Origin: Kocuria massiliensis
GTDB taxonomy: Bacteria; Actinomycetota; Actinomycetes; Actinomycetales; Micrococcaceae
NCBI RefSeq assembly: GCF_900169715.1
Contig: NZ_LT835161.1
Span: 1-64,000, forward strand
DNA length: 64,000 nt
Reading direction: 5' to 3'
In this document: positions 1 to 64,000 of the stretch, piece by piece
Position numbering within the stretch: position 1 is the stretch's first letter
How the letters are laid out: every line of letters starts with the position of its first letter
Position numbers and translations under genes: made by a program
The notes under the pieces: model-generated
What the model saw: only the letters and a program-made list of their open reading frames with translations
Told to the model about the DNA's origin: nothing
Database searches by the model: none

Positions 1-117
1 TTCGGTGGTTATGGCAAGAGGGGTACACCCGGTCTCATTCCGAACCCGGTAGTTAAGGCTCTTAGCGCTGATGGTACTGCACCCGGTAGGTGTGTGGGAG
101 AGTAGGTCGCCGCCGAA
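1..117 (+). rRNA. rrf: 5S ribosomal RNA
   Basis: The first 8 bases (TTCGGTGG) pair with the last 8 (CCGCCGAA) to form helix I. The interior carries the conserved CCGAACCCGG and GGGAGAGTAGG blocks of bacterial 5S rRNA. The molecule is complete or lacks at most a few 5' bases, which lie outside the window. 16S and 23S genes are presumably just upstream, as 5S is normally last in the operon. Confidence 0.95.
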
Positions 118-128
118 AATATTTTTGT

Positions 129-185
129 GGAGGAGAAGTGTTTGTGCCCCGTGTTGGGGTGTGGACGCTTCTCCTCCTTTTTCAT
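129..185 (+). terminator. Rho-independent terminator of the rRNA operon
   Basis: GGAGGAGAAG (129-138) pairs perfectly with CTTCTCCTCC (168-177). An inner GCCCC/GGGG stem lies between them, and a TTTTTCATTT tract follows. It lies 12 bases after the 5S gene, the expected position for the end of an rrn transcript. Confidence 0.9.
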
Positions 186-239
186 TTAACACCCGTTTGG
201 GATGGCCGCTCATGATGTGCTCGACCGCTCGGTCGTGAA

Positions 240-728
240 TTAGGCTGATGGCTCACGAGTCATGGGTAGGTGGGGAATTCCGACTTCGTCGAAGGCGGGT
301 CCCGTTGTTCGGAAGCCGAATTGTTCGTACCACCGCTCAAGATATGCCTGTGCGTGGATATGAATGGATCGTCCGCTATTCGCCGCAATTGCCGCGCCCA
401 TGAGGCGCCTGGCAAGGCCCAAACCCCGATGCTCTCGTAATGTGGCCACGCGGCCGATCGATGCGGATCCGTCCTTACCAGTCATGACCCTCAGGGTAGA
501 GACGGGAACACCGTCGCACGCTGCCCAGTACGTGGTCGTTGAATCCTCGAGGTCGACTCCATCGAGCTCGGGTTCATCCGTGATGCCTTGTTCCATGGCA
601 AAGACCACAAACCGCAATTGGGCGATGCCATAGGCGACGCGTGGGTCGAGGGAAAGCCACGCGCCGCTGTGCACGGTATAGGCTTCGTCGACAGGCGAGT
701 GGGGCTGGCCGGCGTCGTAATTTTGCAT
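240..728 (-). CDS. ElaA-like GNAT N-acetyltransferase
   Basis: 162 aa, the usual length of ElaA-type acetyltransferases. It has the family features in order: LRFVVFAMEQ followed by ELDGVDLED, the acetyl-CoA pyrophosphate loop GRVATLREHRGLGLARRLM, and the C-terminal QAYLERWYEQFGF block followed by GIPHLPM. The enzyme should transfer an acetyl group from acetyl-CoA to an unknown amine acceptor in the cytoplasm. It lies convergent to the rrn operon and divergent from the next gene, so it is probably a single-gene unit. Family assignment is firm; substrate is unknown. Confidence 0.85.
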   Translation of the reverse strand: MQNYDAGQPHSPVDEAYTVHSGAWLSLDPRVAYGIAQLRFVVFAMEQGITDEPELDGVDLEDSTTTYWAACDGVPVSTLRVMTGKDGSASIGRVATLREHRGLGLARRLMGAAIAANSGRSIHIHAQAYLERWYEQFGFRTTGPAFDEVGIPHLPMTREPSA

Positions 729-893
729 AGGAACAGACTACATTTTCGCCCGTTATCTCTGTTTGAGTCGTCACCTTTTCAGCGGAATGTCGCTGAATGT
801 CCGCGGTATTGCGGATTCTTTGAGCCTACTCTTCTGTGGAATTCGGATAAGTGGTGTAGGTTTCAGGGTGTTATCTCAACCGGGGAGAGGTTC

Positions 894-2897
894 TTGATTA
901 CAGCATTTGTAGTATGCGGTGTGCTCCTCGTCGTCCCCGGAGCATTGGTCGCGCTCTCCCTGCGAGTTCGTGGAATCGATGCACTGGCACTCTCGCCCGT
1001 GCTTTCTATGGGCGCCATAGGAGCGTCTGCACTCGTGGGAGGCCCGTTTGGCATTCCGTGGAGTCCGGGGACGCCTTTGCTTGTCGGCCTGCTCGTAGCC
1101 CTGGTTTTGTGGTCTGGCTCGTGGGCTGTTCGCCGCATGCGCCCCCTGCCCGTGGAGACCACTTCACAGTCGTCTCACGCGTCTCGGGAGCCGCGACGCA
1201 GCGTCGGACTCGGCGTGTGGCTCGGTTTAGTCGCGGCAATAGTTTTCGGCGTCTTCCATACTTTGAACCTCATTGACTGGAATATGGAGAATTTCTCCGA
1301 CGCCTTTGACAACGTCTTTCACCTCAATGCCATCCGGTACGTGATGGATCACGAAAACGCTAGTCCCTTCTTCGTCAGTACGATGACGACGGGCGACCAG
1401 CCGCCATATTTTTACCCCGATGTTTGGCACGCACTGGGAGCCCTGATTGCCTCGTTTTCCGGCGTGAGTGTCCCGGCGGCCACGAATGTCATGACGATAT
1501 GGCTGATTGCTGTGGTGTGGCCGCTGAGCATGATGTTCTTTGTGCGGACACTCTCGCGCAATCGTTACGCATGGTTCTTGTCGGGGATATTGGCGAATGC
1601 ATTCGCCGCATTCCCGTCGGTTTTGATGTTTTGGGGAATTCTGTACCCGAACATGATGGCGTACACCGTCGTTCCTGTCGTCCTCGGGCTCGGTGTCTGC
1701 GCTCTACGGCTCGGCTCGCCCGTTATTACTCGAGGCCGTGCGTTGGTGCTCACCGTGGGCGCGCTCGGCGGCATGGCATTGGCCCACCCCAGCGGTGTGC
1801 TGGTGTGTCTGGCCGTCATGCTTCCAGCCATGGTGTACCGCCTTGCGCTTCTGATCCGCTGGATTGTGAGGGGCACATTTCCTCACCGTTCCTATCCGGC
1901 CATCGAAGCTCTCTTGGTCCTGATCTTCATGTCCGGTATCCCGATCATTTGGGTGCTGCTGCGGCCAGCGAATGCTGTTCCACAGAATTACCCCATCACG
2001 CCGTTCGGAGAATCCGTTCTTCGCGTCTTGGCGATGGCTCCCGCTTTTGACGTGCCCGGATACAGTTCCTACCCGATCAGCATTCTCGCCGTAGCGATAC
2101 TTCTGGTCGGGGCCGGCATCTTGGTCTCCCAACGCAAGAACCTGTGGCTTCTTGCCTCCTACGGGATGGTTGGCCTTCTGCTGATTGCAGGGATGACCTT
2201 CAATTGGCCGATCCGCAACATCCTGACCGGGGCCTGGTACAACGACAGGTTCCGTGTTTCGGCCATACTCCCGATGGTCGGGATTCCCATCATTGCCCTC
2301 GGGTTCGGCGCATTATGTGTTCTCGTTCGGCGGCAGCTTCCCCAACTGTTGAGGAATATGCGAGTGAGCCGACGCCGCGCGATCAGCCGTAGCGTCGTCG
2401 TGGTGGTGGCACTGGCGCTGTTTGTTCCGCTGGCGACCAACGACACCATGGTGTACACCGTGCGGCATGCACAGGATCGTTTTCGGGTCACCCCCACGTC
2501 GGAGATGGTCACGTCGGATCGGTACGACGTCATGAGTCACACCGCCGAGTACCTCGGGCCGGGGGAGAAAGTCCTCAATAATCCGTGGACGGGAGGGGGT
2601 ATGGCCTATGGGCTCTTCGGGGTCAACACGTCGTCTCACCACCTCCTGGAAAAGCTCGATGCCGACGACGCCTACCTTTCGGCGCACCTGAATGAAGCCT
2701 TCGTGGATCCTCAAGTGTGCAATCTCGTGACCCGCAATAAGGCGTACTACGTCTACGACTTTGCCGGACCGCCCTTCATGGGTAATTACGGCGGTCCCAC
2801 CTTTGCGGGTCTGGCGCGCCTCGAAACGTCGGGAATCACCACGACCGTGTACCAGTCCGGAGAAGCAAGACTCTTACGCATCGATGCGTGCGGGTAA
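894..2897 (+). CDS. DUF6541-type polytopic membrane protein (first of a tandem pair)
   Basis: 667 aa from the TTG at 894, which follows GGGGAGAGG closely; the longer reading frame from 588 would run antisense through the acetyltransferase gene and is not credible. Many hydrophobic segments span the first three quarters. A hydrophilic loop with FHLNAIRYVMDHE and FYPDVWHALGALI, and a soluble C-terminal domain (WTGGGMAYGLFG) shared with the next gene, follow. I assign it to the actinobacterial DUF6541 family, whose architecture resembles GT-C glycosyltransferases. Glycosyltransferase genes follow, so a role in envelope glycan assembly is inferred; catalysis is not shown. Confidence 0.7.
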   Translation: MITAFVVCGVLLVVPGALVALSLRVRGIDALALSPVLSMGAIGASALVGGPFGIPWSPGTPLLVGLLVALVLWSGSWAVRRMRPLPVETTSQSSHASREPRRSVGLGVWLGLVAAIVFGVFHTLNLIDWNMENFSDAFDNVFHLNAIRYVMDHENASPFFVSTMTTGDQPPYFYPDVWHALGALIASFSGVSVPAATNVMTIWLIAVVWPLSMMFFVRTLSRNRYAWFLSGILANAFAAFPSVLMFWGILYPNMMAYTVVPVVLGLGVCALRLGSPVITRGRALVLTVGALGGMALAHPSGVLVCLAVMLPAMVYRLALLIRWIVRGTFPHRSYPAIEALLVLIFMSGIPIIWVLLRPANAVPQNYPITPFGESVLRVLAMAPAFDVPGYSSYPISILAVAILLVGAGILVSQRKNLWLLASYGMVGLLLIAGMTFNWPIRNILTGAWYNDRFRVSAILPMVGIPIIALGFGALCVLVRRQLPQLLRNMRVSRRRAISRSVVVVVALALFVPLATNDTMVYTVRHAQDRFRVTPTSEMVTSDRYDVMSHTAEYLGPGEKVLNNPWTGGGMAYGLFGVNTSSHHLLEKLDADDAYLSAHLNEAFVDPQVCNLVTRNKAYYVYDFAGPPFMGNYGGPTFAGLARLETSGITTTVYQSGEARLLRIDACG

Positions 2898-3001
2898 GGT
2901 CGGCCACGAACGGAGAGATCGTGAGGCAACCGGGTGGCTTTGGCACTAGGATGAGGAGAGTTTGCCTTGACCCAGCGCACTGAATGGAGGCCCCTGAGTC
3001 G

Positions 3002-5101
3002 ATGGAATGGTTGAGTCTGACTCCGGGATTGCTCATAGGCGTCCTGGCACTGCTGGTGCCTGGGCTACTGGTGACTCTTGCCGCGCGGCTGAAGGGATTC
3101 GATGCGTTCGCCTTGGCGCCCGCCGTCTCTATAGCGATCATTGCCGTATCGGCGATCGTGGCCGGATCGCTCGGCATCGACTGGGCCCTCTGGGTTCCTC
3201 TGGCCGCGGGCGCCCTCGTGGCACTGGTTGCCGGCGGCGTGGTGGCGCTTGCTCGTCGACTCGGCGTCGCGGACTTTCCCGGTGAGCGATCAGCGGCGGA
3301 CTCGTCTCCCCAACGCCGGGGACGCCGAGCTCCGTGGTCGGAAGCCTCTGGCGCCCGCCGATGGATGCCAGCCGAACATCGAGGCGGCGTGCTGTCCCGC
3401 GGGAAGTGGTTCTCTCGAGGACAAGCCACGTACTGGGTCTCGTTCCTGGTCGCGGCCCTCCTCATGGCTCGCACCATCAAGAATTCCCTGGGCGGCCCGG
3501 AATGGTTTTCGCAGACCCTCGACAATAACTTCCATCTCAATGCGGTCCGCTTTATCGCTGAGACTCACAACGGTTCCTCGTTTTTCGTCAACGCGATGAC
3601 GACGGGCCAGGGGCCGATTCCGTATTATCCGGCCGCCTGGCACGACTTTGTCTCGCTGATCTTCATGGGAACGGGTCAAAGCTCCGTTCCCGCGGCAACC
3701 AACGCCGCAATTTTCGCGATAGCGGGCATCGCGTGGCCGTTGTCCATGTTATTCCTGGTCCGAGCCACCATGCGGTTCAACCTGCCGGCCGTTCTCGCCG
3801 CGGGACCGATCCTGACCGGATTTACCGCCTTTCCGTTTCTGCTGATCAAATTCGGGGTGCTGTACCCCAACTTCTTGGGGATTGCGTTATTGCCCGCTGG
3901 CGTGGGCATCGTGATCAATTTCTTCCGCATGTCTCGGGTTCGCCGCGTGGACACTGTGCAATGCATCGTACTTGGCATCCCGGTGGCTCTGGGAGTGGGC
4001 CTGGCCCTTCCGAACGCCCTGATGTCGCTTCTCGTCATCGCCGTGCCCGTGGCGGTGGTGCGCGCAGTGCTCCAAATCGGGGGTGGCATCATGCGCCGCT
4101 CTCGGTGGTGGGCGGTTCTGTTGCAGGTCGTCGCGATCGCCGCGCTCTTGGCGGCGGTGTGGTTCCTTTGGGGCGTTATTCGTCCTGCCCCGGGAGCCTC
4201 AACATGGGGCCCCTCGAGCTCGGATACGCTCGCCTTCGGTGAGGCTTTGGTCAATAGCCCGGTCAGCGAGGTCTCGCCACAGTGGGTGGTTTCGGCCCTC
4301 GTGGTGATCGGCGCGTTGGCCATCCTGTACGCCCGGCGTAACCACTGGCTCGTGCTCTCCTACGGCGTGCTGGTCTACTTCTACATCAGTGTTCGGTGGC
4401 TCAAATGGGACCAAGACCGCATGTGGATCACTGGAGTTTGGTACAACGATCCGTTCCGGGTGGCCGCCCTCCTGCCTGTTCTGGCCATTCCCTTGGCGGT
4501 CGTTGCCATTCACTGGCTCAGTGAAGCCTTGATGAACTCCCGGCTCAGCGCCAGGTGGTCGGGGCGGCGTCGTCCAGCGATGAAAAAAACCGTCGGGATC
4601 GTGGCGATGATTCTGCTTGCGGGATATACCCAGGCCGTCGGACCCATGAAGGAGATGGTGGGCCAGACCTACGCGACGTACCAACCGCGGGCCGATTCAC
4701 AACTCATCACGACAGACGAACTCGATGTCATCGATCACGTGAATGCGCTCGTTCCCCGCGACCAAAAGATCGTGACCATGCCCTGGAACGGCGGAGGCCT
4801 TGCCTACGCGCTCGCGGGCCGTCACGTCACCGCCTCGCACGCCCTGTACATTCCGACGCCGTCGGTCGACATCATCAATCATTCACTCAACGAAGCCGGA
4901 AGCGATCCCAAGGTGTGCTCGGCCGTTCACCAGGAGAACGCGCGATATGTCCTGGATTTCGGGAAAAAAGAGGTGAACCACGGTGACCATAGTGAGCAGT
5001 ACGCGGGACTCGCGGACCTCGAACAACGTGGCCTCGCCACTACGGTCTATCAGGCCGGGGACGCGAAGCTCCTGAAGATCACGGCGTGCGGCGAAAACTG
5101 A
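3002..5101 (+). CDS. DUF6541-type polytopic membrane protein (second of a tandem pair)
   Basis: 699 aa from ATG 3002, with GGAGG 11 bases upstream. It is a paralogue of the preceding gene: N-terminal LLVPGLLVTLAARLKGFDA matches VVPGALVALSLRVRGIDA, and NNFHLNAVRFIAETHN, YYPAAWHDFVSLI, WYNDPFRVAALLP and the C-terminal WNGGGLAYALAG are shared in the same order. A strongly charged insert of about 50 residues (near 3280-3430) after the first membrane segments is absent from the first copy. Predicted integral membrane protein, possibly a lipid-linked sugar transferase; this is inferred from context. Confidence 0.7.
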   Translation: MEWLSLTPGLLIGVLALLVPGLLVTLAARLKGFDAFALAPAVSIAIIAVSAIVAGSLGIDWALWVPLAAGALVALVAGGVVALARRLGVADFPGERSAADSSPQRRGRRAPWSEASGARRWMPAEHRGGVLSRGKWFSRGQATYWVSFLVAALLMARTIKNSLGGPEWFSQTLDNNFHLNAVRFIAETHNGSSFFVNAMTTGQGPIPYYPAAWHDFVSLIFMGTGQSSVPAATNAAIFAIAGIAWPLSMLFLVRATMRFNLPAVLAAGPILTGFTAFPFLLIKFGVLYPNFLGIALLPAGVGIVINFFRMSRVRRVDTVQCIVLGIPVALGVGLALPNALMSLLVIAVPVAVVRAVLQIGGGIMRRSRWWAVLLQVVAIAALLAAVWFLWGVIRPAPGASTWGPSSSDTLAFGEALVNSPVSEVSPQWVVSALVVIGALAILYARRNHWLVLSYGVLVYFYISVRWLKWDQDRMWITGVWYNDPFRVAALLPVLAIPLAVVAIHWLSEALMNSRLSARWSGRRRPAMKKTVGIVAMILLAGYTQAVGPMKEMVGQTYATYQPRADSQLITTDELDVIDHVNALVPRDQKIVTMPWNGGGLAYALAGRHVTASHALYIPTPSVDIINHSLNEAGSDPKVCSAVHQENARYVLDFGKKEVNHGDHSEQYAGLADLEQRGLATTVYQAGDAKLLKITACGEN

Positions 5102-5194
5102 CGATGGCCTGCGGCTTTGGACGGTACTCGGCGCTCATGGCGCCGCCACGCGCAAATACGGTCGCGGCCGGTGACCAGGTAGGCTGAGAGGACT

Positions 5195-5950
5195 ATGGCT
5201 AACTCACCCGACGCTCAACGAACGCTGAGCTGCCTCATCATCATGCCCGCGTGGAATGAAGATGAAGTCATCGGATCGACCATCCGGGAGCTTCAATCCA
5301 CCATGCCCGGCCACGATCTGCTGGTCGTCGACGACGGGTCGACCGACAACACGGCTCGCATTGCGCGCGCCGCGGGTGCCAGTGTGCTTCAGCTGCCGTA
5401 CAACATGGGAGTCGGCGGAGCCATGCGCGCCGGATTCAAGTACGCACAACGCCTGGACTACGACCGCGCGATCCAAGTGGATGCCGACGGCCAACACGAC
5501 CCCCGGGACATCGAGCGAGTGCTCGCTGGATTGGATCACGCCGATATCTCCATCGGTGCCCGATTCGCCGAACGCGGCACCTATAAAGCCACCGGGCCGC
5601 GCCGATGGGCCATGAACCTGTTAGCCCTGATGTTTTCGCGGGTCGCCAAGACCCGCTTGACCGACGTGACGAGTGGTTTCCGGGCCGCTAACCGACGCGC
5701 GATCTCCCAGTACTGCCGGTACTTCCCGGCCGAATACTTAGGGGACACGATCGATTCCCTGGCGATGGCCTTGCGCGCCGGGCTTACGGTGACTCAAGTG
5801 CCCGTGGAAATGCGTGAGCGTCAAGCCGGAAAGCCGTCCAATAATCCGTATAAGGCAGCGATCTATTTGATCCGCTCCATGTTCGCCTTCTTCATTTCGA
5901 TGACGCGCAAGCGCATGACCGTCAACGAGCCCGAGGGAGGCAGTGAATGA
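5195..5950 (+). CDS. GT2 family glycosyltransferase, polyprenyl-phosphate mannosyltransferase-like
   Basis: 251 aa. The nucleotide-sugar binding motif VVDDGSTDN and the metal-binding DADGQHDP (DXD) are typical of DPM1/GtrB-like GT2 enzymes that move a sugar from GDP- or UDP-sugar onto polyprenyl phosphate. There is no long C-terminal membrane domain, so it likely works at the membrane face with the neighbouring DUF2304 protein. GAGAGG lies 3 bases before the ATG. Its stop overlaps the next gene's ATG by 4 nt (ATGA), indicating translational coupling. Sugar specificity cannot be read from sequence. Confidence 0.85.
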   Translation: MANSPDAQRTLSCLIIMPAWNEDEVIGSTIRELQSTMPGHDLLVVDDGSTDNTARIARAAGASVLQLPYNMGVGGAMRAGFKYAQRLDYDRAIQVDADGQHDPRDIERVLAGLDHADISIGARFAERGTYKATGPRRWAMNLLALMFSRVAKTRLTDVTSGFRAANRRAISQYCRYFPAEYLGDTIDSLAMALRAGLTVTQVPVEMRERQAGKPSNNPYKAAIYLIRSMFAFFISMTRKRMTVNEPEGGSE

Positions 5951-6489
5951 CCACGGCATCCATTTTCTTTCTGATCCTGGGCCTGATCCTTGTGGTCTCG
6001 GTCCTGCGACTGGTTCGGAACCTCAAGCTGCGTGAGAAGTACGCGGCCCTGTGGCTGCTGACCGCTCTGGTCATCGCCGTCCTCATGGTGTTCCCCCGCC
6101 TGTTGGATAAGGTGGCCTCCCTGGTGGGAGTGGCCACCCCGGTCAACCTGCTGTTCCTCATCGGGTTGGTCTTGCTCTTGGGCGTGTGCCTGCACCTTTC
6201 CTTGGAGATTTCGCGACTGGAAGATGAAACGCGGGTTCTGGCCGAGGAAGCTGCTATCCAGCGCTCCTTGCTGAATCGCCAGCTCGAAGAGATCAGCCGC
6301 TTTCGTAATCCCACACAGGCCATGCCGATCGTCCAGGCCGACGACGAAGGCCCCCACGCCGTCAAAGCCCACGGCTCCAGGGCCGCTGGTGAGACGAAAG
6401 ACCCTCGGGACGCGAGCCGCCCCGAGACCGATTTTCCCCAACATCCGATACACGATGCCGAGTCCAACGACACCACGGAGAAGCCATGA
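5947..6489 (+). CDS. DUF2304 family membrane protein
   Basis: 180 aa. Three hydrophobic segments lie in the first 90 residues (ASIFFLILGLILVVSVLRLV, a second at LWLLTALVIAVLMVF, a third at VNLLFLIGLVLLLGVCLHL), then a charged helix (SLEISRLEDETRVLAEEAAIQ) and a long hydrophilic tail. DUF2304 proteins are commonly encoded right after a DPM1-like glycosyltransferase, as here, and probably help anchor or assist it. It overlaps both neighbours by 4 nt, so the three genes are one translationally coupled unit. The biochemical role is unknown. Confidence 0.8.
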   Translation: MTTASIFFLILGLILVVSVLRLVRNLKLREKYAALWLLTALVIAVLMVFPRLLDKVASLVGVATPVNLLFLIGLVLLLGVCLHLSLEISRLEDETRVLAEEAAIQRSLLNRQLEEISRFRNPTQAMPIVQADDEGPHAVKAHGSRAAGETKDPRDASRPETDFPQHPIHDAESNDTTEKP

Positions 6490-7361
6490 CCGTTGACATT
6501 TTGTTCCCCTACTACGGAGACGTTGCCCTCATGAAGCAGGCGGTCGAATCCGTGCTGCACCAGACGAGCGACGACTGGCGCTTGATCGTCGTCGACGACG
6601 GCTACCCCGACGAATCGATCCCCGGTTGGTTCGCTTCCCTCAACGATGAGCGCGTGACCTACATGCGCAACGAAAAGAACCTCGGTGCCAACGGGAACTA
6701 CCGTAAGTGCCTGACCTTCGTCGAAAACGAACTCGTGGTGGTCATGGGCGCGGACGACGTCATGATGCCGAACTACATCGAGTGGTTCATTCGCGCCGCG
6801 GAAGAGCACCCCGAGGCCGGCATCTTCCAGCCCGGTGTGTTTGTGATCGACGAGAATAACGCTCCCTCGAACACGCTGGTGGAGAAGACCAAGGCATTCT
6901 ACCGTCCCAACAGCACCACGGTGCTTAAGGGCGAAGACCTTGCCGTGTCGATCCTTCGCGGCGACTGGCTGTACTTCCCGTCCCTCGGATGGCGAGCTGA
7001 GACCATCGTGGGCCTGGGCTTCCGGGAAGGCCTCGACGTCGTTCAGGACATGTGCCTGGTCATGGACGTGGCCATGTCCGGTGGCGCCTTGTTCTACGAC
7101 GAGACCGCCGCCTTCATGTACCGCCGTCACAAGGCCTCCGACTCTTCGTGGCGTGCCCTGGACGGCACCCGCTTCGATGAGGAGCGCCGCTTCTTCGAGA
7201 TGATGCGGGAAGAGATGTCAGCCCTCGGTTGGAATAAGGCTGCGAACGTCGCTCGCCTGCACCTCTCCTCCCGTCTGCACGCTGCGAGCCTTCTGCCCAA
7301 GGCCGCCAAGATCCAGAACTGGGGCGGGGTCAAGAACCTCGCGTCTCACCTGGTCAAATAG
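6486..7361 (+). CDS. GT2 family glycosyltransferase
   Basis: 291 aa with an N-terminal GT-A fold: VDILFPYYGD, VVDDGYPDES and the metal-site variant VMGADDVMMPNY (ADD in place of DXD, common in family 2). Unlike the gene at 5195 it resembles enzymes that use sugar donors to extend a saccharide rather than charge a lipid carrier. The start codon overlaps the DUF2304 stop (ATGA). No membrane segment is evident, so a cytoplasmic membrane-associated enzyme is likely. Substrate unknown; participation in a surface polysaccharide is inferred from neighbours. Confidence 0.85.
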   Translation: MTVDILFPYYGDVALMKQAVESVLHQTSDDWRLIVVDDGYPDESIPGWFASLNDERVTYMRNEKNLGANGNYRKCLTFVENELVVVMGADDVMMPNYIEWFIRAAEEHPEAGIFQPGVFVIDENNAPSNTLVEKTKAFYRPNSTTVLKGEDLAVSILRGDWLYFPSLGWRAETIVGLGFREGLDVVQDMCLVMDVAMSGGALFYDETAAFMYRRHKASDSSWRALDGTRFDEERRFFEMMREEMSALGWNKAANVARLHLSSRLHAASLLPKAAKIQNWGGVKNLASHLVK

Positions 7362-7411
7362 GGCCGCACGTGGATCGAGTCGGCGAAGGGGAGGCCCCCT
7401 ACGCGAGCGGT

Positions 7412-8764
7412 ATGGGCTCCGAGGTAACGGCAGAGAACAGTCCGGACCAGAAGTCCATCTCGAAACGGGAATCATCGACGATCCTTCTGGCGTCGTTAAT
7501 TTCCGCGGTCTCCGCGCTAGGGGCCACGTTCATCGCCAAGCACGCCCTGTCCGGTGAAGGGGTCACCGAATTCCTGGTGTTTTGGTCGGCCCTGTTCGGC
7601 ATCTACGGCATCGTCTCGGGCGTGCAGCAAGAGACGACGCGCGCCGTCGGGGCGGCCGAGCTGAACCGACGTGTTGGCACGGGGCCCTCATCGGGCACCC
7701 GCGTGATGCTCGTGGCCGCCGGATTCGGCGTGGCCATTGCCGCGGTGGTGGGGCTCAGTTCCCCCTTCTGGGCCCAAAGCCAAGTGCCCACCGGAATGGG
7801 ATGGGCCGTTTTCCTGATGTGCTTCGGCTCCTGCCTGTATGCGGTGCACGTCGCCATGAGCGGTGCCGCCGCGGGACGGCAGAAGTGGTTCCAATTTTCG
7901 GGACTCGGCGGTGGCGAGGCCGCGTGGCGCCTGATTGCCATGATCGTGGTCGCGCTCTTCGCCGGCTCGCTCGGTGGCCTCGAGGCAGCAACCGTCTCGC
8001 CCGTCCTGTTGTGGATTCTCATTGCGGCATTCACACGGGAAGGGCGCAAGACCTTCGCGGTTCGGGCCGACGTCGGCGCCGGACGATTCGTCCAGAACAT
8101 TCTGTTTGCCATGGGCTCCTCGACCGCTTCGGCCGTGCTGATGGTGGGGCTTCCCGTGGTGCTCAAAGCCAGCGTGGGCGACGACGCCTCGAGCAACACG
8201 AAGATCGGGATGGGGGCGTTGATCCTCGCGATCTCGATTACCCGTTCGCCGATCATGATTCCCCTCCAGGCCTTCCAGGGAGTGGCGATCTCGGCATTTC
8301 TCAAGCAGCGACATCGCCCGGTTGCGGCGATGGCCAAACCGGTGGGCGCGCTGCTGGGCATTGGCGCGTTGGGTGCGGCCCTGGCCTGGGTCATTGGTCC
8401 GTGGCTGTTCTTCCTGATTTACGGGCCAAAGCCTGAAGAGGCCGCCGCGTATCACGAGGTGATTCACGGATGGCTTCTCGGATCCCTGACCTTCGGCTCG
8501 GCGATCATGGCCTTGCTCGTGCTCTCCGGGACTGCGGTCTTGGCACTGAACGCGCACCGGCTCTACATCATCGGCTGGGTCGTCGCTGCGATCCTCGCCG
8601 CCGCGCTCCTGTTCTTGCCGTTGGACCTCGTTCCTCGCACCGTCATCGCTCTCTACGTGGGGCCCGCCGTCGGGTTCGCGGTGCACCTCATCGGCATGGT
8701 CTTGATCTCGCGACGCACTCCGGGGCCCACGCCTTTGGAGGAGTCCGCGGCCGTCGACGGCTGA
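7412..8764 (+). CDS. MOP-superfamily polysaccharide flippase-like membrane protein
   Basis: 450 aa from ATG 7412; a GTG at 7370 would add 14 residues and neither start has a well-placed ribosome site (AAGGGGAGG lies 17 nt before 7412). The protein is a chain of about twelve hydrophobic segments with short loops, similar in layout to oligosaccharide flippases (Wzx/MOP). Examples are TILLASLISAVSALGATFIA near the N-terminus and AMVLISRR-type basic C-terminal loops. It ends the glycosyltransferase cluster, so export of the lipid-linked product made by the upstream enzymes is the natural role, though this is inference. Confidence 0.65.
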   Translation: MGSEVTAENSPDQKSISKRESSTILLASLISAVSALGATFIAKHALSGEGVTEFLVFWSALFGIYGIVSGVQQETTRAVGAAELNRRVGTGPSSGTRVMLVAAGFGVAIAAVVGLSSPFWAQSQVPTGMGWAVFLMCFGSCLYAVHVAMSGAAAGRQKWFQFSGLGGGEAAWRLIAMIVVALFAGSLGGLEAATVSPVLLWILIAAFTREGRKTFAVRADVGAGRFVQNILFAMGSSTASAVLMVGLPVVLKASVGDDASSNTKIGMGALILAISITRSPIMIPLQAFQGVAISAFLKQRHRPVAAMAKPVGALLGIGALGAALAWVIGPWLFFLIYGPKPEEAAAYHEVIHGWLLGSLTFGSAIMALLVLSGTAVLALNAHRLYIIGWVVAAILAAALLFLPLDLVPRTVIALYVGPAVGFAVHLIGMVLISRRTPGPTPLEESAAVDG

Positions 8765-8853
8765 ACGAATCTGCGGCAGACCACTACGCCATCTGGGCGG
8801 AAGTGCGCAATTTTCCGGCCCTGAGCAAACGCCCTGACGCGCAGCGCGAATTT

Positions 8854-8865
8854 CCTCAATTGAGG
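8854..8865. promoter_or_regulatory. Perfect 12-bp palindrome upstream of the first glutamate dehydrogenase
   Basis: CCTCAATTGAGG is self-complementary and lies 67 bases before the GTG start at 8933, in a 168-base intergenic gap. It could be a regulator binding site; no regulator can be named from sequence. Confidence 0.35.
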
Positions 8866-8932
8866 TGGGTATCCTTTGGGAGGTAAAGACAACCACAACG
8901 AGGTGGTGCAGTCTTCTAGGAAGGTAATTGAC

Positions 8933-11900
8933 GTGCCCTTAAACCAGCAGCCCGGTTCCGATGAGACCGACAACCGTCAGCCACACAGTGGAGGTGGCGG
9001 AAGCGACTCCGGTGGACCCGAAGCCTGGATTAAAACCTATTATCAGCACGCAACGCAGGACGATCTGGCGGAATTCAGCGAAGAAGAGCTGACCCAGCGC
9101 GCCCGCTTGCACCGGCAGCTCGCCGAGACCCGCGAGCCTGGCGGAACGAACGTCGAGGTCGTGCACCACGGCAATTCGTGGATTCTCATGGTCGTCACCG
9201 ACGACATGCCGTTCTTGGTCTCGACGGTGACGTCCGAGGTGGCCGCGCGTTATGGCGGATCGGACGCGTTGTTTCACCCGCTCTTCATCGTCAACCGCAA
9301 TCGCGAGACCGGCGCCATCGAGGAGCTGCGCGGTCTGAACCTTAAGCAGCCGGTGGCCAGTGGTGACACGGCGGTATTGCCGTCGTTGGGCCGAGCAACA
9401 GGCCGAAACAGCGCCGTGGAGTCCTGGATTTCGGTGGAGCTTCTCGGGCGACAGTCCGAACAGACCGCGCAAGAGATCGCCCGCAGCGTCCGCACCGTCT
9501 TGGCCGATGTCCGTCACGCCAACGACGACGCCGAGGCCATCCGAGACAAAGTCATCGCCCTATCTGAACGAGTGGGTTCTCTCCCCGAGCCCGTTCGGAC
9601 CGGTGGGTCGGAAGCGCCTGATGCCGCCGAGCACCCGCGCGTGGTTCAGGAATTCCTGAATTGGCTGGCCCGGGACAACTTCCTGTTCTTCGGATACAAG
9701 GAACGCGACCTGCGTGACGGTCCTGAAGGACCGAGCATTTGGGACCGCCCCGGAACCGGCCTCGGGATCCTCGCGGACCACTCCGAAAACGCCGACGAAA
9801 CCGTGGGCCCCACCTGTAAGCACCTCACGGGCCTCTCTAAGGAGAACGCCCGCGATTCCAAGATCGTCTACATCACCAAGGCGAATTCTCGGTCGACGAT
9901 TCACCGTCACGAATACCTCGACTACGTGGGTGTCCGCGACATTGATGCCAACGGCCGTGTGATCGGCGAATACGTGCTCTTGGGGTTGTTCTCCCTGCAG
10001 GCCTATTCCCTCCCGGCCACCGAAGCTCCCCTCATGCGCGAACGCGTCCGGGTGATCCGGAACCGCTTGGGCTTCCAGCCCGGTTCCCACTCGGATAAGA
10101 CCCTCACCGGCATGATCGAGGACTACCCGCGCCTGGAGATGCTTCAGGCTGATCAAGACAGTCTCACCGAGACTTTCGCCGGCATCATTGGGTTGGAAGA
10201 ACGTCGTCGTACGCGGTTGTTCCTTCGACCGGACGAATTCGGTCGTTTCGTCTCAGCCGTGGTCTTCCTGCCGCGAGACCGCTACAGCACCAGCGTCCGA
10301 TTGCGCATCGAGAAGGTTCTCAACGAGACCATGGATTTGGCCTCGATCGACTTCGAAATTCGCCACTCTGCCTCGGCACTGGCGCGGTTGTTCTTGCGCT
10401 TGCGTCTCACCGAGCCGAATCACATCCCCGATGTCGACGTGGACGCCCTGGAGAAGAGGCTTCAGGAGGCGACCCGTTCGTGGCCTGAGGCATTGGAAGA
10501 GGCAATCGGCGCACAGAATATGCAACTGGCCTCTCGATGGGTCAACGCGGCACCGGTGACCTACCGCGCCGACTACGACATCGCCGAGGCCGTCGCCGAC
10601 GCCGGAATCTTCGAAGAGCTCGAATCGGCCGGTCCCGAACGCCCTGCGGCCGTGCGGATCCACGGAACCGGGCCCGACGCTGCGGCGAACGGGGTCAAAA
10701 ACGAGTACCGGCTCAAGACGTACCTCCGCGAACCGAAGACTTTGACCGAGCTTCTGCCGATCATGCAGAACCTCGGGCTCACCGTCGTCGACCAGAAGCC
10801 TTACGATCTCACGACCGCCGATGGCCGCAACTTCTTGCTCTACGACTTTGGGGTGACCTTCCCCGAGGGCGTCCGTCCTGAGGACATCGGCGACCTTTAT
10901 GAGCAGGCCTTGTGCGCCGTTCTGGCCGGTCGTGCGGAGTCTGACTCGCTGGATCGTCTCGTGCTCGGCGAGAAATTGCCGTGGCACACGGTCTCGGTCT
11001 TGCGCGCCTACGTGCGGTACCTGGTCCAGCTCGGCACGGGTCTCTCACAGAGCTTCATGGCTGACACTCTGTTGGCGAACCCCGCGGTGACTCGCCTGGT
11101 GGTCCGACTGTTCGAGTCCAGCTTCGATCCCGCCACGGGAGAGTCGACCGAACAGCGTCAGGCCCGCCGCACGGAGATCCTTTCCGAGATCGACGACGCC
11201 CTCAACCAGGTGCCCACCCTCGACGCCGACAAGATGCTGCGCGCCCTGACGGAGGTCGTGGCCGCCACCGTCCGGACGAACGCGTACGTCGGGCACGATT
11301 CCATCGCCGTCAAGCTCCTGCCGCAAAAGATCAGCTCGGCTCCGCTGCCGCGTCCCGAATACGAAATTTGGGTGTACTCGCCCCGCGTTGAAGGTGTGCA
11401 CCTGCGCTTCGGTGACATCGCGCGCGGTGGATTGCGCTGGTCGGACCGTCGTGAAGACTTCCGCACCGAGGTACTCGGGCTGGTCAAGGCCCAGATGGTG
11501 AAGAACGCCGTGATTGTGCCGACGGGCGCCAAGGGTGGCTTCTTCGCCAAGCAACTCCCAGACCCCGCGAAGGACCGCGAGGCCTGGATGACCGAAGGCA
11601 GGGGAGCCTACAGCCTGTTCATCCGGTCCCTGCTCGACGTCACGGATAACTTGGTGACCGACGAGGCGGGTCAGGAAAACGTGGTGACCCCGCACGACGT
11701 CGTCGCGCTCGACGGCCACGACACCTACCTGGTGGTGGCCGCGGATAAGGGTACGGCGTCGTTCTCAGACCTGGCGAACTCGATCTCTCAGGAGTACGGC
11801 TTCTGGTTGGGCGATGCATTCGCCTCGGGTGGCTCGGTCGGTTACGACCACAAGGCCATGGGCATCACCGCTCGTGGCGCGTGGGAATCGGTCAAGCGGC

Positions 11901-13921
11901 ACTTTGCCGAGCTTGGCATCGATTGCCAGAACGAAGAATTCACCGCCGTGGGCGTGGGCGACATGTCCGGAGACGTGTTCGGCAATGGTCTATTGCGCTC
12001 CGAGCACACCAAGCTCGTGGCGGCCTTCGATCACCGGGACATCTTCATTGATCCCAACCCCGATCCGGCGACCTCCTTCGCCGAACGTCAACGGCTGTAC
12101 GACACCCCGCGTTCCTCGTGGCAGGACTACGCTCGTTCGCTGATCTCGGCGGGCGGTGGCGTGTTCTCCCGCGCGGAGAAGTCGATCGAGCTAACCCCGG
12201 AGATCCGTGCGGCCCTGGGGCTTTCGGAAGGCGTCACGCGGTTGGCGCCCGCCGACCTGGTCTCCGCGATCCTTAAGGCTCCGGTGGACCTCTTGTACAA
12301 CGGCGGGATCGGAACCTACGTCAAGGCTGCTTCCGAGACCCACGGCGAGGTCGGGGATAAGGCCAACGACGTTCTGCGCGTCAACGGCGAGGACCTGCGG
12401 GTGCGCGTGATTGGCGAGGGCGGAAACCTCGGCATGACCCAGCTTGGCCGCATCGAAGCCGCCCGCAAGGGAATCTTGGTCAACACGGACGCCATCGACA
12501 ACTCGGCCGGCGTGGAAACCTCCGACCGTGAGGTCAACATCAAGATCCTGGTGGATCGTCTGGTCGCCAAGGGTCTCTTGGACTCGGCCGAGCGCGCGTC
12601 GTTCATTGAGGCACAGACCGACGCCGTCCGCACGCTGGTATTGGAGACCAACCGCGAGCAAAACGGCCTGTTGCAGGCTGAGCGGATGGGTACGATGCCG
12701 ACCAACACCACCGCGGCACGCTTGATGGATCACCTCGAAGACAACGCGGGTCTCAACCGAGAGATCGAGTTCCTACCCTCGGACGATGAGCTTGAGGAGC
12801 GCATCGCGCAGGGGTGGGGTTTGACCGGTCCGGAGCTCGCGGTGCTGACGGCGTACGTCAAGATTCACCTGACCAGCGCCCTGCTCGAGAGCGGCTTCGG
12901 CGATGACCCGTGGCTCGAAAATATCTTGGACGAATACTTCCCCGAGGCCGTGACCAGCCGCTTCGGAGAGTATCTGGCCGAGCACCCGTTGCGTCGGGAG
13001 ATCATCTGCACGCGCGTGGCCAACGAAATGGTCGACGTCGCCGGGATCACCTACGCTTACCGGGCCATCGAGGAAACCGGGGCTTCGGCGGCGACCGTGG
13101 CGAGCGCCTTCTTGGTGACTCGCGAACTCTTCCACATTCGCGAGCTCATGGCGGCGCACCGTGATTTGCCGGCCAGCATTGACCTTTCCGCGTGGAGGTC
13201 GATTGCCCGCGAAATTCAGCGTGTGATTGACCGTGCGACTCGTTGGCTCATCAACGAAGGATCGTTGGCGACCGGCGACCTGCGCCATGAGGTTCCGGAG
13301 AACGTGCAGATCAAGGCCGTGATCGACCGGTTTGCGTCGGCCTTGGAGCTGGCCCCCGAGGTCCCGAGCCTGTTGGGCGAGAAGGCCGCTGCGCAGCTTC
13401 GCGAACGGGAGCAGAAGGCCCTCTCCTGGAATATCCCGGCGGGGCTTGCCGCTCAGTGGGCCCGCTTGCTGGACGTCTTCCCGCTCATGGATATTGCCGT
13501 GCTCGACGAGGAGACGGAGTGTGACCTGCGAGGTTCCGCGGTGCTGTACTACGCGTTGTCGGACCGGTTCAACATCGACCGGTTGCTTGCGGCCGTGTCG
13601 CGTTTGCCGCGGAGCGACCGGTGGGAGACTCTGGCGCGCTCGTCCTTGCGGTCGGATCTGTACGAGACCGTCGCCGCGTTGACCGTCACCGTGGCCCGGG
13701 AAATTTCGCACGGGGAACTGAACGGCGGATCGGTTTCGTGGCCGAAGGATCCCGCCGCGGCCCATGAGGTTGTGGCTGCTTGGGAAGAGCAGCATCCCGT
13801 GCATTCCTCCCGCATCGAGCGTCTCATGGGAGAGCTCGGCCAGGAGCTGGAGGGCCATGATGTTGCGCCGCGGTTGGCGACGCTCTCCGTGGCGGTGCGC
13901 ACCCTGCGCGGCCTGATCTAG
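8933..13921 (+). CDS. gdh: NAD-specific glutamate dehydrogenase, large (180-kDa class)
   Basis: 1662 aa from GTG 8933, preceded by AGGAAGG at good spacing; an upstream TTG at 8876 lacks one. It oxidises L-glutamate to 2-oxoglutarate and ammonia with NAD+. The N-terminal third (about residues 30-600) is the ACT-like regulatory region of this class, with NWLARDNFLFFGYKERDL. The catalytic core follows: LRFGDIARGGLRWSDR, LVKAQMVKNAVIVPTGAKGG with the substrate and catalytic lysines, and GVGDMSGDVFGNG. A helical C-terminal domain (RREIICTRVANEMVD) completes the fold. It is followed by a strong hairpin. A shortened paralogue lies 1.1 kb downstream. Confidence 0.93.
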   Translation: MPLNQQPGSDETDNRQPHSGGGGSDSGGPEAWIKTYYQHATQDDLAEFSEEELTQRARLHRQLAETREPGGTNVEVVHHGNSWILMVVTDDMPFLVSTVTSEVAARYGGSDALFHPLFIVNRNRETGAIEELRGLNLKQPVASGDTAVLPSLGRATGRNSAVESWISVELLGRQSEQTAQEIARSVRTVLADVRHANDDAEAIRDKVIALSERVGSLPEPVRTGGSEAPDAAEHPRVVQEFLNWLARDNFLFFGYKERDLRDGPEGPSIWDRPGTGLGILADHSENADETVGPTCKHLTGLSKENARDSKIVYITKANSRSTIHRHEYLDYVGVRDIDANGRVIGEYVLLGLFSLQAYSLPATEAPLMRERVRVIRNRLGFQPGSHSDKTLTGMIEDYPRLEMLQADQDSLTETFAGIIGLEERRRTRLFLRPDEFGRFVSAVVFLPRDRYSTSVRLRIEKVLNETMDLASIDFEIRHSASALARLFLRLRLTEPNHIPDVDVDALEKRLQEATRSWPEALEEAIGAQNMQLASRWVNAAPVTYRADYDIAEAVADAGIFEELESAGPERPAAVRIHGTGPDAAANGVKNEYRLKTYLREPKTLTELLPIMQNLGLTVVDQKPYDLTTADGRNFLLYDFGVTFPEGVRPEDIGDLYEQALCAVLAGRAESDSLDRLVLGEKLPWHTVSVLRAYVRYLVQLGTGLSQSFMADTLLANPAVTRLVVRLFESSFDPATGESTEQRQARRTEILSEIDDALNQVPTLDADKMLRALTEVVAATVRTNAYVGHDSIAVKLLPQKISSAPLPRPEYEIWVYSPRVEGVHLRFGDIARGGLRWSDRREDFRTEVLGLVKAQMVKNAVIVPTGAKGGFFAKQLPDPAKDREAWMTEGRGAYSLFIRSLLDVTDNLVTDEAGQENVVTPHDVVALDGHDTYLVVAADKGTASFSDLANSISQEYGFWLGDAFASGGSVGYDHKAMGITARGAWESVKRHFAELGIDCQNEEFTAVGVGDMSGDVFGNGLLRSEHTKLVAAFDHRDIFIDPNPDPATSFAERQRLYDTPRSSWQDYARSLISAGGGVFSRAEKSIELTPEIRAALGLSEGVTRLAPADLVSAILKAPVDLLYNGGIGTYVKAASETHGEVGDKANDVLRVNGEDLRVRVIGEGGNLGMTQLGRIEAARKGILVNTDAIDNSAGVETSDREVNIKILVDRLVAKGLLDSAERASFIEAQTDAVRTLVLETNREQNGLLQAERMGTMPTNTTAARLMDHLEDNAGLNREIEFLPSDDELEERIAQGWGLTGPELAVLTAYVKIHLTSALLESGFGDDPWLENILDEYFPEAVTSRFGEYLAEHPLRREIICTRVANEMVDVAGITYAYRAIEETGASAATVASAFLVTRELFHIRELMAAHRDLPASIDLSAWRSIAREIQRVIDRATRWLINEGSLATGDLRHEVPENVQIKAVIDRFASALELAPEVPSLLGEKAAAQLREREQKALSWNIPAGLAAQWARLLDVFPLMDIAVLDEETECDLRGSAVLYYALSDRFNIDRLLAAVSRLPRSDRWETLARSSLRSDLYETVAALTVTVAREISHGELNGGSVSWPKDPAAAHEVVAAWEEQHPVHSSRIERLMGELGQELEGHDVAPRLATLSVAVRTLRGLI

Positions 13922-13951
13922 CGGAAGAACCCTCGGGGCTCGAGGCTCCGT

Positions 13952-13987
13952 ACGACGGCGCGATGGCTGAGGTCATCGCGCCGTCGT
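13952..13987. terminator. Hairpin terminator between convergent genes
   Basis: ACGACGGCGCGATG (13952-13965) and CATCGCGCCGTCGT (13974-13987) form a perfect 14-bp stem with an 8-base loop. It sits between the stop of the glutamate dehydrogenase (plus) and that of the DUF202 pair (minus). There is no T-tract, which is common for actinobacterial hairpin terminators; it may serve both strands. Confidence 0.7.
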
Positions 13988-14031
13988 GCGTTAACGGAAG
14001 CTATCCGGGTGGCCCGCAACGGGGGGGCGTT

Positions 14032-14403
14032 CTACCGGCCGCTCACGAGGATAAACACCACGGCGATGACGGACATGACCGCTACGGCCAGGCTGGCTAG
14101 CCCGACCGCGAGGGGGTCGGCATGCAATTGTCCGTGCCGAAGGCCGTGAGATTGGCGGCGGTATCGGCGTCGTTGCGTGAGGTAGATGCCGGTGCTCGTC
14201 AGAGCGGCCAGCAGGCTGAGTATGACGACCCACGGCCCGAAGGTTGGCACCCAACGGAGAAAGGAGGCTCCGATCACCCCCACCGCGAGCACCGTTCGGC
14301 CCCACGCGAGTACGGTACGTTCGGGCTGAAGGCCGGGGTCGGCGGGTTCGGTGAGCTGGCCTGGCAGGTGGCCCTGGCTCGAAGGGGATGGTTCGGGGGT
14401 CAC
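14032..14403 (-). CDS. DUF202 family small membrane protein (YidG-like)
   Basis: 123 aa from a GTG that overlaps the preceding stop by 4 nt (GTGA). The DUF202 signature LQPERTVLAWGRTVLAVGVI is followed by hydrophobic segments (TFGPWVVILSLLAALTSTGI and LASLAVAVMSVIAVVFIL), giving about three membrane spans. The reading frame extends further upstream but that part is antisense-like to the neighbouring gene's coding sequence. It forms a two-gene unit with the paralogous gene upstream. Function unknown. Confidence 0.75.
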   Translation of the reverse strand: MTPEPSPSSQGHLPGQLTEPADPGLQPERTVLAWGRTVLAVGVIGASFLRWVPTFGPWVVILSLLAALTSTGIYLTQRRRYRRQSHGLRHGQLHADPLAVGLASLAVAVMSVIAVVFILVSGR

Positions 14404-14777
14404 CGCAAGACCATCACGAGGATCAGGCACGCGGCCACCGTAGCGCCCAGGCTGAGCAAGGGGACAATGAGCGGAAGGCTCAGGGGCCTGCCGTGTCGCA
14501 ATCGGTTCTCGGTGCGCCACCATCGGACGGCGGCGCCGAGGCTGACGAGGAACGCCAGCGCGATCACCAGAACGGCTAGGCCACGGTGCAGGGCCTCGGG
14601 GAAGATCCCACTGGCGATGGCTTCGAGCGCGATGCCGCCGGCCAAAAAGGCTAACGCCGTACGGATCCATGCCAAGAACGTTCGCTCATTGGCCAAGGTG
14701 AACCGGGGGTCCGGCTCCTCACCACCAGGGAGAAGAGTTCGGGATATTCGGTCGCGCCGTTCGTGCTCTTCGCTCAT
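14400..14777 (-). CDS. YidH/DUF202 family small membrane protein
   Basis: 125 aa. The conserved DPRFTLANERTFLAWIRTALAF block is the hallmark of YidH/DUF202 proteins. Further hydrophobic segments are LAVLVIALAFLVSLGAAV and the C-terminal LIVPLLSLGATVAACLILVMVL. It is the first gene of a coupled pair, divergent from the second glutamate dehydrogenase. Paired yidH-yidG genes are a common arrangement; their function is unknown. Confidence 0.85.
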   Translation of the reverse strand: MSEEHERRDRISRTLLPGGEEPDPRFTLANERTFLAWIRTALAFLAGGIALEAIASGIFPEALHRGLAVLVIALAFLVSLGAAVRWWRTENRLRHGRPLSLPLIVPLLSLGATVAACLILVMVLR

Positions 14778-15005
14778 GAATCCTCCAGGTCGATGCCTGC
14801 CTCACACTATATTGCGCCCCGTAACCTGAAGGGCCGATCTCGCTTGAACCAGCCGTGAATTCGCGGGCGATGGCCGGCGTAGCCTGCGTAACGTGCGCCC
14901 CACATGCTGAAACGGGATGACTGTGTCCGCCGTCCTCCCCGTACCCTGAAAACAGTGTTACGTGGACCACCACGGTGGTCGTCGCCGGAATCGAAAGGAA
15001 CGCGC

Positions 15006-18000
15006 ATGGCTGGAAACGAGAAGATCGACATCGTGGCGGAACGAGTCCACTTCACGTTCCCCGAAGAGAGGCTCGATGCCAAGGCCCTTCGCCAGCTGGC
15101 GGAACCCGGCGCGGATCATCCCTCGGCGTTACGTCTGGTCCACGGCACGGATTCGGGCTCCGATGAGGCGTCCGAGACTCAGCTTCGGTTGCACGTGTAC
15201 CTGAGGGAAGCCATTCCGCTCGCCGAGCTCCTTCCCACCCTGCACAACCTGGGGTTGCACGTGATCGATCAGGTCCCGTACCGAGTGAAAGTCGACGACG
15301 GCGCCGTCGTTCACCTCTATGACTTTGGGGTGTCCTTCCCCGACGGCGTCGATCCGGACGAGGTTCTCCCGCTCTTGGACGATGCGTTGTGCGCGGCTTT
15401 GACGGGCCGAACCGAGGCGGGGTCGGCCAACAGGCTGGTCATGTTCGAGGCGCTCCCGTGGCGCACCGTCGCCGTGCTGCGAGCCTACTGCCGGTATTTG
15501 GCGCAGCTCGGTACGGGCTACAGCACCTCGTTCATGGCCGACACCCTGATCCACAATGCCGCGGTCACCCGTCTTCTTGTCGAGCTCTTCGAGGCCGGTC
15601 ACGACCCCGAGCACGGGGAAAACCTCACCAAGGACCAGCGTCGTCAAGAGCAGGAGTCGATCCGTCAGCGGATTGGGGAAGCGCTCGACGACGTCGACGG
15701 ATTGAAGGAAGACGAATTCTTGCGGACGCTGACCGACGTCGTCTCCGCGACCGTTCGAACGAACGCATACTTGGGCCAGGAAACCATCGCCCTGAAGCTG
15801 CACCCGCGCGAGATCGAGGCGGCGCCCCTGCCTCGTCCGGCCTACGAAATCTGGGTTTATGCGCCGCGCGTTGAGGGTGTGCATCTGCGTTTCGGCGCGA
15901 TCGCTCGCGGTGGTTTGCGCTGGTCCGACCGTCGGCACGATTTCCGGACCGAGATCCTTGGGCTGGTCAAGGCGCAGATGACCAAGAACTCCGTGATTAT
16001 TCCGACCGGAGCTAAGGGAGGATTCTTCCCCAAGAACGCGCCCGGTCGCGACGAAGACCCGGACGGCTACCAGCGCGAGGGCGAAGAGTCCTACCGGTTG
16101 TTCATTCAGTCCCTTCTGGACGTGACCGACAACCTCGAGACCAACGCATCCGGTGAGCACGAAGTGGTGCACCCCGACGGCGTCGTGATTCTGGACGGCC
16201 CGGACCATTACCTCGTGGTCGCGGCGGATAAGGGAACGGCGACGTTCTCGGACTTCGCGAACTCGATCTCCCAAGAGAATGACTTCTGGCTGGGGGATGC
16301 CTTTGCCTCGGGCGGATCAGTCGGGTTCGACCATAAAGACATGGGCATCACCGCGAAGGGCGCGTGGGAATCGGTCAAACGACATTTCGCGTCGCTCGGG
16401 GTGGACTGCCAGAGTGAGCCCTTTACGGCGGTCGGCATCGGAGGCATGGCGGGCGACGTGTTCGGCAACGGAATGCTGCTCTCGGAGCACACGCGCTTGG
16501 TCGCCGCATTCGACAGCCGCCACATCTTTATCGACCCCAATCCGGACGCCGCCCGCTCCTTCCAAGAACGTCAGAGGCTCTTTGACCTCCCCCGGCCGTA
16601 CTGGACGGACTACGATGAATCGCTGATTTCCGAGGGCGGCGGTGTCTTCAAGCGCACGGAGAAATCCATTCGCGTCACGCCGCAGATGCGCGAGGCCCTG
16701 GGCCTGGACGACGAGATCACGAGCCTCTCTCCGGCGCGCATGGTTTCGGCCATCCTGAAGGCGCCCGTGGACTTGCTGTACACCGGCGGCGCGGGCACCT
16801 ATGTGAAAGCGTCCGACGAGCGCGACCGAGATGCCGGCGATGCGGACAATGATCCGTTGCGCATCGACGCTTCGGAATTGCGGGTCCGCGTGGTGGGCGA
16901 GGGAGGAAACCTGGGCCTGACCCAGCGCGCTCGCATCGAGGCCGCCCAACGCGGCGTCTTGGTCAATACCGACGCGGTGGATAACTCCGCGGGTGTGGAA
17001 ACCTCCGATCGCGAGGTCAATCTCAAGATCCTGGTGGACCGGTTGGTCGAGAAGTCGCACTTGGACCCGGAGGAAAGGGCCGAATTCATCGAGGCTCAGG
17101 TCGAGGAGGTCGGTCATAGGGTCTTGCGAAGCAATCGCGACCAGAACATCGTCTTGCAGGCAGAACGCCTCGGAACCCGCCCGACCAACAGCTCTGCCTC
17201 GCGTTTCCTCCATTACTTGGAGGAGCATGCCGAATTGAATCGTGCGGTCGAGTTCTTGCCGTCCGACGAGGAACTCGCGCGGCGTCGAGAGCAGGGAGAA
17301 CTCCTGACGCTCCCCGAACTGTCCGTGATGCTCGCGTACTCCAAGATCGAAGCCACCCAAGCTCTTCTGGACGACGATTTCGGCCGTGATCCTTGGTTGG
17401 CCCAGATCTTGCGGGAGTATTTCCCGAGCGCCGTGACCGAGCGCTTCGGGGATCACTTTGAGTCCCATCCTCTGCGTCGAGAAATCATCTGCACGCGAGT
17501 GGCCAACGAGATGATCGACACCGCGGGGATCGTCTTTGTGCAACGCATCGTGGAGGAAACCGGTGCCAGCGCATCGACCGTGGCGAGCGCCTTCCTCGTG
17601 GTGCGTGAGCTTTTCGACCTTCCACACCTGCGGGAGCTACACCGGAATATCCCGGCGGACACCGACCCGGAGGCGTGGCGCGCCGTCATCCAAGGCATCC
17701 AGCGGTTCACGGATCGAGCGGTGCGTTGGGTGGTTCGGAATGGGCTGGTATCACCGTCCGAAGAGGGCGGTGAGGAGGTCATTGAGCCTGCGATCCAGCG
17801 GTTGCGACCCGGCGTCGACGTGGTGGATGAGCTGACGGACCTTTTGTCCGACGAGGCGGTTCAGGAACTTCGCGAGCGGGAGGAGGAAGGCTCATCGTGG
17901 GGGCTGCCGAAGGAGCTCGCGACGTCGTGGGCCCGCTTCTGGGCGGTGCTCCCATTGCTCGACGTCAGCTTGGTGGCGGAGGCGACCGGCGTCAAAGCGA

Positions 18001-18395
18001 AGGAAGCCGCGTTGGTCTACTTCGCGGTGTATGAGCGGTACTCGATGCACGAATTGCTGTCCGCCGTGACCGATCTGCCGCGGGTGAATCGGTGGGAGTC
18101 GGTATTGCGCGCGAGTTTGCGGGCCGACGTGTACCGGGCGGCCGAGATGCTGACCGAGTGGGTCGTGGAAGGCCTTTCTCAGGCGGGCACGTCCTTGCCG
18201 GAGGATCCCGAGAGTGCTCGGAAGGCGCTTCTGACGTGGGAGGAAGATCATCCTGCCGTCGCATCGGGCCTGGCGCGCGTGACCCGCGACATGGCCGACG
18301 ACATTCGCAAGGCCGCGGAGGACGAAGCTGAGGTGAACGTCGCGACCATTTCGGTGGCCGTGCGCACCCTGCTGAATCCGCGAGGCGACATCTGA
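15006..18395 (+). CDS. Short paralogue of the large NAD-glutamate dehydrogenase (N-terminal regulatory third absent)
   Basis: 1129 aa from ATG 15006 with AAAGGA just upstream. The sequence begins close to the region matching residue 600 of the first copy (LHVYLREAIPLAELLPTLHN against LKTYLREPKTLTELLPIMQN) and stays closely similar to the end. The catalytic segments LRFGAIARGGLRWSDR, LVKAQMTKNSVIIPTGAKGG and GIGGMAGDVFGNG are intact, so activity is plausible. It lacks the ACT-like N-terminal region, about 530 residues. No remnant of it is visible upstream, where the 228-base gap shows no related frame. It may act alone, unregulated, or in a complex with the full-length enzyme. Confidence 0.85.
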   Translation: MAGNEKIDIVAERVHFTFPEERLDAKALRQLAEPGADHPSALRLVHGTDSGSDEASETQLRLHVYLREAIPLAELLPTLHNLGLHVIDQVPYRVKVDDGAVVHLYDFGVSFPDGVDPDEVLPLLDDALCAALTGRTEAGSANRLVMFEALPWRTVAVLRAYCRYLAQLGTGYSTSFMADTLIHNAAVTRLLVELFEAGHDPEHGENLTKDQRRQEQESIRQRIGEALDDVDGLKEDEFLRTLTDVVSATVRTNAYLGQETIALKLHPREIEAAPLPRPAYEIWVYAPRVEGVHLRFGAIARGGLRWSDRRHDFRTEILGLVKAQMTKNSVIIPTGAKGGFFPKNAPGRDEDPDGYQREGEESYRLFIQSLLDVTDNLETNASGEHEVVHPDGVVILDGPDHYLVVAADKGTATFSDFANSISQENDFWLGDAFASGGSVGFDHKDMGITAKGAWESVKRHFASLGVDCQSEPFTAVGIGGMAGDVFGNGMLLSEHTRLVAAFDSRHIFIDPNPDAARSFQERQRLFDLPRPYWTDYDESLISEGGGVFKRTEKSIRVTPQMREALGLDDEITSLSPARMVSAILKAPVDLLYTGGAGTYVKASDERDRDAGDADNDPLRIDASELRVRVVGEGGNLGLTQRARIEAAQRGVLVNTDAVDNSAGVETSDREVNLKILVDRLVEKSHLDPEERAEFIEAQVEEVGHRVLRSNRDQNIVLQAERLGTRPTNSSASRFLHYLEEHAELNRAVEFLPSDEELARRREQGELLTLPELSVMLAYSKIEATQALLDDDFGRDPWLAQILREYFPSAVTERFGDHFESHPLRREIICTRVANEMIDTAGIVFVQRIVEETGASASTVASAFLVVRELFDLPHLRELHRNIPADTDPEAWRAVIQGIQRFTDRAVRWVVRNGLVSPSEEGGEEVIEPAIQRLRPGVDVVDELTDLLSDEAVQELREREEEGSSWGLPKELATSWARFWAVLPLLDVSLVAEATGVKAKEAALVYFAVYERYSMHELLSAVTDLPRVNRWESVLRASLRADVYRAAEMLTEWVVEGLSQAGTSLPEDPESARKALLTWEEDHPAVASGLARVTRDMADDIRKAAEDEAEVNVATISVAVRTLLNPRGDI

Positions 18396-18405
18396 GTTCG
18401 ACCGG

Positions 18406-18437
18406 AGGGGCCGCTGACCTTGTCGGTCGGCGGCCCT
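18406..18437 (+). terminator. Hairpin after the second glutamate dehydrogenase
   Basis: AGGGGCCGC...ACC pairs with GGT...GCGGCCCT around a short loop, starting 10 bases after the stop codon. There is no T-tract. Probable terminator separating this gene from the oxidase gene that starts at 18477. Confidence 0.5.
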
Positions 18438-18476
18438 GTCTGCGAGACCCACGCCATGAATAGAGCACGAGGAAGC

Positions 18477-19841
18477 ATGACGACCCACAACCCCACGGAT
18501 ACACTCGACGACTTGGCCGCCGAACTCGGCACGCGCCTACTCACCGATCCCGACCAAGTGCGCGGCTACATCAATGACCGATCCATCGCGGAACCGGAGG
18601 GGATGCCGCGGGGCGTCGTCGTCGCGGGCTCCGCGGACGACGTCGCCCGTGCGTTGCGCTGGGCGAATCGGACCCGCACGCCGGTGTCCGTGAGGGGCGC
18701 GGGAACGGGTCTTTCGGGCGGATCCTTGGGGTATCCCGAAGGCCTCGTGGTCTCCCTGGAAGCTATGAATGCGATCCTGGACATCGACGTCGAGAACCGC
18801 CTGGCCGACGTCGAACCCGGAGTCATCACCTCCGAGTTGGATGCCGCCGCACGCGAGCACGGCCTGTTCTTTGCGCCGGACCCCGCCAGCGCCCACATCT
18901 CCTCGGTAGGCGGAAACATCGCGACCAACGCCGGAGGCCTCCGGTGCATAGCGCACGGGACTACCGACGCGGCGGTTGCGGCCTTGGAGGTCGTGCTCGC
19001 GGACGGGAGCATCATCCATACCGGGGCGCGCACCATCAAGAACTCCACCGGCCTGAACATGACGCCGCTCTTCGTGGGGTCGGAAGGCACGCTCGGAATC
19101 ATCACCCGCGCCACGGTGCGGCTGAAACCGGTTCCCGAAGGAGAGCCGCGGACCTTTTTCGCGAGCTTCGACGATCTCGAGTCGGCGGGACGAGCGGTCA
19201 CCTCGATCGTGTCTACCGAGCCACGCCCGGAAGTCCTGGAGCTGATCGACGCGACGTGCGCTCGCTTGATCGAGGAATTTGAACCGAGCGGGCTACCGCA
19301 ACCGGAAGCGGCTCTCCTCCTGGGCAAAACGGTGGGGCCAACGGCTGAGCGCGACGCAGGGATTCTCGCCGCGACGTGCCAGCGGTGGGGCGCCACCCAA
19401 AGCCAGGTCTTTGAGGGTGAAGAACTCCTGGAGGCCCGGAGACTCGCCAACGGTGCGCTGCTGGCCGGGCGCTACGCCGTACATTGCGACGTCGGCGTTC
19501 CCGTTGGAAACCTCGTGGAGATGATGCGCGGCGTTGAGGAGATCGCCGCCGAATCCGGCCGTGGTGTGAGCATTCTGGCCCATGCCGGCGATGGCAATCT
19601 GCATCCGGCCATAGAGTCCGACGAAACCCCAGAAGACAGGAAGCGGGCCGAAGAGGTCGTGGACCGGATCACCGAGCTCGCAATCAGTATGGGTGGGGTC
19701 ATCACCGGCGAACACGGCGTCGGTTCCTTGAAATACCGGGAACTTCCGCTGCAATTCGACGAACCGACGTTGAGGGCCCAGCGCGCGATCAAAGCAGCGC
19801 TGGACCCTCACGGAATCTTGACGCCCGGCCGGGGAATCTAG
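18477..19841 (+). CDS. FAD-linked oxidase, GlcD/D-lactate dehydrogenase family
   Basis: 454 aa from ATG 18477 (CGAGG 4 bases upstream; another ATG at 18456 is in frame). The FAD-binding PCMH domain is at the N-terminus with VRGAGTGLSGGSLG and the NIATNAGGLRCIAHG loop. The C-terminal oxidase domain has HAGDGNLHP and GVITGEHGVGSLK, both characteristic of GlcD and D-lactate dehydrogenases. It should oxidise a 2-hydroxy acid (glycolate, D-lactate or similar) to the 2-oxo acid. No GlcE/GlcF partners are adjacent, which favours a stand-alone D-lactate dehydrogenase type; substrate is not certain. Confidence 0.85.
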   Translation: MTTHNPTDTLDDLAAELGTRLLTDPDQVRGYINDRSIAEPEGMPRGVVVAGSADDVARALRWANRTRTPVSVRGAGTGLSGGSLGYPEGLVVSLEAMNAILDIDVENRLADVEPGVITSELDAAAREHGLFFAPDPASAHISSVGGNIATNAGGLRCIAHGTTDAAVAALEVVLADGSIIHTGARTIKNSTGLNMTPLFVGSEGTLGIITRATVRLKPVPEGEPRTFFASFDDLESAGRAVTSIVSTEPRPEVLELIDATCARLIEEFEPSGLPQPEAALLLGKTVGPTAERDAGILAATCQRWGATQSQVFEGEELLEARRLANGALLAGRYAVHCDVGVPVGNLVEMMRGVEEIAAESGRGVSILAHAGDGNLHPAIESDETPEDRKRAEEVVDRITELAISMGGVITGEHGVGSLKYRELPLQFDEPTLRAQRAIKAALDPHGILTPGRGI

Positions 19842-19855
19842 CCGCCGGCGGGTAG

Positions 19856-19930
19856 TTACGCTTCGTCGATGAGCCGCTCCGCAGCTCGTTCGGCGATCAT
19901 GATGGTGGGCGCGAAGCGGAACACGTCGTT
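19856..19930 (-). pseudogene. Remnant of the 3' end of a GMC oxidoreductase gene
   Basis: Read on the minus strand, this ends in APTIMIAERAAERLIDEA and a TAA stop at 19856-19858. That is the usual C-terminus of choline dehydrogenase-type GMC oxidoreductases, in which APTIMIAE closes the substrate domain. About 20 codons match and similarity is lost upstream, exactly where a palindromic element begins at 19932. No start codon, FAD-binding domain or other part of such a gene is present nearby. Identification rests on one short motif, so it is moderate. Confidence 0.5.
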
Positions 19931-19931
19931 T

Positions 19932-20048
19932 GGTGGGGTTACCCGGGTTGGGTGGTGTTAGGCCTCTTGGGTGGGCCCACCGCTATTAGGAGGCGATGTA
20001 GCCGCCACCTAATGGCATTAAGCACCTCAGAACTCGGGTAACACCACC
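19932..20048. repeat. Large imperfect palindromic element
   Basis: GGTGGGGTTACCCGGG (19932-19947) is an imperfect complement of CTCGGGTAACACCACC (20033-20048). GGTGGTGTTA (19951-19960) is a perfect 10-bp complement of TAACACCACC (20039-20048), so two alternative pairings exist. Inner stems (GGTGGGCCCACC; CTATTAGG with CCTAATGG) would give a branched fold. No reading frame fits. It resembles a small non-autonomous mobile element or a structured RNA. Confidence 0.5.
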
Positions 20049-20161
20049 GAACAGGGACGGTTTCCCTCCCTTCCCCTACGTCAGGTCAGGGGTCAGGCCC
20101 ACTCAACTGGGAAACCGCCACCTGATAGCCGAATGCCGCACCCAGGGCGAAAAGGGGGCGG
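20049..20161. other. Non-coding stretch with two further inverted repeats
   Basis: This completes the only gap of more than 300 bases without an intact gene (19842-20161). CGGTTTCCC (20058-20066) pairs with GGGAAACCG (20109-20117), and ATAGCCG (20125-20131) pairs with CGGCTAT (20158-20164), the latter overlapping the stop of the amidohydrolase gene, where it may act as its terminator. No gene is seen. Confidence 0.5.
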
Positions 20162-21382
20162 CTATGCCTCCACTAACCGGTTGAAGGCCAGCGTTGCCAG
20201 GGCAGCAGACTGCACCGGAAGTACCGAGTCGTCGAAGCGGACTTCGGCGGAATGGTTCATGGGTTGGTTCCAGGGGTCTTCGACGGGGTACGAGGCGCCG
20301 ACGAACATGAAGGTTCCCGGCACTTCTTCCAAGACGAACGAAAAGTCTTCAGATCCCATGCGTGGCTCGGGAACTTTCACCACGGCTTCGTCGCCCACCA
20401 GCCTGCGGAGGGCGGCGGCCGAGCGTTCGGTCTCTTCCTCATCACACACCGTCGGCGGGTATTGCGTGGCGAATTCGACTTCGGCAGTGCATCCGTGAGC
20501 TTCCGCGATATGTGTCGCCAGGCGGTTCACGGCCACGCCGAACTTCTCGCCGGACTCGCGGGTCATGGCACGCACGGTTGCGCCGAGGCTGGCGTCGTCG
20601 CCAATCACATTGACGGCGGCGGTTCCGGCCTGAAGCTGCGTGATGGTCGCGACGACCGGGTCGAAAACGTCGAACTGTCGGGTGACCATGGTCTGGATGC
20701 CGGTGGCGATTTCGGTCAGTGCTGGCACGGGATCCAGGGCCGAGTGCGGTGCCGAACCGTGACCACCCTTGCCATGCACGACGACGCGCAGGCTGTATGC
20801 CCCGGCCATGATGGTTCCCGGGCGATACATAAAGGCACCGAGGGGCATGGGGACCACGTGGAACCCGTACGCTGCGACGGGTCGTTCGCCCGTGACGTCG
20901 AGAACCCCCTCCTCGATCATGGGTGCTGCGCCTCCGGGGGATTCTTCTCCAGGCTGGAACATGAAAATGACCTTGCCGGGGAGCTCCTCCCGGTGTGCGC
21001 TCAGGATCTTAGCGGCGCCGACTAGCCCTGCGGTGTGCAGGTCGTGTCCGCACGCATGCATCGCCCCGTTGGTCGAGGCGAAGTCTTCTCCGGAATTTTC
21101 CTCAACCGGCAGCGCATCCATATCGCCTCGAAGCAGGACGGTCGGACCGGGCAACTGTCCTTCAAGAACCGCCGTCACGGAGGTCACCGACTTTCCACGG
21201 TGAATCGTCAGGGGGAGGCCATCGAGGGCGTCGATTACGGCCGATTGCGTCCAGGGAAGGTTATTGCCCAGTTCGGGATGCCGATGCAAAGAGCGCCGGA
21301 GGTCTTTGAGCTCCGTGGCGAGTGCGTTGGCGTCGGGCAGAAAATTGGGGACGGACTGTTGGGTGAGGCTTTCGTCGGCCAT
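20162..21382 (-). CDS. M20D family amidohydrolase (hippurate/N-acyl-amino-acid hydrolase type)
   Basis: 406 aa, with CGGAG 8 bases before the ATG. Metal-binding and catalytic motifs of the IAA-amino-acid hydrolase/hippuricase group are in order: LHRHPELG, LLRGDMDALPVEE, HACGHDLHTAGLVGAA, MFQPGEESPGGA, then HVVPMPLG, and NHSAEVRFDD near the C-terminus. It should hydrolyse an N-acyl or N-aroyl amino acid to the free acid and amino acid. Sitting downstream of an aromatic hydroxylase on the same strand, it could release a benzoate-type substrate from a conjugate; this link is inferred. Confidence 0.85.
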   Translation of the reverse strand: MADESLTQQSVPNFLPDANALATELKDLRRSLHRHPELGNNLPWTQSAVIDALDGLPLTIHRGKSVTSVTAVLEGQLPGPTVLLRGDMDALPVEENSGEDFASTNGAMHACGHDLHTAGLVGAAKILSAHREELPGKVIFMFQPGEESPGGAAPMIEEGVLDVTGERPVAAYGFHVVPMPLGAFMYRPGTIMAGAYSLRVVVHGKGGHGSAPHSALDPVPALTEIATGIQTMVTRQFDVFDPVVATITQLQAGTAAVNVIGDDASLGATVRAMTRESGEKFGVAVNRLATHIAEAHGCTAEVEFATQYPPTVCDEEETERSAAALRRLVGDEAVVKVPEPRMGSEDFSFVLEEVPGTFMFVGASYPVEDPWNQPMNHSAEVRFDDSVLPVQSAALATLAFNRLVEA

Positions 21383-21409
21383 GGTGAAATCTCCGCATCT
21401 TGAAATATT

Positions 21410-21431
21410 GCGTCACTATATTGTGTGACGC
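21410..21431. promoter_or_regulatory. Inverted repeat upstream of the amidohydrolase gene
   Basis: GCGTCAC-N8-GTGACGC has perfect 7-bp arms and lies 28 bases before the ATG at 21382, in the position of an operator over the promoter or leader. The regulator is unknown; the IclR protein at 23572 is the nearest candidate, but its presumed site at 23486 is different. Confidence 0.4.
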
Positions 21432-21538
21432 GGCGGAGGGCATGTCCAGGAGCTCGACGACGCCCATGGCAGGGCCTCACACGCAGCGATACGGCCCAGC
21501 CATGGGACGGAAGACCGGCATGGTGCCGATCGCCGTGA

Positions 21539-23425
21539 CTACCGTTCGGTAAAAATTGGTTCAAAGAATCGAGCCAATTCGTCCGTGGCGGACAGCGGGA
21601 GCACGGCGGCGACGTACTGGTCCGGGCGCACCACCACGACGGCGCCATCGCGACTGACCTCGCGCTCCGCGAAGATGTCGTCGTCCGGTAGCGTCGCATA
21701 GACCTTCTCGAGGTACGTCAGCTTGAACGGGCCGACCGTCGGCTTAAAGATTCGCGGGACGTCATTAATCTCGACCTCCACGTGCGGCTGCTGATAGATG
21801 ACCTTGGTGTCGAAGACGGCGTCGTCGTCCGCGCCCTGAGGGGTGTACCGCACCTGCGGGGACGAGGGGTCCTGGGCGAACCACTCGGCAAAGTCGGCCA
21901 ATTGCGAGGGTTCGCCGGCGGACGGGGTATCGGCAAAGATGTAGATGCGCCACCGACCGTCCGCCGTGGCCTCGTGACCGATCTGGCGTGGGACGGCGTC
22001 GCACACCCGGTGGGCACGAGCCGAGTGGAATCGTTTGCCGACCGGGAACCCCTTGGCGGCCCCTTGATGCTCCGTACCTGAAGTGATTATGGACGGCGTG
22101 TACTCGGTCATGAATCCCGCCGGGAATTCCGCTGTTTTGACGTAGAAGTCCTCCAGGGTGGAGGCGTCCGGAAGATCTTCCGGCTTGGCCGCCATGAGAC
22201 TGGACCACTCCTTGTCGAAGTCGATCAGGTTCTTCGCGATGACCTGGCGCTCGGCGGAGTAGGTGCTCAGCAGCGACTCGGGACTCGTCCCGGAAAGGAC
22301 GTGTCCGAGCTTCCACCCCAGGTTGAAGCCATCCTGCATCGAGACGTTCATGCCTTGTCCGGCCTTGGCAGAGTGCGTGTGGCAGGCGTCGCCCGTGATG
22401 AAAACGCGGGGTGTGCGTTGGCCGGACTGATCTGCGGGGACGTCGTCGAATTTGTCGGTCAGCCGATGCCCGACCTCGTAGACGCTATGCCACGCGACGT
22501 TCTTCACGTCCACGCTGTACGGGTGCAAGATCGCGTTGGCTTTGGCAATGATGTCCTCGATCGTCGTCTTGCGCACCTCGTGGTTGTCGTCCGCGGCAAC
22601 CTCGCCGAGGTCCACGTACATGCGGAAGAGGTGGCCACCCTCGCGGGGAATGTGAAGGATCGAGCCGTGGATGGACTGGATCGCGCATTTGGTGCGAATG
22701 TCCGGGAAATCCGTGGTGGCCAGAACGTCCATGACGCCCCAGGCGTGATTTGCGGTGTCTCCGCTGAGCGTGCGACCGATCGACTGCCGGACGGGGCTGC
22801 GGGCGCCGTCGCATCCGACGACGTACTTCGCTCGGACGGTGCGCTCCTGACCTTCGTGCTCGCCACTGGTGTAACGGAGCTTGACCGACACCGGGTATTC
22901 ACCGTCGCTGGTGTTCTCGAGGTCAAGGAATTCGATGCCGTAGTCCGGCACGATGCGCCCGGGAGAGTTTTTGGCGAATTGCGCAAAGTGGTCCAGCACG
23001 CGGGCTTGGTTGACGATCAGGTGGGGGAATTCGCTGATTCCCTGCGGGTCGTCTACGGGGCGAGCCGTGCGAATAATGTTTTCGGGGTTGTGCGGATCGG
23101 GCTTCCAGAAGCACATCTCGGTCAGGTGATATGCCTCGTCGATGATGCTGTTGGCAAAGCCAAAGGCTTGGAAGGTCTCGACGCTGCGAGCCTGAATGCC
23201 GTCGGCCTGGCCGATCTCCAAGCGACCAGGTCGCCGCTCGATGATGCGCGCGTTGACCTCAGGGAATTGCGAGAGTTGAGCGGCAAGGATCATGCCGGCG
23301 GGGCCGGACCCGACGATGAGGACGTCCACCGCATCGGGGAGTTCCTCCGGTCGGTCGATGCCGAATCCTGAAGCCTCCTCACGAGTCGGATCGCCAGATA
23401 CATAGCCGTGATGGTGGAACTGCAT
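21539..23425 (-). CDS. mobA: FAD-dependent aromatic monooxygenase, 3-hydroxybenzoate 4-monooxygenase-like
   Basis: 628 aa from ATG 23425, where AAGGAG sits 9 bases upstream; a longer frame has no such site. The dinucleotide motif VDVLIVGSGPAGMILAAQLS, ADGIQARSVETFQAFGFA, the CDGARSPVRQSIGR (DG) motif, FITGDACHTHSAKAGQGMN and a C-terminal thioredoxin-like dimerisation domain match the phenol 2-monooxygenase family. The closest remembered relative is Comamonas MobA, which makes protocatechuate from 3-hydroxybenzoate. The substrate is likely an m-hydroxy aromatic acid. No protocatechuate dioxygenase lies in the window. Divergent from an IclR gene, its probable regulator. Confidence 0.8.
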   Translation of the reverse strand: MQFHHHGYVSGDPTREEASGFGIDRPEELPDAVDVLIVGSGPAGMILAAQLSQFPEVNARIIERRPGRLEIGQADGIQARSVETFQAFGFANSIIDEAYHLTEMCFWKPDPHNPENIIRTARPVDDPQGISEFPHLIVNQARVLDHFAQFAKNSPGRIVPDYGIEFLDLENTSDGEYPVSVKLRYTSGEHEGQERTVRAKYVVGCDGARSPVRQSIGRTLSGDTANHAWGVMDVLATTDFPDIRTKCAIQSIHGSILHIPREGGHLFRMYVDLGEVAADDNHEVRKTTIEDIIAKANAILHPYSVDVKNVAWHSVYEVGHRLTDKFDDVPADQSGQRTPRVFITGDACHTHSAKAGQGMNVSMQDGFNLGWKLGHVLSGTSPESLLSTYSAERQVIAKNLIDFDKEWSSLMAAKPEDLPDASTLEDFYVKTAEFPAGFMTEYTPSIITSGTEHQGAAKGFPVGKRFHSARAHRVCDAVPRQIGHEATADGRWRIYIFADTPSAGEPSQLADFAEWFAQDPSSPQVRYTPQGADDDAVFDTKVIYQQPHVEVEINDVPRIFKPTVGPFKLTYLEKVYATLPDDDIFAEREVSRDGAVVVVRPDQYVAAVLPLSATDELARFFEPIFTER

Positions 23426-23485
23426 GGAGCGGGTCTCCTTCCCCAACCACGATGTTGGAGCCACGATTGCTTCGGTGTGTTCTAT

Positions 23486-23506
23486 ATGAGAACGTAGAAT
23501 TCTCAT
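23486..23506. promoter_or_regulatory. Probable IclR operator between the hydroxylase and regulator genes
   Basis: ATGAGAA-N7-TTCTCAT, perfect 7-bp arms, lies in the divergent gap between the mobA-like gene (starts 23425) and the IclR gene (starts 23572). On the minus strand it falls just downstream of a possible promoter (TTGCCA 23551-23546, 18-base spacer, TATGGT 23527-23522), so binding there would block the hydroxylase transcript. Confidence 0.5.
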
Positions 23507-23571
23507 TCCGAATAGTTTCAGACCATATACGATCTGCGTCACATGTGGCAAGGGTCTCAGAAGGGTGGGTC

Positions 23572-24282
23572 ATGGCGGACTCGAAGGCCAAGGGTGCGGC
23601 GTCGCAGACTCTCAGCCGGGGATTGCAGATCCTCGAACTCCTGGATGAAGCCCCTGGTTCGCTCACCATCGACGACGTCGCGGCGGCGCTCGCCGTGCAT
23701 CGTTCGGTGGCATATCGGCTGATCAGAACCCTTGAAGATCACGGATTTGTGGGGCGCCGCGAGGGTGGTGGTCTGGTGCTCGGGGCGCGATTGGCGGCCC
23801 TCGCGGCTGGCGTCGAACGGGATCTGCAGGCGGTCGCGGTTCCCGAGTTGACCCTGGCGGCGCGCGATTTGGGCATGACGTGTTTCTTGGGTGTGCGCGA
23901 CCGTGACGAGTGCTTGACTCTGTCGAGCGTCGAGCCACCCAAAGCGATTGCGGTCGTCGCTCAACGCCCGGGTACGAGTCATCCGCTGCGGCTGGGCGCA
24001 CCCGGCAAGGTCATCTTGGCTCAAACCGCCGAGCATGAGTGGCCGAGCGATGTGACCGACGCTGACCGGGAGCAGGTTCGGCTCGTGCGGGAGCGTGGAT
24101 GGGTCGAGACGGCCGATGAGGTGATCACGGGGTTGCGCTCCGTGGGAGTCCCGCTGAATCTTCGGGGTGGCCGAGCGGCCGCCGTGGCTACTGTCTTCGT
24201 GGGGGATGGTGATCCTCGGGGCATTGCCGAGCGGCTTCAGGAGGTGGCTGAAGCTATTCAGCGGGAGGCTCCCGTGCATTAA
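23572..24282 (+). CDS. IclR family transcriptional regulator
   Basis: 236 aa from ATG 23572. N-terminal winged helix (LSRGLQILELLDEAPGSLTI then VAAALAVHRSVAYRLIRTLEDHGFV) and a C-terminal effector domain with the IclR signature around GTSHPLRLGAPGKVILAQ. It is divergent from the mobA-like hydroxylase and 168 bases upstream of a TPP enzyme, so it probably controls both in response to an aromatic or oxo-acid effector. Palindromes in both flanking gaps (23486-23506 and 24310-24325) are candidate binding sites. Function as regulator is firm; effector is unknown. Confidence 0.9.
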   Translation: MADSKAKGAASQTLSRGLQILELLDEAPGSLTIDDVAAALAVHRSVAYRLIRTLEDHGFVGRREGGGLVLGARLAALAAGVERDLQAVAVPELTLAARDLGMTCFLGVRDRDECLTLSSVEPPKAIAVVAQRPGTSHPLRLGAPGKVILAQTAEHEWPSDVTDADREQVRLVRERGWVETADEVITGLRSVGVPLNLRGGRAAAVATVFVGDGDPRGIAERLQEVAEAIQREAPVH

Positions 24283-24309
24283 GTCGAGTGATGGGCGAAA
24301 GGTTGCGCC

Positions 24310-24325
24310 AACCGAACGTTCGGTT
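24310..24325. promoter_or_regulatory. Perfect 16-bp palindrome upstream of the TPP enzyme gene
   Basis: AACCGAACGTTCGGTT is fully self-complementary and lies 28 bases after the IclR stop and 125 bases before the TPP enzyme start. A second, imperfect pair (TGAGTGTGTC 24331-24340 and GACACTCA 24375-24382) follows. A dimeric regulator site is likely; which protein binds is not known. Confidence 0.45.
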
Positions 24326-24450
24326 TATGTTGAGTGTGTCCGGCATCACTGTAGTTGCCGGTGTTCGAAAAAGGGACACTCAGCCGCTTCTTCCGGCGGT
24401 CAGACATATATGGCCTACTCAAGTTCATATGTGCTTCCGGAGGAAACACC

Positions 24451-26199
24451 ATGCAATCCGTATCCGAAACGATTGCGCGCGCCCTTTCGCGCCACGTTGA
24501 CCAGTACTTCTGCCTCATGGGCAACGGCAACGCCTATTTCATCGACGCCGTCGAACGCCTAGGTCTCAAGCCGACACCCGTCCGCCATGAGACCGCGACC
24601 GTGGCCTCCGCGGACGCGTATTACCGCATGACCCGCAAGATCGCCGTCGCGACCGCGACCTACGGAGCGGGATTCACCAACACCCTGACCTCCCTCGCCG
24701 AGGCGGCGCTGGCCCACATCCCGCTCGTGCTGGTGGTGGGGGACCGTCCGACGTCCGGCCCGCGCCCCCTCGACGTGCAACAGGATGCCTTGGCTGAGGC
24801 GGTTGGGGTGCCGACCTTTACGGTGGGGCGCCACGACGTCGGAACCGTGACGATCCAGGCGCTCGCCGACGCTCGGGACCATTCGCGGCCCGTCGTGCTG
24901 GCGATTCCGTACGATCTCTCCGCCGAGCTGATCGGCGAACGGGGCGAAATCATTCCTGCGCTCCCGGACCGCGCCACACCGCCGCAGGGTAATGCCTCGG
25001 TCCTGCGCGACATCGCCTCCGAGCTCGCTACGTCGGAACGCCCCTTGATCCTCGCGGGTCGCGGAGCGCTTGAGGCCCGAGCGGACCTGCGGGGGCTCGC
25101 CGAGACTCTAGGGGCAGATGTCGCCACCACCGTTCCGACTCAGGGCTACTTTCACGCCTTCCAGGACCGGCGGCCGAATTATCGAGATCTGGGGATTTGC
25201 GGGGGATTCGCTGCCCCGGTCGCCGCGGAAGAAATCCGTGGGGCCGACGTCGTGCTGGTGGTCGGTGCTGGCCTCAACCAGTTCACCGTGGCTCACGGAC
25301 ACGCCTTTGGCGACACCGCCCGCGTGATCCAGATCGACCTCGCCGAAGAACCGACGAATCCGCGCGTGAACCTATCGTGCCGTTCGGACGCGACTCTCGC
25401 TATTCGCGCGATCCGCGAGGAACTGCGGCAGTCGGGGGTTGGCGGACGTAGCGCGCGCACCGTGCCGAACGATGTCGAAGCCCAACGTCGGCCCGTCGGT
25501 GACGAGGTGGCCCCCGACGGCCTTCTCGACCCCCGCCGGGTCATGAGCCGGCTGAACGACGTACTTCCGCCGGACCGAGTGGTCTTTACCGACGGCGGTC
25601 ACTTTATGCAGTGGCCGCTGACCTACCTACGCACTCAAGGCCCTGATAGCCACATCACCGTGGGGACCCAATTTCAGTCGATCGGCCTAGGGCTTCCCTC
25701 AGCCGCGGGCGTCATCACAGCGGCCGGGGATCGCTTGCCCGTGCTGGTCTCGGGTGACGGCGGTGGGCTTATGGGCATTGCCGACGCCGAAACCTTCGTC
25801 CGAACGGCCCGCCGCGGCGTCGTGGTGTTCCTCAACGACTCTGGTTACGGCGCCGAGGTGCATCAATACGCTCGCCGCGGAGTTAGCGATGCCGCGATGA
25901 TGATTCCCGACATCGACTTCGCGGGCATCTTCCAGGCCTTGGGCGCTCGCAGCGCGACCGTCACAAACATGAGGGACCTCGTCGATTTTGAGCAATGGGC
26001 TCGTGAAGGCGCCGACGGCGTCTACGTTCTGGACTGCCGCATCACCGGCGATCTCCGGGCCGACTGGATCATCGCCGCGCTCGACGAAGCGCGCCGTCAC
26101 CATCCGCACGTGGAGGAGATGTTGGGGTTTCAGGCGCCTTCGGCGAGCACCGCGAACCCGGACCCCGCAACAGTCCGGGACGCGGTGCTGACCGACTAA
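24451..26199 (+). CDS. Thiamine pyrophosphate-dependent enzyme of the acetolactate synthase/benzoylformate decarboxylase superfamily
   Basis: 582 aa from ATG 24451, preceded by GGAGGA at 6 bases. Three domains: N-terminal PYR domain with the catalytic glutamate in VRHETATVASADAYYRMT, a central Rossmann-like domain (ILAGRGALEARADLRGLAE), and a C-terminal PP domain with the metal/TPP motif SGDGGGLMGIADAE continuing to VVFLNDSGYG. It could decarboxylate or ligate a 2-oxo acid. No small regulatory subunit is adjacent, so a biosynthetic acetolactate synthase is unlikely. Context next to an aromatic hydroxylase suggests an aryl 2-oxo acid, but this is speculative. Its stop codon overlaps the convergent gene's stop. 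Confidence 0.75.
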   Translation: MQSVSETIARALSRHVDQYFCLMGNGNAYFIDAVERLGLKPTPVRHETATVASADAYYRMTRKIAVATATYGAGFTNTLTSLAEAALAHIPLVLVVGDRPTSGPRPLDVQQDALAEAVGVPTFTVGRHDVGTVTIQALADARDHSRPVVLAIPYDLSAELIGERGEIIPALPDRATPPQGNASVLRDIASELATSERPLILAGRGALEARADLRGLAETLGADVATTVPTQGYFHAFQDRRPNYRDLGICGGFAAPVAAEEIRGADVVLVVGAGLNQFTVAHGHAFGDTARVIQIDLAEEPTNPRVNLSCRSDATLAIRAIREELRQSGVGGRSARTVPNDVEAQRRPVGDEVAPDGLLDPRRVMSRLNDVLPPDRVVFTDGGHFMQWPLTYLRTQGPDSHITVGTQFQSIGLGLPSAAGVITAAGDRLPVLVSGDGGGLMGIADAETFVRTARRGVVVFLNDSGYGAEVHQYARRGVSDAAMMIPDIDFAGIFQALGARSATVTNMRDLVDFEQWAREGADGVYVLDCRITGDLRADWIIAALDEARRHHPHVEEMLGFQAPSASTANPDPATVRDAVLTD

Positions 26200-28235
26200 C
26201 GCCGTACCGCCGTCAGTGGTCGGTCGCGATACCAGGTCACCTCACCGTGCTGGAAGCTTTGTCGCACGCCGCCGTCGGACGTGGGGGTTTCTTCACCGGT
26301 GGGGTAGCCGAGCCAGCCATCCTGCCAGCCGTTGCGCTGCCAGTAGTCCTGGATCGCGCCATAGGTGGCGTGGGCACCGGTGGATGGTGACCAGTGGATC
26401 TCACCGTTGTTGAATACCTGAGAAACCCCGCCCCGCAGGCGAATCTCGTCGGTAGTGGGGTAGCCCAAACGACCGGATTCGTATCCGTGACGTCCATAGG
26501 TACCCAAGACCCCTCCGTGGACCTCGTGTACCGCGCCGGTCCGTGCGTCCCAGAACAACGTTCCACCCTGGAAGGTCTGTGACGCGCCTCCGCTTGCCAG
26601 TCCGGTGATTTCATCTCCGGTGGGGTAGCCGAGCCAACCCTTTTCCCATCCCCGCTGGGCCCAATACGCCTGAATCGCCCCGCGGTCCACGTGGGCCCCG
26701 GTGGACGGCGACCAGTGAATCTGGCCGCCCTGGAAGGACTGCGACGCGCCGCCTTTCAGCTGGTTCTCATCCGTCGTCGGCAATCCGAGGGCACCGGAGG
26801 CACCGCCACGGGAGTCGTAGGCACCCTGGATCGCGCCCTTCACGGTGTGGGCTCCGGTCGCGGCGGACCAGTACACCGCCCCGTGCTCAAAGGTCTGAAC
26901 CCGGGCACCGGCGGGGCCGGCGTCGGTCTCCGGGGCGGTGGGTGCACCGAGCCAGGAATTTTGCTTCCACTTACCGTCAATGGCCCCGACTGGGTGAATG
27001 TTCTCCAGCGGGGTCATGTGAATGTAATCGACCTTGTCCACCCGAGCGGGGAAGGGCTGGTCGGCCTTGGGCGGATTGATCCAGGTGGTGTCTTGGGCGA
27101 AGGCCAACGAGTCGATGATGGCCTGGTACGGGCGGTCATTGAGCGCCGACTGGAACTCCTCGTCGCTCATGCCGAGCGTGGCCGCGGTGGTTTCCGGCGT
27201 CTGACCCCAGCTAGAAGGAACCGGCTGGCCATCCAGGAAGTACCGGATCGCGTAACCGTCCCAGGTCATCGAGAATTCGTGCCACGCGCCGGCGATCTGG
27301 GTGTCCATCCGGTGGGCATCCCGTTTGGTGCCCGCTCCGCCATTGGGCTGCTTGGTGCAGGTGATGTGTGAGGTGTTGGTGGTGTAGGAGTGCTGACTGA
27401 ACACTTCCATGGTGTCGAGCTCCGCAAGGGTGGATTTTTCCACGCCCGCCTGGGTGCAGTACGGCTGATCGTTGCGCAGCCACGCGGCGAAGTGGAGGCC
27501 GTCGACGACGTCGTCTGACATCCGCGCCCGCACGTCCATGCGGAAGGGAGCGTTGTAGATGAAGCCGGTGTTGATGCGGCCTGAGGTGTACGCCGTCCGA
27601 GTGCCCGAAGGGCAGACCGCGCCGCCCGGGCTCACAGTCTCCGCGCTCGGCTCCTGCGAGCCTGACAGGCAGTGGCGTTCGGTGCGAATCTCGAGGTTGC
27701 CATCCTTCACCGAGACGTTGTTGGCCGTGTAGATCGTGTTCCCGTTGGCGCCCAGGCTCGATGCCCGGGTCGTGTATACGTTCCACTGGTCCGACGGCAG
27801 TTCGGATGGGTCGTTGAAATCGTCGCCGCGGGAGAGGTCGTAACTGGGTGCCTTACGAAAGGTTGTCTCCCAGTGCGTCGTCCCCACCAGAACCGTGGAA
27901 CTGCCCGCGGACTTGGCGGTCACGGTGATGGGTACGCCGGCCTTGAGCCCGTCAGCTTCGGTGTAAGTGCCGGGTTTGGCGTACGGGAGGCCTTCTTTGG
28001 TGATGTTGGCCCCGTCGACGGTGATGTAATACCGAACGCCTTGGTCGGAGGGGATGTAGACGGACTTGGCCGTCTCATTGAAGGTTGGTCCTTTGGGGGT
28101 CACCTGCGTGGCGGCCGTCGTCGCCGCCTGTGCGGGAGTCGAGAGGGTTGTCATCGGAGCCCAGGCGAGGGCCAGAGCGAGGGTCCCGGCAGCGGCACAA
28201 CGAGTGATGGACAGTGCGAGTGAGGAAAGGTGCAT
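26196..28235 (-). CDS. Secreted GH16 glycoside hydrolase with LGFP wall-binding repeats
   Basis: 679 aa. Residues 1-38 form a signal peptide ending in TPAQAA. The GH16 jellyroll spans roughly residues 135-420, with catalytic motif ELDTME (E272, D274, E277; the family ExDxxE) and CBM-like sequence before it. From about residue 435 to the end are five LGFP-type repeats, each with a WLGYPT or LGLPT turn, a FQGG or FNNG block and an IHWSPSTGAH strand. LGFP repeats bind actinobacterial wall polymers, so the enzyme is probably anchored at the cell surface and cuts a beta-glucan or galactan. Substrate unknown. Confidence 0.85.
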   Translation of the reverse strand: MHLSSLALSITRCAAAGTLALALAWAPMTTLSTPAQAATTAATQVTPKGPTFNETAKSVYIPSDQGVRYYITVDGANITKEGLPYAKPGTYTEADGLKAGVPITVTAKSAGSSTVLVGTTHWETTFRKAPSYDLSRGDDFNDPSELPSDQWNVYTTRASSLGANGNTIYTANNVSVKDGNLEIRTERHCLSGSQEPSAETVSPGGAVCPSGTRTAYTSGRINTGFIYNAPFRMDVRARMSDDVVDGLHFAAWLRNDQPYCTQAGVEKSTLAELDTMEVFSQHSYTTNTSHITCTKQPNGGAGTKRDAHRMDTQIAGAWHEFSMTWDGYAIRYFLDGQPVPSSWGQTPETTAATLGMSDEEFQSALNDRPYQAIIDSLAFAQDTTWINPPKADQPFPARVDKVDYIHMTPLENIHPVGAIDGKWKQNSWLGAPTAPETDAGPAGARVQTFEHGAVYWSAATGAHTVKGAIQGAYDSRGGASGALGLPTTDENQLKGGASQSFQGGQIHWSPSTGAHVDRGAIQAYWAQRGWEKGWLGYPTGDEITGLASGGASQTFQGGTLFWDARTGAVHEVHGGVLGTYGRHGYESGRLGYPTTDEIRLRGGVSQVFNNGEIHWSPSTGAHATYGAIQDYWQRNGWQDGWLGYPTGEETPTSDGGVRQSFQHGEVTWYRDRPLTAVRR

Positions 28236-28253
28236 GGGGTTCCTTGATGTCAG

Positions 28254-28276
28254 AGGTTATTTGCGATGAATAACCT
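28254..28276. promoter_or_regulatory. Inverted repeat in the leader of the GH16 gene
   Basis: AGGTTAT-N9-ATAACCT has perfect 7-bp arms, 19 bases before the ATG at 28235. It may be an operator or a leader hairpin near the ribosome site (minus strand AAGGAACC). Confidence 0.4.
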
Positions 28277-28324
28277 GGCAATGACCTGAAAGATACCTCA
28301 TGGCGCGGTCGGGCGGAAGTCCTA

Positions 28325-28372
28325 AAAATTCAAAGGACGACGGCGCGGCCGGTTCTGGCCACGCCGTCGTCC
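28325..28372 (-). terminator. Rho-independent terminator of the MHS transporter gene
   Basis: GGACGACGGCG-C-GGCC (28335-28350) pairs with GGCC-A-CGCCGTCGTCC (28357-28372) around a 6-base loop. On the minus strand the hairpin is followed by TTTGAATTTTTAGG, so it should end transcripts from the transporter gene, 22 bases after its stop. Confidence 0.8.
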
Positions 28373-28394
28373 GATGAGGTCGCGATGCCCTGCT

Positions 28395-29792
28395 CTAGGA
28401 GTCCTTGCGACCGGCAAAAACGAGTGGGCTCACGGACTGAGCCTCCTCGTTGCCGTGCCCCAGAGGGATACCCGTTCGGTCGCGAAGCAACAGGTTGGAG
28501 AGGAATCCGAGGACGACGATGCCGCACAGGTAGACGCCAATGGATGCCGTGCTGCCGGTCGCGTTGAGGAGGGACTGGGCGATCATCGGCGCAAAGGCTC
28601 CCCCGAGGATCGCGCCGATCGCATAGGAAATTGAGACCCCCGAGAACCGCACCGAGGCCGGGAAGAGCTCGGTGTACGTCGCGGACTGTTGGCCATAGGT
28701 CAGGCCCAGGCCGATGGTCAGGATCACGAGTCCGAGGAAGAGCATCCCCAAGCTACCGCTATTGACCAGCGGGAAAAGTGTCAGGATTCCGAGGAATAGG
28801 ACGACCCAGCCGACCAGGTAGGAGGTCCTCCGGCCGACCTTATCCGAGAACCACCCGCCGACGATCGTGAAGATCAGCCAGGTGACGGCGGATCCGGTCA
28901 CGGCCAGAAGCACGGGGCCTCGGTCGAATCCGAGCGGGCCCTCAGGGTTCGTTGCGTAGCTCTGGATGAATCCGCCGGTGGTCATATACCCGGCCGCGTT
29001 ATTACCCGCGAAAATGAGGGCCGCAAAGATCACCAGGACTCCGTGCTTACGGAACAGGAGCCCAATAGGTGCCTTGCGCTCGTCCTTGACCTGCGCAATC
29101 TGCTGGAAAACGGGCGATTCTTCGACGCCGTGGCGAATCCAGTAGCCGACGCCGATCAGGATGACGCTCAGCAGGAACGGAATGCGCCACCCCCAGGCCA
29201 TGAACGCTTCGCCTGGCGCGATGGTCGTCATCAGGGCGAGGATGCCCGAAGACATGAGGAGGCCAAGGGGCACCCCGACCTGCGGCGCGGATCCGTAAAT
29301 TCCGCGACGATCCACGGGCGCGTGTTCGACCGCCATGAGGGCGGCCCCGCCCCACTCGCCACCGGCGGAAATGCCCTGAAGGATCCGCAGCAGAATCAAC
29401 AAGATCGGAGCCAGAACGCCGATGCTCGAGTGGGTCGGCAGAACCCCAATCAGGGTGGTGGCGGCTCCCATGCCGATCAGCGTGATCATGAGGACTCGCT
29501 TGCGGCCCCAGCGATCGCCCAGATGGCCCGCGAGAAATGCCCCGAATGGACGGAAGAGGAAGCTCAACCCGACGCTGAGGAAGGACACGACCAGAGCGGC
29601 TTGCGGGCCCATCGGGCCGAAGAAGAGCTTGCCGAAAACGAGTCCCGCCGCCGACGCGTAGAGGAAGAAGTCGTACCACTCGATGCTGGTTCCCACGATG
29701 GTTCCCGCGATGACGCGGCGCTGTTCCTTGGCCTGCGCCACGGTTCGGAGGGCCGCCGTGGTGGTTGTGGGGTCATGGTGAAGATCCGACAT
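28395..29792 (-). CDS. MFS transporter of the metabolite:H+ symporter (MHS) family
   Basis: 465 aa from ATG 29792, with AAGGAG 5 bases upstream; the longer frame has none. About twelve membrane spans. The MHS signature GTSIEWYDFFLYASAAGLVF starts the first span, and the MFS loop motif GHLGDRWGRKRVLM lies between spans 2 and 3. It should import an organic acid with a proton. It is divergent from the homoprotocatechuate cluster and shares its promoter region, so uptake of 4-hydroxyphenylacetate, 3,4-dihydroxyphenylacetate or a related acid is likely by context. Confidence 0.85.
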   Translation of the reverse strand: MSDLHHDPTTTTAALRTVAQAKEQRRVIAGTIVGTSIEWYDFFLYASAAGLVFGKLFFGPMGPQAALVVSFLSVGLSFLFRPFGAFLAGHLGDRWGRKRVLMITLIGMGAATTLIGVLPTHSSIGVLAPILLILLRILQGISAGGEWGGAALMAVEHAPVDRRGIYGSAPQVGVPLGLLMSSGILALMTTIAPGEAFMAWGWRIPFLLSVILIGVGYWIRHGVEESPVFQQIAQVKDERKAPIGLLFRKHGVLVIFAALIFAGNNAAGYMTTGGFIQSYATNPEGPLGFDRGPVLLAVTGSAVTWLIFTIVGGWFSDKVGRRTSYLVGWVVLFLGILTLFPLVNSGSLGMLFLGLVILTIGLGLTYGQQSATYTELFPASVRFSGVSISYAIGAILGGAFAPMIAQSLLNATGSTASIGVYLCGIVVLGFLSNLLLRDRTGIPLGHGNEEAQSVSPLVFAGRKDS

Positions 29793-29877
29793 GCAGACTC
29801 CTTTGTCTCGGGTGCCGGTCGCTATGGAATCAACGACGATCACGGAGACCCCTATCACGTGCTGTGATCTGGGTAAC

Positions 29878-29906
29878 TTGTGATCTGAGATACGATCATA
29901 TACGAT
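29878..29906 (+). promoter_or_regulatory. Promoter candidate for the hpa operon
   Basis: TTGTGA (29878-29883), 17-base spacer, TACGAT (29901-29906): a good sigma-70-type match. ATACGAT occurs twice, 10 bases apart (29890-29896 and 29900-29906), so one helical turn separates the copies, which may also be bound by a regulator. GAGGAGG follows at 29932, just before the ATG at 29944. Confidence 0.6.
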
Positions 29907-29922
29907 TTGGGAAGCTAATCAA
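29895..29922 (-). promoter_or_regulatory. Promoter candidate for the MHS transporter
   Basis: On the minus strand TTGATT (29922-29917) is followed after 16 bases by TATGAT (29900-29895). The start would fall near 29888, about 95 bases before the ATG. It overlaps the promoter of the divergent hpa operon. Confidence 0.5.
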
Positions 29923-29943
29923 GAGTTTCAACGAGGAGGCTCC

Positions 29944-31527
29944 ATGGCGGATCCCGCAGCGTTGTCGACGCATAACACCGAGTTTCGAGGCCAAGGCGAC
30001 TGTGCTGATGTGCCCGTTCGCCCCGGAAAAATCATCGCGGTACACCTCTCCTACGAATCGCGGGCCGCACAGCGAGGTCGCCGTCCCCAGGCTCCCTCGT
30101 ATTTCCTCAAGCCCACCAGTTCCCTGGCCGGTTCCGGCGCCGTGATTCAACGCCCGGCGGGCACCGAACTCTTGGCCTTCGAGGGCGAAGTCGCGCTCGT
30201 GATCGGGCGCCCTGCACGCAATGTTCGCCTCGAGGACGCGTGGGATTACGTCGAGTCCGTCACGGCCGCCAACGATTTTGGCGTCTACGACTATCGTGCC
30301 GCCGACAAAGGCTCGAACCTGCGCAATAAGGGCCGCGATGGATACACCCCGCTGGGCCCCGATCTCATCGACGCGCGCGACGTCGATCCGGGCCAGTTGC
30401 GCGTGCGCACGTGGGTTAACGGAGAACTTGCTCAGAGCGACGGCACCTCCGAGAGTCAAATGATTTTTCCGCTCGCCCAATTCGTTGCGGACCTTTCCCA
30501 ACACGTGAGCCTCGAACCCGGCGACGTGATCCTGACAGGCACCCCGGCGGGATCGAGCGTCGTGGCACCTGGCGACGTCGTCGAAGTGGAAGTGGACGCC
30601 CCTCAAGCCAAGGGAACTCCCACCTCCGGGCGCTTGGTAACGCGCGTGGTTGAAGGCCGCGGAGACTTTGATCCGAAGCTTGGTGCCCTGCCGGCCGTGG
30701 ACGACCGTCAGCGAGAAGAGGCGTGGGGTTCTCGCGAGGCGGCGGGCCTTGCTCCGGAGAGTCAGGATGAACCCTCGACCGATGCCACCCCGACCGGACC
30801 GCTCCCGGATGACGTCCGTGCGCGGCTCCTTCAAACGCCCACCGCGGGACTTTCGGCACAGCTGCGTCAGCGTGGGCTCAACCAGGTCAGCATTGAAGGC
30901 GTCCGGCCGGCTCAAGCGGGTACCAAACTCGTCGGGGTCGCTAAAACCCTCCGATTCGTTCCCGCCCGCGAAGACCTTTTCAAGAAATTCGGTGGCGGTT
31001 ATAACGCGCAAAAACAAGCTTTCGACTCCGTTCAGCCCGGTGAAGTCATCGTGATCGAGGCTCGCGGCGAGGCAGGTTCCGGGACCTTAGGGGACATCCT
31101 CGCCCTGCGCGCACGGTCCAACGGGGCGGCGGGCGTGGTCACCGATGGGGGTGTCCGCGATTCGGCGGCCGTCCGCGAGATCGGCTTGCCGGTGTTTTCC
31201 ACGGCCGCGCACCCGGCGGTTCTGGGCCGGAAGCACGTTCCCTGGGAATCTGATGTCGCAGTGGCCTGCGGAAATGCGACCGTTGTGCCGGGGGACGTGA
31301 TTGTTGGCGACGACGACGGCGTGATCGTGATTCCCCGTGAGTCACTCGAAGAGGTCCTGAACGCGGCCGAGGCCAAGGAGATTCAGGATGCCTGGGTCGC
31401 CGAACGTGTGGCCGAAGGTCATCCCGTGGACGGTCTTTTCCCGCCGACCGGGGAGTGGAAAGAGGCCTACCAGCGGTGGCTCTCCGACCGGGAGACGTCT
31501 AACGGTTCCGAGGATGGTCAATCATGA
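29944..31527 (+). CDS. hpaG: FAH-family hydrolase/isomerase fused to an RraA-like domain (HpaG-like)
   Basis: 527 aa. Residues 28-235 are a fumarylacetoacetate hydrolase fold with metal ligands E80 and E82 in AFEGEVALVIGRP and D111 in ANDFGVYDYR, plus DVILTGTPAGSS. After an acidic linker (about 240-285), residues 290-500 are RraA-like, with GTLGDILALRA and TDGGVRD, which hold that family's metal and oxo-acid binding residues. Bacterial HpaG enzymes that decarboxylate 5-oxopent-3-ene-1,2,5-tricarboxylate and isomerise the product carry two FAH halves; here one half seems replaced by RraA. The decarboxylase step may sit in either domain. First gene of the hpa operon, coupled to the regulator by ATGA. 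Confidence 0.8.
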   Translation: MADPAALSTHNTEFRGQGDCADVPVRPGKIIAVHLSYESRAAQRGRRPQAPSYFLKPTSSLAGSGAVIQRPAGTELLAFEGEVALVIGRPARNVRLEDAWDYVESVTAANDFGVYDYRAADKGSNLRNKGRDGYTPLGPDLIDARDVDPGQLRVRTWVNGELAQSDGTSESQMIFPLAQFVADLSQHVSLEPGDVILTGTPAGSSVVAPGDVVEVEVDAPQAKGTPTSGRLVTRVVEGRGDFDPKLGALPAVDDRQREEAWGSREAAGLAPESQDEPSTDATPTGPLPDDVRARLLQTPTAGLSAQLRQRGLNQVSIEGVRPAQAGTKLVGVAKTLRFVPAREDLFKKFGGGYNAQKQAFDSVQPGEVIVIEARGEAGSGTLGDILALRARSNGAAGVVTDGGVRDSAAVREIGLPVFSTAAHPAVLGRKHVPWESDVAVACGNATVVPGDVIVGDDDGVIVIPRESLEEVLNAAEAKEIQDAWVAERVAEGHPVDGLFPPTGEWKEAYQRWLSDRETSNGSEDGQS

Positions 31528-32201
31528 CCGAACTCAAGGTTCCCGCCGCTGTCGGCACGAGCAAGGCCGAACGCGCCTATGAGTGGCTTAAGGAGCGGAT
31601 CGCCCGCCAGGAATTCACCCCCGGATACCGACTAGTGCTGAACACCATCGGTCGAGAGCTGGATATGTCCGTGGTTCCTGTGCGAGAGGCGATTCGGCGG
31701 TTGGAAGCAGAGGGGCTCGTGACCTTCCAGCGCAACGTCGGGGCGCAGGTCGCGATGGTCGACGAGGAACGCTACCGGTACTCCATGGAGAGCCTCGGGA
31801 TTCTGGAAGGAGCCGCAACCGCTCTCGCTGCGCCGCATCTCACCGCCAAGGACTTGGCCTACGCCCGTGAGTTGAATGAGCAGCTCGCGGCGTCGCTGGA
31901 CGACTTCGATCCGCACTCCTTCACCGAGACCAACAGAGCCTTTCACCAGGTGCTCTTCGCCAAGTGCCCCAATCTCAGGATGACGGAGCTGGTCGCCGCG
32001 GAGTGGGAGCGACTGGGCCACTTGCGGGATTCAACCTTTTCGTTTGTTCCGGGGCGCGCTCGCGAGTCTGTGGCCGAGCACGCGAAGATGCTGGACCTCA
32101 TCGAAAGCGGGGCCGACGTCGTCGACCTAGAACGCGCTGCCCGAGACCACCGGCACAACACCCTCAAGAGCTACCTCGCCAAACAACGCAGTACGACCTA
32201 A
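31524..32201 (+). CDS. GntR family (FCD subfamily) transcriptional regulator
   Basis: 225 aa, start overlapping the preceding stop (ATGA). The N-terminal winged helix includes LNTIGRELDMSVVPVREAIRRLEAEGLV. The C-terminal all-helical FCD domain keeps metal-binding histidines in NRAFHQVL, VAEHAKMLDLIESG and ARDHRHNTLKSYL. Embedded between hpaG and hpaE, it most likely represses the operon until a pathway intermediate binds. Candidate sites are the repeats at 29854-29868 (ATCAC-N5-GTGAT) and 29890-29906; which is used is not known. Confidence 0.88.
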   Translation: MTELKVPAAVGTSKAERAYEWLKERIARQEFTPGYRLVLNTIGRELDMSVVPVREAIRRLEAEGLVTFQRNVGAQVAMVDEERYRYSMESLGILEGAATALAAPHLTAKDLAYARELNEQLAASLDDFDPHSFTETNRAFHQVLFAKCPNLRMTELVAAEWERLGHLRDSTFSFVPGRARESVAEHAKMLDLIESGADVVDLERAARDHRHNTLKSYLAKQRSTT

Positions 32202-32241
32202 CTCCAGACTTTTACGGATGTCCTGATCGAAGGGAGCAATC

Positions 32242-33756
32242 ATGATTGCGGAAGAGACACAGCAGCACGCACAGCCCGAAGACCTTCCCGAGGCGATCCG
32301 CCACTACATTGGCGGACGCTCGGTGGATTCGGTGGACGGAAGCACCTTTGACGTCATCGATCCGGTAACCAACACGCCGTATATCAAGGCGGCGGCGGGC
32401 AAGAAAGCCGACATCGACGCCGCGGTGGCCTCCGCGAAGAAGGCCTTCGAAGAAGGCCCGTGGCCCACGATGCTTCCCCGGGAACGCGCTCGGGTGCTCA
32501 ACAAGATCGCGGACATCGTCGAAACCCGCGGGGAGCGCCTCGCCGCGATGGAATCTTACGATTCCGGTCTTCCCATCACCCAGGCCCTGGGCCAGGCTCG
32601 CCGCGCGGCGGAGAACTTCCGGTTTTTCGCGGACCTGATCGTTGCCCAGCACGACGACGCGTTCAAGGTCCCCGGCCGCCAGGCGAATTACGTCAACCGC
32701 AAGCCCATCGGCGTCGCGGGTCTCATTACGCCCTGGAATACGCCGTTCATGTTGGAATCGTGGAAGCTCGCGCCGGCGATTGCGACCGGTAACACCGTGG
32801 TGCTCAAGCCGGCGGAATTTACTCCTCTCTCGGCCTCGTTGTGGGCCGGAATTTTTGAGGAGGCGGGCCTCCCCGAGGGCGTGTTTAACCTGGTCAACGG
32901 GTTCGGTGAGGATGCTGGCGACGCCCTGGTCAAACACCCGGACGTCCCGTTGATTTCCTTCACCGGCGAATCCGGTACGGGACAAACGATCTTCGCCAAC
33001 GCCGCGCCCTACCTGAAGGGGCTTTCCATGGAACTCGGCGGCAAGTCCCCGGCCGTAGTCTTCGACGACGCCGACCTCGAAGCCGCGATCAATGCGACCG
33101 TCTTCGGCGTCTTCTCCCTGAACGGCGAAAGGTGCACCGCCGGTTCCCGCATCCTGGTGCAGCGGGGAATCTATGACGAATTCGTGGAGCGTTACGCCGC
33201 TCAGGCCAAGAGGGTCAAGGTGGGTTTGCCCTCCGACTCGAAGACCGAAGTTGGGGCGTTGGTGCACCCCGAGCACTACGAGAAGGTCATGAGCTACGTG
33301 GAGATCGGCAAGTCCGAGGGCAGGCTGATGGCCGGAGGCGGGCGTCCCGAAGGATTTGAGGACGGAAACTTCGTGGCACCCACGGTGTTTGCCGACGTCG
33401 CCCCGGATGCGCGGATTTTCCAGGACGAAATCTTCGGACCCGTCGTCGCGATCACGCCCTTCGACACCGAAGAGGAAGCGCTGGAACTGGCCAACAACAC
33501 GAAGTACGGTCTGGCCGCCTACATTTGGACCAATGACCTCAAGCGGGCACACAATTTCTCGCAGGCCGTGGACGCTGGAATGGTCTGGCTCAATTCCAAT
33601 AACGTGCGTGACCTGCGGACACCCTTTGGTGGCGTCAAGGCTTCCGGCCTGGGCCACGAGGGCGGGTACCGCTCGATCGACTTCTACACCGACCAGCAGG
33701 CGGTTCACATCAATCTCGGCGAGGTCCACAACCCCGTCTTCGGCAAGGCAGAGTAA
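32242..33756 (+). CDS. hpaE: 5-carboxymethyl-2-hydroxymuconate-semialdehyde dehydrogenase
   Basis: 504 aa, with AAGGGAG before the ATG. Aldehyde dehydrogenase fold: ITPWNTPFMLESWKLAPA, NAD loop FTGESGTGQTIF, catalytic glutamate in MELGGKSP and catalytic cysteine in NGERCTAGSR. It oxidises the semialdehyde made by HpaD to 5-carboxymethyl-2-hydroxymuconate, using NAD+. Position directly before hpaD and within the hpa operon supports this substrate over other aldehydes; sequence alone gives only the superfamily. Confidence 0.85.
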   Translation: MIAEETQQHAQPEDLPEAIRHYIGGRSVDSVDGSTFDVIDPVTNTPYIKAAAGKKADIDAAVASAKKAFEEGPWPTMLPRERARVLNKIADIVETRGERLAAMESYDSGLPITQALGQARRAAENFRFFADLIVAQHDDAFKVPGRQANYVNRKPIGVAGLITPWNTPFMLESWKLAPAIATGNTVVLKPAEFTPLSASLWAGIFEEAGLPEGVFNLVNGFGEDAGDALVKHPDVPLISFTGESGTGQTIFANAAPYLKGLSMELGGKSPAVVFDDADLEAAINATVFGVFSLNGERCTAGSRILVQRGIYDEFVERYAAQAKRVKVGLPSDSKTEVGALVHPEHYEKVMSYVEIGKSEGRLMAGGGRPEGFEDGNFVAPTVFADVAPDARIFQDEIFGPVVAITPFDTEEEALELANNTKYGLAAYIWTNDLKRAHNFSQAVDAGMVWLNSNNVRDLRTPFGGVKASGLGHEGGYRSIDFYTDQQAVHINLGEVHNPVFGKAE

Positions 33757-33860
33757 GCCCACCGAAATCTGTGCGGCGGCAGTCACCCATGGCCGGCCGC
33801 CGCACGCCGGCCCCCATTTGGCACACCACCGATTCCATCGATAGAGCAAGGACGCTTGAG

Positions 33861-34967
33861 ATGACCCTCACCAGTACCCCCATCCCCACTCCCTCCGTTC
33901 CAGCCCCGGACATCCTCCGATGCGCGTACATGGAACTGATCGTGACCGATCTGAAGAAGTCTCGCGAGTTCTACGTGGACCTGCTCGGCCTCGTCGTCAC
34001 GGAAGAAGACGATGAGGCTATTTACCTGCGTCCCATGGAGGAGTTCATCCACCACAACCTGATTCTGCGGCAGGGCCCGGTCGCAGCGGTCCGCGCGTTC
34101 TCCTACCGGGTTCGCACGCCCGAGGACGTCGACAAGGCGGAGGCGTACTTCCAGGAGCTCGGTTGCCGAACTGAGCGACGCAAAGAGGGGTTCGTCCATG
34201 GCATCGGCGATTCGGTGCGCGTGGAGGATCCGCTGGGATTCCCCTACGAGTTCTTCTACGAGACGGAACATGTGGAGCGACTTGCCTGGCGCTATGAGCT
34301 GTATGGCGCGGGTGCTTTGGTCCGCCTGGATCACTTCAACCAGGTCACCCCGGATGTGCCACGGGCATGCCGTTACATGGAGGGCCTCGGCTTTCGCATC
34401 ACCGAGGACATCTCCGATGCGGAAGGCACCGAGTACGCCGCGTGGATGCGCCGCAAATCAACGGTGCACGACACGGCCATGACGGGCGGTGACGGCCCGC
34501 GAATGCACCACGTGGCCTTTGCGACGCACGAGAAGCACAACATCCTCTACATCTGCGACAAGATGGGTGCCTTGCGGATGTCGGACCGGATCGAGCGCGG
34601 GCCCGGGCGCCACGGCGTCTCGAACGCGTTTTACCTGTACATCTTGGATCCGGACGACCATCGCATCGAGATCTACACGCAGGACTATTACACCGGCGAC
34701 CCGGACAACCCGGTCGTGCACTGGGATGTGCACGACAACCAGCGTCGCGACTGGTGGGGCAATCCCGTGGTCCCTTCGTGGTACACCGAGGCGTCTCTTG
34801 TTCTGGATCTGGACGGCAATCCGCAGGAGGTCCGGAAACGTGAGGCCTCTTCCGAGATGGACGTGACCATCGGGGCGGACGGGTTCTCCTACACCCGTCC
34901 CGGAGATGAAGACGGAACCTACCGTGGTGAGGCCTCGAAGGGCTTCAAGATCGGTCATCAGCTGTAA
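33861..34967 (+). CDS. hpaD: Homoprotocatechuate (3,4-dihydroxyphenylacetate) 2,3-dioxygenase
   Basis: 368 aa from ATG 33861. Type I extradiol dioxygenase, nearly collinear with the well-studied Brevibacterium fuscum enzyme, offset by 3 residues. Fe(II) ligands H158, H217 and E270 (in RLDHFNQVT, RMHHVAFATHEKHN and HRIEIYTQDYY). The second-sphere H203 (TVHDTA) and Y260 are also present. It opens the aromatic ring between C2 and C3 with O2, giving 5-carboxymethyl-2-hydroxymuconate semialdehyde, the substrate of HpaE upstream. Assignment is among the firmest in the window. Confidence 0.95.
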   Translation: MTLTSTPIPTPSVPAPDILRCAYMELIVTDLKKSREFYVDLLGLVVTEEDDEAIYLRPMEEFIHHNLILRQGPVAAVRAFSYRVRTPEDVDKAEAYFQELGCRTERRKEGFVHGIGDSVRVEDPLGFPYEFFYETEHVERLAWRYELYGAGALVRLDHFNQVTPDVPRACRYMEGLGFRITEDISDAEGTEYAAWMRRKSTVHDTAMTGGDGPRMHHVAFATHEKHNILYICDKMGALRMSDRIERGPGRHGVSNAFYLYILDPDDHRIEIYTQDYYTGDPDNPVVHWDVHDNQRRDWWGNPVVPSWYTEASLVLDLDGNPQEVRKREASSEMDVTIGADGFSYTRPGDEDGTYRGEASKGFKIGHQL

Positions 34968-34975
34968 GGAGAACA

Positions 34976-35761
34976 ATGCTGGAGAAGAACCAACTCAGCT
35001 CCATTGCCGATGATCTGGCGCAGGCTGAGGAAAACCGCACCATGATCCCTCGCCTGACGGCTCGGTATCCCGAGATGACGGTTGAGGACGCCTACGCGGT
35101 GCAGAACGAGTGGCGACGTCGGGGTGAGAAAGCGGGACGACGCTTGGTGGGTCGCAAGATCGGTTTGACCTCAAAGGTGATGCAGCAGGCCACCGGCATC
35201 ACAGAGCCGGATTATGGCGCCATATTCGCCGACCAGGTGTACGAAAGCGGCTCGGTGATCGAGCACGGGCAGTATTCCAACGTGCGCATTGAGGTGGAGC
35301 TCGCGTTTGTGCTCAAGGAGGACCTGGAAGGCGAGGACGTCACCATTTACGACGTCCTGCGGGCCACCGAATACGTGACTCCGGCGTTGGAGATTCTGAG
35401 CTCTCGCGTCGAGATGGAGGGGCGCACCATTGTGGATACGATCAGCGACAACGCCGCTCTCGGGGCGATGGTTCTGGGTGGTCGCCCCATCGCTCCCGAC
35501 GCGACGGACTTACGGTGGGTCGCGGCGATGCTGTACCGCAACGAGACCATCGAGGAGACCGGTGTGGCCGCGGCTGTCCTGAATCACCCGGCCGCCGGGG
35601 TGGTGTGGCTAGCCCGCAAGCTCGCGGCTCACGGCGACAAGCTCACGGCCGGAGAGATCATTCTGGCCGGTTCCTTCACCCGCCCCCTGTGGGTGCATCT
35701 AGGAGATACCGTGCACGCCGACTATGGAGATTTGGGGGCCATCACATGCCGTTTCGCGTAG
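34976..35761 (+). CDS. hpaH: 2-oxo-hept-3-ene-1,7-dioate hydratase
   Basis: 261 aa, AAGGAG before the ATG and 8 bases after hpaD. FAH-related hydratase of the MhpD/HpaH group: [33 protein letters not shown], metal-site glutamates in [15 protein letters not shown], and [13 protein letters not shown] near the C-terminus. It adds water to the 2-oxo-enoate formed by HpaG, giving 4-hydroxy-2-oxo-heptane-1,7-dioate. Overlaps hpaI by 16 bases. Confidence 0.9.
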
Positions 35762-36525
35762 AACTTCCGCAGACCTTCGCCCGCGAGTTGCAGGCCGCCG
35801 AGAGGCCGCTCGTCGGTATGTGGGTGTGCTCCGGCTCGCCCGTCGCTGCAGAAATCGCGGGTTGTTCGGGGCTGGACTGGGTACTTATCGACGGCGAGCA
35901 TTCGCCCATCGGACTGGAAAGCACGGCCTCGTTGTTGCGCGCCGTCGCCCCCTATCCGATGACGCCGATGGTGCGCGTTCCTGTGCTCGACGACGCGACC
36001 ATCAAGCAGTTCCTGGACCTCGGGGCCCAAAACCTGTTGGTTCCCATGATCGATTCGGCCGAGGAAGCCCGTCAGGCCGTGGCGGCAGTTCGTTACCCGA
36101 CGCGAGGCGTGCGGGGAGTGGGCTCAGCATTGGCGCGAGCCTCGCGGTGGGGCGCCGTCGAGGGGTACTTGAGCGCAGCCGAGGAAACGATCTCGCTGAC
36201 GGTGCAGATTGAGTCGGAAGCTGCGGTGTCGCAGGCTGCGGAGATCGCTGCGGTGGACGGCGTCGACGCCGTCTTTGTGGGGCCGTCGGATCTGGCCGCC
36301 TCCATGGGCCTGCTCGGTGAACAGACCCACCCGGACATCACGGCAGCGGTGCTCTCGGTTTTTGAGAAGGTGCGGGCAGCCGGGAAGAAGGTTGGCGTGA
36401 ATGCGTTCAACCACGAGCAGGCTCGGAAGTATCTGGACGCCGGTGCCTCGTTCGTGCTGGTGGGTGCGGACGTCCAGCTCCTCACTCAGGCCTCGCGGGG
36501 GTTGGCGGAGAAATTCGTTCCGTGA
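35746..36525 (+). CDS. hpaI: 4-hydroxy-2-oxo-heptane-1,7-dioate aldolase
   Basis: 259 aa from ATG 35746, inside the hpaH 3' end; the frame runs farther upstream but that segment is read in another phase by hpaH. HpcH/HpaI class II aldolase: GLDWVLIDGEHSP with the catalytic histidine, metal-binding glutamate in VQIESEAAV and aspartate in VFVGPSDLAASMG, and NLLVPMIDSAEEA. It cleaves the hydroxy-oxo-diacid to pyruvate and succinic semialdehyde. Last gene of the operon; the product feeds the succinate-semialdehyde dehydrogenase gene at 48220. Confidence 0.9.
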   Translation: MPFRVELPQTFARELQAAERPLVGMWVCSGSPVAAEIAGCSGLDWVLIDGEHSPIGLESTASLLRAVAPYPMTPMVRVPVLDDATIKQFLDLGAQNLLVPMIDSAEEARQAVAAVRYPTRGVRGVGSALARASRWGAVEGYLSAAEETISLTVQIESEAAVSQAAEIAAVDGVDAVFVGPSDLAASMGLLGEQTHPDITAAVLSVFEKVRAAGKKVGVNAFNHEQARKYLDAGASFVLVGADVQLLTQASRGLAEKFVP

Positions 36526-36550
36526 CCCCGTGACCCCGGGCGGGGGGGGC

Positions 36551-37606
36551 TTAGCGCCACCCGAGTCCCGGTGCCACGTGCGTCAGGATCGACTCCATCA
36601 CGTGGGCGTTGTAGTCCACGCCGAGCTGATTGGGCACCGTCAGCAACAGGGTGTCGGCTGCCTGGATCGCCTCGTCGTGGCGGAGGCGTTCGATAAGCAT
36701 GTCAGGCTCGTCGATGTACGAACGGCCGAATACGGAGCGGGTGTTGTCGATGATTCCGAACTGGTCCTCACCGTCGCCCGAGGCCAAGAAATAGCGCTTG
36801 TCTTGGTCATTCGTGATCGCGAAAATCGAGCGTGAGACCGAGACCCTGGGCTCAAATCCGTGGTCGTGCTTGCCCCATTCCTTCCGGAATTCCTCAATCT
36901 GTTTGCGTTGTTGCACGTGAAACGGTTCGCCGGTTTCGTCGTCTTTAAGAGTTGAGGACATGAGGTTCATGCCGTTCTGGGCAGCCCAACGTGCCGTTGC
37001 GTCGGAGCCAGCACCCCACCAGATGCGCTGGCGAAGGCCTTCCGACTGAGGTTCTAGGGCCAGGAGGCCTGGCGGGTTGGGTAACATCGGAAGCGGATTG
37101 GGCTGGGCGAATTGCCGCCCCGTCATGACGTCTAGCGCCTCCAGGGTGTGACGCCTCGCCATATCCGGGGCGGATTCATGGTCCTGAGGTTCGAAGCCAA
37201 AATACTTCCACCCGTCGATGACTTGCTCCGGCGCCCCTCGGGAGAGCCCCAGTTGAAGCCGGCCGCCGGCGATGAGGTCGGCCGCGGCCGCATCTTCGGC
37301 GAACGTCATCGGGTTGGAATAGCGCATGTCGATGACGCCCGTGCCGAGCTCGATCGTGCTGGTCTTCGCGCCTGCTGCAGCGAGCAGGGGAAAGGGCGTG
37401 CCGAGTTGTCGGGCGAAATGGTGCACTCGGAAGTAGGCGCCGTCGACCCCTAACTCTTCGGCGGCGACGGCCAGTTCGATGCCTTGGGTCAAAGCGTCGC
37501 CGGCACTACGGGTTGCTGAGGAGTGGTGTGGAGTCCAGTGGCCGAAGGAGAGGAAGCCGATGCTCTTGCGTGTATTCACATCGATCTCAACCCCGGGCAG
37601 GCGCAA
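36551..37606 (-). CDS. LLM class flavin-dependent oxidoreductase
   Basis: 351 aa if the TTG at 37606 is used; GTG 37579, nine codons on, is an equal alternative and neither has a clear ribosome site. Luciferase-like TIM barrel: KSIGFLSFGHW at the start, VDGAYFRVHHFARQLGTPFPLL, STIELGTGVIDMRYSNPMTFAED, GGRLQLGLSRGAPEQV. Such enzymes use FMNH2 and O2 or act with F420; substrate unknown. It is convergent with hpaI with only 25 bases between stops, and does not belong to the hpa operon. Confidence 0.8.
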   Translation of the reverse strand: MRLPGVEIDVNTRKSIGFLSFGHWTPHHSSATRSAGDALTQGIELAVAAEELGVDGAYFRVHHFARQLGTPFPLLAAAGAKTSTIELGTGVIDMRYSNPMTFAEDAAAADLIAGGRLQLGLSRGAPEQVIDGWKYFGFEPQDHESAPDMARRHTLEALDVMTGRQFAQPNPLPMLPNPPGLLALEPQSEGLRQRIWWGAGSDATARWAAQNGMNLMSSTLKDDETGEPFHVQQRKQIEEFRKEWGKHDHGFEPRVSVSRSIFAITNDQDKRYFLASGDGEDQFGIIDNTRSVFGRSYIDEPDMLIERLRHDEAIQAADTLLLTVPNQLGVDYNAHVMESILTHVAPGLGWR

Positions 37607-37794
37607 CCTATTCCGCTTCCACTAGGGCCAACGTCTTGCCTGCCCTGTGGATTTCGAGGGCCTTCGCCTACCAGCGTTGACGGCACATATATCAGGGTCG
37701 CTTCGAAATCGCGGACCTCACCTCCAGGAACGTTGTTACTCTGTGGTCAGCGAGCATGACTGTCCAAGCCATTCGAACCACATCGAGGAACCAC

Positions 37795-38415
37795 ATGAAG
37801 AGACTCATCGTCGCACCCCATATGGATGACGAAAGCATGGGGTGTGGAGGCTTATTGGCCAAGTATCCGCAAGAGTGCGTCGTCGTGGTGACGGCAAGGG
37901 GCAATGAAACCCGACGCCGCGAGTTCCAGGCGGCCATGAGCACTTTGGGTGTCACGGAGGTGATCGAGCTCAATCTTCCGGACGGGAGTGTCGGCGAACA
38001 TATGGCGGATCTCGTCGGCGAACTGGACCGGGTCTGCCGAGACGTTCGGCCCGACGAGCTCTACCTCCCGTTCCCTTCGCTCCATCAGGATCACATTTCC
38101 GCGTATGAGGCCGGTATGAGGACGTCGCGTTTATCGATGTCCCATGATCACTGGAGCACTCCCAGCGTCTACGTCTACGACGTCGCGGTGTACGACGTCA
38201 GCCTGTATCCGAGCGACCTTCGCTGGAACGTTTTCGAGCCGCTGACCGAGACTGACGCCGAGCTCAAGGCCGAAGCCTGCCGTTGCTATGAATCCGAAAC
38301 CCCCGGAGACTCCCATCCGATCAACGCGATCAAGGAACTTGCGGCGGCCGTCGGCAAGGTGCGCGGATTGCCCTTTGCCGAGCAGTATGCACTCGTGAGG
38401 CACGTGCGCTCATGA
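37795..38415 (+). CDS. PIG-L/LmbE family deacetylase
   Basis: 206 aa from ATG 37795 (GAGGAACC upstream). Zinc-binding motif PHMDDESMGCGG, a variant of PHPDDE, plus the second histidine block LHQDHISAYEAGM. The family removes acetyl groups from N-acetylated sugars or sugar-containing thiols. Overlap with the next gene (ATGA) suggests a common function, probably modification of a surface saccharide or glycolipid. MshB/Mca-type mycothiol enzymes are larger, so those roles are unlikely. Confidence 0.8.
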   Translation: MKRLIVAPHMDDESMGCGGLLAKYPQECVVVVTARGNETRRREFQAAMSTLGVTEVIELNLPDGSVGEHMADLVGELDRVCRDVRPDELYLPFPSLHQDHISAYEAGMRTSRLSMSHDHWSTPSVYVYDVAVYDVSLYPSDLRWNVFEPLTETDAELKAEACRCYESETPGDSHPINAIKELAAAVGKVRGLPFAEQYALVRHVRS

Positions 38416-39068
38416 AGGTCACGATTCATCAGCCGGACCTTCTGCCGTACTCCGGGTTCTGGTTCAAAATGGCCACAAGTGATGCCTTCATCGTCTCGAA
38501 GCATGATCAGTTCCAGAAGCACGGGTATCAACGTCGGGTGACCATGCGGGATCGCTGGTGCTCGCACATGCTGGAAGGCAAACCGTCGCTCGTGCCGATC
38601 ACGGACGTCGTCGTTCGGGAGGGCTGGCAACAGCGGCTCGTGGATACCATTTCAGGTAGGTATCGCGGAGCGCCCCTGTGGAAGCAGCGCGGTGCCGACC
38701 TGTGCGAGCGGATTCTTGCCGCTCAAGGGACGCACCTGGACGAAGTCAACCTATCTTTGATCTACCTCATTCGTGAACTCCTGGGTCTGACCACTCCGAT
38801 CCTCTTCACGGACCCGCCACAAGCGCATGCGCGAGATCGGTTGATTGAGCAGGTTCAGGCCGTGGGCGGGGACGAATACTTGGCCGGTGCGGGCGGACGC
38901 GCCTACATGGGCGAGGATCCCGAAGGGTATTTTGCCGACCACGGAATCACCCTGACGTGGTCCGATCACGAGCACGTCACCGGAGACAGCGTGGTGAGCC
39001 TGCTCATGGACCTGGAGGATCCCATGCCAGCGATCCTTCGCCGCGCCGGCGATCAGCGACGTCTCTAG
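38412..39068 (+). CDS. WbqC family protein
   Basis: 218 aa, coupled to the deacetylase gene by ATGA. N-terminal VTIHQPDLLPYSGFWFKMATSDAFI and DQFQKHGYQRRV match WbqC family proteins, often found in polysaccharide and O-antigen clusters; their chemistry is not established. Here it stands with a PIG-L deacetylase and no glycosyltransferase. Its stop codon overlaps the stop of the convergent DUF218 gene. Confidence 0.75.
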   Translation: MKVTIHQPDLLPYSGFWFKMATSDAFIVSKHDQFQKHGYQRRVTMRDRWCSHMLEGKPSLVPITDVVVREGWQQRLVDTISGRYRGAPLWKQRGADLCERILAAQGTHLDEVNLSLIYLIRELLGLTTPILFTDPPQAHARDRLIEQVQAVGGDEYLAGAGGRAYMGEDPEGYFADHGITLTWSDHEHVTGDSVVSLLMDLEDPMPAILRRAGDQRRL

Positions 39069-40138
39069 TTTACTTGGGCCATGACGGCGAGGACGACGAT
39101 CGCGAGCGTGCCGAGAGCAATGGGCGTGAGTGCGATGAGGTGGATCCAGCGGTTGGCAACCATGATCGCGGCGAATTCGCGGAGGAAGGCGCTGGGGACG
39201 TAGTAGCGAGCCGTTTTGGCGCCGACGCCGCGTCCCTTGAGTCCCACTCGGTTCATGAAAATGGCCGCACGGTACACGTGATAGTCGCTGGTTGCGACGT
39301 AAACCGGGGCCTTGGGGTCATCCATGAGCCGTTGAGAGAAGCGCAGGTTTTCCAAGGTGGTTGTGGACTGATCTTCCACCCGGATGAATTCGTCTGGTAT
39401 GCCCTGTTCGAGAAGGTACTCGCGCATCGCGTGAGACTCCGGCACCACCTCATCAGGGCCCTGACCTCCACTGGGGATCAACATGGGGGTACGCCCTGCG
39501 GCCTGTTCTCGGCGGAACACCATCACGGCGCGGTCCAATCGCGAGGCGAGCAGTGGCGTGACCTTGGTACCCATCAGGCCAGCCCCGAGAATGATCACGT
39601 ATTTCGGGTGAAAGCGGGCCGAGAGGCGACGGTACGCCAGCGTGGATATGAGGAAGCTTAAGAAGCAGAAAGCGATGTAGCCGGTGGCGTACCACAGCAG
39701 GGCGTAAACCATGCCTGCCACCACCGCCACCCAAGTGGCGCCGCTCGCGGCGAGAATGAAGATGACGATGACGCCGAACGGAAGCGCGATCATCCATAGC
39801 CCTGCCCCCAGCGCCAACAGATTTTTGGGCCGACGCCCTTCCTTGCGGATGATCGTGGCGCCGTTGATCAGTAAGAACACGATCAGGCTGACATAGCCGA
39901 CCATGAGGGCAAACATGGCCAGAAGGACCACGAGGCCCATGATGAAAGTCAGCCAATCGAGGTTGGTTTGCGACAAAAGACTCAACGCCGAGTTGAGGAT
40001 CATCAGCACGCCGACAATGCTGCACGCACCGTAGCGAAGTCGATGGCCGGCGCGCCGAAATCCCGCGACGCAGTAGCCCAGCATTCCGAGCCCGAGCGCA
40101 ATGTAGAAGAGATGGGTGGCGGTGTGAGGTGAATACAT
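39065..40138 (-). CDS. YdcF/SanA-type DUF218 membrane protein
   Basis: 357 aa. Five to six hydrophobic segments fill the first 190 residues, followed by a DUF218 domain: KYVIILGAGLMGTKVTPLLASRLD, GGQGPDEVVPESHAMREYLLEQGI, STTTLENLRFS and YVATSDYHVYRAAIF. Two more membrane segments close the protein. DUF218 proteins such as SanA, ElyC and YdcF are linked to envelope integrity, and the GGQ and S/E residues are typical. Exact function unknown. Confidence 0.8.
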   Translation of the reverse strand: MYSPHTATHLFYIALGLGMLGYCVAGFRRAGHRLRYGACSIVGVLMILNSALSLLSQTNLDWLTFIMGLVVLLAMFALMVGYVSLIVFLLINGATIIRKEGRRPKNLLALGAGLWMIALPFGVIVIFILAASGATWVAVVAGMVYALLWYATGYIAFCFLSFLISTLAYRRLSARFHPKYVIILGAGLMGTKVTPLLASRLDRAVMVFRREQAAGRTPMLIPSGGQGPDEVVPESHAMREYLLEQGIPDEFIRVEDQSTTTLENLRFSQRLMDDPKAPVYVATSDYHVYRAAIFMNRVGLKGRGVGAKTARYYVPSAFLREFAAIMVANRWIHLIALTPIALGTLAIVVLAVMAQVN

Positions 40139-40286
40139 CGTGTCCGTGGGGCAGGAGTTGGTCCGTACTCGAGAGTCGGACTGGGTGTCTCGACTCTATC
40201 CAAGCCGGGGCCGAAAGTAATTCAGGCACAAAAAAGGTGAGTGGGTTCACAAGATGCCGGCTCTGCCTGTAGCCTGGCTCTCAACG

Positions 40287-40307
40287 TAAACGAACCAGGT
40301 TCGTTAA
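40287..40307. promoter_or_regulatory. TetR operator candidate upstream of agmatine deiminase
   Basis: TAAACGAA-N5-TTCGTTAA, 21 bp, one mismatch in the arms. It matches the site at 45721-45741 beside the tetR-like gene. A weak promoter-like pair (TTCACA 40246-40251, 18-base spacer, TAGCCT 40270-40275) lies just upstream, so the site would sit over the transcription start. Confidence 0.7.
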
Positions 40308-40369
40308 GTTCGTCGGAAATCCCTGCGGACGAGCGGACGAGTTGGTCGTTTCCGAAAGGAGATCCCCAC

Positions 40370-41422
40370 ATGGCTTGGACCATGCCCGCCGAAACGGCGC
40401 CCCACGAACGCACATGGATGGCCTTCCCCTGTGAAGGTCAGACCCTTGGTGCGAGCGATGCCGAACGAGCCGAAGGATACGAGGCGTGGTCCGCCGTCGC
40501 TCGTGCCATTGCAGAATACGAGCCCGTAACCATGGTGGCCGACCCTTCTGAGGTTTCACGCGCCCGAAATCTGCTGGGTGAAGGTATCGAAGTTCTCGAG
40601 GCTCCGGTCGATGAGTTTTGGATGCGCGATATCGGTCCAACCTTCGTGCGAGACGACGAAGACCCCGAGCGTCTTGGGGCCGTGGACTGGATTTTCAATG
40701 GATGGGGTGCCAACGAGTGGGCGGACTGGGAGAAGTCGGCGAAGCTTGGCCGGTGGGTCGCGGAACACTCCCGAACACCTCAATCCGCCCAGGTCGTTTC
40801 CTCGGTTTTAGTCAACGAGGGCGGCGGCATCCACACGGACGGCCAGGGCACGGTCTTGGCCACGGAAACGGTTCAACTGGACCGACGGCGTAACCCCTAC
40901 GCAGACCGCCAGCGCGTCGAGGCCGAATTTGCGAGGACCTTGGGCGCCCGCAAGGTCATCTGGTTGCCTCGTGGTTTGACGCGCGACTATGACGAGTTCG
41001 GCACGAACGGCCACGTGGACATCGTCGCGACCTTCGCTTCAGCCGGGACTGTCTTGTTGCACGCCCAGGAAAATCCCGAGCACCCGGATCACGAGGCCAT
41101 GGTCCAGATTCGGGAAGCTCTGGAAACTCAGACCGACGCCGAGGGGCGTCGTCTGTCGATCCTCGAGGTCCCCGCACCGGAACGCCTGAGCGATGCCGAC
41201 GGCCCGGTGGATTACAGCTACATCAACCACTACGTGGCCAACGGTGTGGTGGTCGCCTGTTCCTTCGGCGAGGATCGGGCGGACGGTCGAGCCCGAGAAA
41301 TTCTCTCGGAGGCGTATCCGGGGCGCGAGGTCGTCTCGGTCGAGGCGCGCCCGATCTTCGAACGCGGCGGAGGAATCCATTGCATCACCCAGCAGCAGCC
41401 CGCCGTGGGTGATCGCTCGTGA
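40370..41422 (+). CDS. aguA: Agmatine deiminase
   Basis: 350 aa from ATG 40370, with AAAGGAG 8 bases before. Peptidyl-arginine-deiminase-like fold: MPAETAPHERTWMAFPC, FWMRDIGPTFVRD, NEGGGIHTDGQGT, NGHVDIVATF, and the catalytic cysteine in GGGIHCITQQQP near the C-terminus. It converts agmatine to N-carbamoylputrescine and ammonia. It starts an operon with the amidase (GTGA overlap) and the APC permease, and a palindrome like that next to the TetR gene precedes it. Confidence 0.9.
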   Translation: MAWTMPAETAPHERTWMAFPCEGQTLGASDAERAEGYEAWSAVARAIAEYEPVTMVADPSEVSRARNLLGEGIEVLEAPVDEFWMRDIGPTFVRDDEDPERLGAVDWIFNGWGANEWADWEKSAKLGRWVAEHSRTPQSAQVVSSVLVNEGGGIHTDGQGTVLATETVQLDRRRNPYADRQRVEAEFARTLGARKVIWLPRGLTRDYDEFGTNGHVDIVATFASAGTVLLHAQENPEHPDHEAMVQIREALETQTDAEGRRLSILEVPAPERLSDADGPVDYSYINHYVANGVVVACSFGEDRADGRAREILSEAYPGREVVSVEARPIFERGGGIHCITQQQPAVGDRS

Positions 41423-43143
41423 GCCGGATCGACGTAGTTGAAGCCAGTATCGCGGAGCTGCGGGCTGCCCTCGAATCAGGTGACATCACCAGCGAGGGGC
41501 TGCTCGACGAATACTTGGCACGCATGGACGCTTACGACGTCGCCGGGCCGATGCTGAACTCCGTGATTGTGCGCAATCCTCGGGCGAGGTCCGAAGCGCA
41601 AGCCTCGGATCGGCGTCGTTCCGAAGGACGCGTGCTCGGGCCTCTGGACGGCATCGTGTACACCGCGAAAGACAGCTACCTCGTCGAGGGCCTGACGGCC
41701 GCGGCGGGAAGTCCCGCATTCGGCGAGTTGGTCGCCCAAAGTGACGCATTCACGATTGAGCGGCTCCGTGCCGCCGGTGCGATCTGTGTGGGACTCACCA
41801 ACATGCCCCCGATGGCCAACGGTGGGATGCAACGGGGGCTGTATGGCCGAGCCGAGAGCCCTTATAACGCAGACAGGCTAACCTCGGCTTTCGGTTCGGG
41901 TTCGTCCAATGGTTCGGGCACGGCGACGGCGTCGAGTTTTGCCGCTTTTGGTCTGGCGGAAGAAACCTGGTCCAGCGGCCGTGCTCCCGCGTCATGTAAT
42001 GCTCTCTTTGCCTACACGCCGTCGCGCGGGGTGATTTCGGTGCGGGGCAATTGGCCACTGGTCCCCACCATGGATGTGGTGGTTCCGCACGCTCGCACTG
42101 CTTCCGACCTCGCCGAGATTCTCGACGTCGTCGTCGCGGACGACGAAACGGCGCGTGGCGATTTTTGGCGGGTCCAAGACGTCGTGCCGATTCCGAAGGC
42201 CTCCGAGGTTCGTCCTGACTCGTACACCGCTCTGGTCCCCGAAAGTGCCGTGGCCGCGAGGAACTACCTCAAGGGAAAGACCTTGGGGGTTCCGCGCATG
42301 TATATCAACCAGGATCCCGACGCCGGCACCGCGGAAAACCCGGGGATCGGCGGCTCGACGGGGCAGCCCATTCGGACGCGCGAGAGCGTCGTGACTCTAT
42401 GGGAGCGTGCCCGGGCGGACCTCGAAGCCGCTGGCGCTCGTGTCGTCGAGGTCGATTTCCCCGTGGTCACCCGGTATGAAGGTGATCGTCCTGGCGAACC
42501 CACGGTGCGCACGCGTGGTTTTGTCACCGGGGAGTATCTCGATCGAGAAATCTCGGAACTCTCAGCGTGGGCCTGGGACGATTTCCTCCGGTCCAACGCC
42601 GACCCTAACCTTCCCGACCTGACCTGCGTGGACGGTAACGACATCTTCCCGCACCCGGACGGCGCCTTGGCGGATCGCTACGACGGATTCGACGACGACA
42701 TCGCGACGTACCCCGATCTGATCAGGGAATGCCCGATCGAGTCGCTGGATCAGATCCCCGAAATTCGTGAGGGCCTGCCAGGTCTCGAAAAAACGCGCCA
42801 GATCGATCTCGAGGAATGGATGGAAGAGCGGGGCTTGGACGCCGTCGTGTTTCCCGCCCTCGCCGACGTCGCCCCCGCCGATATGGACGTTAACCCCGAA
42901 TCAGCCGATCAGGGGTGGCGAAACGGGGTGTGGGTAGCCAATGGGAACCTGGCGATCCGGCACTTGGGGATCCCCACAGTGACGGTGCCCATGGGAACCC
43001 TCGACGACATTGAGATGCCGGTAGGCCTGACCTTCGCGGGCCGGGCTTATTCGGATAACCACCTATTGGAGCTCGGATTCGCTTACGACGCCTTGGGGCC
43101 CCGGCGCACCGAACCGAAACGAACGCAGCGTCTGAACCGCTAA
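41419..43143 (+). CDS. Amidase-signature family amidase
   Basis: 574 aa from GTG 41419. Ser-cisSer-Lys triad region: the lysine in YTAKDSYLVEG and the serine-rich FGSGSSNGSGTATASSFAAFG. C-terminal half has the usual AS-family IRHLGIPTVTVPMGT. It is longer than the average 470-500 aa amidase. Coupled to aguA, it is in the place where AguB (a nitrilase-type N-carbamoylputrescine amidase) is expected, and no nitrilase gene is seen, so hydrolysis of N-carbamoylputrescine to putrescine is a reasonable inference, not shown. Confidence 0.75.
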   Translation: MSRIDVVEASIAELRAALESGDITSEGLLDEYLARMDAYDVAGPMLNSVIVRNPRARSEAQASDRRRSEGRVLGPLDGIVYTAKDSYLVEGLTAAAGSPAFGELVAQSDAFTIERLRAAGAICVGLTNMPPMANGGMQRGLYGRAESPYNADRLTSAFGSGSSNGSGTATASSFAAFGLAEETWSSGRAPASCNALFAYTPSRGVISVRGNWPLVPTMDVVVPHARTASDLAEILDVVVADDETARGDFWRVQDVVPIPKASEVRPDSYTALVPESAVAARNYLKGKTLGVPRMYINQDPDAGTAENPGIGGSTGQPIRTRESVVTLWERARADLEAAGARVVEVDFPVVTRYEGDRPGEPTVRTRGFVTGEYLDREISELSAWAWDDFLRSNADPNLPDLTCVDGNDIFPHPDGALADRYDGFDDDIATYPDLIRECPIESLDQIPEIREGLPGLEKTRQIDLEEWMEERGLDAVVFPALADVAPADMDVNPESADQGWRNGVWVANGNLAIRHLGIPTVTVPMGTLDDIEMPVGLTFAGRAYSDNHLLELGFAYDALGPRRTEPKRTQRLNR

Positions 43144-43237
43144 CCCCCGGCGTCAGAACGGCACGTCGTCTTCGCAGTCTTCGCTCATCCCCCTGGTGAG
43201 TGGCTCTACTCATTTTCTCTCCCCATAGGAGGAACAC

Positions 43238-44860
43238 ATGTCCTCAGAAGCACCCTCCGGAAAGCGCAACGGCACTTCCGGCAACGCTGGCGTCACGATC
43301 CACACCTCGACCTCCCCCGTCGTGTCCATGTCGAAGCAGGGCGCCTCCACCACCGTCGATCGAGACATCGCTCGGCAAGCCAAAGGGCTCAGCGCCGCCA
43401 GTATCGGTTTGGTGGGGGCGACCGTCATCGGCGTCTCCACCATTGCTCCGGCTTACACGTTGTCGGGTGCGCTCGGCCCGACCGTGTCGGTGGTCGGATT
43501 TCACCTCCCGGCTGTGTTCCTGCTCGGGTTCATCCCAATGTTGCTGGTCGCGCTGGGCTATCGAGAACTGAACTCGGCCATGCCGGATTCGGGAACCACC
43601 TTTACCTGGGCGACCAAAGCTTTCGGTCCCTGGGTGGGCTGGATGGGCGGCTGGGGTTTGTTGGCCTCCACGATTCTGGTGTTATCAAACCTCGCCGGAA
43701 TCGGTGTGGACTTCTTTTACCTACTGCTCTCCCAGATCTTCCATAACGACGCGATCGCGGATTTGACGCGCAACATTCCTCTCAACATCCTGACCTGCGT
43801 CGTGTTTATGACGGGGGCGTGTGTGGTTTCCTATCGCGGCGTCGAAGAGACCAAGAGATTCCAAATATTCCTCGTGAGTTTCCAGCTTCTCGTCATGCTC
43901 GCGTTCACCGTGGTGGCCTTCATCCACGTCGGAAATGGCACGGCTTTCGACGGTCATATGCCGAGCCTGGAATGGTTCAACCCCCTCCACATAGATTCCT
44001 TCTCCGCATTCTCGGCCGGCCTATCCCTCTCGGTCTTTATTTACTGGGGATGGGACACGGTGTTGACGCTCAATGAGGAAACCGAGGGTTCGGATAAGAC
44101 GCCGGGTCGGGCGGCTTTGCTCGTGATCGGCATCGTCGTCGTGCTGTACCTGCTGGTCGCGTGCGCAACGTTGGCATATTCCGGCGTCGGCGATGGTCAA
44201 CTTGGGCTCACCAACGGAAACATCCAGGAAAACGTGTTCGCCGCCTTGGCCACCCCCGTTCTGGGCCCGCTCGGAATTCTCATGTCCATCGCCGTGCTGA
44301 TGTCATCGATCGCGTCGTTGCAGTCGACGATGGTTTCTCCGGCCCGCACCATGCTCTCGATGAGCTACTACGGAGCGCTCCCTCAGCGGCTCTCCCGAAT
44401 TCACCCCAAATTCCAAACCCCGAGCGCCGCGACCGTCACGGCCACCGTCATCGCCACCTTGTTTTACGCGATCATGCGCGTGGTTTCGGAAGACGTCCTG
44501 TGGGACACGATTTCCGCGTTGGGTCTCATGGTCTGTTTCTACTACGGGCTGACGGCGCTCGCGTGCGTCTGGTACTTCCGCAAGACCGCCTTCTCCTCGG
44601 CGCGGACCATCCTGACCCAGTTCGTCGGGCCGCTGCTGGGCGGGGTCATGCTGTTGGTGTTCTTCGTGCAGACCACGATCGATTCTTTCGACCCGTCCTA
44701 CGGATCCGGTTCGTCCCTCTTTGGTATCGGCCTCGTTTTTTACCTTGGGATGGGCGTGCTCGTGTTGGGCGTCGTCGTGATGTTGTTGCTGTCCCGGAAG
44801 CTGCCGACCTTCTTCCGCGGTCAAAACGTCATCGCGCCGGGATCTGTGGATCAGTCGTGA
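43238..44860 (+). CDS. APC family amino acid/polyamine permease
   Basis: 540 aa, with TAGGAGG before the ATG. About twelve membrane spans; the N-terminal segment GLSAASIGLVGATVIGVSTIAPAYTL and the following GLGYRELNSAMPDSGTTFTWATKAFGPWVGWM are APC features. In context between the agmatine genes and putrescine oxidase, import of agmatine, putrescine or a related amine is likely. Lies 94 bases after the amidase gene and convergent to tetR. Confidence 0.85.
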   Translation: MSSEAPSGKRNGTSGNAGVTIHTSTSPVVSMSKQGASTTVDRDIARQAKGLSAASIGLVGATVIGVSTIAPAYTLSGALGPTVSVVGFHLPAVFLLGFIPMLLVALGYRELNSAMPDSGTTFTWATKAFGPWVGWMGGWGLLASTILVLSNLAGIGVDFFYLLLSQIFHNDAIADLTRNIPLNILTCVVFMTGACVVSYRGVEETKRFQIFLVSFQLLVMLAFTVVAFIHVGNGTAFDGHMPSLEWFNPLHIDSFSAFSAGLSLSVFIYWGWDTVLTLNEETEGSDKTPGRAALLVIGIVVVLYLLVACATLAYSGVGDGQLGLTNGNIQENVFAALATPVLGPLGILMSIAVLMSSIASLQSTMVSPARTMLSMSYYGALPQRLSRIHPKFQTPSAATVTATVIATLFYAIMRVVSEDVLWDTISALGLMVCFYYGLTALACVWYFRKTAFSSARTILTQFVGPLLGGVMLLVFFVQTTIDSFDPSYGSGSSLFGIGLVFYLGMGVLVLGVVVMLLLSRKLPTFFRGQNVIAPGSVDQS

Positions 44861-44910
44861 TGTCGGAGATCGGGCTGCTTGCGGTGTTGCGGGGGCGAAC
44901 TTTCGGTGGT

Positions 44911-45633
44911 TCAGGCGGCGGAGAGAGTCTCGCGCAGCCGCCCCTCAAGCCCGTCCATGATGCTGGTGAGGCCGACGTCGAGAGCCTCCTCGGCGGCTTC
45001 AGGCCCGCTGAGATGGGCACGGGCGGCGTACAGCCGGGACATCACCGGAAACTCGTCCTTCTGTTCACCGGGATAGTAGATGTCGGAGGGCGCGGCTGCA
45101 TCGATGGCGGTTCCGAGCAAGAACGACTCCAACGTCTCGACGACGCGCAACACTTGGTCTTCCGGCCAGCCTGCGGCGAGGAAACCCCTGGTCACGGCCT
45201 CATACATCACCAGGGTCTGAGGCGCTTCGGCCACCGGCGTCAGAGCGAGGGTTGCCACCACGGAGGGTTGGGCTGCAAAGGCCCGGTAGTACGAGCGAGC
45301 CCATTTCTCGACGGCGGTACGCCACGCGGATGCGGCTTCGGCAGGATCGGGCGCTCCGCCGGCGACCCGGTCCATGCGTCTCGCCAATCGATTCAGCGGG
45401 CGAACGTCGATGCCCCGGACGACGTCGTCCGAAATCTTCGCGAAAATCTCATCGCGAGATTCCACGTGGTTGTACAGCGAGGAGACCGCGACGCCAAGGC
45501 GCTTGGCCAGCATCGTCATCGTGAAATTTTCCCCGTTGGTCTCCATGAGATCCCGAGCCGTCCGCACGATCGTCTCGGAATTCAGGATGCTGCGGGGCGG
45601 TCGCCCTCGTCGTCTCGTCGCCTTGGTTTCCAC
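44911..45633 (-). CDS. TetR family regulator, probable repressor of the putrescine genes
   Basis: 240 aa from GTG 45633; a TTG at 45666 would add 11 residues. DNA-binding helix-turn-helix: MTMLAKRLGVAVSSLYNHVESRDEIFAKI, after the basic RRRGRPPRS N-terminus. The C-terminal part is a helical ligand-binding domain. It is divergent from putrescine oxidase; the gap holds a perfect palindrome, and a near copy precedes aguA. It probably represses both transcripts until a polyamine or aldehyde binds. The start codon is uncertain. Confidence 0.85.
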   Translation of the reverse strand: METKATRRRGRPPRSILNSETIVRTARDLMETNGENFTMTMLAKRLGVAVSSLYNHVESRDEIFAKISDDVVRGIDVRPLNRLARRMDRVAGGAPDPAEAASAWRTAVEKWARSYYRAFAAQPSVVATLALTPVAEAPQTLVMYEAVTRGFLAAGWPEDQVLRVVETLESFLLGTAIDAAAPSDIYYPGEQKDEFPVMSRLYAARAHLSGPEAAEEALDVGLTSIMDGLEGRLRETLSAA

Positions 45634-45692
45634 ACCGAAGACTTTACCCGGCGGAGATTTCCACAAAAACGTGGCAGTAGCCCCCTCCTCAC

Positions 45693-45721
45693 TTCACAAA
45701 GGTCAGAGGCACCGATAATAT
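45693..45721 (+). promoter_or_regulatory. Promoter candidate for putrescine oxidase
   Basis: TTCACA (45693-45698), 17-base spacer, TAATAT (45716-45721). The last base of the -10 box is the first base of the operator at 45721, a classic arrangement for repression. Confidence 0.55.
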
Positions 45722-45741
45722 AAACGAAACTGATTCGTTTA
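45721..45741. promoter_or_regulatory. TetR operator candidate between tetR and puo
   Basis: TAAACGAA-N5-TTCGTTTA, 21 bp with perfect 8-bp arms, overlapping the -10 box and the expected start of the puo transcript and 31 bases from its ATG. A related copy sits upstream of aguA at 40287-40307. Two sites of this kind, one adjacent to the regulator gene, strongly suggest a common TetR regulon. Confidence 0.75.
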
Positions 45742-45771
45742 GTACCAACGCATTCCCCGAAAGGTCGAATC

Positions 45772-47220
45772 ATGAACGCCAATCCCCATAATCCTCAGCA
45801 CTCCTCATGGACGGTCCGCGAGTCCGACGTCGTCGTGATCGGCGCGGGACCGTCCGGCTTGTCCGCTGCCACCAAGCTCCGTGAAGCCGGCAAGACCGTC
45901 ACCGTGGTGGAGGCCCGCGAGCGTGTGGGTGGGCGCACCTGGTCGAAGCACGTGGACGGCGCGTTCTTGGAGATCGGCGGTCAGTGGATTTCCCCGGATC
46001 AAACGGTGCTCTCAGACCTCGTCGAAGAACTCGGCTTGGGCACGTTCTCGCGCTACCGCGAGGGCAAAGGCATCTACCGCGCACCGGATGGAACGGTGAC
46101 GCAGTACACCGGCGAGATGTTCCCGGTTTCCCATGAGACCGAGCAGGAAATGCAGCGTTTGATCGACCTTCTGGACGATCTCGCGGCGGAGATCGGTCCG
46201 CACGAGCCTTGGGCTCACCCCCAATCGCGCGAGTTGGACACCATTTCCTTCCACCATTGGCTCCGGGAGCAATCGTCGGACGAAGAGGCCTGCAATAACA
46301 TCGGCCTTTTCGTGGCCGGTGGCATGCTCACCAAGCCTTCCCACGCCTTCTCCGCACTACAGGCCGTGCTGATGGCGGCCTCGGCGGGTTCGTTCTCGAA
46401 TCTTGTGGATGAAGATTTCATCTTGGATAAGCGCGTCATTGGTGGCATGCAGTCCGTCTCCGAGGCCATGGCGAAGCGCCTCGGGGGAGACGTCATCACG
46501 GGTCACCCTGTGCGGGTGTTGCGGTGGCAGGAAGAGGGCGAATACCCGGTTTTGGTCGAGGCTGAGGAATTCTCCGAATCGGGCGAGGCCACCGGTGCCG
46601 GCGTAATTGTGCATGCCCGCCGGGCAGTCGTCGCGGTTCCGCCCAACCTCTACAGCCGCATTTCCTACGTCCCGGCTCTCCCGCGTCGCCAACACCAGTT
46701 GCATCAGCATCAGTCCCTGGGCCTCGTTATTAAGGTGCACGCCGTGTACGAGACCCCGTTCTGGCGGGCTAAGGGCCTCTCCGGTACCGCATTCTCTGCC
46801 GATTCCCTGGTCCAGGAGGTCTACGACAACACCAACGTGGACCCTGCCACCGGCGAGGAAGAAGCGCGTGGAACCCTCGTGGGATTCGTGTCCGACGAAA
46901 AGGCGGACCACGTCTTCGCGATGTCCGAGCAGGAACGCAAGGAAGCCATCCTCGAATCCATCGCCGAACTGCTGGGCGAAGAAGCCAAGAACCCGGTGGT
47001 CTATTACGAGTCCGACTGGGGCAACGAAGAATGGACTCGTGGGGCCTACGCCGCGAGCTACGATCTCGGCGGTCTGCATCGTTACGGCATGGATCAGTCC
47101 GAGCCGGTCGGCCCGATCCACTGGTCCTGCTCGGATATTGCCGCGGAGGGCTACCAGCACGTTGACGGAGCCGTCCGGATGGGGCAAAAGACCGCCGCCG
47201 TTATTGTGGATTCACTATGA
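45772..47220 (+). CDS. puo: Putrescine oxidase (flavin monoamine oxidase)
   Basis: 482 aa, GAAAGG before the ATG. FAD-binding DVVVIGAGPSGLSAATKLREAG, the VVEARERVGGRTWSKHV ring and the monoamine oxidase LEIGGQWISPDQT segment; the C-terminal AEGYQHVDGAVRMGQKTA closes the FAD site. It resembles the putrescine oxidases of Kocuria and Rhodococcus. It converts putrescine, O2 and water to 4-aminobutanal, ammonia and H2O2. First gene of the block leading to GABA; its stop overlaps the next gene (ATGA). Confidence 0.9.
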   Translation: MNANPHNPQHSSWTVRESDVVVIGAGPSGLSAATKLREAGKTVTVVEARERVGGRTWSKHVDGAFLEIGGQWISPDQTVLSDLVEELGLGTFSRYREGKGIYRAPDGTVTQYTGEMFPVSHETEQEMQRLIDLLDDLAAEIGPHEPWAHPQSRELDTISFHHWLREQSSDEEACNNIGLFVAGGMLTKPSHAFSALQAVLMAASAGSFSNLVDEDFILDKRVIGGMQSVSEAMAKRLGGDVITGHPVRVLRWQEEGEYPVLVEAEEFSESGEATGAGVIVHARRAVVAVPPNLYSRISYVPALPRRQHQLHQHQSLGLVIKVHAVYETPFWRAKGLSGTAFSADSLVQEVYDNTNVDPATGEEEARGTLVGFVSDEKADHVFAMSEQERKEAILESIAELLGEEAKNPVVYYESDWGNEEWTRGAYAASYDLGGLHRYGMDQSEPVGPIHWSCSDIAAEGYQHVDGAVRMGQKTAAVIVDSL

Positions 47221-48110
47221 AATACGTCGTCGGCTATACCGCGGATCAGAAGGGACGCGACGCCCTGAATCTGGGCATCGCGCTCGCGCGGTCCATGAAT
47301 TCCGAGCTCGATGTGGTGCTCGTCCTCAAAGTGGAGGATGCCTACACCGGCGTGCTCCGGGGAATGGGCAACTACACGGAATTGGTGGAGCGTCAGGCCA
47401 AAGAGTGGCTGCGCGAGGCCGCCTCCCTGGTCCCGGAGGACGTCACCGCCAGATATCATCTGCGGCGTTCGGCGAATGTCGCGGCGGGTCTCATGGAGAT
47501 GGCTGAGGTCGTTAACGCCGGGGCGATCATCGTTGGTGGATCGTCGCACAGCATTTGGCTGTGGCACGGCATCGGATCGGTCGGCAATGCGTTGCTGCAC
47601 CGCGCCACGTTGCCGGTGATCATGGCCCCCAGTAGTTACAAAGAATCGACGTCGATCACCTCGATCGACTGCGCTGTTAGCCCCAAGGTGGACTCGATCG
47701 GCCTGGTTGAGGAAGCCATCGCGACCCTGAATCGCACGGAGTTGCCCGTTCGGCTGGTGTGCATGGTGAACGGTTCCTCCGCTGAAGACGACGGTCGCGC
47801 GCAAGCGGCGGTCGAGAAGCTCGTGGCCGATTCCAGCGTCCGTCCGGAGGAGCCCGAGAAGCTGAAGGTCGTCGTGGGTCATGGCCGCGGTATTGCGGAG
47901 GCCGTGGAATCGGTCGAGTGGGAGGAGGGCGCGATCCTGATGGCCGGTTCATCCAAGCTGGCTCAGCGCGGTGAACTCTTCCTGTCGACCACGACGACCG
48001 CGATACTCTCGCGCCTGCCGATCCCAGTGGTGGTGGTCCCACGCGACTACCACCCGGGGCGGTATGGCTCCGAGTCTCAACCGTGGACCGGTCAGATGAA
48101 GGCCATCTAG
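47217..48110 (+). CDS. Universal stress protein, tandem UspA domains
   Basis: 297 aa, two UspA-like halves. The first half starts KYVVGYTADQKGRDALNLGI and ends IIVGGSSHSIWLWHGIGSVGNALLHRATLPVIM; the second ends ILMAGSSKLAQRGELFLSTTTTAILSRLPIPVVVV, so both have the phosphate-binding G-x2-G-x-type loop in altered form. It is coupled to putrescine oxidase by ATGA. A Usp in such an operon is unusual; it may help against the peroxide the oxidase makes or sense nucleotide. Function inferred. Confidence 0.8.
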   Translation: MKYVVGYTADQKGRDALNLGIALARSMNSELDVVLVLKVEDAYTGVLRGMGNYTELVERQAKEWLREAASLVPEDVTARYHLRRSANVAAGLMEMAEVVNAGAIIVGGSSHSIWLWHGIGSVGNALLHRATLPVIMAPSSYKESTSITSIDCAVSPKVDSIGLVEEAIATLNRTELPVRLVCMVNGSSAEDDGRAQAAVEKLVADSSVRPEEPEKLKVVVGHGRGIAEAVESVEWEEGAILMAGSSKLAQRGELFLSTTTTAILSRLPIPVVVVPRDYHPGRYGSESQPWTGQMKAI

Positions 48111-48219
48111 CCCGGCCAGAGGCGATTCGGGCCGTTCTGGCATATCATGAAACAAATTTTTCCTAATGGTTAACGAGGGTACGATCCCTGCCATAGGACA
48201 CACGAAAGAGGTTGAGACC

Positions 48220-49695
48220 ATGGCCATCGATGTTGATGCTTTGCTCGCTCGCGTTCCCACCGGCTTGTTGATTGGAGGAACCTGGCGGGATGCCTCCGAC
48301 GGCGGCACGTACGACGTCGAAAACCCCGCAACCGGTGAGACGATCGCACGTTTGGCTTCGGGCACGAGCGACGACGCCCGTGCCGCTTTGGACGCTGCAT
48401 GCGAGGTTCAGGCCGAATGGGCCGCAACTCCCGCGCGGGAACGGTCCAACATCCTCCGGCGTGCTTTTGACCTGGTGCAAGAGCGCAAGGAAGAGTTCGC
48501 GACGCTCATGACCCTCGAGATGGGCAAGCCCCTGGCCGAGGCCCGCGGCGAGGTCGTTTATGGCGGTGAATTTCTTCGGTGGTTCTCGGAGGAAGCCGTT
48601 CGTGATTACGGTCGATACGCCCCAACGCCCGAGGGCAACCTGCGGATGTTGACGGTCCGCAAGCCGGTCGGCCCTTGCTTGCTCATCACGCCGTGGAATT
48701 TCCCGCTGGCCATGGGAACCCGGAAGGTCGCCCCTGCCGTGGCCGCTGGTTGCACGATGGTCCTCAAACCGGCCCGGCTTACCCCTTTGACGAGCCAATA
48801 CTTCGCTCAGACGATGCTCGACGCCGGTCTGCCGGCGGGTGTCCTCAACGTCGTCTCGGGTGCTTCGGCTTCGGCGATCTCCAATCCGATCATGGATGAT
48901 TCCCGGTTGCGTAAGGTCTCCTTCACAGGATCGACGGAGGTCGGCAAACAGCTGATGGCCAAGGCCGCGCAGAACGTGTTGCGCACCTCCATGGAGCTCG
49001 GTGGGAACGCGCCGTTCATTGTCTTCGAGGACGCTGACCTGGACGACGCCGTTGCTGGGGCGATGGGTGCCAAAATGCGGAATACCGGCGAGGCCTGCAC
49101 CGCGGCCAACCGGTTCCTCGTGCACGAATCCGTGGCCGAGGAATTCGGCCGGAAATTCGCCGCGAAGATTTCGGAGCTCACCATGGGTAACGGACTGGAC
49201 GAGAAAACCACCTGCGGTCCGCTCGTCGAGGCCAAGGCCTTGAAGTCCATTTCCGAGCTCGTCGACGACGCCACCGAACGCGGGGCGAAAGTGCTCGTCG
49301 GAGGGAAGGCAGGGGAGGGTGCCGGCTACTTCTACGAGCCGACCGTCCTGGCCGATGTGCCAAGCGACGCCCGAGTCATCACCGAGGAAATCTTCGGTCC
49401 GGTAGCACCCATCGTGACCTTCTCGACCGAAGAAGAAGCGATGAAGCTGGCCAATGCCACGGAGTTTGGTCTGGCCTCGTACGTGTACACGCAAGACATC
49501 TCGCGCATGTTCCGAGTCTCCGACCACCTCGATTTCGGCCTCATGGGCTTCAACGCGGGCGTTATCTCCAACGCGGCCGCGCCGTTCGGCGGAGTCAAAC
49601 AGTCCGGCTTGGGCCGCGAAGGCGGGGCCGAAGGCCTCGACGAATACACCACAATCCAATACATCGGCATCAAAGACCCCTACGCAGGGCACTGA
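48220..49695 (+). CDS. gabD: Succinate-semialdehyde dehydrogenase
   Basis: 491 aa from ATG 48220 (AGAGG 7 bases upstream; an ATG at 48166 is in frame but lacks a site). Aldehyde dehydrogenase fold: ITPWNFPLAMGTRKVAPA, FTGSTEVGKQL, catalytic glutamate in MELGGNAP, cysteine in NTGEACTAANR, and FGGVKQSGLGREGG. The LTMGNGLDEKTTCGPL segment is typical of the GabD branch. It oxidises succinic semialdehyde to succinate and may serve both the GABA route here and the HpaI product. Confidence 0.85.
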   Translation: MAIDVDALLARVPTGLLIGGTWRDASDGGTYDVENPATGETIARLASGTSDDARAALDAACEVQAEWAATPARERSNILRRAFDLVQERKEEFATLMTLEMGKPLAEARGEVVYGGEFLRWFSEEAVRDYGRYAPTPEGNLRMLTVRKPVGPCLLITPWNFPLAMGTRKVAPAVAAGCTMVLKPARLTPLTSQYFAQTMLDAGLPAGVLNVVSGASASAISNPIMDDSRLRKVSFTGSTEVGKQLMAKAAQNVLRTSMELGGNAPFIVFEDADLDDAVAGAMGAKMRNTGEACTAANRFLVHESVAEEFGRKFAAKISELTMGNGLDEKTTCGPLVEAKALKSISELVDDATERGAKVLVGGKAGEGAGYFYEPTVLADVPSDARVITEEIFGPVAPIVTFSTEEEAMKLANATEFGLASYVYTQDISRMFRVSDHLDFGLMGFNAGVISNAAAPFGGVKQSGLGREGGAEGLDEYTTIQYIGIKDPYAGH

Positions 49696-49738
49696 TACCC
49701 CCCCGACTTTCACCCAGATATTCAGTAGGAGGAACCTT

Positions 49739-51169
49739 ATGGTCACCCGACTCAAGAACTTCATCAACGGCGAATTCGTGGAATCTTCCGCGACGGAGAC
49801 CCTCGACATCGTCAGCCCCGTCACCGGTGAGACCGTCGCGGTCTCCCCGATTTCGACCGATCAGGACATTGACGCCGCCTACGCCGCGGCCGCGAAGGCC
49901 TTCACGACCTTCCGCAAGACGACTCCTTCGGAACGTCAAAAAATGTTGCTGGACCTTGCCGATGCCATGGAAGCCAACGCCCAGCGTCTGGCCGACGCCC
50001 AGTACCGAAACACCGGGCAGCCCCGGGAGACCATCCTCTCCGAGGAGGTCACCGGAGGCGCAGACCAGATTCGGTTCTTCGCCGGTGCTGCCCGTGCGCT
50101 CGAGGGGAAGGCCGCCACGGAGTACGTCGAGGACCACACCTCGTACGTACGCCGCGAGCCGATCGGCGTCGTCGGACAGGTCACTCCGTGGAACTACCCG
50201 CTGGACATGGCGATTTGGAAGCTCGGGCCGGCACTGGCCGCCGGGAACACGGTGGTCCTCAAGCCCTCCGACACCACCCCGGAATCCACCCTCGTTCTGG
50301 CCGAGCTGATCTCGGAGATTTTCCCCGCCGGCGTCGTGAATATCGTGTTGGGCGACGGACAGGTGGGCGCCAAGGTGGTGGGGCACAAGACCCCTCGCCT
50401 CGTCGCGATCACCGGATCCGTTCGGGCTGGTCGGGCCGTCGCTGAGTCTGCGGCGAAGGACCTCAAGCTGACCCATTTGGAGCTCGGCGGCAAGGCGCCC
50501 GCAGTCGTCTTCGCCGACGCCGATCTCGAGCGCACGGCCCAAATGCTCACGGAATTCGGATATTTCAACGCGGGGCAGGACTGCACCGCCGTGACCCGAG
50601 TGCTCGTTGAGGAGTCCGTAGCTCAGGAGTTCACCGCATTGTTGGTCAAGGCCGCCAAGGCGACCAAGACCGGTTCCGAGGACGACGCCGAGAATTATTA
50701 CGGCCCCCTCAACAATGTGAATCATTTCCGCACCGTCATGGGTAAGCTCGAAAACCTGCCCGAGCACGCGGTCGTTGAATGCGGCGGCAAGCAGCTGGGA
50801 GAAAAGGGCTTCTTCATCGAACCGACCGTGATTTCTGGCGTCCGCCAAGACGATCCGATCGTTCAGGAAGAGACCTTCGCTCCGGTCCTGACCGTGCAGA
50901 CGTTCACGAATGAGGAAGAGGCCCTCGAGCTGGCCAACGACGTCGACTACGCCTTGGCCTCCTCCGTGTGGACCTCGAATCACGGAACCGCGATGCGGGT
51001 CTCCCGTGACCTCGATTTCGGCTGCGTCTGGGTCAACACTCACGTGGTGCTCGCCGCGGAAATGCCGCACGGCGGATTCAAAGATTCCGGCCACGGCAAG
51101 GATTTGTCCATGTACGCCGTCGAAGAGTACACGCGCGTCAAGCACGTGATGCACGACCTCAGCGCCTAA
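49739..51169 (+). CDS. 4-aminobutyraldehyde dehydrogenase
   Basis: 476 aa from ATG 49739 with a strong TAGGAGGA site. Aldehyde dehydrogenase fold: VTPWNYPLDMAIWKLGPALAAG, catalytic glutamate in LELGGKAP and cysteine in NAGQDCTAVTR. It has the GQDC-type active site typical of aminobutyraldehyde/betaine-aldehyde dehydrogenases. It should oxidise 4-aminobutanal from putrescine oxidase to GABA, just ahead of the transaminase gene. Assignment to the substrate rests on context and the GQDC motif. Confidence 0.83.
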   Translation: MVTRLKNFINGEFVESSATETLDIVSPVTGETVAVSPISTDQDIDAAYAAAAKAFTTFRKTTPSERQKMLLDLADAMEANAQRLADAQYRNTGQPRETILSEEVTGGADQIRFFAGAARALEGKAATEYVEDHTSYVRREPIGVVGQVTPWNYPLDMAIWKLGPALAAGNTVVLKPSDTTPESTLVLAELISEIFPAGVVNIVLGDGQVGAKVVGHKTPRLVAITGSVRAGRAVAESAAKDLKLTHLELGGKAPAVVFADADLERTAQMLTEFGYFNAGQDCTAVTRVLVEESVAQEFTALLVKAAKATKTGSEDDAENYYGPLNNVNHFRTVMGKLENLPEHAVVECGGKQLGEKGFFIEPTVISGVRQDDPIVQEETFAPVLTVQTFTNEEEALELANDVDYALASSVWTSNHGTAMRVSRDLDFGCVWVNTHVVLAAEMPHGGFKDSGHGKDLSMYAVEEYTRVKHVMHDLSA

Positions 51170-51198
51170 CCGTACTTCGCCAGAAAGAGGCTTCATTC

Positions 51199-52539
51199 AT
51201 GACCGAGATTTCATACCGTCTCCCTCAGGAGATCCGACTCAACGGGCAGTTCCCCGGCCCCAAGTCGAAGGCCCTCGCTGATCGCCGCGCCAAGGTTGTG
51301 CCGGGCGGCGTGGCCTCGTCCGTTCCGGTGTACGCTGCCGACGCCGACGGCGGCGTGATCGTCGATGTCGACGGAAACTCGCTGGTTGACCTGGGCTCCG
51401 GCATCGCCGTGACCTCGGTCGGCGCATCCGCCCCGAAGGTCGTCGAGGCCGTTCAAGAGGCGTCGCAGCACTTTACGCACACCTGCTTCATGGTGACCCC
51501 GTACGAAGGGTACGTTGCGGTGGCGGAGAAGCTCGCCGAAGTCACCCCCGGTGATTTCGAGAAGCGTTCCGTGCTGTTCAACTCCGGTGCCGAGGCCGTG
51601 GAGAACGCCGTCAAGGTGGCTCGAGCGGCCACCGGGCGCAACGCCGTCGTCGTGTTCGACCATGCATATCACGGCCGCACGAACCTCACGATGGCGCTCA
51701 CGGCCAAGGCCGCGCCCTATAAGCGTGGGTTCGGTCCGTTCGCCTCTGAGGTGTACCGCGTGCCCATGAGCTACCCGTACCGCGAACCCGCGGAGATTGA
51801 CGGGAAGGAAGCCGCCGAGCGCGCGATTTTGCAGATCGAGAAGCAAATCGGCGGACAGGACGTTGCCGCGATTCTCATTGAGCCCATCCAGGGTGAGGGC
51901 GGATTCATCGTTCCGGAGGAAGGTTTCCTGCCTCGACTGGCCGAGTGGGCGCGTGAAAATGGCATCGTGTTCATCGCCGACGAGGTGCAGGCGGGATTCT
52001 GCCGCACGGGTAAGTGGTTCGCCGTCGATCACGAGGGAGTCGAACCCGACCTGGTGACGCTCGCTAAAGGCATCGCGGGAGGCATGCCGTTGTCCGCGGT
52101 GACCGGCCGTGCCGATCTGCTCGACGCCGTGGGCCCCGGTGGCCTGGGTGGCACATACGGCGGCAACCCCGTTGCGTGCGCCGCCGCCTTGGCCTCGATC
52201 GAGACCATGGAGGAGTGGAACCTCAACGAACGCGCCGCCTCTATTGAGAAGTCGGTTCGCAGCGCGCTCGAACCGTTGGTCGATGAACTCGACATCGTGG
52301 GTGAAGTGCGTGGCCGTGGCGCCATGATGGCCGTGGAGCTGGTTTCGGATTCCGTGTCCAAAAAGCCGCATCCCTCAGCCGCGAAGGATATTGCGGCCTA
52401 CTGCCTCGAACGCGGCGTCGTAATCCTGACCTGTGGAACGTACGGAAATATCATCCGTTTGCTTCCCCCGCTCACGATCGGCGACGACCTCCTCGACGAG
52501 GCCTTGGCAGTTCTCGTGGAGGGCATCCGCTCGGTCTAA
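51199..52539 (+). CDS. gabT: 4-aminobutyrate aminotransferase
   Basis: 446 aa, AAGAGG upstream. Class III PLP aminotransferase: FNSGAEAVENAVKVARAATG, FDHAYHGRTNLTMALTAK, IADEVQAGFCRTGKWFA and the PLP-binding lysine in VTLAKGIAGGMPLSA. It transfers the amino group of GABA to 2-oxoglutarate, giving succinic semialdehyde for GabD. Together with the three preceding enzymes it forms a full putrescine-to-succinate route. A hairpin follows the stop. Confidence 0.92.
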   Translation: MTEISYRLPQEIRLNGQFPGPKSKALADRRAKVVPGGVASSVPVYAADADGGVIVDVDGNSLVDLGSGIAVTSVGASAPKVVEAVQEASQHFTHTCFMVTPYEGYVAVAEKLAEVTPGDFEKRSVLFNSGAEAVENAVKVARAATGRNAVVVFDHAYHGRTNLTMALTAKAAPYKRGFGPFASEVYRVPMSYPYREPAEIDGKEAAERAILQIEKQIGGQDVAAILIEPIQGEGGFIVPEEGFLPRLAEWARENGIVFIADEVQAGFCRTGKWFAVDHEGVEPDLVTLAKGIAGGMPLSAVTGRADLLDAVGPGGLGGTYGGNPVACAAALASIETMEEWNLNERAASIEKSVRSALEPLVDELDIVGEVRGRGAMMAVELVSDSVSKKPHPSAAKDIAAYCLERGVVILTCGTYGNIIRLLPPLTIGDDLLDEALAVLVEGIRSV

Positions 52540-52564
52540 GCCCGAGAAGCCCCGAACATCACGA

Positions 52565-52604
52565 CGACGGTGCGCGACCTTCCGAGGGAGGGAGCGCACC
52601 GTCG
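52565..52604 (+). terminator. Hairpin between gabT and gabP
   Basis: CGACGGTGCGC (52565-52575) pairs perfectly with GCGCACCGTCG (52594-52604), 11 bp. There is no T-tract, so partial termination or RNA protection is as likely as full termination. It lies 26 bases after the gabT stop. Confidence 0.55.
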
Positions 52605-52630
52605 ACGTATGTGAAGTAAAAGGACGTGTC

Positions 52631-52732
52631 ATGTGCAAGTGGGCGCACGTCATCAATAAATATTTTCAAGAAAATGCGACAGGGGCCGTGCAAATTGACC
52701 AGAATATCCCCCATGAGTCATTCCCCCTATGA
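52631..52732 (+). CDS. Possible 33-codon leader peptide overlapping the gabP start
   Basis: The frame from ATG 52631 to TGA 52730-52732 has a good ribosome site (AAAAGGA, 7 bases upstream), which the gabP start lacks. It overlaps the start of gabP at 52713 by 20 bases, so ribosomes ending it could start gabP. The encoded peptide resembles nothing known. It may be a chance frame; the site and overlap are the only support. Confidence 0.3.
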   Translation: MCKWAHVINKYFQENATGAVQIDQNIPHESFPL

Positions 52733-54167
52733 TGAGCCCGTTTCGCCTCAAACATCGATGGGTTCCACTGCTCGCCGTATTCGGTCCGGTGAACCGAACG
52801 GACACAAGCTCAAATCGCGACACGTCACGATGATTACCCTCGGTGGAATCATCGGCGCGAGCCTCTTTGTGGGCTCCGGCAACGTCATCCGATCCGTGGG
52901 CCCAGCCGCCGTGGTCTCGTACCTCATCGGCGGCTTGTTGGTTTTCCTCGCGATGCGCATGCTCGGCGAGATGGCGGCCGCGCGTCCGGCCATCGGTTCG
53001 TTCATGGAGTACGCGCGAGAAGGGCTCGGCGACTGGGCGGCTTACCTCGTGGGCTGGCTCTACTGGTACTTCTGGGTGGGCGTCCTCGCGTACGAGTCCG
53101 TTCTGGGTGGAGAGACCCTCCACGGCTGGTTCCCGGCGATTCCGGCCTGGGCGGGATCCTTCGCCCTCTTGGCGCTCTTCGTGGGCACCAACCTGATCTC
53201 GGTGCGGACCTTCGGCGAGGTGGAGTTCTGGCTCGCGAGCATCAAAGTCATCTCCATTGTCGTCTTCCTCGTGGTGGGCGTGCTTTTCGCGCTGGGATGG
53301 TGGCCGCACGCGGACTTCTCGGTGGGTAACCTCTGGCAACATGGAGGATTTGCGCCGCACGGTTTCGGGGTGGCCTTTACCGGCGTCGCCTTGGTGATTT
53401 TCTCCTACTTCGGGACCGAGATCGCCGTGATGGCCGCGGCCGAATCCGAGGACCCCGCCAAGGGAATTCGGCAGGCCACGTCCACGGTGATTTGGCGCAT
53501 CCTGTTGTTCTTCGTGGGTGCGGTCCTGGTGATTACCGCCGTGATTCCGTGGGATGAACTCCCGGTGCCGAGCGACGTTTCGCAAGCTCCGTTTACCCTG
53601 GCCTTTGCGAAGTTTGGGCTTCCCGGGGCCGACTTGGTGATGCAGCTGATCATCTTCACAGCTGTGCTCTCGGTGTTGAACTCCGGCCTCTATTCGGCCT
53701 CGCGCATGTTCGCGGCCCTCGCAGACCAGGGATTCGCGCCCAAATTTGTGACCCGCCGTTCTCGCGGAGGCGTCCCTTATATGGCGCTCTTGGCCTCGAC
53801 GACCGGTGGCGTGGTGGCCACCATCGTTAACTTCGCCGCACCGGATTCCGGTGTCTTCGACTTCATCATGAATTCCGCGGGACTCGTCGCACTCTTCGTG
53901 TACGTATTCATTGCCCTCACGCAAATGAACCTGCGCCGCAAGATGACGCCGGAAGAGCGTGCGGGGCTCAAACTCAAGGTGTGGTTCCACCCGTGGCTCA
54001 ATCTGCTTCTGATGGCAGGCGTCGCGTTTGTCCTGGTGGTCATGCTGACGACGCCGGATGGCCGGAGTCAGGTGTGGACGAGCCTCATTGCGACCCTCGT
54101 ATTGTTGATTTTCTGGCCCCTCGTCCGTCGCGGGCTCAAGAAGCGGAAGGCGGCTCAGCGCGGCTGA
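52713..54167 (+). CDS. gabP: GABA permease/amino acid permease
   Basis: 484 aa from ATG 52713; a later ATG at 52758 is possible and no strong ribosome site is seen at either. About twelve membrane spans of the AAT/APC superfamily: KSRHVTMITLGGIIGASLFVGSG, with GGIIGAS typical of amino acid permeases, then VEFWLASIKVISIVVFLVVGV and FSYFGTEIAVMAAAESEDP. Downstream of gabT, uptake of GABA is the likely role. Its 3' end overlaps the convergent MarR gene by 32 bases. Confidence 0.83.
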   Translation: MSHSPYDEPVSPQTSMGSTARRIRSGEPNGHKLKSRHVTMITLGGIIGASLFVGSGNVIRSVGPAAVVSYLIGGLLVFLAMRMLGEMAAARPAIGSFMEYAREGLGDWAAYLVGWLYWYFWVGVLAYESVLGGETLHGWFPAIPAWAGSFALLALFVGTNLISVRTFGEVEFWLASIKVISIVVFLVVGVLFALGWWPHADFSVGNLWQHGGFAPHGFGVAFTGVALVIFSYFGTEIAVMAAAESEDPAKGIRQATSTVIWRILLFFVGAVLVITAVIPWDELPVPSDVSQAPFTLAFAKFGLPGADLVMQLIIFTAVLSVLNSGLYSASRMFAALADQGFAPKFVTRRSRGGVPYMALLASTTGGVVATIVNFAAPDSGVFDFIMNSAGLVALFVYVFIALTQMNLRRKMTPEERAGLKLKVWFHPWLNLLLMAGVAFVLVVMLTTPDGRSQVWTSLIATLVLLIFWPLVRRGLKKRKAAQRG

Positions 54168-54618
54168 GTCGCAGTGGGCCGTCGTCGGTGAAGCGTTTCA
54201 AAAGTCTTGCGAACGTAGTCTTCTCGTCGACCGTCCACCCCGACGTTCGCGCGTCGATAGCTCTCCTGAGCCGAGAACGAGCCATGTCCATCGCCTCATG
54301 ACCCGCTGGGGTGAGGGAAAGCAGCGCTTGACGTCCGTCGTCCGGAGAACGCTCGACCCGGAGGAGACCCTGCGCGGTCAGGGACGAGCAGCGGCGACTC
54401 ACGACGCTGCGGTCGAGGCCCAGGTGACGGGCCACCGTTGCCGCGTTGACGGACTCCTCTATTCCGAGACAGCGTTCCAAGGCGCTCAGGGTCGTGTACG
54501 TGCCCGCATCGAAGCCCTCGTGAATTCCGGCGGTGAGTTCGGCGTAGAGGGACGTTCTGAAACCTTGGTTGAGTATTGCACCTAGCGCTGCGGAGATCTC
54601 ATGTGCTTCCTGTGACAT
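54136..54618 (-). CDS. MarR family transcriptional regulator
   Basis: 160 aa from ATG 54618. Winged helix: VNAATVARHLGLDRSVVSRRCSSLTAQGLLRVERSPDDGRQALLSLTPAG, the MarR wing with DGR. The 3' end overlaps gabP. It is divergent from a small NTF2-like gene; two palindromes with the shared core TGTGCA lie between, so it probably controls that gene and itself. Confidence 0.88.
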   Translation of the reverse strand: MSQEAHEISAALGAILNQGFRTSLYAELTAGIHEGFDAGTYTTLSALERCLGIEESVNAATVARHLGLDRSVVSRRCSSLTAQGLLRVERSPDDGRQALLSLTPAGHEAMDMARSRLRRAIDARTSGWTVDEKTTFARLLKRFTDDGPLRLSRAEPPSAS

Positions 54619-54627
54619 AGCCGAATT

Positions 54628-54648
54628 ATATGTGCAATATGCACATAT
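54628..54648. promoter_or_regulatory. MarR operator candidate 1
   Basis: ATATGTGC-N5-GCACATAT, perfect 8-bp arms, 10 bases upstream of the marR start. A second site with the same TGTGCA half lies 12 bases beyond. Confidence 0.65.
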
Positions 54649-54659
54649 TTGATATGTTC

Positions 54660-54674
54660 TGTGCATGATGCACA
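54660..54674. promoter_or_regulatory. MarR operator candidate 2, over the start codon of the divergent gene
   Basis: TGTGCA-N3-TGCACA, perfect 6-bp arms. It covers the ATG at 54665-54667 of the divergent gene. The half site is the same as in operator 1. Confidence 0.6.
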
Positions 54675-55072
54675 TAACTGAGGTGGGCCGGCCCCTGATG
54701 AAAAAGATGCTTGATGAGATATTCAACCAACGGCGGGTGCCCCTCGAAGAGATCGTTGAGACGTATTTCGCCCGGGGCTACCGGCAACGGACCAATGGGT
54801 CGTGGTCAACCCGGGATGAATTCGTTTCCCATCTTTCGAGGGTGCGCGACGTCGTCGAAAGCATGGATATCACCGTGGCGAGTGAACTCGTCGAGGGTGA
54901 GCGGTACGCGGATCACCACATCCTCCGAATCCACAAGAGGAATGGCGAATCGACCGTTCAGGAAGTGTACGTATTCGCGCGTCGAGATCAGGACGGACGG
55001 TTCCTCGAGCTTCAAGAGGTCACCCTGATGACCGAGGGCTCAGAAAGGGATCGAGGGCTCGGGCAGGCCTAG
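54665..55072 (+). CDS. Small NTF2-like protein of unknown function
   Basis: 135 aa. Sequence near the C-terminus (ELVEGERYADHHILRIHKRNG then VQEVYVFARRDQDGRFLELQEVTLM) fits an NTF2-like fold as in small SnoaL-related proteins, with the DGRFLELQEV strand. No ribosome site is visible before the ATG, and an operator covers it. A leaderless transcript starting at or near the ATG is possible, a common feature in actinobacteria. Function unknown; likely induced when the MarR protein releases. Confidence 0.55.
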   Translation: MMHITEVGRPLMKKMLDEIFNQRRVPLEEIVETYFARGYRQRTNGSWSTRDEFVSHLSRVRDVVESMDITVASELVEGERYADHHILRIHKRNGESTVQEVYVFARRDQDGRFLELQEVTLMTEGSERDRGLGQA

Positions 55073-55101
55073 ATGCCCTGCCACGAGCTCTCGATGTGCG
55101 G

Positions 55102-55839
55102 TTACGCCGACTTGGCCCAACGCCACCTGTAATAGGCGATCCATGCGGCATTGAGTGCTACGGGTGCCGCCACTTTCGTGAGGCGAGGGGCCAGGCCGTG
55201 GGCTAAACCTGAGGCGACGGCGGTTCCTGCGGTCAGTGCGCCAAAGCGGGTCAGTCGGTTGACAGCGGACCAGCCCAAGAATTCCTGGAGATCCGCATCC
55301 CGAAGGCCCTGCTCTCGGGCGTAGGCGGCGTACGGGATGTCTTCGACGAGCCCGGATATTACGGCGCGAGCACCGTACTTCTTGGACTCACGTTCCACCA
55401 GGGAGAGTGTTTCGGCGGTGATGCCGGGACGGTCCAAGAATTCATTGCGGGTGCGGCGCTTGCCGAGTTCTTGGGCGCGGTAATACGTCAGTGCGCCTCC
55501 CACAAGGGAACCCGCCGTGGCTGAGATGGTGGCGGAGAGCCCGCGCCGGGCATGACGCACCGCGAGGTTGGTGGTCCACACCTCGGGGGAGATGACGCCC
55601 AAGGCACCGTCGGCGATACCGAGGCCGAAGGCCACCACATGAGCGCGGAGTGCACCCGAGCGAGCAGAATTCGAGCCGTTCTTCGCGGAGCCGTTGTGCG
55701 TTCCTCGCGACCTCGTGGATCGCTCGGCGATGGCCTTCTGACGTTCTTTGGCCTCGTGACGGCGCTTTTTGGTCTCGTCCGGCGAGAGGGAGATCTGCCA
55801 CTCGCTGCGACGCTTCTGTTTTTTCGGGACAAACCCCAT
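55102..55839 (-). CDS. Small membrane protein, possible VTT/DedA-like
   Basis: 245 aa. A basic N-terminus (about 70 residues, KKQKRRSEWQ and many K/R) is followed by hydrophobic segments: LRAHVVAFGLGIADGALGVI, ATAGSLVGGALTYYRAQELG, and VAAPVALNAAWIAYYRWRW at the C-terminus. The GSLVGGALTYYRAQELGKR and ESKKYGARAVISGLVEDIPYAAYAREQG segments loosely recall DedA/VTT proteins, which act on lipid traffic; similarity is weak. Function unknown. Confidence 0.5.
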   Translation of the reverse strand: MGFVPKKQKRRSEWQISLSPDETKKRRHEAKERQKAIAERSTRSRGTHNGSAKNGSNSARSGALRAHVVAFGLGIADGALGVISPEVWTTNLAVRHARRGLSATISATAGSLVGGALTYYRAQELGKRRTRNEFLDRPGITAETLSLVERESKKYGARAVISGLVEDIPYAAYAREQGLRDADLQEFLGWSAVNRLTRFGALTAGTAVASGLAHGLAPRLTKVAAPVALNAAWIAYYRWRWAKSA

Positions 55840-55927
55840 CTGTGCTCCTTCGATTGGTGTCCTCCATTCACCCTACCCGCCGCTTATGCTGGACCTATCA
55901 ATCGCTCGTCCGCAGAAAGCAGGAGTC

Positions 55928-56860
55928 ATGGAGGAGAGCACTCGCCGCACTGACCGACCTCGAACCGCGCCCTGGGCCCGAGTCTCCGTTCCTTGGGAGA
56001 CGGTGGAATCCGTGGGCCGCGGAATTCCCGACAACACGCGACATGCCTTAGTGAAGGTCGCTGACGCAGCCCATCGAGCCGGAATCCCGCCACGGAAGCT
56101 ATCGCTGGTGGCCGCCGGAAGCGGGCTCTTGGCGGCGCTGACCTTGGCCCTCAGCGCGTGGGCCGGATCGGACCTAGCGCGATTCTGGTGGTCGTTGCTC
56201 GCCGTAATCCTCCTGGGGCTCCGGCTTGCGGGAAACGTGGTGCTGGAATCGCTCCGAACCAAAGTGGCGGGGAACCGTCGCATCGGAGACATTCCGGTGA
56301 ACCTTATCGACGCGGCCGCCGACGTCCTCTTGCTGCTTGCCGCGGGCGCTGCCACACGTCAGGTTTGGCTCACGTCGGATCATCTCGACACCGGTCTGAC
56401 CCTTGCCTGGACCGCAGCCCTGCTGGCCGTCGTCGCCCCGTACCTCACGGCCCTAGGGGAACTGGGCGAGATCGGCACCTTCCTGCAAGGGCCGATGAAT
56501 AGTCGTCGAACCATGTACGTGCTCATCGCCGCCGGCATCCTGAGTTGGTTTGAAGCCTTGGGATCGGCGAGGGGATATATCTTCGCTGTGGCGCTCGTGG
56601 TGATCGTGGCGGGATGGGTGACGACGATCGTGTTGCGCCTGTGGTTCATGGGCCAGGAGCTCACCGTCCGTCGGGCCGAAGCGGCCGGTCGAATGACCCC
56701 GGCGCTGGATTCTCGGACAGATATCTCCAAGGCCGCGTCTCGCGAGGAACTGGCTACCCGTCGGATCGACTTGGTCCGCCCGGAAACCCCGGCATCCAAC
56801 CTGCGCAGGCCTCCCTCGACACGCGTCGAAGATCCCACGAATGGACCGAAGCCCGCTTAA
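55928..56860 (+). CDS. Membrane protein, degenerate CDP-alcohol phosphotransferase-like
   Basis: 310 aa from ATG 55928 (CAGGAG close upstream). About six hydrophobic segments. The region LRLAGNVVLESLRTKVAGNRR and then IPVNLIDAAADVLLLLA follows the layout of CDP-alcohol phosphatidyltransferases, whose motif is DxxDGxxAR...G...DxxxD. The second half (DAAAD) is kept but the first DxxDG is not. The enzyme may thus be inactive or have changed chemistry. No other family is evident. Confidence 0.5.
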   Translation: MEESTRRTDRPRTAPWARVSVPWETVESVGRGIPDNTRHALVKVADAAHRAGIPPRKLSLVAAGSGLLAALTLALSAWAGSDLARFWWSLLAVILLGLRLAGNVVLESLRTKVAGNRRIGDIPVNLIDAAADVLLLLAAGAATRQVWLTSDHLDTGLTLAWTAALLAVVAPYLTALGELGEIGTFLQGPMNSRRTMYVLIAAGILSWFEALGSARGYIFAVALVVIVAGWVTTIVLRLWFMGQELTVRRAEAAGRMTPALDSRTDISKAASREELATRRIDLVRPETPASNLRRPPSTRVEDPTNGPKPA

Positions 56861-56865
56861 ACCGC

Positions 56866-56905
56866 TGAGGGTGACGCCGTCGTATGCCCGACGTCGTCAC
56901 CCTCA
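56866..56905. terminator. Hairpin terminator between convergent genes
   Basis: TGAGGGTGACG (56866-56876) pairs with CGTCACCCTCA (56895-56905), 11 bp perfect, with inner CCGTCG/CGACG pairing. Positioned between the gene at 55928 (plus) and pknB (minus); likely used on both strands. Confidence 0.65.
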
Positions 56906-56928
56906 ACAGGTGCAGCTACCAGCCCGAT

Positions 56929-59115
56929 TTAGCTCTTGCTGGGCTTCGGCTCCGAGGACTTGGATGGCTCCGGGGCCGAAGACGACGGGCTACTGCTCGG
57001 CTTCGAGTTGTCATTCGAGTTGTTATCCGAAGAGGGCCCTGACGATGGGGACGACGACGGCGCAGGCGCCGGGGTCGCCTTGGGGCCGGAAGAAACGGTG
57101 ATCGTCACCGTCGATCCCTGAGGGACCGAGGTGCCAGCCTGGGCCGACTGCCGAATCACGGTTCCGGCGGGTTCGCTGGAATCTTGGTTCACAATTTCCG
57201 TCGAGAGCAAGGTGTCTTGGCTCGTCAGTGTGGCAATGGCGGCGTCACGGTTGAGCCCGACGACGCTCGGAACCTGAACCTTGCCAGTGGAGAGGATCAG
57301 ATCCACCGTGCTCCCGGCGGCCGCCTGACCTCCGAGTTTGGGTTCGGTCCCGATCACCATGCCGGCTTGAACCGACGCGCTATTGGCGTTTTGTACTCGT
57401 CCCGCTTTGAGCCCCAACTCCTCCAGCCGGGATCGCACGTATGCTTCGGACTGCCCCGCGAGGTCATCGGGAATCGTCACCGAGGAAGGTCCCTTGGAGA
57501 CCTTCAACGTCACCGTAGAGTCCTTCTCGACTTGAGTCCCGTCGACCGGGTCGGTGCCGATCACGTGGCCGGACTCGACCTTGTCGGAGAAGTCTTCCTT
57601 GACGTTGACCTTGAGGCCTTCATTGCGGAGGTTGTCTTCGGCCTGCTGTTCGGCCTGATTCGCGACGGTTGGGACGTTCACGTAAACGGGCTTATTGAGC
57701 TGGTTTTGGTAGTAGAGCCAAGCTCCCAAGGCCGTGGCCGCGAGCAGGAAAATGATGAGTCCGAGGATCACGTTTTTCCAGGCCGTACGGCGTCGCTTCT
57801 TTGCGGCAAGGGCCTTATTTCGCTCGTACTCGTAGAGTTCCTCGTCGGTGTACTCGTCCTGAGCCGACGGAAAGAAACCGGAGACGTTGGCGTCTTCCAT
57901 CTGGGTTTCTGAGCCGTCGCTCGTGGTATACCCGGAGTCGTCGTCCGGGCCGGCGTTTTCGCTCGAGACCAGTGAGGATTCGTAGGCTTCGTCATCGTTG
58001 GCTTGTTCGTGCCTGTCGGCGGCCCGCGACGCCGCAGCCCCCGCACCGGCAGCGGCGACTCCAGCGGCAATGCCGGTGACCCCGCCGATCGCTTGCGTCG
58101 GTTCTTCCTCGTTGGAACCGGCGTGGTCAACGCTGATGCCGTGTGAGGCGTTGTCGAGGGCGTACGCAAAATCCTCGGCCGACTGGAAACGGTCGGCCCG
58201 GTTTTTCTCGAGGGCCTTGAGCACGAGCGCATCGAGGGCGGGCGAGATGTCCTTGCGGAATTCGCTCGGCGGAGCGGGGGTTTCGCGCAGGTGTTTTCCC
58301 ACAATGTCGACACTGGAGTCGCCCTCGAAAGGGGGACGCCCGGCGAGCATCTGATACAGAAGGCAACCGACCGCGTAGAGGTCCGAACGTTCGTCGACGG
58401 TCTCGCCGCGCGCTTGCTCGGGCGAGATATAGCGGGCGGTTCCCATGATGGTCTGGGCTTCGGTGAGCGGTTTGGCGCTTTCCGTCATCGCTCGGGCGAT
58501 GCCGAAGTCCATCACCTTAATGCGTGAGGGTCGGTCGAGGGCACGGTCCTCTTCGGTGCGGTCCAAAACCATCACGTTCGCGGGTTTGACGTCGCGGTGA
58601 ATGATGCCGTGCTCGTGGCTGTAGCGCAAGGCGTCCAACACGCCATCCGCGTAGCTCAGGGCGTGATCAAACGGGAATTGACCCTCGCGGGACATCGCGG
58701 CCTTCAACGTGGTTCCGCTGAGACGCTCCATGACAATGTAGGGGACGGCGTCGGCATCATCCTGATCTTTCAGAATGGTGTCGTCACCTTCGAGGGTGTC
58801 CGCCTTGACCTGAGGCATGGGCGCGGTCGCATCAGGATCGGCATGGGCTTCCTCGGCCGTCATGGGCCGAAAGGTGCCGGTATCGAACACGGCGACGACG
58901 GTCGGATGGTTCAGCGACGCAATGGCCTCAGCCTCCCGGCGGAACCGGGTGCGGAACACGGCGTTTTTGGCATGCTCGGGTCGCAACACCTTGATGGCGA
59001 CCGGGCGACCTAGGCGGGTATCTTCCGCGGCGTACACCGTGGCCATGCCGCCGGAGCCAAGAATCTCTCCGAGCTCGTACCGGTTATCGAGAATGCGAGG
59101 GACGCGCACTGTCAT
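56929..59115 (-). CDS. pknB: Serine/threonine protein kinase with PASTA domains
   Basis: 728 aa from ATG 59115. Kinase domain (residues 13-285): ILGSGGMATVYAAE, K42, IIHRDVKPANVMV (D175), MDFGIAR (203-205 DFG) and GTARYISPEQARG. An acidic insert of about 40 residues (82-122) lies between strands 4 and 5 of the N-lobe. A hydrophilic segment, a membrane span (NVILGLIIFLLAATALGAWL), three PASTA domains and a Ser/Pro tail follow. It senses peptidoglycan fragments or muropeptides outside and phosphorylates division and wall enzymes inside. Follows pknA after a 10-nt gap. Confidence 0.93.
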   Translation of the reverse strand: MTVRVPRILDNRYELGEILGSGGMATVYAAEDTRLGRPVAIKVLRPEHAKNAVFRTRFRREAEAIASLNHPTVVAVFDTGTFRPMTAEEAHADPDATAPMPQVKADTLEGDDTILKDQDDADAVPYIVMERLSGTTLKAAMSREGQFPFDHALSYADGVLDALRYSHEHGIIHRDVKPANVMVLDRTEEDRALDRPSRIKVMDFGIARAMTESAKPLTEAQTIMGTARYISPEQARGETVDERSDLYAVGCLLYQMLAGRPPFEGDSSVDIVGKHLRETPAPPSEFRKDISPALDALVLKALEKNRADRFQSAEDFAYALDNASHGISVDHAGSNEEEPTQAIGGVTGIAAGVAAAGAGAAASRAADRHEQANDDEAYESSLVSSENAGPDDDSGYTTSDGSETQMEDANVSGFFPSAQDEYTDEELYEYERNKALAAKKRRRTAWKNVILGLIIFLLAATALGAWLYYQNQLNKPVYVNVPTVANQAEQQAEDNLRNEGLKVNVKEDFSDKVESGHVIGTDPVDGTQVEKDSTVTLKVSKGPSSVTIPDDLAGQSEAYVRSRLEELGLKAGRVQNANSASVQAGMVIGTEPKLGGQAAAGSTVDLILSTGKVQVPSVVGLNRDAAIATLTSQDTLLSTEIVNQDSSEPAGTVIRQSAQAGTSVPQGSTVTITVSSGPKATPAPAPSSSPSSGPSSDNNSNDNSKPSSSPSSSAPEPSKSSEPKPSKS

Positions 59116-59125
59116 AGAGATTCCA

Positions 59126-60970
59126 TCACCCGTTGGTTCCGTGGGTGGTGCCTGCGGCCTGCTCACCCTGTTGGTTCGAAGAATTCTGCTTCTGTCCTGC
59201 AGCGTTCGGGCTGGAGGACTGCGAAGTGTTCGCTGACGACGGCGTGGGGTTCGCGGTCTGCGAGGGGCTGGAGGACGGCGTCGGTGTTGGCGTCGAATCC
59301 GATCCCGTCGAGACGTAAACATCCACGTTTGAGCCGACGGTCACCTTGGTGCCTTCCGCGGGCGTGGTACGGATGACCTTGCCGGCAGACTGCTCATTCG
59401 AGGCCTGTTCGTGTCGTGTGACGTTGACACCCATCTTGGTGATCTCCTGGATCACGGAATCCGCGTTCTGCCCCACCATGGAGCTGGGAAGGCTCACCGT
59501 TTCAGGTCCCGTTGAGTACACCACCGTGACGTTGGATCCCACGGCAACCTCGCCGCTCGGGGAAACATCCAGCACTGAGTTTTCGGGTTGGTCTGAATTC
59601 TGGCCCTCGGAACGCACCGTGAGCCCCAGGCTGGCCAGCTGAGAGACGACGTCGTCGAGCTTCTTACCCTTGTACTTGCTCACGTCCACCGAAACCATTT
59701 TGGTCGAGCTGGAACTCGATCCTGAAGGCTCCTGGGACGACGTCGTCGACGACGCTGCCGAGGAAACCGTGCCGTTGGCCCCCGGCGACGCCTCTGCCCC
59801 GGTTCCGGAGCCTGCCTGGACGATCCACCAGATGCCCAAGCCGATTGCGAGGAGCAAGACCAGCACCGGGACGAGCCACTTCCAAACGGCGGACCCCTTA
59901 GACGACTTGGAGTCTCGAGAATCCGCGTAGTCGCCCTGGTACTTCAAGGACCGGGGCTCGCCAACCGTCGGCAACTGCGAGGTGGTCGGCTGAGTCTGGT
60001 AGCCGGCGGCGGAGGCGCCCGAGCCGAACCGGGTGGTGCCCCCGTTATTCATGGCCTCGGTTGGGGCCGTGAGCGGCTGGGTCACACCGGTATCCGTGCT
60101 CATGGGCAGGTAGGTCGAGAGGCCCGGAACGGCCTTGACGGCCGCCTTGAGGTCATTGCGGCGAATCGCGTCGACGGCGCTCGCAAGCGTCGTCGCATTG
60201 GCCGGCCGCTGCTCCGGGTCCTTGGACAGGAGGCACATGATCATGGCCTGAGCGGGAACCGGCACAGACTTCGGCAACGGCGGCGGCGGGTCATTGACCT
60301 GGGCCAGTGCGATCGCAATCTGGGATTCGCCGGTGAACGGGCGCTTCCCTGCGAGACACTCGTACCCGATGATGCCCAACGAGTAGAGGTCCGACGACGC
60401 GGTCGCGGTCTGTCCCGTGGCTTGTTCCGGGGCGAGGTACTGAGCCGTGCCCATGACTTGGCCGGTTGCCGTGAGCGGCACCTGATCCGCCAGTCGCGCG
60501 ATGCCGAAATCGGTCACCTTAACGCGGTTGTCGGGCGTGATCATGATGTTGCCGGGTTTGACGTCTCGGTGCACGAGACCCTGAGCGTGTGCCGCAGCGA
60601 GAGCTCGTGCGGTCTGGGCGATGATGTTCAGCGTCCGGTCCGCGGTGAGCGTCTTCTCCCGCTCGATGATGTTCGACAGCGGCTCGCCGGGAACGAGCTC
60701 CATGACGAGGTATGCCGAGCCTTCTTCTTCGCCGTAATCGAAGACGTTGGCGACACCGGGGTGGTTAAGCAACGCCGTGTGGCGCGCCTCCGCCCGGAAA
60801 CGTTCGAGGAATCCGGGATCGCCCGTGTATTCCTCCTTGAGAATTTTCACGGCGACGATGCGACCGAGGACTTTGTCCTTGGCCTTCCAGACTTCGCCCA
60901 TGCCACCGACGGCGATGCGCTCGGTCAGGCCGTAGCGACCGCCGAGGGTCGTGGAAGATGAGGGCCTCAC
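59126..60970 (-). CDS. pknA: Serine/threonine protein kinase with two PASTA domains (PknA-like)
   Basis: 614 aa from GTG 60970, overlapping the pbpA stop (GTGA). Kinase: [64 protein letters not shown] linker and a membrane span ([20 protein letters not shown]) precede two PASTA domains ([40 protein letters not shown]) and a Ser/Thr/Pro-rich tail. The mycobacterial PknA lacks PASTA domains, so this form can also bind wall ligands. Part of the division/growth operon. Confidence 0.9.
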
Positions 60971-62409
60971 TGATTCAACACCGCCTCAAAGAGTTGCTTG
61001 GCTCCCGGGCTTGTCAGTTGGGCACCGGTGACCGCATCTACGTCTTCGTAGACAATAGCAACAGCTAGCTGCGGATCGTCGGCCGGAGCGAATCCGGTGA
61101 ACCACGCTTCGTTATTTCCTGCGGTTCCAGTTTCGGCCGTACCGGTCTTTCCGGCCACCTTGGTGCCGTCGATCTTGGCGCCGGAAGCGATGCCATTGTC
61201 GACGTCACTGACCATCCAGTCACGGACCTGATGCGCCACGTCGGGGGACGTTGACTGCCGCAACTGCTCGGCCGAGAAATCGTACAGGGTGCTCAGGCTA
61301 TTGGACCGAACCGCTTTCACCATGTTCGGCTTCATCTGGACGCCGTTATTGGCGATGGCGGAGGACATCATTGCCACCTGAAGAGGGGTGGTTTTGACGT
61401 CATACTGACCGATCGAAGACAACGCAAGCTCGCTCTTGGACATGCCACTGGGGAAGTTGGATGGAGTAACGCTCATCGGGATGTTGAGCTTTTGGCCGTA
61501 CCCGAAATTTTGAGCTGTCTTGGCAATCTTATCTTCCCCGAGGTCCATTGCGATCTGCGCGAACGGGGTGTTGCACGACTGTTCCAGGGCCCACTGGATG
61601 GACGCCTTGTCGCGCGTGCTGCACTGGCCATTCACGTAGTTCGGCAATGTAGTGCTGGTGCCGGGCAGGGGGAGATTCTGCGGGTTGTCCAGCGTGGAAT
61701 CTTTGTTGTACTTCCCGGATTCCAGGGCGGCGACGGCGTCCATGATCTTGAAGGTGGAGCCAGGGGAGTAGAGGTCCCCGCCGATCGAACGGTTGAACAA
61801 GGGCTTATCTTGATCCTGGTTCAGTTCCGAGTACGCCTGAATCACTGACTTGGAGTCGTGCGCCGCGAGCTGGTTGGGATCGTAGCTCGGCGTCGACACC
61901 ATGGCCTTGATTTCGCCCGTCTTCGGGTTCATCGCGACGATGGAACCCTTGTGACCTTGCATCAACTCGGTGGCTTTGGCTTGAAGCTTGGGGTCAATGG
62001 TCAGTTCGACCGAGGCACCGCGAGTTTCTTGGTTCGAGAACATTTGGGCGATGCGGTCGTAGAACTGCGAATCTGACTTGCCCGAGAGCTCGTCGTTGAG
62101 CGCGGATTCGAGACCAGTGGATCCGTAGACCATGGAGAAATACCCGGTCAGGGCGGCGTACTCGTCTGTCTGGGAGTATTGCCGTTGGTAGCCGAAGCTG
62201 TCGTCGGTGGGCACGGACTGAGCGATGGGAGACCCATTGACCAGGATCGAACCGCGCGCAGAACCGTACTCGTCGTAAAGCTGGCGGCTATTCCAAGGGT
62301 TCGCCGTCAGCGCGTCTGCGTGGAAGTACTGAACGTATGTCAGGGAACCGACGAGCAGGATGAATACTCCTGCCGCAGCAAGCCACGTCCTACGAATGGC
62401 CTGGTTCAC
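60967..62409 (-). CDS. pbpA: Penicillin-binding protein PbpA
   Basis: 480 aa from GTG 62409, overlapping the rodA stop. One N-terminal membrane span, a small dimerisation domain, and a transpeptidase domain with the active-site serine S218 in SPGSTFK, SxN in EQSCNTPF, and KTG in [10 protein letters not shown]. It cross-links peptidoglycan peptides. With RodA it forms a glycan polymerase-transpeptidase pair under control of the kinases that follow. Confidence 0.93.
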
Positions 62410-63902
62410 GAGTGACCTCCTGCTGAATGTGGGGAAGAAGCAGTTTCCTCATGAGTGGGTTTTCCAAGGCGGGAGATGGCTGCGGTGGCACCCAGCTCCC
62501 CGGTGTCGGCGATCGGCTCGGATTGCGCGTCGTCGTTGACCACGCGCGGCGACCGAGCAGAGTGTGAGATCGCCAAGAGTAGACCGGCAATAGTCCAGTT
62601 GGCGAGCAACGATGAACCACCGGCAGACATGAACGGCGTCGTCAGACCCGTCAGAGGGATCAAACGCGTGACGCCGCCGACGATGACGAAGAGCTGCAAC
62701 ACCATGGCGGCGGACAGGCCGGCCGCGAGGAGCTTGCCGAAGGCATCGGGGGTACCGATCGCGGCGCGGAATCCTCGCGACACCAGGAGCAGGAACATCA
62801 TGAGAATGGCGCCGAGGCCGAGGAGCCCCAGCTCTTCGCCGATCGTCGTGATGATCATGTCCGAATTCGCAAAGGAGACGAGGTCGGGCCGTCCGTTGCC
62901 AAGCCCCCTGCCGAAGAGCCCTCCAGAAGCCAGACCGAATAGGCCTTGAACGATCTGCCCGGATCCGCCGATTTGCTGGTTGTACACCGCAGGGTCGAAG
63001 GCATGCACCCATGAGTCGATGCGGACGGTTACGTGGCTAATGGTGTTGTAGGCCAAGACGAGGCCGACGGCGACCAACACCAGTCCCAAGACCACCCAGG
63101 TCAGGCGGTTGGTCGCGAGGTACAACATCGCGAGGAAAAGGCCAAAGAAGAGGATCGCCGAGCCGAGGTCGTGTTGAACCACCAAGACCCCGATGCTCAC
63201 GAGCCACGCCACGAACAAGGGTGCGAAGTCCCGGAACCGCGGCAAACGGACCTTGCCGATCTTCTTCCCTGCCAGCAAGATCAGGTCGCGGTTCGCCGAA
63301 AGATAGCCGGCAAAGAATATAGCGAGCGTGATCTTGGCGATCTCGCCTGGCTGGAAGGTCCGGCCGCCGATGGCGATCCAAAGGCGCGCCCCGTTGATTT
63401 CCTGACCCAGGCCGGGAACCAAGGGGAGCAGGAGTAAGAAGATCGAGACGGCGAGACAGATGTACGTGACTCGCAGGAGAATTCGGTGGTTGGTCAGGAA
63501 CCAGAGGACCGCTGCGCAACCGACCATGGCGAAGGCGCTCCAGGCTGTCTGCGAGCCGATGACGGATGACGTCGTGGTGAGGTCGATCCGGTAGATCATC
63601 GTCAATCCAATGCCGTTGAGCACGACGACGATGGGCAGGATGAAGGGGTCCGCATATTTGGCTTTGACGTGCAGGATCACGTGAATCAGCAGGGATCCCA
63701 CGATCAGAACCAGGGCGGCTCCGATGATGTGGCCGTCCCATGCGGCCGTCCGTTCGAGGTCCACCAGGCACATGGCCCCAATGCCGATGATCCAGGAAAT
63801 AAGTAACAGGAAGAGCTCGAAGAACCGCCGAGGTTTGGGCACTTGCGGTTCCTCGGGGGAGATCTGGTCGGCGCTGTGCGCACTGTGAGTTTGGGTGCTC
63901 AT
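62406..63902 (-). CDS. rodA: SEDS-family lipid II polymerase RodA/FtsW
   Basis: 498 aa with about ten membrane spans. SEDS hallmarks: NGARLWIAIGGRTFQPGEIAKI, QHDLGSAILFFG, and GLTTPFMSAGGSSLLANW. The charged N-terminal 30 and C-terminal 50 residues are cytoplasmic. It polymerises glycan strands from lipid II. Its ATG overlaps the stop of the upstream gene (ATGA), so it lies in the pstP-rodA-pbpA-pknA-pknB operon. Confidence 0.93.
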   Translation of the reverse strand: MSTQTHSAHSADQISPEEPQVPKPRRFFELFLLLISWIIGIGAMCLVDLERTAAWDGHIIGAALVLIVGSLLIHVILHVKAKYADPFILPIVVVLNGIGLTMIYRIDLTTTSSVIGSQTAWSAFAMVGCAAVLWFLTNHRILLRVTYICLAVSIFLLLLPLVPGLGQEINGARLWIAIGGRTFQPGEIAKITLAIFFAGYLSANRDLILLAGKKIGKVRLPRFRDFAPLFVAWLVSIGVLVVQHDLGSAILFFGLFLAMLYLATNRLTWVVLGLVLVAVGLVLAYNTISHVTVRIDSWVHAFDPAVYNQQIGGSGQIVQGLFGLASGGLFGRGLGNGRPDLVSFANSDMIITTIGEELGLLGLGAILMMFLLLVSRGFRAAIGTPDAFGKLLAAGLSAAMVLQLFVIVGGVTRLIPLTGLTTPFMSAGGSSLLANWTIAGLLLAISHSARSPRVVNDDAQSEPIADTGELGATAAISRLGKPTHEETASSPHSAGGHS

Positions 63903-64000
63903 GAGCCGTCCCCTCCTGAACCGCTGGAATTGGATGGTTGCCCGTTACTGGATGGCGCCGCGCTGGACACCGTGCCGTGAGGCGTGGGCCGCGCAGAGGT
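63899..64000 (-). CDS. pstP: 3' end of a gene upstream of rodA, probably PstP phosphatase
   Basis: Partial: the last 33 codons, rich in Ser, Gly and Pro, ending with TGA at 63899-63901 and overlapping the rodA start by 4 nt. No phosphatase motif lies within the window; the name comes only from the conserved order pstP-rodA-pbpA-pknA-pknB in actinobacteria, where PstP has a variable C-terminal tail. Confidence 0.5.
   Translation of the reverse strand, partial: TSARPTPHGTVSSAAPSSNGQPSNSSGSGGDGS

Follow-up and report, generated by a model that had tools for sequence, protein, structure and literature searches.

The HpaG/HpcE enzymes of the homoprotocatechuate pathway are built of two fumarylacetoacetate hydrolase (FAH) halves, which in many bacteria exist as separate proteins, OPETD and HHDDI. 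In Acinetobacter, the C-terminal-type unit (OPETD) was assigned as the decarboxylase and the N-terminal-type unit (HHDDI) as the isomerase, and the complex of the two surpassed OPETD alone 60-fold and HHDDI alone 12-fold; the same study names structure as the sole basis of the domain assignment in HpcE (PMC12718150). As the gain over HHDDI alone is only 12-fold and the HpcE assignment was made by structure, the roles are not sharply split. The isomerase CHMI (HpaF) speeds up the isomerisation of CHM but is described there as dispensable, and CHM also isomerises slowly unaided (PMC12718150).

A different fold is that of the RraA-like proteins, among them HMG/CHA aldolase. According to PMC5065237, Arg-123 of this enzyme stabilises a pyruvate enolate, and the methyl protons of pyruvate are exchanged at a rate of 2 per s, which 1 mM phosphate raises to 604 per s. 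The decarboxylation of oxaloacetate, likewise activated by phosphate, proceeds at about 2 per s in its absence (PMC5065237).

We analysed a stretch of 64,000 nucleotides from Kocuria massiliensis (contig NZ_LT835161.1, positions 1 to 64,000; hereafter the window), in which a preliminary description had recognised an HpaG-like protein that fuses a single FAH domain to an RraA-like domain. The RraA-like domain was held to have replaced one FAH half of HpaG and to carry out the decarboxylation, or else to work as a helper in the same pathway. Our results make it more likely that the RraA fold has replaced the usual isomerase rather than the decarboxylase.

Architecture of the fusion protein

The fusion gene (29944..31527, + strand) begins with an ATG just 3' of a GAGGAGG sequence and encodes 527 amino acids without internal stops. 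A single Pfam FAA_hydrolase match (PF01557; residues 30-235, 30031..30648, +; 165.8 bits, cut-off 23.9) is followed by an RraA-like match (PF03737; residues 300-462, 30841..31329, +; 119.3 bits, cut-off 24.5), where HpaG would have two FAH domains. An AlphaFold2 model built from 27 aligned fusions consists of two mostly confident domains (mean pLDDT 84.6, pTM 0.55), with low confidence at residues 1-20, 121-125 and 274-278. By VIA-align, the first domain resembles FAH proteins, including the C-terminal half of HpcE (1i7o, 217-426; Z 24.9, 197 residues aligned, 2.1 A), and the second resembles RraAS2 (5x15; Z 26.9, 197 aligned, 1.7 A) and HMG/CHA aldolase (3noj; Z 22.4, 204 aligned, 2.9 A). Open reading frame, Pfam domains and model thus confirm the two-domain fusion that had been read from the letters.

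The FAH half carries the metal ligands E80, E82 and D111. In the RraA half, the segments GDILALRA (383-390) and TDGGVRD (400-406) contain D384, R405 and D406, which form a D-X20-R-D motif. Both sets are invariant in all 37 aligned fusions, namely the window protein and those of 34 further loci and two plasmid loci, and D384-X20-R405-D406 is also invariant in six standalone RraA proteins, four of them linked to a second type of HpaD (HpaD', see below) and two from more distant Streptomyces loci. The preliminary description had pointed out these ligands and segments and had let its reading hinge on a metal site in the RraA half; the ligands and segments are present, and the sequence motif of that site is kept in 37 of 37 fusions.

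Gene neighbourhood

The fusion is the first gene of a cluster. Its end overlaps by four bases with a gene for a GntR/FCD regulator (31524..32201, +), of which similar genes occur in 29 of 34 refetched fusion loci. There follow, all on the + strand, HpaE, the CHMS dehydrogenase (32242..33756; 655.2 bits, cut-off 638.35), HpaD, the homoprotocatechuate 2,3-dioxygenase (33861..34967; 433.1 bits, cut-off 321.4), HpaH, the OHED hydratase (34976..35761; 356.5 bits, cut-off 351.5), and a class II aldolase of HpaI type (35746..36525), which matches Pfam HpcH_HpaI and misses the HpaI cut-off (292.4 bits against 368.8). The HpaD protein aligns over nearly its full length with the crystallised homoprotocatechuate 2,3-dioxygenase 1q0c (690 bits). 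From this and the neighbouring genes it can be concluded that the cluster encodes the homoprotocatechuate meta-cleavage route, and the neighbours GntR, HpaE, HpaD, HpaH and HpaI also bear out the pathway to which the protein had been ascribed.

On the other side of the fusion lies a divergent MFS transporter gene (28395..29858, -), probably for substrate uptake, with similar genes in 18 of the 34 refetched loci. A flavin hydroxylase of PheA/TfdB type (phenol 2-monooxygenase subfamily; 21539..23551, -), found in similar form in 25 of these loci, is probably the ring hydroxylase of the pathway. A thiamine-diphosphate enzyme (24355-26199, +), with similar genes near nine of 34 fusion loci, may, as a guess, feed the pathway from an aryl-pyruvate. 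Also located between the pathway genes is a reading frame (26196-28235, -) that encodes five LGFP repeats and weakly matches GH16. A promoter scan stayed at chance level (one found, 1.4 expected).

Family membership and distribution

The whole fusion scores 809.9 bits on the NCBIfam model NF009399/PRK12764 (cut-off 444), which spans both domains (residues 20-516). Since this model already covers the whole architecture, the fusion is known as a family and is not new; the model is named "fumarylacetoacetate hydrolase family protein", and no reaction is given for either half. It was found over its cut-off in 35 of 149 genomes of the order, that of the window included. All 34 refetched fusion loci contained HpaE and HpaD, 32 HpaH and 30 HpaI. 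When 394 genomes of the class were searched with an alignment of the RraA half, 40 matched at E 1e-40, and the scores fell into two groups, at or above 343 bits and at or below 200 bits. Among the best 80 loci listed in a scan of species genomes, all but one carried actinobacterial titles.

Altogether, 128 loci with this RraA subfamily were pooled. The pool is redundant, as two pairs (L129/L075 and L176/L061), each with contigs of equal length, are probably the same loci. Seventeen loci of 16 kb or less were dropped, among them a 5.4 kb contig under a Stenotrophomonas title (L183) which is probably contamination, and the 111 longer ones were tallied. Loci counted as "fused" when FAH and RraA matched the same strand at a distance below 400 bases; whether the two share one open frame was examined in 36 loci and in the window. 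FAH and RraA stood together with HpaE, HpaD, HpaH and HpaI in 96 of the 111, and with HpaE, HpaD and a DapA-type HpaI, without HpaH or HpaI, in nine more; six loci (L044, L054, L143, L167, L168, L180) were exceptions. HpaE and HpaD accompanied the RraA subfamily at 109 of the 111 loci, the two without them being L167, a fusion, and L180, which is not one.

HpaH plus HpaI (96 loci) and the DapA-type HpaI (TIGR02313; nine loci) were never found together in the 111 longer loci, including L101-L105, L107-L109 and other fusion loci. This mutual exclusion suggests that hydratase and aldolase are combined in the DapA-type enzyme. In five genomes (L037-L041), FAH halves of the fusion type occur without RraA near an aldehyde dehydrogenase. 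We take them for a distinct use of the FAH half in the company of aldehyde dehydrogenases; of the remaining neighbours, inspected by eye, some resemble polyamine catabolism.

Plasmid pTC2 of A. aurescens TC1 carries the fusion. A. aurescens TC1 is also the closest sequenced relative of Arthrobacter sp. Rue61a, a strain that can use 4-hydroxyphenylacetate, homoprotocatechuate and tyrosine for growth (PMC3534580). The open-access literature searched yielded no description of an FAH-RraA fusion or of an RraA isomerase.

The retained FAH half and the missing isomerases

The FAH half resembles the C-terminal half of HpaG (TIGR02303; 170.5 bits, cut-off 276.4) more than the N-terminal half (TIGR02305; 104.8 bits, cut-off 228.65), and it stays below both cut-offs. 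The term "HpaG-like" is therefore apt as a statement of similarity, but it does not extend to membership in the HpaG models. Both glutamate ligands are missing from the N-terminal half of Klebsiella HpaG (HpaG1), while they are present in HpaG2, in the FAH proteins of single-FAH clusters and in the fusions. A His/Glu pair of HpaG2 is missing from the fused FAH (SYESRAAQ, against NYADHASE in HpaG2). As the fused FAH is metal-bearing and of decarboxylase type, the half that was lost is the metal-less one to which isomerisation has been assigned. The RraA domain stands at the place of the second FAH half of HpaG, which agrees with the view that it replaced one of the two halves.

The isomerases of the classical pathway were then sought. 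HpaF (PF02962) was absent from 33 of the 35 fusion genomes, with weak matches in G121 and G065, and scored 171 bits in a Klebsiella plasmid used as control; BLAST with Klebsiella HpaF gave no match in the 128 pooled loci. HHDDI (TIGR02305) exceeded its cut-off in the Klebsiella control and stayed below it in all 11 actinobacterial genomes searched, among them three fusion genomes (G000, that of the window, G071 and G135).

A similar lack was seen in four actinobacterial hpa clusters (L079-L082) with a single FAH of decarboxylase type together with HpaE, HpaB and HpaD. These have no HpaF, no HHDDI over the cut-off and no close RraA (none in two of them, weak matches of 82-85 bits in the other two), and at least two (L079 and L082) contain a DapA-type HpaI by family search. 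With one FAH and neither HpaF, HHDDI nor a close RraA, they suggest that the isomerisations may need no dedicated enzyme and that an FAH domain might carry out both reactions by itself, which the preliminary description had considered as counter-evidence to its reading.

Relatives of the RraA half

Among solved structures, RraAS2 (5x15, 140.1 bits) is closest to the RraA half, and the nearest solved enzyme with a known reaction in the sequence list is HMG/CHA aldolase, with whose corresponding residues D384-X20-R405-D406 aligns. The half stays below the aldolase models (95.8 bits against 304.5 for TIGR02798; 102.2 against 179 for NF006731). A role as RNase regulator was rejected, as the cut-off of the RraA RNase E regulator model NF006875 is missed (57.6 bits against 136) and the context is catabolic. 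To our knowledge, no RraA-family protein has isomerase activity, and the known members cleave or decarboxylate. By analogy, the proton exchange through an enolate that HMG/CHA aldolase performs would be the essence of an isomerisation by the RraA half.

Two Streptomyces operons, L089 (7120-15477) and L090, contain a more distant RraA, which is 39-40% identical to that of the window and, in L089, scores 143.7 bits to RraAS2 5x15. Its neighbours are an extradiol-type VOC protein, an HpaB-like hydroxylase, an aldehyde dehydrogenase, RidA and an FAH. These look like ring-cleavage operons, again with an RraA.

Standalone RraA proteins and the HpaD' pathway

A second subfamily of HpaD, here called HpaD', is 37-40% identical to HpaD and was present in seven of 347 genomes of the order and one of 394 of the class. 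It lacks one of the arginines kept in HpaD, which we take to be carboxylate-binding. At eight loci, HpaD' adjoins a standalone RraA of the fusion subfamily: six in genus g14 (L034-L036, L197-L199), one in Nocardia miyunensis (L180) and one in genome G254 (L083). Six of these loci also have HpaH and HpaI, L036 has HpaI without HpaH, and L083 has a DapA-type HpaI. Neither the fused FAH half nor HpaE lies beside the standalone RraA at any of the eight, and HpaE is below its cut-off genome-wide in all seven of these genomes that have no fusion; the Nocardia genome contains a complete fusion with HpaE elsewhere. A ninth HpaD' locus (L084, genome G054) has no RraA beside HpaD' and a fusion elsewhere in the genome.

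In a tree of 51 selected RraA rows (40 fused, five standalone and six others; L197-L199 were left out), four of the five standalone proteins (L034, L035, L036 and L180) fall into a ten-row clade with six fused RraA proteins (support 100/98). The most straightforward interpretation is at least one release of RraA from fusions. The fifth, of L083, groups with the fused RraA of L109 (92/91) on a long branch, which makes a second loss of the FAH half uncertain.

The HpaD' loci come with a further set of genes. In Nocardia L180, HpaD', RraA, HpaH and HpaI share one cluster with a different FAH, DUF4440, a flavin monooxygenase, Amidohydro_2 and DUF3500. In all six g14 genomes, genes for an FAH (72-92% identical to the L203 copy), DUF4440, a flavin monooxygenase and an SDR are grouped on the contig of HpaD', at a distance of 15-30 kb from it (stretches L203-L208), with Amidohydro_2 in five of the six stretches and DUF3500 near HpaD' in four of the six. 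This g14 set adjoins an aldehyde dehydrogenase of succinic-semialdehyde type; the two tested score 569 and 563 bits on TIGR01780 (cut-off 646) and 416 and 420 bits on HpaE (cut-off 638). In L084, an FAH of the L180/g14 type lies within 9 kb of HpaD'. The HpaD'-linked FAH proteins stay below the cut-offs of both the HpaG C-terminal model (189.6 bits for L203, 171.4 for L180) and a rhamnonate-hydrolase model (225 and 205 bits), and in L203 the metal ligands are present by eye. In L083, two aldehyde dehydrogenases (37-42%) lie 3-6 kb away, and a fusion-type FAH (255.6 bits) is encoded elsewhere in the genome.

Two loci deviate in their gene content. At L083, the gene set of the other loci gives way to a dienelactone-hydrolase domain and an ABC transporter of sugar type. 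Streptomyces halstedii L167 (8164-16557) has the fusion, GntR, HpaH and HpaI beside a set of the HpaD' type (flavin monooxygenase, SDR, DUF4440 and a second FAH); HpaD, HpaD' and HpaE had no match nearby, and no HpaE was over the cut-off in the genome. It is possibly a hybrid cluster.

The linked second FAH indicates that the HpaD' pathway has an FAH of its own. The notion of HpaD' operons without any FAH or aldehyde dehydrogenase was accordingly dropped, as the linked set provides the FAH and, in g14, also the dehydrogenase. As standalone RraA occurs with HpaH/HpaI and without HpaE or the fused FAH half, it travels with the downstream steps. Given the second FAH, however, RraA is retained at loci in which other genes have taken the place of the fused FAH half and HpaE, but these loci are not shown to be without FAH function, and the standalone proteins are for this reason only suggestive evidence. 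In this suggestive sense, RraA accompanies the downstream steps in either pathway, while dioxygenase, FAH and the presence of HpaE differ between the two; a shared isomerisation of HHDD to OHED accommodates this best.

Proposed division of labour and its alternatives

We propose that the fusion is a bifunctional enzyme of two folds in the homoprotocatechuate pathway, and infer the reactions of both halves from the comparisons above. The N-terminal FAH domain would bind a divalent metal and decarboxylate OPET, the tri-acid derived from the product of HpaE. The C-terminal RraA domain, of a metal-dependent fold with enolate chemistry, would act in place of the lost isomerase half of HpaG and move a proton to convert HHDD into OHED, the substrate of HpaH. 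Because HpaF is missing as well, the RraA domain may first ketonise CHM to OPET. We regard as about even the chances that the FAH half decarboxylates and that the RraA half catalyses the enol/keto isomerisation of HHDD to OHED, and perhaps that of CHM to OPET as well. A wider reading, held with somewhat less confidence, is that RraA is a dedicated 2-hydroxydienoate/2-oxoenoate isomerase; the fusion would then stand in for HpaF as well as for the isomerase half of HpaG by means of an unrelated fold, and RraA would later have been freed at least once, perhaps twice, to perform this step also in another extradiol pathway, which has a different FAH and no HpaE.

The role of decarboxylase that the preliminary description gave to RraA is not favoured, because the FAH half that was kept is of the metal-bearing decarboxylase type and the metal-less isomerase half is gone, with HpaF absent from 33 of 35 fusion genomes and HHDDI below the cut-off in the three tested; it is more likely that this role is reversed than that it is right. 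In its full form, this alternative has RraA decarboxylating OPET, as its relatives do oxaloacetate, and leaves the FAH half only the isomerisation of HHDD. The D-X20-R-D motif is indeed common to HMG/CHA aldolase, which decarboxylates oxaloacetate (PMC5065237), the fused FAH is without the His/Glu pair of HpaG2, and the HpaD' pathway could need a decarboxylase too. However, the metal triad of the FAH half is missing in the isomerase half of HpaG, and RraA persists in genomes in which HpaE, which makes the precursor of the tri-acid, is below its cut-off. We therefore consider RraA unlikely to be the decarboxylase.

Less probable still, the FAH half might perform both chemical steps and RraA might be a partner that lends shape or activity to the complex, as HHDDI does for OPETD in Acinetobacter; the helper role offered earlier as a second choice is likewise conceivable. 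The 60-fold gain of the complex over OPETD alone (PMC12718150) and the single-FAH hpa clusters without a close RraA speak for such a partner; against it stand the catalytic motif of RraA, invariant in 37 of 37 fusions, and the existence of unfused RraA. Equally improbable in our judgement is a replacement of HpaF only (CHM to OPET), with both HpaG reactions left to the FAH half. It would explain why 33 of 35 fusion genomes lack HpaF, and RraA-type enolisation suits a 2-hydroxydienoate; against it, CHM isomerises slowly unaided and CHMI is a mere facilitator (PMC12718150), and RraA is kept in genomes with HpaE below the cut-off, and thus without CHM by the known route. Finally, cleavage of the hydrated product by RraA as an additional aldolase, as the relation to HMG/CHA aldolase might suggest, is very improbable, because 105 of the 111 longer loci already have dedicated downstream enzymes, HpaH plus HpaI (96) or a DapA-type HpaI (nine).

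If isomerisation by the RraA half is true, a reaction would be assigned to a large actinobacterial family for which the database gives none, a central isomerase of a textbook meta-cleavage pathway would have been replaced by a non-homologous protein, and a new kind of chemistry would be added to the widespread RraA fold. Since fused and free RraA both exist, the division of labour can be tested with single domains.

Comparison with known systems

The window protein is a member of NF009399/PRK12764, with the same architecture, length and sequence and no structural difference. With HpaG/HpcE it shares the position in the pathway, the neighbours HpaE, HpaD, HpaH and HpaI, a metal-bearing FAH half and the two-domain design; unlike them, it has one FAH half, with an unrelated fold in place of the metal-less half, the order of the domains is reversed, no HpaF stands beside it, and the cut-offs of the HpaG models are missed. 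The fold and the D-X20-R-D motif of the RraA half are those of HMG/CHA aldolase (LigK/PcmE, 3noj), but the aldolase cut-offs are missed and the cluster has a separate aldolase. The fold is likewise shared with RraAS2 of Streptomyces coelicolor (5x15) and with the RraA RNase E regulators, from which the fusion differs by its catabolic operon context and by a score below the regulator cut-off.
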